In this document: positions 1-21,756 of the stretch, piece after piece | Numbering within the stretch: the stretch's first letter is position 1 | How the letters are laid out: every line of letters begins with the position of its first letter | IMG/VR virus record: IMGVR_UViG_3300032116_001478 | Coordinates: 1 to 21,756 of that record | DNA: 21,756 nt | Reading direction: 5' to 3' (one strand) | DNA from: a virus | Position numbers and translations under genes: made by a program | Notes under the pieces: model-generated | Told to the model about the DNA's origin: nothing | The model's input: the letters and a program-made list of their open reading frames with translations, nothing else | Databases searched by the model: none

Positions 1-2
1 TC

Positions 3-380
3 TGGCGCATCCGAGGTCATTGCTTTGATTGTAATGTAAAATTTGAAACAGAACTTCGTCGTCAGGGTAAGTGGAAAGACTTCGAACAAAAGATAATGTT
101 GCGTAACTATATATCCGCTGCAAAAGATAGACTTCAAGAGTTGCAACATTACCTCACTAACCTAAGTAAACCAGAATATTTGTTAATGAACGAAACTGAA
201 AAAACTGTATTGATGTTTGAAAAATGGGATGTTGATTTAGACACTGTAAGAAAAGATTTAACGGACGAAATTGAATTGATAACAAAGAATTTAGCAGAAA
301 CCATAGAAAAGTACGGAACTGGAGAAGATAATGAAACGGAAAACGAAGTCGTTACTGGAACGGACGAAACTAATAGCTGA
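3..380 (+). CDS. Small protein with Cys-x-x-Cys motif, 5' end outside window
   Basis: The reading frame is open from the first complete codon at base 3, so the ATG at 96 is probably internal and the true start lies upstream. The part before that ATG contains His-Cys-Phe-Asp-Cys, which looks like the second half of a zinc ribbon or knuckle. It is followed by a charged helix (ETELRRQGKWKDFEQK) and then a long helical region rich in Leu, Glu and Lys. The C-terminus is acidic and low-complexity. Its last 50 bases overlap the next gene, which has its own ribosome-binding site inside this frame. I recall similar short CxxC proteins beside structural genes in T4-like marine phages but cannot name a function. 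That it is a real partial gene is seen directly; zinc binding is inferred. Confidence 0.72.
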   Translation, partial: WRIRGHCFDCNVKFETELRRQGKWKDFEQKIMLRNYISAAKDRLQELQHYLTNLSKPEYLLMNETEKTVLMFEKWDVDLDTVRKDLTDEIELITKNLAETIEKYGTGEDNETENEVVTGTDETNS

Positions 381-999
381 GACTATCACCGCTGTACTAC
401 CACTCGCTAAAATTGCATTAGTAGCGGCCGGTGTCTTAGCATTAGTAATGATGTTCAAGGTCAATAAGACCGAAGATGAGATGGACAAGTATATTGCTGA
501 ATACAAGGTATTTCAAGCAAAGGCTGAACAAGCTACAGAACTTGCTGACAGTTTGTCACAAGAAATTGTTATTGCCGATAATGAAGCTAGAGCGGCAGTC
601 AGTCGAGCACAAGTACTTGGTCGTCAAGTCAATTCATTGAAGAATGAAACATTAAGCATGGAAGAGCGAGCAACTGTTATGCAAGAAACACTTCTTGACA
701 CATTAGAATTGGCTCGTCAAATCCTACCATTGAAAGATTCTATTATCGCAAAACAAAAGAAAACGATTGACGCACAAGGTACCCAAGTCACCGAACTTGA
801 AAGTGCATTATCAAGTAAGGACAATGCTTTGCGTATGGCAATGATGCGTGGGGACAGTCTCCAAGCAGTTATCAATCTCATTCCACCTGCCCCAAAGAAT
901 CCTAACCGTATGTTCGGTATTAAGTTACCGAGTCGAAAGGCATCATTCGCAGTTGGATTAGCAATGGGTCTTGGAGCGAGCATTCTTGTAATCAAGTAG
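331..999 (+). CDS. Membrane-anchored coiled-coil protein (spanin-like architecture, function unknown)
   Basis: 222 residues. A basic N-terminus (MKRKTK) precedes a hydrophobic segment at about residues 20-43, so the N-terminus should face the cytoplasm. Residues about 45-175 are Ala/Glu/Lys-rich and helical, consistent with an extended coiled coil. A Pro-rich linker (IPPAPKNPN) follows, then a second hydrophobic stretch at about 204-220 ending in a final Lys. The ATG at 331 is preceded by GGAGAAG at a usual distance, supporting this start despite the 50-base overlap with the previous gene. One TM helix plus a long coiled coil resembles inner-membrane spanins (Rz-type) or unimolecular spanins, but no outer-membrane partner is visible. 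It lies directly before the terminase; the membrane segment argues against a small terminase subunit. Confidence 0.75.
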   Translation: MKRKTKSLLERTKLIAETITAVLPLAKIALVAAGVLALVMMFKVNKTEDEMDKYIAEYKVFQAKAEQATELADSLSQEIVIADNEARAAVSRAQVLGRQVNSLKNETLSMEERATVMQETLLDTLELARQILPLKDSIIAKQKKTIDAQGTQVTELESALSSKDNALRMAMMRGDSLQAVINLIPPAPKNPNRMFGIKLPSRKASFAVGLAMGLGASILVIK

Positions 1000-1006
1000 A
1001 GGTTTT

Positions 1007-2596
1007 ATGAACGCAACAGCACAACAGTTACGTGACAAAATTAAAGAAGAATTTAAGAAGTGTGCGATAGACCCATCATATTTCTTATCAAGGTATTCGT
1101 ATATCCAACACCCGATTCGTGGTCGGGTGTTGTTTGATTTATACCACTACCAAAAAGATGCATTAAAAGATTTTGAAAATCACGATTATAATATTGTTCT
1201 CAAAGGTCGTCAGATTGGTATTTCCACATTAGTAGCAGGATACGCATTGTGGTTAATGTTGTTTCATAAAGATAAGAATATTCTTGTTATCGCAACCAAA
1301 CAAGAAACTGCAAAGAACTTGGTGACCAAAGTAAAGTTTATGCATGATAATTTACCTGTATGGTTACGGGGTTCAATTGTTACAAATAACAAACTATCAT
1401 TACAATTTGCAAACGGTTCTCAGATTAAGGCAGTAGCATCCAGTCCAGATGCCGGCCGTTCTGAAGCACTGTCACTTCTCATCCTCGACGAAGCCGCGTT
1501 TATTGATGCGGCTGATATAATCTGGACCGCAGCATCCAGTACACTGTCAACTGGTGGAAAGGCAATTCTGTTGTCTACCCCGAATGGCGTCGGTAATTTT
1601 TTTCACAAGATGTGGCAGCAAGCAGAAACAAAAACTAATAATTTTAATCCTATATTATTAGATTGGAAAGTACACCCAGAACGCGACCAAGCATGGCGTG
1701 ACCGTCAAACGGAATTGATGGGAGAATTACAGGCAATTCAAGAACATGATGCATCATTCATCTTTTCTGGTAATACGGTTATCCCCGCAGAAATTATAGA
1801 GTTTTATAAATCGTCATTTGTCCAAGAACCTATATCGAAAGAAGGATTTGATGGTAATCTTTGGGTATGGGAATACCCCAGCCCATCAAAGACATATATT
1901 GTTTCCGCTGACGTATCCCGTGGAGATGGTGAAGACTATTCCACTTTCCATGTAATTGATGTAGAAACATCTACCCAAGTTGCAGAATATAAGGGAAAGG
2001 TCGAAACTAAACAGTTTGGAAATATGTTAGTGTCCATCGCAACCCAATATAATGACGCCCTTCTCATCCCCGATAATAGTAGTATCGGATGGAACGCCAT
2101 CCAACAGATTATTGATCGTGGATACCGCAATCTCTTCTATATGTCTAGAGACTTACAATATGTGGATGTAGAACACCAGTTAAATAGAAAGTATTTAAAA
2201 GAAGATAAGATGACATCATTGGTGCCTGGATTTATGATTTCTCAACGAACCAGACCACTGATTATCGCTAGATTAAAAGAATATATGTTGGATAATTCGT
2301 TTACTATTCGGTCAAGTCGGATGATTGCGGAATTGGAGACATTTATCTGGAAGAATGGTAGACCAGAAGCGCTTGGCGGATATAACGATGACTTGGTTCT
2401 TGCTCTTTGTATAGGACTTTGGGTACGAGACACAGCCCTCAGATTACGCCAAGAAGGCATAGAATTGACCAAATTAGCGTTAGATAACACCAAATATCAA
2501 ATGGGTAGTATGGTATACACAAATAAGAATTTAAATCACAATCCGTATGAGATGCAAATAGGTCAGGAAAAGGAAAATTTACGGTGGTTACTGTAA
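1007..2596 (+). CDS. terL: Terminase large subunit, ATPase and nuclease (gp17-like)
   Basis: 529 residues; the packaging motor that pumps DNA through the portal and cuts the concatemer. Visible ATPase motifs: the adenine/Walker A region KGRQIGIST at 66-74, Walker B LLILDEAAF at about 157-165 (D161, E162), and a coupling motif LLSTPNG at about 188-194. The RNase H-like nuclease domain shows acidic residues in ADVSRGDGEDYS (D302 onward), IPDNSS (D356) and GYNDDLVLAL (D461/D462). The Walker A Lys is not at the classical GKT position: residue 72 is Ile, and a Lys sits at the loop start (K66), as in the deviant Walker A of lambda gpA. T4 gp17 is 610 residues, so this is a shorter version. No small terminase gene is recognisable in the window. 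The start follows an AGAGGTTTT ribosome-binding site. Confidence 0.96.
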   Translation: MNATAQQLRDKIKEEFKKCAIDPSYFLSRYSYIQHPIRGRVLFDLYHYQKDALKDFENHDYNIVLKGRQIGISTLVAGYALWLMLFHKDKNILVIATKQETAKNLVTKVKFMHDNLPVWLRGSIVTNNKLSLQFANGSQIKAVASSPDAGRSEALSLLILDEAAFIDAADIIWTAASSTLSTGGKAILLSTPNGVGNFFHKMWQQAETKTNNFNPILLDWKVHPERDQAWRDRQTELMGELQAIQEHDASFIFSGNTVIPAEIIEFYKSSFVQEPISKEGFDGNLWVWEYPSPSKTYIVSADVSRGDGEDYSTFHVIDVETSTQVAEYKGKVETKQFGNMLVSIATQYNDALLIPDNSSIGWNAIQQIIDRGYRNLFYMSRDLQYVDVEHQLNRKYLKEDKMTSLVPGFMISQRTRPLIIARLKEYMLDNSFTIRSSRMIAELETFIWKNGRPEALGGYNDDLVLALCIGLWVRDTALRLRQEGIELTKLALDNTKYQMGSMVYTNKNLNHNPYEMQIGQEKENLRWLL

Positions 2597-2605
2597 ATAC
2601 ATTAT

Positions 2606-2617
2606 ACTTATATATTA
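2606..2617 (+). promoter_or_regulatory. Candidate late promoter upstream of the small-gene cassette
   Basis: The 52-base gap after the terminase contains an AT-only block, acttatatatta, about 43 bases before the ATG at 2649. It resembles acttatataaa at 20870 and more loosely the CTATTTATTA elements elsewhere in the window. This rests on position and AT content only; there is no clear -35 element. It could be nothing more than AT-rich spacer. Confidence 0.3.
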
Positions 2618-2648
2618 GTATCATTATATACCATTTTTGGGACAGAAT

Positions 2649-3035
2649 ATGAAGAAAGAAGAACTTAGACAAATGATTCGTGAAGAACTCAAATCTGTTT
2701 TAAGTGAACAAGCGTATCAATGGTGGTTGAAGCCAGCAGAATCAGAAACCGAAGACGCTCACCTAAACCCAAGTCAAGTTCACGAAGAAATATGTGAAGG
2801 AGAGGGATGTCTTGACGAAAAGTCTGTTCCACAACCATACAATCGTAAAGGCGCTCGTAAAATGACCAGGTCCCAAGTTGAACTTCGTAAAAAGATTGGT
2901 CAAGCTATGATGCGGGATGAAAAGAAAGTTAGTAAGTTCCGTAAAAAGTATGGTGACGAATGGAAAGATTATCTTTGGGCATCCGCTTCTGCCGCAGCAT
3001 TCAGACAAAGTGGTAGTAAAAAAGACAAAAAATAA
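2649..3035 (+). CDS. Small head-associated candidate with amphipathic N-terminal helix
   Basis: 128 residues from the ATG at 2649. A TTG 12 bases upstream is possible, but GGGA at 2639-2642 is correctly spaced for 2649. The N-terminus (MKKEELRQMIREELKSVLSE) is an amphipathic helix ending in Leu-Ser-Glu, which fits the [L/I]xE cleavage rule of T4 gp21-type prohead proteases. The middle holds two Cys in ICEGEGC (residues 49-54). The C-terminal part (about 70-120) is basic and helical, with the recurring phage pattern MTRSQ...LRKKIGQAM...KFRKKYGDEWKDYLWA. It ends in a Lys-rich tail. The next gene starts in the stop codon (TAATG). No enzymatic motif is seen; a packaged internal or core protein is a reasonable inference. 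Confidence 0.7.
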   Translation: MKKEELRQMIREELKSVLSEQAYQWWLKPAESETEDAHLNPSQVHEEICEGEGCLDEKSVPQPYNRKGARKMTRSQVELRKKIGQAMMRDEKKVSKFRKKYGDEWKDYLWASASAAAFRQSGSKKDKK

Positions 3036-4228
3036 TGAAATATACACAATTTTTTAACTTTGAACAGTATCATCATCCCCATAAAAGACACGACCCGCCT
3101 GGGTCAGAAGATGCGGATGTGAATAATGATGGTAAAGTCGATAAAAACGACAAATATATGATGGCAAAACGAAGATTATATAAACAATATCAGTCAGCAC
3201 AAAAAAGTAATAAAGAAACAGATTTTTCTACACCGCAGTTGGAGAATGATATGATTAGATTAATGGGATTAGTAGAATTACCATCCATAGTACGACTAAA
3301 AGAAGAATCACACGAAGAACCAACACCAGCTCCAACTGTAGCTGTTGATAAAAAGTCACAAGTTGCAATGAAACTTAAGAAACTTAAGGAAATGCAAATG
3401 ACTCCAGACCAAGAAAAGAAAGTTGATGAACTCTTGGCTCAATACGAAGAATTAACCGCTAAGCAAAAGCAACTTGACGTAGATAAGGACGGAAAGATTG
3501 AAGGTGATGACTTAGCAAAACTCCGTGCTGGTAAGAAGGCTGATGAAAAGCTTGACCCAGTAGGTAAAGAAGATGGTGACATAGATAATGACGGAGATAA
3601 AGACTCATCAGACAAGTATTTACAAGCTCGTCGTGATGCTATTGGTAAGGCAATGAAGAATGAAAACGAAGACCACGAAGTATCAATGGCATCCAAAACC
3701 CTCGACTCTATTATCAGACATGCAACTGAATTGAAGGGTAAGATTGGAATGGAAGAAAAAGACATTCCAGCATGGATTCAAGACCACATCGCAGTGGCTG
3801 AAAACAACCTTGACCAAGCAAATACCAGTTATCACGAATATGGTGACGAAGAAAAGACTGATATGCCAGTTGACAAGGACTTAGAAGCTATGAAGGAAAC
3901 GGTCAACGAAGCAGCTCCAGAAGGTTGGGAAAAGACTGTTCTCGCTATGAAGAAGCATAAAGAAATTGACAATCCTTGGGCACTCGCACATTGGATGAAG
4001 AAGAAGGGATACCAATCACATAAGAAAGAAACAGAAGAAGCAGTAACTATACAACCACAAGGTGGATTAGCAGCTGCTATTTCTGCATACAAAAATACAC
4101 CAACACACAGTTCAAAGCAACATGCCAAAGTAATACCAGCACACAAGCCAGGTGACACTTGGAAAACTGACAGCGGTAAAACCGCAAAGAAAAATTCAGA
4201 CGGAACTATCTCTTACACAGTGAATTAA
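3035..4228 (+). CDS. Mosaic protein with three dockerin/EF-hand-like calcium loops, candidate internal head protein
   Basis: 397 residues. Residues 1-10 (MKYTQFFNFE) resemble the MKTYQEFIAE capsid-targeting peptide of T4 internal proteins. Three calcium-loop sequences follow the D-x-[DN]-x-D-G pattern with Asp at position 12: 28-39 (DVNNDGKVDKND), 148-159 (DVDKDGKIEGDD) and 182-193 (DIDNDGDKDSSD). Asp at loop position 12 is more dockerin-like than calmodulin-like. A helical module at about 218-270 contains IPAWIQDHIAVAENNLDQA. Another at about 296-330 contains GWEKTVLAMKKHKEIDNPW and MKKKGY; I recall both modules from other marine phage proteins. The C-terminus is Lys/Thr-rich. The start is fixed by the TAATG overlap. 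Calcium binding and capsid packaging are inferences; no catalytic motif is seen. Confidence 0.8.
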   Translation: MKYTQFFNFEQYHHPHKRHDPPGSEDADVNNDGKVDKNDKYMMAKRRLYKQYQSAQKSNKETDFSTPQLENDMIRLMGLVELPSIVRLKEESHEEPTPAPTVAVDKKSQVAMKLKKLKEMQMTPDQEKKVDELLAQYEELTAKQKQLDVDKDGKIEGDDLAKLRAGKKADEKLDPVGKEDGDIDNDGDKDSSDKYLQARRDAIGKAMKNENEDHEVSMASKTLDSIIRHATELKGKIGMEEKDIPAWIQDHIAVAENNLDQANTSYHEYGDEEKTDMPVDKDLEAMKETVNEAAPEGWEKTVLAMKKHKEIDNPWALAHWMKKKGYQSHKKETEEAVTIQPQGGLAAAISAYKNTPTHSSKQHAKVIPAHKPGDTWKTDSGKTAKKNSDGTISYTVN

Positions 4229-4229
4229 T

Positions 4230-4586
4230 ATGGTAGCCAAATTTATTTCTCTTCTACTTTCGAGTAGACAACAAGCTCACATCTTTCATCTTCAAACTCC
4301 TTCCTATGCAGCACACAAAGCATTGCAAGAATATTATGAAGGAATTGTCGATTTAGTTGACACTTATGTAGAATCATATCAAGGTCGATATGGTATTCTC
4401 AAAGGATATATGCCAACCAATACTATTTTAGAAGATGACTCAGTAGTTAGTTATTTCGCAGGTTTACAAAAGTTCGTAGACGAAACCCGTGGTCAACTTC
4501 CACAAGACGGTGAACTTAATAACACCGTTGATGAAATTGCTGGATTAATTTCTAGCACAGTTTATAAACTTAAGTTCTTAAAGTAA
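4230..4586 (+). CDS. Dps/ferritin-like small helical protein (possible phage miniferritin)
   Basis: 118 residues predicted as four helices: about 5-22, 27-55, 70-90 and 95-117. H17, H29, D44 and E48 are separated by 12, 15 and 4 residues. This is exactly the spacing of E. coli Dps H51, H63, D78 and E82, which belong to its ferroxidase centre. Both also share Gln-Ala-His at the first His and align without gaps over about 40 residues to a Gly near the end of the second helix. Full Dps is about 167 residues, so this is a compact form; the Dps Asp at first-half position H63+4 is Gln33 here (Glu34 is adjacent). I recall related short proteins in marine phages under a DUF label (possibly DUF5856). 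It has no obvious capsid-targeting peptide. It starts one base after the previous stop (TAATATG), suggesting coupled translation. Confidence 0.82.
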   Translation: MVAKFISLLLSSRQQAHIFHLQTPSYAAHKALQEYYEGIVDLVDTYVESYQGRYGILKGYMPTNTILEDDSVVSYFAGLQKFVDETRGQLPQDGELNNTVDEIAGLISSTVYKLKFLK

Positions 4587-4587
4587 T

Positions 4588-4893
4588 ATGAAATACAGAG
4601 ATTTTTTCCCAGAAGGCTATTCAGATGGCGCGGTATTTAAACAAACCAAAGCTGATTTTGGTCAAGAAAAGCCAGAAGAAATGCCAGAAACCGACCCGCA
4701 AGATTTAGCAATTCGTAGTGCACGTATCAGTGATATCTTAGAACGCAACATCCCAACCAGTCCAGAAAAGTGGGCGAAGGCAAAGGCAGCAGCTCGTTCC
4801 AAGTTCAAGGTGTACCCATCCGCATACGCCAACCTTTGGGCAGCAAAGAAGTACAAGAGTATGGGTGGTGGATGGAAGAAGGGAAAGAAATGA
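4588..4893 (+). CDS. Small basic protein, candidate internal head protein
   Basis: 101 residues. The N-terminus MKYRDFFPEG shares MKYxxFF and a Glu at position 9 with the calcium-loop protein upstream, and resembles T4 internal-protein targeting peptides. Residues 20-50 form an acidic linker. The C-terminal domain (about 58-98) is basic: PEKWAKAKAAARSKFKVYPS, then AYANLWAAKKYKSMGGGWK. This KFKVYPSAYAN...KxYKxxGGxWK pattern is a recurrent small module in phage and giant-virus proteins, of unknown function, plausibly nucleic-acid binding. The gene begins after TAAT at the end of the Dps-like gene, and its stop overlaps the next start in ATGA. No catalytic residues are evident. Confidence 0.78.
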   Translation: MKYRDFFPEGYSDGAVFKQTKADFGQEKPEEMPETDPQDLAIRSARISDILERNIPTSPEKWAKAKAAARSKFKVYPSAYANLWAAKKYKSMGGGWKKGKK

Positions 4894-5216
4894 TTAAGTT
4901 AATGGACATCATACTTGATGATGTACAACCAGATGAAAAAGAAATGGTTGACGGTATTGTTGATATGCTCACTCAAGTAAAAGATGTTGATAATAGAAAA
5001 GAAATGGCCTTGGATAGACTAAAAGATTTTAAGCAAAGTAAAATCGATGTTGACCCAAAACAGTTTATGTCAAGAGTTGGTTTAGATGAAAAGTGGACAA
5101 AGAAATATAAAAAGTCCATTAACTGTAGTAATCCAAAAGGTTTTAGTCAAAAAGCACATTGTGCCGCTCGTCGTAAAAGACAGAGTGGTGGAACAACTAA
5201 ATCAAAACCAGTATGA
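4890..5216 (+). CDS. Small protein with C-terminal Cys/His basic module
   Basis: 108 residues from the ATG at 4890, chosen because it forms an ATGA overlap with the previous stop and follows GAAGGGAAAG. A longer frame upstream lies inside the previous gene and is unsupported. Residues 15-60 are helical (MVDGIVDMLTQVKDVDNRKE, then LDRLKDFKQSKIDVD), a pattern I recall from cyanophage proteins. The C-terminal module about 60-98 contains SRVGLDEKWTKKYKKSINC, then NPKGFSQKAHCAARRKR, with C79, H90 and C91 as potential metal ligands in a strongly basic context. This INCxNPKGFSQKAHCxxRKKR signature recurs in marine phages, but I know of no assigned function. Four-base overlap with the next gene. Confidence 0.78.
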   Translation: MIKLMDIILDDVQPDEKEMVDGIVDMLTQVKDVDNRKEMALDRLKDFKQSKIDVDPKQFMSRVGLDEKWTKKYKKSINCSNPKGFSQKAHCAARRKRQSGGTTKSKPV

Positions 5217-5542
5217 CGCGATTCGCCGATATCCTAGTTGAAGTGTCTGTTGACCTTGACGAAAAGTATAAGACCAAGGGAAGTCTTGGTAAGTGGCTTC
5301 GTCAAAAGTGGGTAGACATTTCTCGTAAAGACCCAAAGACCGGTAAGCATCCACCATGTGGAGCTTCGGCTGGTAAAGGGGAACGTAAGGGTGGGTCAGC
5401 AAAGTATCCAAAGTGCAGACCAGCCCGTTCCGCAGCAGCAATGAGTAAGGGTGAAAAACGGTCAGCAGTAGTTCGTAAGAGAAAGGCAGGAAATCCAGGT
5501 GGTAAACCAACAATGGTGTCCACATTTAAGAAGGAAGAATAA
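5213..5542 (+). CDS. Small basic Cys-containing protein (DUF5872-like), candidate internal head protein
   Basis: 109 residues. The N-terminus MTRFADILVE ends in Leu-Val-Glu at position 10, matching in both length and [L/I]xE rule the cleaved capsid-targeting peptide of T4 internal proteins. The body is basic: GKWLRQKWVDISR (26-38), PPCG (47-50, C49), YPKCRP (65-70, C68), AAAMSKGEKRSAVVRKRKA (74-92) and NPGGKPTMVST near the end. I recall this WVDISR...PPCGR...YPKCRP arrangement as a domain of unknown function (probably DUF5872) in phages and large DNA viruses; I could not verify the label. It overlaps the previous stop by four bases. Metal or nucleic-acid binding is a guess from Cys and Lys/Arg content. 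Confidence 0.8.
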   Translation: MTRFADILVEVSVDLDEKYKTKGSLGKWLRQKWVDISRKDPKTGKHPPCGASAGKGERKGGSAKYPKCRPARSAAAMSKGEKRSAVVRKRKAGNPGGKPTMVSTFKKEE

Positions 5543-5543
5543 T

Positions 5544-5960
5544 ATGGAAAATATTCAAGAAGCCTGTTGGGAAGGGTATAAGCAAGTTGGGATGAAGGAC
5601 AAAAGTGGAAAGATGGTCCCAAACTGCGTTCCTATTAACGAAGAAGATATCATTGAAGAATATTGCCCACGATGTCTCGCTATGGAAATCATGCGAGCAC
5701 AAGGTCAACCATTACAAGAAGCCGAATATCACGGTCGTAAAGTCCCTCTTGGAAAACCGATGCGTGGCGACGTTAAGAAATTCAAGGTGTTCGTTAAAGA
5801 CCCAAGTAGTGGTAATGTAAAGAAAGTAAACTTTGGCGACCCAAATATGAGAATCAAGAAGTCAAACCCAGCTCGTCGTAAGTCATTTAGAGCACGCCAT
5901 AACTGCGATACCCCAGGTCCACGTACCAAGGCACGCTATTGGTCGTGTAGAAAGTGGTAA
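5544..5960 (+). CDS. Cys-rich two-module protein, candidate internal head protein
   Basis: 138 residues from the ATG at 5544, preceded by AAGGAAGA and one base after the previous stop. An upstream in-frame ATG lies inside the preceding gene and is not needed. The N-terminal module is ACWEGYKQVGMKDKSGKMVP, then NCVP (about 7-30, C8 and C28), a recurrent phage motif. CPRC at 41-44 is a likely zinc knuckle. L57-Q58-E59 followed by Ala is a clean gp21-type cleavage site that would release the second module. That module (62-138) runs HGRKVPLGKPMRGDVKKFKV, VNFGDPNM, RKSFRARHNC and YWSC, with H119, C121 and C135. I associate it with a DUF6321-like domain, from memory only. Function unknown; a structural, metal-binding role is inferred. 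Confidence 0.82.
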   Translation: MENIQEACWEGYKQVGMKDKSGKMVPNCVPINEEDIIEEYCPRCLAMEIMRAQGQPLQEAEYHGRKVPLGKPMRGDVKKFKVFVKDPSSGNVKKVNFGDPNMRIKKSNPARRKSFRARHNCDTPGPRTKARYWSCRKW

Positions 5961-5961
5961 T

Positions 5962-6177
5962 ATGAAAGTATCCAGAAAGATATCCGATGCTATATTGAAA
6001 AAGATGGGGTATACATTCGATCCTGATGAATTTCATATGGGAATGAATGTAGAAATGGAACACCAAGATGTGACAAATGGAAACATGGTAAAAACAGCAA
6101 AAATAGCAGCCGCACACTTGACAGAAAAGCCAAATTATTATACATTACTAAAGAAGTATGTAGAAAAAAATAAATAA
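5962..6177 (+). CDS. Small DUF5661-like protein
   Basis: 71 residues. The pattern MGMNVEMEHQDVT, then TAKIAAAHLTEKPNYYTLLKKY, matches what I recall of the DUF5661 family (a (G)xxVExEHxxvT...AxxIAxxHLxExPxYYxxL signature), found in phages and some bacteria with no known biochemical role. The conserved Glu-His and Ala-His-Leu elements could form a metal or active site, but that is inference. It starts one base after the preceding stop (TAATATG), closing the small-gene cassette. It shows no targeting peptide ending in Glu. Confidence 0.72.
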   Translation: MKVSRKISDAILKKMGYTFDPDEFHMGMNVEMEHQDVTNGNMVKTAKIAAAHLTEKPNYYTLLKKYVEKNK

Positions 6178-6185
6178 GGGGTCAT

Positions 6186-7007
6186 ATGTTCGAATTAAAA
6201 ACAGGTGAAATAGTATTTTACCCTAGGTTTTCTGTATGTAAAGTTGATGATATGGTTATAATAACCACAAAAAAAATAGCAAGTAGATTTTTTGAAGTGG
6301 CGACACTTAGTGTAAACGAAATAGTTGGATACAATAGTAAAGTGGATAGAATTAAAGCTATAGATTACTTCTTATCCTCCGACCCTATCAATAGTTTTTA
6401 TTTAAACGATATAGAAATTAGACATGAAAGATTTGGAAGTGATACATTAAAGATACCTTTGAATGAGTTTTACGAAGAATTAAAAGTAAAAAACATATCA
6501 GATGTATTTTCCGTCGAGTATACCCAAGCTAACAAAGTAGTTTTTATCACAAGAAATCCAACAGACAGATTTTATACAGGATTCATAGAATGGGTAGATT
6601 CTGAATTTGGAAAGGTTAGTAATGGATTGCAACTTAGAGGTGATGTACCACAAGAGCAGGTTGACTCAGTATTAAACGAATATGTAAGAAAAATAGATTA
6701 TAATATTTTTTCTGATGCACATATGTCATTGTGGAATACATTTCTAATTAATTTTCTTGTTACAAACAATATAGAAAAGTATGTTAAAATAGTAAATTTG
6801 GATAATCCTTCACATATGCAAATTTTTAAAAAGGATTATGTGTTCGAACAACCATCAAATAAGTCTTATCTTAATATGTGGTTGACAAATTCTGACAATA
6901 GAGAATCAATAGAAGAATTATACAATAAGTTTAAGTTTTATTTTGATTTAGAAACAGAATCGTATAATAAGTTATTGAATATAAATTATAAGCAATTGGA
7001 GAGATAA
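6186..7007 (+). CDS. Sulfotransferase-like protein
   Basis: 273 residues. A beta-strand/loop/helix near the N-terminus (VIITTKKIASRFFE, about 24-37) resembles the 5'-phosphosulfate loop of sulfotransferases, especially the K-x-A-S form. FITRNPTDRFYTGF (120-133) resembles the 3'-phosphate-binding RxPxxRxxSxF motif, with Thr in place of Ser. SDAHMSLWNTFL (176-187) is like the His-containing segment that follows in Sulfotransfer_2-type enzymes. It would transfer sulfate from PAPS to a host or virion acceptor; the acceptor is unknown. Base composition is visibly more AT-rich than its neighbours (about 27% G+C in one line counted versus about 45% in a line of the capsid gene), suggesting recent acquisition. 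A good AAGGGG site precedes the ATG. The family call is moderate. Confidence 0.6.
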   Translation: MFELKTGEIVFYPRFSVCKVDDMVIITTKKIASRFFEVATLSVNEIVGYNSKVDRIKAIDYFLSSDPINSFYLNDIEIRHERFGSDTLKIPLNEFYEELKVKNISDVFSVEYTQANKVVFITRNPTDRFYTGFIEWVDSEFGKVSNGLQLRGDVPQEQVDSVLNEYVRKIDYNIFSDAHMSLWNTFLINFLVTNNIEKYVKIVNLDNPSHMQIFKKDYVFEQPSNKSYLNMWLTNSDNRESIEELYNKFKFYFDLETESYNKLLNINYKQLER

Positions 7008-7008
7008 G

Positions 7009-7347
7009 ATGGGACAACTAAAAGATTTACTCAACGAAGTAACCAGTCAAGTTCCACGTAGAGTTCAATTGATGCGTGTGGAAGCGGTGTTGGAAAATAT
7101 CGCACCAAAACTTAAGGAAGCTGACCAAAAGAAGCTTGCAGAAATTTATGTTGAATTAAAGCAATTGGCAGAAATGCTAAATGAAACTCCATATACTATC
7201 TTTAACGCAAGCCAATGGGGTTTGTTAGAAATGGTATTAAAGGGTAAGGTAGCAGAATTTAAGTTACTCGCAGAAGATATCGCAGAAGATAATAAAGATG
7301 TCGATGTTTGGCCATTGGCTACAGCACTCGACACCGTTCTCATATAA
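7009..7347 (+). CDS. Small helical protein of unknown function upstream of portal
   Basis: 112 residues, predicted almost entirely alpha-helical and acidic, with no Cys. The N-terminus MGQLKDLLNE ends in Leu-Asn-Glu at position 10, again fitting the [L/I]xE prohead-protease rule and the length of T4 targeting peptides. The rest alternates Leu/Ala/Glu/Lys heptad-like stretches (VEAVLENIAPKLKEADQKKL, IYVELKQLAEML). The start follows GGAGAG at a good distance, one base after the sulfotransferase-like gene. Position just before the portal gene suggests a head-assembly or internal role. I do not recognise the family. Confidence 0.7.
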   Translation: MGQLKDLLNEVTSQVPRRVQLMRVEAVLENIAPKLKEADQKKLAEIYVELKQLAEMLNETPYTIFNASQWGLLEMVLKGKVAEFKLLAEDIAEDNKDVDVWPLATALDTVLI

Positions 7348-7357
7348 GTGAGGGGTT

Positions 7358-9244
7358 ATGGCAGATACTAGTGTATACGGTCGCCTACGGAAACTGTTTT
7401 CCACAAACACAGTTGTCCGAAATGTAGGTGGAAAGAAGTTAAAAGTCGCTGATACCGACAATATCCAGTCGTTTATTAATAGACGAGGTATTGACCGGTA
7501 TCATCGTGTGTATTCATCAATGACTGGTGGATATGGTGCAGCTGGTGGTCGTTACGAATCAGCTGCAGCATTCCAAGGGTCACGCTTACAATTGTTCCGT
7601 GATTATGACATGATGGATAATGACCCGATAATTTCATCCGTAATGGACATTTACGCTGATGAATCTACTGTAAAAGACGAATTCGGTCAAGTACTCAGTA
7701 TCCGCTCCAAGAACCAACAAATTCAAGATATTCTCCATAACTTATTCTATGATGTATTGAATGTTGAATTCAATCTCTGGCCGTGGGTCAGAAACATGGC
7801 TAAGTATGGGGACTTTTTCTTATTCCTAGATATCGATGAAAAGTACGGTGTCGTGAATGTCATCCCGCTTTCTGTTTACGAAACCATCCGTGTTGAAGGG
7901 CAAGACCCAGGCAACCCATTCTCAGTTAAGTTCAAGATTGAAAATGATTTCTTGGCACTTGGTAAAAAGGAATTCGATAATTATGAAGTAGCACATTTCC
8001 GTCTTTTATCTGATACAAACTTCCTTCCATACGGTAAAGCTATGATTGAAGGAGGTCGTCGTATCTGGAAACAACTCCAATTGATGGAAGACGCGATGTT
8101 AATTCATCGTATCATGCGTGCTCCAGACAAGCGTAAGATATTAGTTGATGTGGGAAATATTCCACCGGCAGAAATCGATACACATATGCAACGCATCATT
8201 GACCGTATGAAGAAAGTGCCACTTGTTGACCCAAAGACCGGTGACTACAATCTTCGTTATAATATGATGAATATCACGGAAGATTTCTATCTTCCAGTGC
8301 GTGGTAAGGATTCTGGAACCGACATTACGAATCTTCCAGGCCTTCAATTCAATGCTATCGAAGACATTGAATATCTCCGTAACAAGTTAATGGCAGCATT
8401 CAAGGTACCAAAGTCATTCCTTGGGTACGAAGAAGATAATAGTGGTAAGGCATCGTTAGCAGCACAAGATGTTCGTTTTGCTCGCACCATCGAACGCATT
8501 CAACGCATTTTAGTGTCAGAACTTACCAAGATTGCAATCATCCACTTATATGTTCAAGGATTTACAGACGAAGACTTAATTGATTTTGAATTAGAAATGA
8601 CTTCACCATCAGTCATCTACGAACAAGAAAAGTTGAACTTGTGGAAGGAAAAGGTTGGATTGGCTAAAGATATCGCAGATAGTAAGTTCTTGTCACGTGA
8701 TTGGATTTACCACAACATTCTTCAAATCGCTGAAGATGATGCTAAGGCAGAACAAGATAAGATTGTAAAGGATGTTGAGTGGGTTGGTAAGGCAGAAGCA
8801 GTACAACAACAAGCCGCACAACCACAACAAGCACCAGAGGGTCCAGAAGGACAACCAGCAGAACCAGACGCTGGTGTAGAACAACCAACTGAAGAACCTC
8901 AACAATTAGCTACGGTAGATGATGTACTAGCTTCTCTTGAGGATTCCTCAGATGAAGAAGAAACTGGAGATGAAGCTGAATTAGAAGAAGCAAAAATGGG
9001 CCGTCCAAAAGTAGGGATGAAATACGGTCAAGATAGTCATCCACGTGGTCGTGACCCAATTGGACATAAAGAAAATCTTGGAGCTTTGCGAGTAGGACAA
9101 CAACGTAAACCATCTAGAAAGTCACCATTATCTCTTGAAAATTACGAAGTTTCTAATCTTATTAAACAATTAAACGCTCATAAAATCGCACCAGAAACCT
9201 CTAGTATATTAAACGAAGATAACATTTTAGACATCGAAAACTAA
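7358..9244 (+). CDS. gp20: Portal vertex protein (gp20-like) with long acidic C-terminal extension
   Basis: 628 residues; forms the dodecameric ring at one capsid vertex that nucleates head assembly and through which DNA is packaged. Recognisable T4-type portal segments include the N-terminal RYHRVYSSMTGGYG, RDYDMMDNDPIISSVMDIYA, the clip/stem region around MLIHRIMRAPDKRKILVDVG, and KLMAAFKVPKSFLGYEEDNS. T4 gp20 is 524 residues. The surplus is C-terminal: a Gln/Pro/Glu-rich linker from about residue 480, then an acidic stretch, then a basic segment at about 542-580 (MGRPKVGMKYGQDSHPRGRD) and a short helix. Start at AGGGGTT-ATG. The extension may contact scaffold or DNA, but this is inferred. 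Confidence 0.95.
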   Translation: MADTSVYGRLRKLFSTNTVVRNVGGKKLKVADTDNIQSFINRRGIDRYHRVYSSMTGGYGAAGGRYESAAAFQGSRLQLFRDYDMMDNDPIISSVMDIYADESTVKDEFGQVLSIRSKNQQIQDILHNLFYDVLNVEFNLWPWVRNMAKYGDFFLFLDIDEKYGVVNVIPLSVYETIRVEGQDPGNPFSVKFKIENDFLALGKKEFDNYEVAHFRLLSDTNFLPYGKAMIEGGRRIWKQLQLMEDAMLIHRIMRAPDKRKILVDVGNIPPAEIDTHMQRIIDRMKKVPLVDPKTGDYNLRYNMMNITEDFYLPVRGKDSGTDITNLPGLQFNAIEDIEYLRNKLMAAFKVPKSFLGYEEDNSGKASLAAQDVRFARTIERIQRILVSELTKIAIIHLYVQGFTDEDLIDFELEMTSPSVIYEQEKLNLWKEKVGLAKDIADSKFLSRDWIYHNILQIAEDDAKAEQDKIVKDVEWVGKAEAVQQQAAQPQQAPEGPEGQPAEPDAGVEQPTEEPQQLATVDDVLASLEDSSDEEETGDEAELEEAKMGRPKVGMKYGQDSHPRGRDPIGHKENLGALRVGQQRKPSRKSPLSLENYEVSNLIKQLNAHKIAPETSSILNEDNILDIEN

Positions 9245-9263
9245 CGAACTAGAAAAAATCATA

Positions 9264-9273
9264 CTATTTAATA
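9264..9273 (+). promoter_or_regulatory. Candidate late promoter element CTATTTAATA
   Basis: In the 52-base gap after the portal gene, ctatttaata lies 33 bases before the ATG at 9297. Near-identical elements occur 33-43 bases before starts at 15134, 17583 and 20274, and no comparable element sits in the coupled gene junctions. It reads as the reverse complement of a T4-late-like AATAAATA rather than as TATAAATA itself. The function is inferred from recurrence and position. Confidence 0.4.
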
Positions 9274-9296
9274 TATGATAAGGTATTTTTTCACTT

Positions 9297-10184
9297 ATGG
9301 CGGATTCTTTTATGAAATCTAGTATAAAGCATAATAAGCTAAGAAACACAGGTATCCTTTTTGAACTATTAGCCCGTCAAATCACTTCTGATGTGATGGA
9401 AAATAAAAAGGAAGGTGTTGCTGTTAAACTTATGCGTGAATTCTTCAATACCAAAAAAGAATTGGGGAAGGAACTTATGTTATACCGCGCATTTTTCAAT
9501 GTTCAGAACCTATCTGAGCAAAAGGCGTTTCAATTGTTGAAGTTGGTCACAGAACAACGAAAGAATCTTGACCAAACTGCATTAGATACTCAAAAATACC
9601 TTTTAATTAAAGAAATTAAAAAGAACTTTGATTTAAAAGAATTTTTCGCAGCTCGTATTCCATCATATAAAATTTACGCATCAATTTATAAGAATTTCGA
9701 TGCAGCAACTAACGGAATCAACGACACAACTACAATCGAAGAATTAGCGAATAGTCAATTCACTATCGTTGAACACTTGTCCGGCAAAGCTCCAAGTAAA
9801 GAAATTAGAGAACATAATGAACTTTCCAAGATTATTCGTAGTCAAGACGATGATATTCGCTTCTTATCATATAAAATTTTAATTGAACGCTTTAACGAAA
9901 AGTACAAAGGATTGGATGAATCACAAAAGAAGTTGCTTCAAGAATATATCTATAATATCTCCAATACTTCAAAGTTAAAAAGCTATACTCAAACTGAAAG
10001 TCGTAGATTAGCAAAAGAAATCGCACAATCATCCAATAAGGTTAAGGATAAAGTTGTTCGTATTAAGCTCGGAGAAGTGGTATCACAACTTCAAAAGGTA
10101 CAAACCGCTACAGTTATCAAAGAAAATCATATGACGGCATTACTTATTGGATATGAAATTCTTAAGGAGCTCAAAACACTATGA
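9297..10184 (+). CDS. Conserved helical protein between portal and prohead protease
   Basis: 295 residues, nearly all helical and basic, without membrane segments or Cys. The N-terminal pattern KHNKLRNTGILFELLARQIT is one I recall as conserved in T4-like marine phages beside the gp20/gp21 genes, where it is usually left as hypothetical or structural. The start at 9297 gives MADSFMKSS; the ATG at 9312 is an alternative, since the only SD-like stretch (AAGG at 9280-9283) is 13 bases away. Its stop overlaps the next gene by four bases (ATGA). By position, candidate roles are prohead core component or assembly chaperone; no motif decides between them. Confidence 0.75.
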   Translation: MADSFMKSSIKHNKLRNTGILFELLARQITSDVMENKKEGVAVKLMREFFNTKKELGKELMLYRAFFNVQNLSEQKAFQLLKLVTEQRKNLDQTALDTQKYLLIKEIKKNFDLKEFFAARIPSYKIYASIYKNFDAATNGINDTTTIEELANSQFTIVEHLSGKAPSKEIREHNELSKIIRSQDDDIRFLSYKILIERFNEKYKGLDESQKKLLQEYIYNISNTSKLKSYTQTESRRLAKEIAQSSNKVKDKVVRIKLGEVVSQLQKVQTATVIKENHMTALLIGYEILKELKTL

Positions 10185-10669
10185 CCAACGAAGAAAAACT
10201 CCGTGCAATTATCCGTAAGATGTTACAAGAAGAATTAGATGAAATGACTACTACCGGTAATGTAGCAGGGTATAACATTCCTATGGCATTTCAAGGGAAT
10301 AATCCAAAGAACAAGGCACGCAAGAAGGGAATTGCTACTCAATTAGGTATGCAATTAACACCACGCGGTGAAAAGGACTTAAACCGTCCAGCGGATAAAA
10401 TGGAAAACCTTGCAGAAGCAAAGGTCAGATATCACGAATATAAGAAAGATGAAAGTGCAACACCACACAAAAAGATTGCAAATGCAATTTCAGAAGTTAA
10501 TCGCAATCTTGAAGAAGTAGAACGAGTCATCAAGATGAATACTCGTTTACAAAAAGAATCTGGAATTGCTAGTGAAGCGTTGTATCGTCGTACCCAACAA
10601 GGATTATTAAAGTTGGAAGCTCGGTTACTTCACCTCGCCGGTAAAGTACGGGACATCAGAGGAAAGTAA
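10181..10669 (+). CDS. Small basic helical protein, prohead core candidate
   Basis: 162 residues. The N-terminus (MTNEEKLRAIIRKMLQEELD) is an amphipathic helix of the same style as the gene at 2649 and offers LQE and LDE sites at residues 15-17 and 19-21; LAE/A at 77-80 is another. The motif TTTGNVAGYNIPMAFQG (23-39) is one I recall from several marine T4-like phage structural proteins. The C-terminal half (95-160) is a charged coiled-coil helix (ISEVNRNLEEVERVIKMNTR). T4 places small core proteins (gp67, gp68) at this point, before gp21, but I see no clear sequence match to either. Four-base overlap with the upstream gene and TAATATG junction with the protease gene. Confidence 0.72.
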   Translation: MTNEEKLRAIIRKMLQEELDEMTTTGNVAGYNIPMAFQGNNPKNKARKKGIATQLGMQLTPRGEKDLNRPADKMENLAEAKVRYHEYKKDESATPHKKIANAISEVNRNLEEVERVIKMNTRLQKESGIASEALYRRTQQGLLKLEARLLHLAGKVRDIRGK

Positions 10670-10670
10670 T

Positions 10671-11258
10671 ATGAAGAACTTATTAGTCGAATATAATGTA
10701 ATTGAATACGGAAAAGATTTATTAGCTGAAGCGGCTGATGTGAGTAAGCCATTAATGTTAAAGAATGTTCTTCTCCAACGGGCTGAAGCAAAGAATCAAA
10801 ACGGTCGTATTTATCCTCGTGAAATTCTACAGCGTGAAGCAGGCCTTTACAAAGAAAATTTCGTAACACAACGCCGTGCACTTGGCGAATTAGACCATCC
10901 AGAAAGTCCAGTTGTCAACTTAAAGAATGTATGTTGTAATGTGACCGAACTTTGGTTTGAAGGTCAAGATGTTCGTGGTAACATTGAAATTCTTTCTACT
11001 CCATCTGGTAATATTGTTCGTGAACTTATCAAGAACAATATTCGTCTTGGTGTTTCATCCCGTGGAATGGGGTCAGTTCGTCAAATGGGCGAAAGTACCG
11101 TAGAAGTTCAAGACGATTTTAGTCTCATCTGCTTCGATATCGTCAGTAACCCAAGTACCCATGGTGCGTTCATCAACGAAAGTAAAAAGGAACAAATCGT
11201 TACCCCTTATTCTCGCATCGATTCACTCGTATACGATTTCCTTAGTGAAGTAAAATGA
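10671..11258 (+). CDS. gp21: Prohead maturation protease (gp21-like)
   Basis: 195 residues; serine protease that cleaves scaffold, capsid protein and internal proteins during prohead maturation. Family hallmarks: an NGRIYPREIL segment (44-53), the His motif GELDHPES (H76), the Ser motif LGVSSRGMG (S129/S130), and CFDIVSNPS (154-162). T4 gp21 is 212 residues, so length is normal. Potential self-processing sites follow the same [L/I]xE rule: LVE7, LAE20/Ala and INE170/Ser. The gene starts in a TAATATG junction after AGAGGAAAG and overlaps the metallopeptidase gene by four bases. Which of the two adjacent Ser residues is catalytic cannot be decided here. Confidence 0.94.
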   Translation: MKNLLVEYNVIEYGKDLLAEAADVSKPLMLKNVLLQRAEAKNQNGRIYPREILQREAGLYKENFVTQRRALGELDHPESPVVNLKNVCCNVTELWFEGQDVRGNIEILSTPSGNIVRELIKNNIRLGVSSRGMGSVRQMGESTVEVQDDFSLICFDIVSNPSTHGAFINESKKEQIVTPYSRIDSLVYDFLSEVK

Positions 11259-11818
11259 AATTAGCGAAGGAATTTGTTAAGTTCACCGTTAAAGAATTAG
11301 GATTAAAGTCATTACCTAAGAGCATTAAGTTTGAAGGTGATGATTATTCTGCGCAACATTTAACATTTGGAACATACAATCCTTCTACTGATGAAATTGT
11401 TGTGGTCAAGGGACAACGACATCCAATTGATGTTCTTCGTACTCTTGCACACGAACTCGTACATCACAAGCAACGTGAAGATGGACAAGAATTAAATGGT
11501 GAAGATGGGTCAAATACTGAAAATGAAGCAAACGCAAAAGCTGGTGAATTGATGAGAAAGTTCAGAACAGTTCGTCCAGAAATATTTAATGTTGGTCCTT
11601 GGGGGTTCCATACTAATATGGAAGGAAAGATTCAATCTATCTTAAAAGCTGCAAAAACTGGAACGCCACAAAAGATTGAAGAAACATATGTAGACCAATA
11701 TACAGCAAAATTATTAATTACAGTTGCTCATAATTTATCCCTAAAGAATAGAAAAGAATTCTATAATGAGTCCATCGATAAGATGGTAGAATTAGCATAT
11801 AAACTAGTTACTAAATAA
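11255..11818 (+). CDS. HEXXH zinc metallopeptidase-like protein in the head operon
   Basis: 187 residues. TLAHELVHHKQ (64-73) contains the zinc metallopeptidase signature H66-E67-x-x-H70, and a downstream Glu in TENEANAKAGEL (E91, about 20 residues later) could be the third ligand as in gluzincins. Before it is a beta-rich segment (FGTYNPSTDEIVVVKGQ) typical of the edge strand of such folds. The C-terminal half (about 110-187) is helical, with no other known motif. It overlaps the prohead protease by four bases, so it is probably translationally coupled and made during late infection. Possible roles are a second maturation protease, processing of an internal protein, or a virion-delivered enzyme. 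No signal peptide is visible. Zinc binding is likely from the motif; the substrate is unknown. Confidence 0.85.
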   Translation: MKLAKEFVKFTVKELGLKSLPKSIKFEGDDYSAQHLTFGTYNPSTDEIVVVKGQRHPIDVLRTLAHELVHHKQREDGQELNGEDGSNTENEANAKAGELMRKFRTVRPEIFNVGPWGFHTNMEGKIQSILKAAKTGTPQKIEETYVDQYTAKLLITVAHNLSLKNRKEFYNESIDKMVELAYKLVTK

Positions 11819-11821
11819 ATC

Positions 11822-11827
11822 GGAGGT
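11822..11827 (+). promoter_or_regulatory. Strong Shine-Dalgarno site of the bS21 gene
   Basis: GGAGGT lies 3 bases (AGT) before the ATG at 11831. It is the longest match to the anti-SD among the starts I compared in the window, while several neighbouring genes start at TAATATG with little or no SD. It fixes the bS21 start. Confidence 0.7.
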
Positions 11828-11830
11828 AGT

Positions 11831-12049
11831 ATGTACGTTGAAGTTAAAGGTGATAAGCAATCAGATTTAGAACGAGCACTCCAACAATTCGTCAAACAAG
11901 TCAAAAAGGCTGAATTGATGGAAGATTTGAAGAAGAAGGAATTCTATTTAAAGAAATCAAAGAGACTCCAAAAGAAGAGTCAAGATGCGCTTCGTCGTAG
12001 AAAGCGTGAAGAAAGTAAAGCACAAAAGAAACAGAATAATACCTTTTAG
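11831..12049 (+). CDS. rpsU: Ribosomal protein bS21 homologue
   Basis: 72 residues. The opening MYVEVKGDKQSDLERALQQF and the basic tail (RLQKKSQDALRRRKREESKA) match the bS21 plan: a short beta start, an Arg/Lys-rich helix with the A-L-x-x-F pattern, then Y-L-K-K-S in place of the cellular Y-x-K-P-S, and a terminal basic helix. Length is within the normal 55-75 range. bS21 binds the 30S platform next to the anti-SD and promotes initiation. Phage-encoded bS21 has been reported in aquatic phages, including pelagiphages. It is embedded in the head operon between the metallopeptidase and scaffold genes, so it would be expressed with virion proteins. A proposed role in steering ribosomes to phage mRNAs is established as a hypothesis in the literature; here it is inference. 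Confidence 0.88.
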   Translation: MYVEVKGDKQSDLERALQQFVKQVKKAELMEDLKKKEFYLKKSKRLQKKSQDALRRRKREESKAQKKQNNTF

Positions 12050-12095
12050 TTAAAAATTGATGTTTTTAAAAACAACATAATATATATTATTTAGT

Positions 12096-12120
12096 ACACC
12101 TCTATTGGGGTGTGATTTTG
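12096..12120 (+). terminator. Possible intrinsic terminator after bS21
   Basis: Bases 12096-12113 can fold with a 7-bp stem (ACACCTC pairing with GGGGTGT, one G-U pair) and a TATT loop, followed by GATTTTGTTG, a broken T tract. This is weaker than the other two terminators in the window. It may attenuate rather than stop transcription between bS21 and the scaffold gene. Confidence 0.4.
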
Positions 12121-12131
12121 TTGTATATAAT

Positions 12132-12157
12132 CTATTTTAATGACTCCAATAGTCATT
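12132..12157 (+). promoter_or_regulatory. Leader hairpin and AT-rich element before scaffold gene
   Basis: The 132-base gap 12050-12181 is the longest gene-free stretch in the window. It holds AT-rich promoter-like runs (tatatattattt at 12081-12092 and ctatttta at 12132-12139). After these, AATGACT and AGTCATT form a perfect 7-bp stem with a CCAAT loop at 12139-12157, ending 11 bases before the GGAGA ribosome-binding site. The hairpin would sit in the mRNA leader of the scaffold gene and could stabilise it or tune translation. Pairing is seen directly; the role is inferred. Confidence 0.4.
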
Positions 12158-12161
12158 CAAT

Positions 12162-12173
12162 CCTCATAGGAGA
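12162..12173 (+). promoter_or_regulatory. Shared ribosome-binding block CCTCATAGGAGA (scaffold)
   Basis: The same 12 bases occur before the scaffold gene here and before the capsid gene at 13442-13453. GGAGA is 7-8 bases from each ATG. CCT and AGG can pair across CAT, giving a very small hairpin around the SD. Identity at two starts suggests selection or duplication of a strong initiation signal. Confidence 0.6.
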
Positions 12174-12181
12174 GTACTAGT

Positions 12182-13441
12182 ATGGCAAAAGTAGAAATCA
12201 CGAACAAACTTTTAAAGGAAGCTATTGCAGACGCAGAAGCAGTTCGTCAAACTGCAATTGAAAATGCAAAGCTTTCATTAGAAGAAACATTCACACCCCA
12301 AATCAAGTCAATGTTATCCCGCCGTCTTCGTGCAGAAGCAGAAGGCATGGAACATGACGAAGAAGAAAAGGATGTAGAAACAAAGGAAGCACCAGAAGCT
12401 GAAAAGGAAGCTCCAAAGGCTCCAGTTGCTTCAACAGAAACAAAGATGGAAACTGCAACAGAAACACCACACGAACAAGGTGAACCAGAAGGCGGTGACC
12501 TCGCAGCAAGTTCAGACATCGGCGCAGGTGACAATAAGGAACCATCCGATGCATCATTCGATTCAGCAGATGACGATATGAGTGGTGAAGATGCAGGCGA
12601 AAGTGATACCGATTGGTATGACGATTGGTCAGATGCAGATTTCGACCTTGACGAAGTAATCAAGGAACTTGAAGCAGACCTCAAGGAAGTTTCACACGAC
12701 GAAGAAGAAAAGGAAGAAATGAAGGAAGAAGTAGAAGGTGAAGAACACGAAGAAGAAAAGGAAGACGAGAAGGAAGAAGAAAAGGCTGACGAATCATACC
12801 CAATGGAAGACCCAGAAGGTGGTGCAGAAAAGCCAGAAATTCCAGCTAAGTCTTCAGATATTGGAACAGAAGCTGCAGATACCGCAGCAGATGTAAATAC
12901 TTTCGTAACCGAACCATCAGATGTAAATAAGATGGAAGGTGAAGAAATGAATGGTCACGAAGAAGGCGAAGAAGAACTTGATTTGGAAGCAATTCTCAGA
13001 GAATTGGAAGCCGAAGATGAAAAGCATAAGGCATCATCTGAAAAAATGGCATCCCTTGAGAAAGAACTTGCAGAATATCGTCAGGCTGTTAAGCTCCTAC
13101 GAGGCAAGCTACACGAAGTCAATCTTCTCAACGCAAAACTCCTTTATACCAACAAAATCTTCCGTAAGGAAGGTTTGACTACCGAACAAAAGGTAATGGT
13201 CGTAGAAAACTTCGACCGCGCAACCACAGTTCGTGAAATCAAGATGGTATACACAGTTTTGGTCGAAACATTAACTTCAGCAGCAAAGGCAGTAAAGGCA
13301 ACAAAAGCACCAAGTAAGGTGGTCACCGAAGGGTTCGCAAGTAAAGCAACCCCAAGTACCGCTCCAAAGACTGAAGCACCAGTAGTTATCGCAGAAAACT
13401 CTGTTGCAAAGCGTCTACAACAACTCGCAGGAATTATCTAA
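12182..13441 (+). CDS. gp22: Prohead core scaffold protein (gp22-like), highly acidic
   Basis: 419 residues; internal scaffold around which the capsid assembles, later degraded by the prohead protease. The N-terminus is helical (MAKVEITNKLLKEAIADAEA) with an LKE/Ala cleavage-type site at 11-14. Residues about 55-280 are Glu/Asp/Ala/Lys-rich low complexity, with two related helical units (DLDEVIKELEADLKE and ELDLEAILRELEAEDEK). The conserved C-terminal core is LRGKLHEVNLLNAKLLYTNK, then IFRKEGLTTEQKVMVVENFD (about 303-343), which I recognise from T4-like scaffold proteins. T4 gp22 is 269 residues; the excess is the acidic region. Position immediately before the capsid gene and the shared ribosome-binding block support the call. 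Confidence 0.9.
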   Translation: MAKVEITNKLLKEAIADAEAVRQTAIENAKLSLEETFTPQIKSMLSRRLRAEAEGMEHDEEEKDVETKEAPEAEKEAPKAPVASTETKMETATETPHEQGEPEGGDLAASSDIGAGDNKEPSDASFDSADDDMSGEDAGESDTDWYDDWSDADFDLDEVIKELEADLKEVSHDEEEKEEMKEEVEGEEHEEEKEDEKEEEKADESYPMEDPEGGAEKPEIPAKSSDIGTEAADTAADVNTFVTEPSDVNKMEGEEMNGHEEGEEELDLEAILRELEAEDEKHKASSEKMASLEKELAEYRQAVKLLRGKLHEVNLLNAKLLYTNKIFRKEGLTTEQKVMVVENFDRATTVREIKMVYTVLVETLTSAAKAVKATKAPSKVVTEGFASKATPSTAPKTEAPVVIAENSVAKRLQQLAGII

Positions 13442-13453
13442 CCTCATAGGAGA
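13442..13453 (+). promoter_or_regulatory. Shared ribosome-binding block CCTCATAGGAGA (capsid)
   Basis: Second copy of the 12-base block found at 12162. It starts on the base after the scaffold stop codon, with GGAGA 7 bases before the capsid ATG at 13461. It marks the two genes expected to be translated most heavily. Confidence 0.6.
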
Positions 13454-13460
13454 ATAACCA

Positions 13461-15044
13461 ATGTCCGAAGTAAATTCACTCATCAACGAAGCCGGCTCAG
13501 CACACAAGGTTATCGTTGAACAATCCCGCCAATTGGCAGGAAAGTGGGAAAAGTCAGGCCTTCTTGAAGGCTTGAAGGGAGCAGAAAAGCAAGGTATGGC
13601 AGTAATGCTTGAAAACCAAGCTTCACAACTTCTCCAAGAAAACTCATACACCAACCTCGCAGGCACCAATGGTGAACAATGGGCAGGTGTAGCACTTCCA
13701 TTAGTCCGTAAGGTCTTCGGAAGTATCGCAGCAAAGAACTTCGTATCAGTCCAACCAATGAACCTTCCTTCAGGACTTGTGTTCTATATGGACTTCAAGT
13801 ACGGAACCACTGTAAACGGAAAGACCTCAGGAACCTCACTCTATGGTAACGCATTAAGTACACCATTTGGTGGTTTCGGTAACACCGATACAGGCGGATT
13901 ATACGGTGCAGGTCAATTCGCTTACTCAGTAAACGATGCAACCGTAACCGGTTTAACCACCGCACCAGCATCAGCATCATTCTCAGATGTAAACTTCAAC
14001 GCAGACTTCGTAGCAACTGGCAGTCTTTCAAAGTACTCAATCTCAACCAGTTCATTCACCAATCTTGATAAGCTCGCAGTCCGTTCATTTGTTCCATCAG
14101 GTTCAGCAATCGACTTCGCAGCATTGGTTCTTCCAGAATTCACCAAGATTGTTGGTGCAAACGTTGTCTTCATCGTAAATGCAAACGTAGCATCAGGAAA
14201 CCAAATCAACTCAGTTGCATACAGTAAGCAACCAACCGATTCAACTCGTGGTGACTTCGAAGCAACCAGTGATACTGATTTGAACATCCCACAAATCGAC
14301 TTAGAACTTAAGTCAGAAACAATCGTAGCAAAGACCCGTAAGTTGAAGGCAGTCTGGTCACCAGAACTTGCACAAGACTTAAACGCTTACCACAGTGTTG
14401 ATGCAGAAGCTGAATTAACAGCAATGTTAAGTGATTACATCTCAACCGAAATCGACCTCGAAATCCTTGATATGTTAATCGCAGCTGTACCATCACAAAC
14501 CACTGAATACTGGTCAGCACAAATTGGTACTGTATACAACCCAACATCTGGTGCATTCGCAGCATCATCATACACTGGTACTGCATGGACCAATATGACC
14601 TGGTTCCAAACACTCGGTCAAAAGATGCAAAAGGTATCAAACAAGATTCACCAACTCACCATGCGTGGTGGTGCAAACTTCGCAGTATGTTCACCAACCG
14701 TTGCAACAATCCTTGAAACCATCCCAGGCTTCATGGCAAACACCGATGGTGACAAGATGGAATTCGCAGGTGGCGTAACCAAGGTTGGTTCATTCCAAAA
14801 CCGTTACACCATCTACAAGAACCCATACATGAAGGAAAACACATTGTTGATGGGCTTCCGTGGAAGTAACTTCCTCGAAACTGGTGCAGTCTACGCACCA
14901 TATATCCCACTCATCATGACTCCGCTCGTGTATGACCCAAACAACTTCACCCCACGCCGTGGTGTGATGACCCGTTACGCAAAGAAGGTTGTACGCCCAG
15001 AATTCTTCGGAAAGGTGTACATCGACGGATTAAACTTAGTCTAA
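13461..15044 (+). CDS. gp23: Major capsid protein (gp23-like)
   Basis: 527 residues, close to T4 gp23 (521). The N-terminal region KWEKSGLLEGLKG...MAVMLENQASQLLQE and the C-terminal YAKKVVRPEFFGKVYIDGL are diagnostic. The HK97-type core lies between. LQE60/Asn61 is the expected prohead-protease cut, comparable with T4 gp23 cleavage after residue 65; an additional INE10/Ala site sits at the very start. The central part is Ser/Thr/Ala/Asn-rich (TSGTSLYGNALSTPFGGFGN and around), probably the insertion or surface domain. G+C is higher than in the surrounding genes by eye, consistent with codon selection in an abundant protein. Followed by a strong terminator. Confidence 0.96.
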   Translation: MSEVNSLINEAGSAHKVIVEQSRQLAGKWEKSGLLEGLKGAEKQGMAVMLENQASQLLQENSYTNLAGTNGEQWAGVALPLVRKVFGSIAAKNFVSVQPMNLPSGLVFYMDFKYGTTVNGKTSGTSLYGNALSTPFGGFGNTDTGGLYGAGQFAYSVNDATVTGLTTAPASASFSDVNFNADFVATGSLSKYSISTSSFTNLDKLAVRSFVPSGSAIDFAALVLPEFTKIVGANVVFIVNANVASGNQINSVAYSKQPTDSTRGDFEATSDTDLNIPQIDLELKSETIVAKTRKLKAVWSPELAQDLNAYHSVDAEAELTAMLSDYISTEIDLEILDMLIAAVPSQTTEYWSAQIGTVYNPTSGAFAASSYTGTAWTNMTWFQTLGQKMQKVSNKIHQLTMRGGANFAVCSPTVATILETIPGFMANTDGDKMEFAGGVTKVGSFQNRYTIYKNPYMKENTLLMGFRGSNFLETGAVYAPYIPLIMTPLVYDPNNFTPRRGVMTRYAKKVVRPEFFGKVYIDGLNLV

Positions 15045-15071
15045 TCCTCGTAGTAACGGTGGGAATAAATG

Positions 15072-15096
15072 GGGTGGCCGAAAGGTCACCCTTTTT
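15072..15096 (+). terminator. Rho-independent terminator after capsid gene
   Basis: GGGTGGCC and GGTCACCC form an 8-bp stem with one G-U pair closed by a GAAA tetraloop (15080-15083), followed immediately by TTTTT and ATTT. This is a textbook intrinsic terminator 28 bases after the capsid stop. It ends the head operon. Confidence 0.9.
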
Positions 15097-15133
15097 ATTT
15101 GCATTAAAAATACGAGTTAATGATTTAATAAAA

Positions 15134-15143
15134 CTATTTATTG
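15134..15143 (+). promoter_or_regulatory. Candidate late promoter element CTATTTATTG
   Basis: The element lies 38 bases past the terminator and 33 bases before the ATG at 15167, where a new promoter is required if the terminator is efficient. That placement makes it the best supported of the CTATTTATTA-like elements. No -35 consensus is evident. Confidence 0.5.
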
Positions 15144-15166
15144 TAAGTCCCTAATTAGAGATTATT

Positions 15167-16321
15167 ATGGAAACACAAGAACCAATTTTCTATGATGGTA
15201 GTCCTTCAAATCCATTTGGAATAACTCCATTTGGATTTTATGATAGCGATTCTGAATTTCAAGCTGATGCTCCAAGAGCAGCTGAATTCGTTGCAAGAAA
15301 GCTAGGATGGCCTGTCGTAGAAGTGGAATTAATTGATAAGCAGATTTATGCATGTTTCGAAGAAGCTATTACCACATATGGTAATCAAGTCAATCAATTT
15401 AATGCACGCGAACATATGATGACCCTACAAGGATTGTCAACAGCAACATCAGCAACCCAGCGTAACATTGTTGGTTCTGTTATTCCACAAGTTATCAAAT
15501 TAGCGACAGATTATGGTGTAGAAGCACAATCTGGTGGTGATGTTGAAGTAAAACGAGGATATATTTCTGCATCCGCATTTACTCAATCTTATGATATTAA
15601 AACTTTGTGGGCAGATGTTAGTGAAAGTGGTAAGAAGTTAGAAATTCGTCGTATCTACCATTTCATGCCACCAGCAGTTGCTCGTTACTATGACCCATTC
15701 GCAACAACTGGTCTTGGGTTGACTAACTTGATGGCAGAATTTGGATTTGATGGATATTCACCACCAGTCACATTCGTGATGATGCCAGCATACGAAGACC
15801 TTCTCCGTATTCAAGCAATTGAAATCAATGATATGATTCGTAAGAGTCAATATGGGTTTGAAGTATCAAACAATATTATAAGATTTTCACCAGTATTTAA
15901 AGAATCAAAGATGGTATATTTTGATTATATGGTAGTAGACGATAAACAAGCAAATACATTCCAATCTGGGTCCAATGTAGCAAGTGATTTATCGAATGTG
16001 CCATATACTAATATCAATTACACAAACACCAATGATATGTCAAGATTGTGGATATTCCGATATACACTTGCATTAGCAAAAGAACTTCTCGGCATTATCC
16101 GTTCCAAGTTTGAAAACATTCCATATCCAGATGGACAAATTCGTTTGGATGGTGAAATTCTTAGAAGAGAAGCTATTGCTGAAAAGGAAGGATTAATTAA
16201 AGAACTTCGTGAAACACTTGAAGAAACTGGAATGCAAGCGCAAATGAAGAAGCAAATGGAAAACTCGGAAAATATGCAAAAAATGTTTAAGAATGTTCCT
16301 ACTCTCATTTACATAGGTTAA
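15167..16321 (+). CDS. gp13: Neck / head-tail adaptor protein (gp13-like)
   Basis: 384 residues. The N-terminal part contains FVARKLGWPVVEVELIDKQI, then YACFEEAITTYGNQVNQFN, a pattern I recall from neck proteins of T4-like phages that dock on the portal. A beta-rich middle (KKLEIRRIYHFMPPAVARYY) and a helical C-terminus rich in Glu, Lys and Met follow. T4 gp13 is 309 residues. The placement between capsid and tail genes, directly followed by two further connector-type proteins, supports a connector role. Assignment specifically to gp13 rather than another connector is moderate. Only a weak AGAG SD is present before the ATG, so initiation may rely on the AT-rich leader. Confidence 0.68.
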   Translation: METQEPIFYDGSPSNPFGITPFGFYDSDSEFQADAPRAAEFVARKLGWPVVEVELIDKQIYACFEEAITTYGNQVNQFNAREHMMTLQGLSTATSATQRNIVGSVIPQVIKLATDYGVEAQSGGDVEVKRGYISASAFTQSYDIKTLWADVSESGKKLEIRRIYHFMPPAVARYYDPFATTGLGLTNLMAEFGFDGYSPPVTFVMMPAYEDLLRIQAIEINDMIRKSQYGFEVSNNIIRFSPVFKESKMVYFDYMVVDDKQANTFQSGSNVASDLSNVPYTNINYTNTNDMSRLWIFRYTLALAKELLGIIRSKFENIPYPDGQIRLDGEILRREAIAEKEGLIKELRETLEETGMQAQMKKQMENSENMQKMFKNVPTLIYIG

Positions 16322-16324
16322 TAC

Positions 16325-16783
16325 ATGGCACGCTTTGTTACACAACGTGACTTTGAATTTATACAACACATCACTCGGGAATTGATTGACGAAACGATGG
16401 ATGTGGCAGTCGTATTGTATAAGATTGTTGTTGAATCTGCTAAAGTTAATATTTACGGTGAAAGCACGGTAAAGCCACGATACACCCCAGTAAAAGTTAA
16501 TGCAATTGTAAAATACGATAAAAATAGACCAGTAAGAGAAGAAGGATTTGGTGTTAATCAAGACCAACAAACTGAATTTAGATTTGCTCGTCGTATGCTA
16601 CAAGATGTAAAGACCTATCCAGAAATTGGTGACATAATTGGATATAATAATCATTTTTATGAAGTCCATAATATCACAGAAACACAACTTATTGCAGGTA
16701 AGCCAGGGTTTAATACCGCAATCATTTGTATGGCACACTTAACTCGTCGTACAAGTATTGATATCGAAGAGGTACAAGTATGA
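16325..16783 (+). CDS. Neck / head-closure protein (gp14-like candidate)
   Basis: 152 residues, mixed alpha/beta. After an N-terminal helix (FEFIQHITRELIDETMD) comes a beta-rich half with GFGVNQDQQTEFRFARRML, then DIIGYNNHFYEVHNITETQL, a layout I recall from head-closure and tail-terminator proteins of myoviruses (aqueous beta-strand core, GDxIxxNxxxYEI). T4 gp14 is 256 residues, so this is shorter, and homology to gp14 is not certain. It starts four bases after the preceding stop and overlaps the next gene by four bases (ATGA), forming a unit of three connector genes. Confidence 0.65.
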   Translation: MARFVTQRDFEFIQHITRELIDETMDVAVVLYKIVVESAKVNIYGESTVKPRYTPVKVNAIVKYDKNRPVREEGFGVNQDQQTEFRFARRMLQDVKTYPEIGDIIGYNNHFYEVHNITETQLIAGKPGFNTAIICMAHLTRRTSIDIEEVQV

Positions 16784-17559
16784 GTGAAAACCCTATAAAA
16801 CGAGTAGACTTACAACAAACCAGACTTACTCAACCACGGTCAAACGACATACCTGCGGGTAGTACACCACCAATAGCTGTAACTTTATTTACAATTGATA
16901 ACGCAATTCTTCGTTATATGAACGAGCGTATTAAGCCAGTGGTGACTCAAAATAATGTAGCAGTAAAAGTACCGGTCATTTATGGCAATCCAGAACGCTG
17001 GAAATCTGCTCAACGAGATGGTGTCATGCGTGACTCTATTGGAAAGATTCAACTTCCAATGATTATGATTCGTCGTACTGGGATGAAGAAATCTATTATT
17101 AATTCGCCTGTTAACAAATATCTTGAACGAACCTTTGAAACTGGTTGGAATAGACGAACTCCATATGACCAGTTTGCAGTCAAAAATAATATCACTCCCA
17201 GTCGTGAATATTTGACAACCACACTTCCCGACTATTACGAAATTACTTATCGTTGTATGATTTGGACCGAATATATGGAACAAATGAACTCCGTGGTCGA
17301 GAATGTATCATTCGAAACAGACCAATATTGGGGTGACCAAAACAACTATAAATTCCGTACTTCTGTGAAGTCATTTGAGCCTATGACAGAGTTACCGATT
17401 ACAGAGGACCGTGTGGTACGCACTCAATTTGATATGACCGTATACGCATATCTCTTACCTGAAAGTGCATTGGATAGATATAACAATAGAGATCTTACTA
17501 CACAACGAAGATTTTCTGTTAAAAAAACAGTCGTTTTTACTGAAATAGAAAGTGAATAA
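16780..17559 (+). CDS. gp15: Tail completion / sheath stabilizer protein (gp15-like)
   Basis: 259 residues, close to T4 gp15 (272). Segments VKVPVIYGNPERW (about 63-75), DSIGKIQLPMIMIRRTGM (about 85-102), YYEITYRCMIWTEYMEQMN, then SVVENVSFETDQYW (about 151-183) match the gp15 plan: a start near a predicted RVPITY-like strand, an inner LPRI/LPMI strand, then a Y-E-[LI]-[ST]-[IY]...[FW]T-[RE]-Y-x-x-x-x-x-x-[IV]-x-E stretch. Gp15 caps the tail tube and sheath and joins them to the neck. The C-terminus carries charged strands. Four-base overlap with the upstream gene suggests coupled expression. Confidence 0.78.
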   Translation: MSENPIKRVDLQQTRLTQPRSNDIPAGSTPPIAVTLFTIDNAILRYMNERIKPVVTQNNVAVKVPVIYGNPERWKSAQRDGVMRDSIGKIQLPMIMIRRTGMKKSIINSPVNKYLERTFETGWNRRTPYDQFAVKNNITPSREYLTTTLPDYYEITYRCMIWTEYMEQMNSVVENVSFETDQYWGDQNNYKFRTSVKSFEPMTELPITEDRVVRTQFDMTVYAYLLPESALDRYNNRDLTTQRRFSVKKTVVFTEIESE

Positions 17560-17582
17560 TTGATGTTTAGGTAAAAAAACAG

Positions 17583-17592
17583 ATATTTATTA
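17583..17592 (+). promoter_or_regulatory. Candidate late promoter element ATATTTATTA
   Basis: Nine of ten bases match ctatttatta at 20274. It lies in the 66-base gap after the gp15-like gene, 43 bases before the ATG at 17626. An upstream aattgatgttt also occurs before the scaffold-gene leader at about 12056, which may be chance in AT-rich DNA. Confidence 0.4.
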
Positions 17593-17625
17593 TACGAGTT
17601 GTATTATACACAAAAAGAGGTTATT

Positions 17626-17892
17626 ATGTCTGAAATTACAAAAGAAGAATTAGAACAAATTAGTGTTTTGCGTAATAAACTCGCAACGGTAGTCTCTGAC
17701 GCTGGGCAATTGACACTCCAAATTCAATTACTCCAATCAGATATCGCAGAACTAAATGAAAAGCTTGGTGAACAAACTAAGTTGTTCAAAGGGTTGTTAG
17801 AAGAAGAACAAGTATTAATCAAGGGGTTATCTGAAAAGTATGGTGCTGGTCAAATCAATTTTGAAACCGGCGAATTTACACCAGAGAAATAA
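17626..17892 (+). CDS. Small coiled-coil protein upstream of tail sheath
   Basis: 88 residues from the ATG at 17626, preceded by AAAAGAGG. An in-frame TTG at 17599 lacks an SD and is less likely. Heptad-rich helix from about residue 5 to 70 (LRNKLATVVSDAGQLTLQIQ, LLQSDIAELNEKL), then YGAGQINFETGEF, a short ending I recall from similar small proteins in marine phages. Its position directly before the sheath gene suggests a tail-assembly role (chaperone or tube/sheath partner), but no family function is known to me. Confidence 0.75.
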   Translation: MSEITKEELEQISVLRNKLATVVSDAGQLTLQIQLLQSDIAELNEKLGEQTKLFKGLLEEEQVLIKGLSEKYGAGQINFETGEFTPEK

Positions 17893-17917
17893 ACAAATTT
17901 AGTTTGGAGAATACCGT

Positions 17918-20254
17918 ATGGCAGAAAGAATCGTGTCGCCTGGTGTCTTTACACAAGAACGCGACCAAACATTCCTCGCTCAAGGCGTTGCTGAAATAGG
18001 TGCGGCGTTTGTTGGTCCAACTACAAAAGGACCAGCATTCGTAGCTACCCCAGTTCAAGGACTAGATGGATTCGTCACCTCATTCGGTGAACCAGATGGT
18101 ACTTCTTATATGGGATACACCGTTAAGAATTACCTTCAAGAAGCAGGTAGTGCAACAATCGTTCGTGTTCTTGGTTTAGCCGGATACACAACCAATGTCG
18201 CAACTATTTTCGCATCTGGTTCGGCTGGAAATAAGGTATTCGCAGTTCTCCATCCAACTGTGTCAGGAAGTTCACTTAGTAGTGTAGTAGTAGGTGGTAC
18301 TACATCAAGCTTCAGTGTAGTGGTCAGTAGTTCCGCTAACATTCACTACTCCGCAAGTGTTGTAAGTCCAACAGAAACTAATTCTTCATTCATTAATGAA
18401 GTATTTGGTACTGATGCACAAGGTAAGAGTTCAACTATTCCTGCATATGTTTATGCAGTGTTCCCAGATGCACTCAGTCAAGTTGGTTCATTTGCTGGAG
18501 AATTAATTCACTTCTCCTCAAGTATCAACGCATTGAACTTAGCAACCCAATATGATAATGCAACCACTCCTTGGATTCGTTCACAAACCATCGGTGGCAG
18601 TAAGCGTAATTTGTTCAAGGTACATACATTAAGTGACGGTACTGGTGCAAACAAGCAAATTAAGATTTCTATCACTGGTATTTCACCAAGTACCAATCCA
18701 GACAGTCAATATGGTTCATTCACACTTAATGTTCGTGAATTTACCGATACCGATACATCACCGGTTGTAGTTGAACAATTTAATAACTTAAACTTTGACC
18801 CAACCAGTCCAAATTATATCGCAAGAGTAATTGGTAACAGTGTTCCAACATATAATTCAAGTACTGGATTAACTACTTACGAAGGTGACTATCCAAACCT
18901 TTCAAAGTATATTCGTATTGAAATGAGTGAAGATGTCATTCCACAAAATGCGGTTCCATATGGATTCGCAGCACTAAACTCAGTATTTTCATCAACCGCA
19001 GGTGAAGTACCGTTACAAGCATATGTAAACAGTCGTTGGGTAAGTGCAAGTGTTGCTGGATACAATGCAGACGCAACTGGTCCAAACACTAACTACTACG
19101 GATTCAACTTTGACGGTACATATGTATCTGGTAGTGGTTTTACCGCAGAATCATATCTAGCACCAACAGTTGGTTCAAACACTGTAGGCGGCGAATTCAG
19201 TATTGAAAATCTTCCAGCAACAGAAGTTAACGGAAGTCCAATTTCATTAACTAATCGTGACCACGCATCATATCGTCGATTCTCAGTACCATTCCAAGGT
19301 GGATTCGATGGGTTCAAGCCAAATCGTGAAATTGCACTTGGTGGTGCAATCACCGCAACAAACACTCAAGGATTTAATCTTAACGGTGCAGCAGCATCGG
19401 GTTCAGTAGAATACAAGAGAGCATTAAATCAATTAAGTAACGCAGATGCAGTAGATTTCAATCTCTTAGTTGTACCTGGTGTTATCTACTCACAACACAG
19501 TTATATCGCACAATCAGCAATTGATATCTGTGAAGCTCGCGGTGACTGTTTCTACATTGTTGACCTTGACACACTTGATGCAACAATTGATTCTGTAACT
19601 TCATACGCAGAACTTCTTGATACTAACTACGCAGCTGGTTACTATCCTTGGGTTCGTGTTCTTGATGACATCACTGGTAAGTTCCTCTGGGCACCACCAT
19701 CAGTGGTTCTTCCAGAAGTATATCAATATAGTGATAATGTTGGAGCAGAATGGTTCGCACCAGCAGGTTTGAATCGTGGTGGTATTCCAGGCGCAGTTGG
19801 TGTTAAGACTCGTCTAACTCAAGCACAACGCGATGAATTGTATGAATCAAAGGTCAATCCAATCGCACAATTCCCAGGACAAGGTATCTGTGTCTGGGGA
19901 CAAAAGACACTCCAACGTCGTGCGTCAGCACTTGACCGTGTAAATGTTCGTCGTCTTCTTATCACCGTTAAGAAGTATATCGCAAGTTCAGCAAGATACT
20001 TGGTATTCGAACAAAATACTGAAGCAACTCGCACACGCTTCTTAAACATCGTCAACCCATATCTCGCAGGAATTCAACAACGCTCTGGATTGACCGCATT
20101 CCGTGTGGTAATGGATGAAACCAATAACACACCAGATATTATTGACCGTAACATCTTGGTTGGTGCAATCTATCTCCAACCAACCCGTACCGCAGAATTC
20201 ATCAAGTTGGATTTCAACATTCTCCCAACTGGTGCAACCTTCGATACCATCTAA
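17918..20254 (+). CDS. gp18: Contractile tail sheath protein (gp18-like)
   Basis: 778 residues versus 659 in T4. The N-terminus (SPGVFTQERDQTF) and C-terminus (ALDRVNVRRLLITVKKYIAS, FEQNTEATRTRF, IYLQPTRTAEFIKLDFNILP) are the conserved sheath signatures that form the core and the inter-subunit handshake. Residues about 90-420 are Ser/Thr/Asn-rich and beta-rich, matching the variable surface domains, and account for the added length. The start follows TTGGAGAAT. Sheath contraction drives the tube through the host envelope. Confidence 0.96.
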   Translation: MAERIVSPGVFTQERDQTFLAQGVAEIGAAFVGPTTKGPAFVATPVQGLDGFVTSFGEPDGTSYMGYTVKNYLQEAGSATIVRVLGLAGYTTNVATIFASGSAGNKVFAVLHPTVSGSSLSSVVVGGTTSSFSVVVSSSANIHYSASVVSPTETNSSFINEVFGTDAQGKSSTIPAYVYAVFPDALSQVGSFAGELIHFSSSINALNLATQYDNATTPWIRSQTIGGSKRNLFKVHTLSDGTGANKQIKISITGISPSTNPDSQYGSFTLNVREFTDTDTSPVVVEQFNNLNFDPTSPNYIARVIGNSVPTYNSSTGLTTYEGDYPNLSKYIRIEMSEDVIPQNAVPYGFAALNSVFSSTAGEVPLQAYVNSRWVSASVAGYNADATGPNTNYYGFNFDGTYVSGSGFTAESYLAPTVGSNTVGGEFSIENLPATEVNGSPISLTNRDHASYRRFSVPFQGGFDGFKPNREIALGGAITATNTQGFNLNGAAASGSVEYKRALNQLSNADAVDFNLLVVPGVIYSQHSYIAQSAIDICEARGDCFYIVDLDTLDATIDSVTSYAELLDTNYAAGYYPWVRVLDDITGKFLWAPPSVVLPEVYQYSDNVGAEWFAPAGLNRGGIPGAVGVKTRLTQAQRDELYESKVNPIAQFPGQGICVWGQKTLQRRASALDRVNVRRLLITVKKYIASSARYLVFEQNTEATRTRFLNIVNPYLAGIQQRSGLTAFRVVMDETNNTPDIIDRNILVGAIYLQPTRTAEFIKLDFNILPTGATFDTI

Positions 20255-20273
20255 TCAGTTTTTTCGATAACCA

Positions 20274-20283
20274 CTATTTATTA
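20274..20283 (+). promoter_or_regulatory. Candidate late promoter element CTATTTATTA
   Basis: Lies 38 bases before the ATG at 20312 in the short gap after the sheath gene. No terminator precedes it, so it may boost tube transcription above read-through from the sheath gene. Best match to the consensus drawn from this window. Confidence 0.45.
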
Positions 20284-20311
20284 AAGTACCAATCTATATC
20301 TGGAGAGCCAT

Positions 20312-20800
20312 ATGGCAAATTTGGTCAATGAACAAGAACTCTTTTTCACCGCATTCGAACCAAAGACTGCGAATCGCTATATTATGTCCATCGACGGAAT
20401 TCCTTCGTATCTAATTAAGAAGGCAGACCGTCCAAAGATTACCCAAGAAAAGAAGCGTTTAGACCACATCAATCTACAACGCTACATCAAGGGTAAGACT
20501 GTATGGGATGAAATGGTATTAGAATTGTACGACCCAATCGTACCATCAGGCGCACAAGCAGTAATGGAATGGGTTCGTCTTCACCACGAATCAGTTACCG
20601 GTCGTGACGGATACGCAGAATTCTACAAGAAGGATATCATCATTAATGTTCTTGGTCCAGTAGGTGATAAGGTTGAAGAATGGATTCTTAAGGGCGCACA
20701 AATCACCAAAGTCGAATTTGGTGAAATGAGTTGGGAAAAGGATGACCCAATGTCTATCTCATTAACAATTCAACCAGACTATTGCATCCTCAATTACTAA
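20312..20800 (+). CDS. gp19: Tail tube protein (gp19-like)
   Basis: 162 residues, essentially the length of T4 gp19 (163). Typical features: FEPKTANRYIMSIDGIPSYL near the start, PKITQEKKRLDHINLQRYIK, a WDEMVLELYDPIVPSGAQAV segment, and LGPVGDKVEEWILKGAQIT, then EFGEMSWEKDDPMSISLTIQ at the end. Gp19 stacks as hexamers to form the inner tube. Good GGAGAG ribosome-binding site, 5' promoter-like element and a strong 3' terminator make this a near-independent transcription unit. Confidence 0.96.
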   Translation: MANLVNEQELFFTAFEPKTANRYIMSIDGIPSYLIKKADRPKITQEKKRLDHINLQRYIKGKTVWDEMVLELYDPIVPSGAQAVMEWVRLHHESVTGRDGYAEFYKKDIIINVLGPVGDKVEEWILKGAQITKVEFGEMSWEKDDPMSISLTIQPDYCILNY

Positions 20801-20816
20801 TAGTTCGGTAAGTATC

Positions 20817-20846
20817 AAAAACCCCACCCAAAAAGTGGGGTTTTTT
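20817..20846 (+). terminator. Rho-independent terminator after tail tube gene
   Basis: A-run plus CCCCAC pairs with GTGGGG plus T-run (11-bp stem including A-T pairs, 7-nt CCAAAAA loop), ending in TTTTTT. The A-tract on the upstream side makes it potentially bidirectional. It lies 17 bases after the tube stop codon. Confidence 0.9.
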
Positions 20847-20869
20847 GTTATATACCAATACTTTGTGAT

Positions 20870-20880
20870 ACTTATATAAA
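20870..20880 (+). promoter_or_regulatory. Candidate promoter ACTTATATAAA after terminator
   Basis: Located 24 bases past the terminator and 34 bases before the ATG at 20904, where a new start of transcription is expected. It resembles the AT block at 2606 and contains TATATAA, closer to a T4-late-like or host -10 box than the CTATTTATTA elements are. Confidence 0.4.
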
Positions 20881-20903
20881 GGTGTATTTTTTCGAGGAAG
20901 ACT

Positions 20904-21242
20904 ATGGCAGAAATTACTGAATTCAACATCGGTCAAGGGGAAACTTTCAAAATATTGACCAGCCTAGAAAACATAGATACAGATTCGTACTTAGACATAA
21001 CAAATTATACATTTACTGGCCAAGTTCGTGAAAACTTTAGCACGGATGAGGTTGCTGCTACATTTACGATTACAAAAATAAATCCACAAACCTCAGGAAG
21101 TTTTTATATAGAACTTACCCCAGCAGATACTAGTGCGCTAACACAACGCAAATATGTTTACGATATTAAAATGACAAGTGGTTCAATCACTCGTCGTGTT
21201 CTTGAAGGATACTTTGTTGTTCGCCCAGCTGCTACGAGATAA
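20904..21242 (+). CDS. Small beta-rich protein, BppU N-domain-like (baseplate or fibre adaptor candidate)
   Basis: 112 residues, predicted all-beta. The order is ETFKILTSLEN, DITNYTFTGQVREN, AATFTITKINPQTSGSFYIE, LTPADTSAL, YVYDIKMTSGSITRRVLEGY, FVVRPAATR. It matches what I recall of the N-terminal domain of lactococcal-type BppU and similar phage domains (immunoglobulin-like sandwich, with a T-x-L...Y-x-Y-D-[IL] strand). Such domains anchor receptor-binding or fibre proteins to the baseplate. A GAGGAAG ribosome-binding site precedes the ATG. It is followed, three bases after its stop, by a fibre-like gene, consistent with an adaptor-fibre pair. The fold call is moderate; the role is inferred. 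Confidence 0.7.
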   Translation: MAEITEFNIGQGETFKILTSLENIDTDSYLDITNYTFTGQVRENFSTDEVAATFTITKINPQTSGSFYIELTPADTSALTQRKYVYDIKMTSGSITRRVLEGYFVVRPAATR

Positions 21243-21245
21243 TAG

Positions 21246-21756
21246 ATGAGCAATTTTATTGTCAACACCGATATACCAAATCTTCGGGTAGTTATTAGAG
21301 AAGGTGACCAATATAATATAAACATTGTTCCAGGTAGAATTACTACACTGGTTACTGGTTCGTTTACCAGCTATGCAGATATGGCTGGAATGGCAGCATC
21401 TGCTTCATATGTTAGTGGAGCAGGTGTATTCGCACAGTTTGCAACATCGGCATCATACGCGGTTACTTCTGACAGTGCATCATTCGCAACTACTGCATCA
21501 TATGCACAAACTATCAACAGACAAATTACAGGTTCAGTAGTCATATCAGATGATTTAACCGTACAAGGTATCATCAGTGCAGAAAAATTATTAGTATCCT
21601 CATCTGTTATTTATGAATCTGGTTCGACGAAATTTGGTGATTCAGCAGAAGATACACATCAATTTACTGGGTCCGTGTCAATACAAGGACCGCTTAATGC
21701 ATCAAGCTTTACCGGGTCAATTTATCTAGAACCCGTATCAGAAAGTTATGCTTTTC
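21246..21756 (+). CDS. Fibre-like structural protein with SASYA repeats, 3' end outside window
   Basis: An open frame from the ATG at 21246 runs in frame to the end of the window (170 complete codons, no stop). The first about 40 residues are beta-rich (NLRVVIREGDQYNINIVPGR). Residues about 42-90 contain degenerate repeats of the type [TS]-A-S-[YF]-A (ASASYV, ATSASYAV, SDSASFAT, TASYAQ), a low-complexity linker I associate with tail-fibre and adhesion proteins of marine phages. Then come ITGSVVISDDLTVQGIISAE, then FGDSAEDTHQFTGSVSIQG, typical of beta-helical phage fibre or structural proteins. Another frame at about 21325-21540 is its shadow. The product is likely a baseplate-attached fibre or decoration protein. 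Confidence 0.78.
   Translation, partial: MSNFIVNTDIPNLRVVIREGDQYNINIVPGRITTLVTGSFTSYADMAGMAASASYVSGAGVFAQFATSASYAVTSDSASFATTASYAQTINRQITGSVVISDDLTVQGIISAEKLLVSSSVIYESGSTKFGDSAEDTHQFTGSVSIQGPLNASSFTGSIYLEPVSESYAF

Follow-up and report, generated by a model that had tools for sequence, protein, structure and literature searches.

Glu-ended N-terminal peptides of clustered small genes as candidate capsid-targeting propeptides in the head operon of a T4-like phage

Why do small proteins with unrelated bodies, encoded side by side in a phage head operon, begin with short peptides that end in glutamate? The question is raised by a 21.8-kb IMG/VR virus record (the window, i.e. the whole stretch of DNA that was analysed), which comes from a T4-like phage in an environmental DNA sample, and it was followed through 80 fetched contigs of relatives. 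Genes between terminase and portal are present in 72 of these 80 contigs. A DNA-level search of a phage collection with the window gave no match; among cultured phages, Microcystis phage Mel-JY01 has the most similar portal (55 % identity), followed by Flavobacterium phage immuto (52 %). A sequence-only reading of the window had proposed that the cassette from 2649 to 7347 encodes proteins which are loaded into the prohead by peptides comparable to the capsid-targeting sequence (CTS) of phage T4. The genes that frame this cassette or follow it in the head operon are:

1007-2596, terminase
7358-9244, portal gp20
10671-11258, plus strand, gp21-like prohead protease (PHROG head maturation protease, E 6.9e-50)
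12182-13441, plus strand, gp22-like scaffold, located between gp21 and gp23, net charge -63
13461-15044, plus strand, major capsid protein gp23

The product of 10671-11258 shares 32 % identity with T4 gp21 (E 2e-21), the motifs ELDHP and GVSSRG being aligned, and is presumed to be the protease which cuts the tags. For the gp22-like product of 12182-13441 a family search gave no match; the tags are presumed to dock on it. The genes behind gp23, for neck, sheath and tube, were assigned by gene order and resemblance to cultured relatives. Genes and start codons in the contigs are the calls of a simple gene caller written for this analysis. The N-termini in question are listed below, with a slash behind the tag end:

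2649-2708, plus strand, candidate long helical propeptide MKKEELRQMIREELKSVLSE/Q of gene 2649-3035, about 20 residues, ending LSE/Q
3035-3064, plus strand, aromatic tag MKYTQFFNFE/Q of gene 3035-4228 (dockerin/EF-hand-like loops)
4588-4614, plus strand, aromatic tag MKYRDFFPE/G of gene 4588-4893
4890-4919, plus strand, tag MIKLMDIILD of gene 4890-5216, Asp at 10 in place of Glu
5213-5242, plus strand, tag MTRFADILVE/V of gene 5213-5542, in full T4 register
5544-5561, plus strand, short tag MENIQE/A of gene 5544-5960, ending at Glu6
7009-7038, plus strand, tag MGQLKDLLNE/V of gene 7009-7347, in full T4 register
13461-13490, plus strand, MSEVNSLINE/A at the start of gp23, in register

Further genes of the cassette are without a tag:

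4230-4586, plus strand, DUF5856; its PHROG is shared with a T4 rI.-1-type annotation
5962-6177, plus strand, DUF5661
6186-7007, plus strand, present in just 3 of 72 loci

The peptides resemble those of the T4 internal proteins IPI-IPIII and of Alt in their shortness and in their register, which is hydrophobic at 4, 7 and 8 with Glu at 10 (MKTYQEFIAE in IPII and IPIII). As in T4, there is a gp21-type protease, and the bodies are small, unrelated and variable, many of them basic. In T4 IPIII, mutagenesis tied targeting to positions 4 and 7 and processing to positions 8 and 10 (PMC9026906). The two targeting positions are hydrophobic in 5213, 7009, 4890 and gp23; 3035 and 4588 fit loosely, and the shorter tag of 5544 does not fit. 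A tag end of the form L/I-x-E is present in 5213 (LVE), 7009 (LNE), 5544 (IQE at 6) and 2649 (LSE at 20) and absent in 3035 (NFE), 4588 (FPE) and 4890 (ILD). Behind residue 10 the net charge is +8 in 4588, +8 in 4890, +18 in 5213 and +16 in 5544, whereas the bodies of 3035 and 7009 are acidic.

The core of the sequence-only reading, a T4-CTS-like peptide shared by unrelated small proteins of the head operon, is borne out by the register, by the swapping of tags described below and by the gp21-like protease nearby. All six peptides which it had listed with Glu at residue 9 or 10 are indeed N-termini, and its judgement that LVE and LNE fit the cleavage rule well and NFE and FPE less well agrees with the assignments above. 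However, the proposed cut of 5544 behind Glu10 (CWE) had to be given up. This residue lies inside a CWxGYK module, where E and D vary, and the Glu two residues ahead of CW, residue 6, is the invariant one in 23 aligned proteins. Since 4230, 5962 and 6186 carry no tag, packaging of the whole 2649-7347 cassette, as had been claimed, cannot be assumed. Two further members, the tagged 4890 and the candidate 2649, had been absent from the earlier list.

The individual tags differ in how well they suit a cut. In the 5213 family (15 aligned proteins) D6 and E10 are invariant and are followed by a linker of changing length, and relatives of 7009 begin with MIKLTDLITE/A, MSTKLKDLLSE/N or MAQLKDLLNE/V. 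The end FPE of 4588 is off the T4 L/I-x-E cutting rule; its relatives fit better (LYE/A, LLE/A, VLE/A, IFE/D). The tag of 4890 is predicted, by analogy, to target its protein but to stay uncut, because Asp10 in T4 IPIII keeps targeting and blocks processing (PMC9026906); relatives have MIKLMDLIPE, MIKLVDILLTE or MIKLVDIILE ahead of the same CSNPKGFSQKAHC module. In the 3035 family the wording of the tag changes (FFQFE, FFKFE, LFKE, NIHE) ahead of a conserved HxRxDP body, and cutting in the window is doubtful because the Asn at P3 is off the L/I-x-E rule. The candidate propeptide of 2649 is a weaker case than the short tags: relatives that keep the downstream QAYQWW end in IKE/Q, INE/Q, MKE/Q or LSE/Q, but some relatives are without such a site. 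At the N-terminus of gp23 INE/A or ISE/A is found in nearly all relatives and FLDD/A in one (L081); the main gp23 cleavage is expected, by analogy with T4 gp23, near residue 61.

A comparison of the relatives shows that the N-terminal peptides behave as a modular tag, independent of the bodies behind them. One body may follow several tags: the CSNPKGFSQKAHC module stands behind MIKLMDLIPE/E, MIKLVDILLTE/K, MIKLVDIILE/R or MKRLKDFIPE/E, the CWxGYK module of 5544 behind MENIQE/A, MENLNE/A, MEQMTE/A or MIRLTDILCE/S, and the 4588 body behind MKYRDFFPE/G, MKYKDFFSDLYE/A or MEYKDFYKELLE/A. Conversely, one type of tag is joined to several bodies, as rare bodies with MIKLTDLLKE or MIKLTDLVEE demonstrate. 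Nearly the same peptides, of the types MIKLTDLLxE, MIRLTDILCE, MTRFADILVE and MKYKDFFxxxxE, stand on unrelated bodies in the relatives, with the final Glu directly ahead of the body. Furthermore, the metalloprotease-like gene at 11255 is untagged in the window and begins with MRLKALLNE/N in relatives. The bodies themselves are swapped, gained and lost among close relatives. This is unlike core assembly proteins and speaks against the strongest alternative, in which the tags would be scaffold-docking peptides on structural or assembly proteins (gp67/gp68-like or minor core proteins) whose bodies serve head assembly or DNA condensation and do not act as effectors in the host. The tagged genes do lie within the head operon, several bodies are basic, the acidic bodies of 3035 and 7009 could be core proteins, and the same peptide is found on gp23 and on gp24-type shell proteins. 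We regard this explanation as a serious possibility, although we lean somewhat away from it.

A second point against it comes from small, unrelated phages, in which the same domains have no tag. Four of them, HTVC023P (where it reads MSLKKWFNEKWVDIG...), HTVC027P, HTVC106P and 023Pt_psg01, encode the 5213 domain; the 4588 domain is present in HTVC023P (MTKLCARGKAAAKRKFKVYPSAYAN), HTVC027P and DSL-LC04, and the FRARHNC module in Kolga and CRP-738. These versions start at or within the domain, with no separate tag ahead. Looser register patterns were rejected for claims on the small phages, since they hit the interior of domains as well: MSLKKWFNE in HTVC023P is aligned with the body segment SLGKWLRQK. 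gp21 (phrog_207) was undetected in all 7 small phages and detected in 6 of 6 T4-like controls, including T4. In T4-like carriers the modules are again tagged, in other wording, namely MKSFKQFQE/SWSNKYKKS in gp122 of cyanophage Bellamy and MKKFKQYIDE/GCCEAC in phage C48C1, both of which bear gp21. HTVC008M, in which gp21 is present and the FRARHNC module has no clear tag, is an exception to this pattern. The absence of the tag thus appears to track the absence of a detectable gp21, an association and not a proof, because few lineages underlie the comparison. The earlier reading had named conservation of the N-terminal peptides relative to the domains as a check, and the outcome favours a tag: both the 5213 and the 5544 family keep an invariant Glu ahead of the body, the length of tag and linker varies, and the domains are untagged where gp21 is not detectable.

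It is very improbable that these N-termini have no role in targeting and owe their Glu to chance or to the domains that they would belong to. The CWE of 5544 does belong to a domain, and the window taken by itself is only mildly unusual in its Glu at residue 9 or 10, which occurs in 9 of 28 genes (binomial p=0.001) and in 5 of 10 cassette genes (p=0.002), both against 10 % of the 448 genes that related contigs have outside the head region. Two of the nine genes belong to the tail region and one has a doubtful start, and all three are irrelevant here. Such an explanation is contradicted by the swapping of tags and the untagged homologues, and also by the register and its restriction to head-operon genes. 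Of 18 head-operon families, 9 have [LI]xE with Glu at residues 8-13 as their rule, versus 1 of 91 families elsewhere in the same contigs (Fisher 1e-7). A strict register (hydrophobic 4, hydrophobic 7, Leu/Ile 8, Glu 10), which was written after the tags had been seen but takes its positions from the T4 IPIII mutagenesis, is matched by 18 of 121 head-operon genes, by 0 of 458 other genes and by 0 of 634 internal Met positions. If the register may shift by one, 26 genes match versus a mean of 0.8 and a maximum of 5 in 1000 shuffles. These gene-level counts enter each contig's copy of a family separately; the independent test is that at the family level, where the strict register gives 5 of 18 head families versus 0 of 91 others (p=7e-5).

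Hardly credible at all is a constraint on the mRNA at translation starts or through operon coupling, with no protein signal: the cassette is tightly packed (the ATG of 5213 overlaps the preceding TGA, and 4588, 5544 and 7009 start directly after a stop), so that start regions might be under a common constraint, but amino acids are what is conserved, and only up to the Glu, the equally spaced neighbours 4230 and 5962 have no tag, and the codons of shared tag residues agree in 85 of 149 cases versus 75 predicted from codon usage. Agreement so barely above prediction also lends no support to recent copying of tag DNA; the tags therefore look conserved as protein and not lately copied as DNA.

Phage T4 itself served as a check. 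Over 277 called T4 genes the strict register matches only gp24, IPII, IPIII and gp61.1, and the first three are known substrates of gp21 (PMC5694885, PMC9026906). With a PSSM built from the cassette, Alt, gp24, gp22, IPII and IPIII ranked among the top 12 in T4; five known substrates in the top 12 were reached by only 0.5-1 % of PSSM controls. The rank-sum of the PSSM on T4 (p 1e-5) was rejected as proof, being non-specific, as training sets seeded on hydrophobic-x-E match that value. Genome-wide register matches in cyanophage Bellamy and HTVC008M were few and did not exceed the Lys/Gln control.

The CTS is known from T4 and relatives and was suggested to serve T4-like phages generally as a means to package various proteins (PMC9026906). 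In the open PMC literature no description of tags of this kind in the phages studied here was found. Unlike the genes of IPI-IPIII and Alt, many tagged genes for putative cargo are grouped here between terminase and portal, and their tags come in several wordings (I/L-rich, aromatic, very short, long helical). None of the bodies matched an IP or Alt family in family searches of Pfam, PHROG and NCBIfam. The T4 gp24 propeptide MAKINELLRE has ten residues in strict register on a shell protein, comparable to MSEVNSLINE on gp23; it differs from the cargo tags in that gp24 is a vertex shell protein, whose propeptide is removed by gp21. In phiKZ and SPN3US packaged and ejected proteins lose propeptides behind Glu through the proteases gp175 and gp245 (PMC5694885), but these propeptides are mostly >100 residues long and are cut at A-x-E or S/A/G-x-E. 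An N-terminal peptide also directs the anti-restriction protein DarB into the head of phage P1 (PMC9024508), there as a single cargo of 250 kDa.

We consider it probable that the peptides are capsid-targeting propeptides which act like the CTS of the T4 internal proteins, and the case appears to be the T4 capsid-targeting system in a variant form, with clustered genes and swapped tags. The tag with its register, confined to the head operon, modular, and missing from the same domains where gp21 is not detectable, emerges from the comparisons, and packaging of the tagged proteins into the prohead, as a prediction, is well supported. Targeting and cutting by the tags are inferred from T4, and cutting of some tags is likely on this analogy. 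An N-terminal tag of 6-12 residues (about 20 in one or two genes), hydrophobic at 4 and 7/8, would bind the growing gp22-like scaffold core and bring its protein into the prohead, where the gp21-like protease would cleave behind the terminal Glu if the site permits. The small, mostly basic bodies set free in this way would remain with the packaged DNA and probably exit with it. Different phages would join the tag to different bodies, reword it, shorten it or lose it. It is thus probable that the tagged proteins share the head with the DNA, and they may reach the next bacterium along with it; injection and a function in the new host are speculative.

For such a function, including the injected counter-defence role that the sequence-only reading had raised, no match of weight to defence or counter-defence families came out of PADLOC and NCBIfam, and a PDB search gave no useful function for the cassette proteins; AlphaFold models of 5544 (pLDDT 59) and 5213 (pLDDT 49) were not good enough to search for folds. 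Weak, sub-threshold Pfam matches to DUF5872 cover its positions 1-40 with 4588 and its positions 49-84 with 5213. Because these matches fall on one family and the two domains lie in adjacent genes in HTVC023P and HTVC027P, joint action of the two is suggested.

A wider proposal, which we hold to be evenly poised between right and wrong, is that gp21-bearing phages share a portable packaging code, in which short tags recruit free-standing mini-domains into the head for delivery; small unrelated phages seem to hold the same mini-domains as untagged proteins. If this is true, the tag would predict packaged cargo in uncultured phages. In T4 itself gp61.1 (MKTFKEFIKE/D) would be unrecognised cargo, and three tagged MIKLKSLLQE-type paralogues of Microcystis phage Mel-JY01 would be candidate effectors; the idea that these paralogues are ADP-ribosyltransferases was not backed by any of Pfam, PHROGs, NCBIfam and PDB sequences. 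Aquatic mini-domains such as parts of DUF5872 and the CSNPKGFSQKAHC and FRARHNC modules would then be likely head cargo. A rule of ten residues would read from raw genomes the head cargo of a T4-like phage, a set otherwise visible only by mass spectrometry of virions.

N-terminal peptides that resemble the capsid-targeting sequence (CTS) of T4 and mostly end in Glu were also found outside the window, in loci compared with it (a slash marks the predicted cut site of the prohead protease gp21):

L165:276-926 and L165:2056-2718, two of three adjoining paralogues of Microcystis phage Mel-JY01
L121:7674-8102, fused protein of Synechococcus phage S-SM2
L017, L033, L067 and L081, gene for a protein of 909-1031 aa, beyond the window and separated by a few genes from the terminase, which lies downstream
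L124 (T4 NC_000866), 18966-19130, minus strand, gp61.1 (54 aa)

The three Mel-JY01 paralogues begin with MIKLKSLLQE/IISDRVWH or a similar sequence, tags which score highest in that genome, and relatives of these proteins are carried by Vibrio, Dickeya and Alishewanella phages. The large protein upstream of the terminase possesses the tag-like N-termini MKSAIDILFE, MKFKHINKLFE, MSNPINNLFE and MNLDKLFE. The fused S-SM2 protein starts with MKTLKQFLKE and contains an internal FEEFRE/SWSNKYKKS preceding the CSNPKGFSQKAHC module; this FEEFRE looks like a former tag enclosed through gene fusion. Furthermore, two proteins of Flavobacterium phage immuto (records 25061 and 111675) begin with MKKQILSEQFRRMQKLAGIITES or a close variant. 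The gp22-like scaffold gene of the window ends, within 13400-13441, with RLQQLAGII directly before the stop, and the immuto N-termini appear as if this scaffold C-terminus had been copied into a second tag type.

Two further genes are located in the window:

6186-7007, cassette gene of 273 aa, occurring in only three of the 72 related loci
11831-12049, small basic gene with gp21 on one side and the scaffold on the other

The former carries no tag, gave no useful match in the family search and is probably a recent insertion. The latter, which is kept in relatives, matches weakly a phage ribosomal protein S21 family.

In T4 itself, gp61.1 begins with MKTFKEFIKE/D, in agreement with the CTS register of IPIII (hydrophobic residues at 4 and 7, Leu/Ile at 8, Glu at 10), and similar sequences exist in 1387 phage records. 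T4 gp61.1 is a candidate for an unrecognised head protein.
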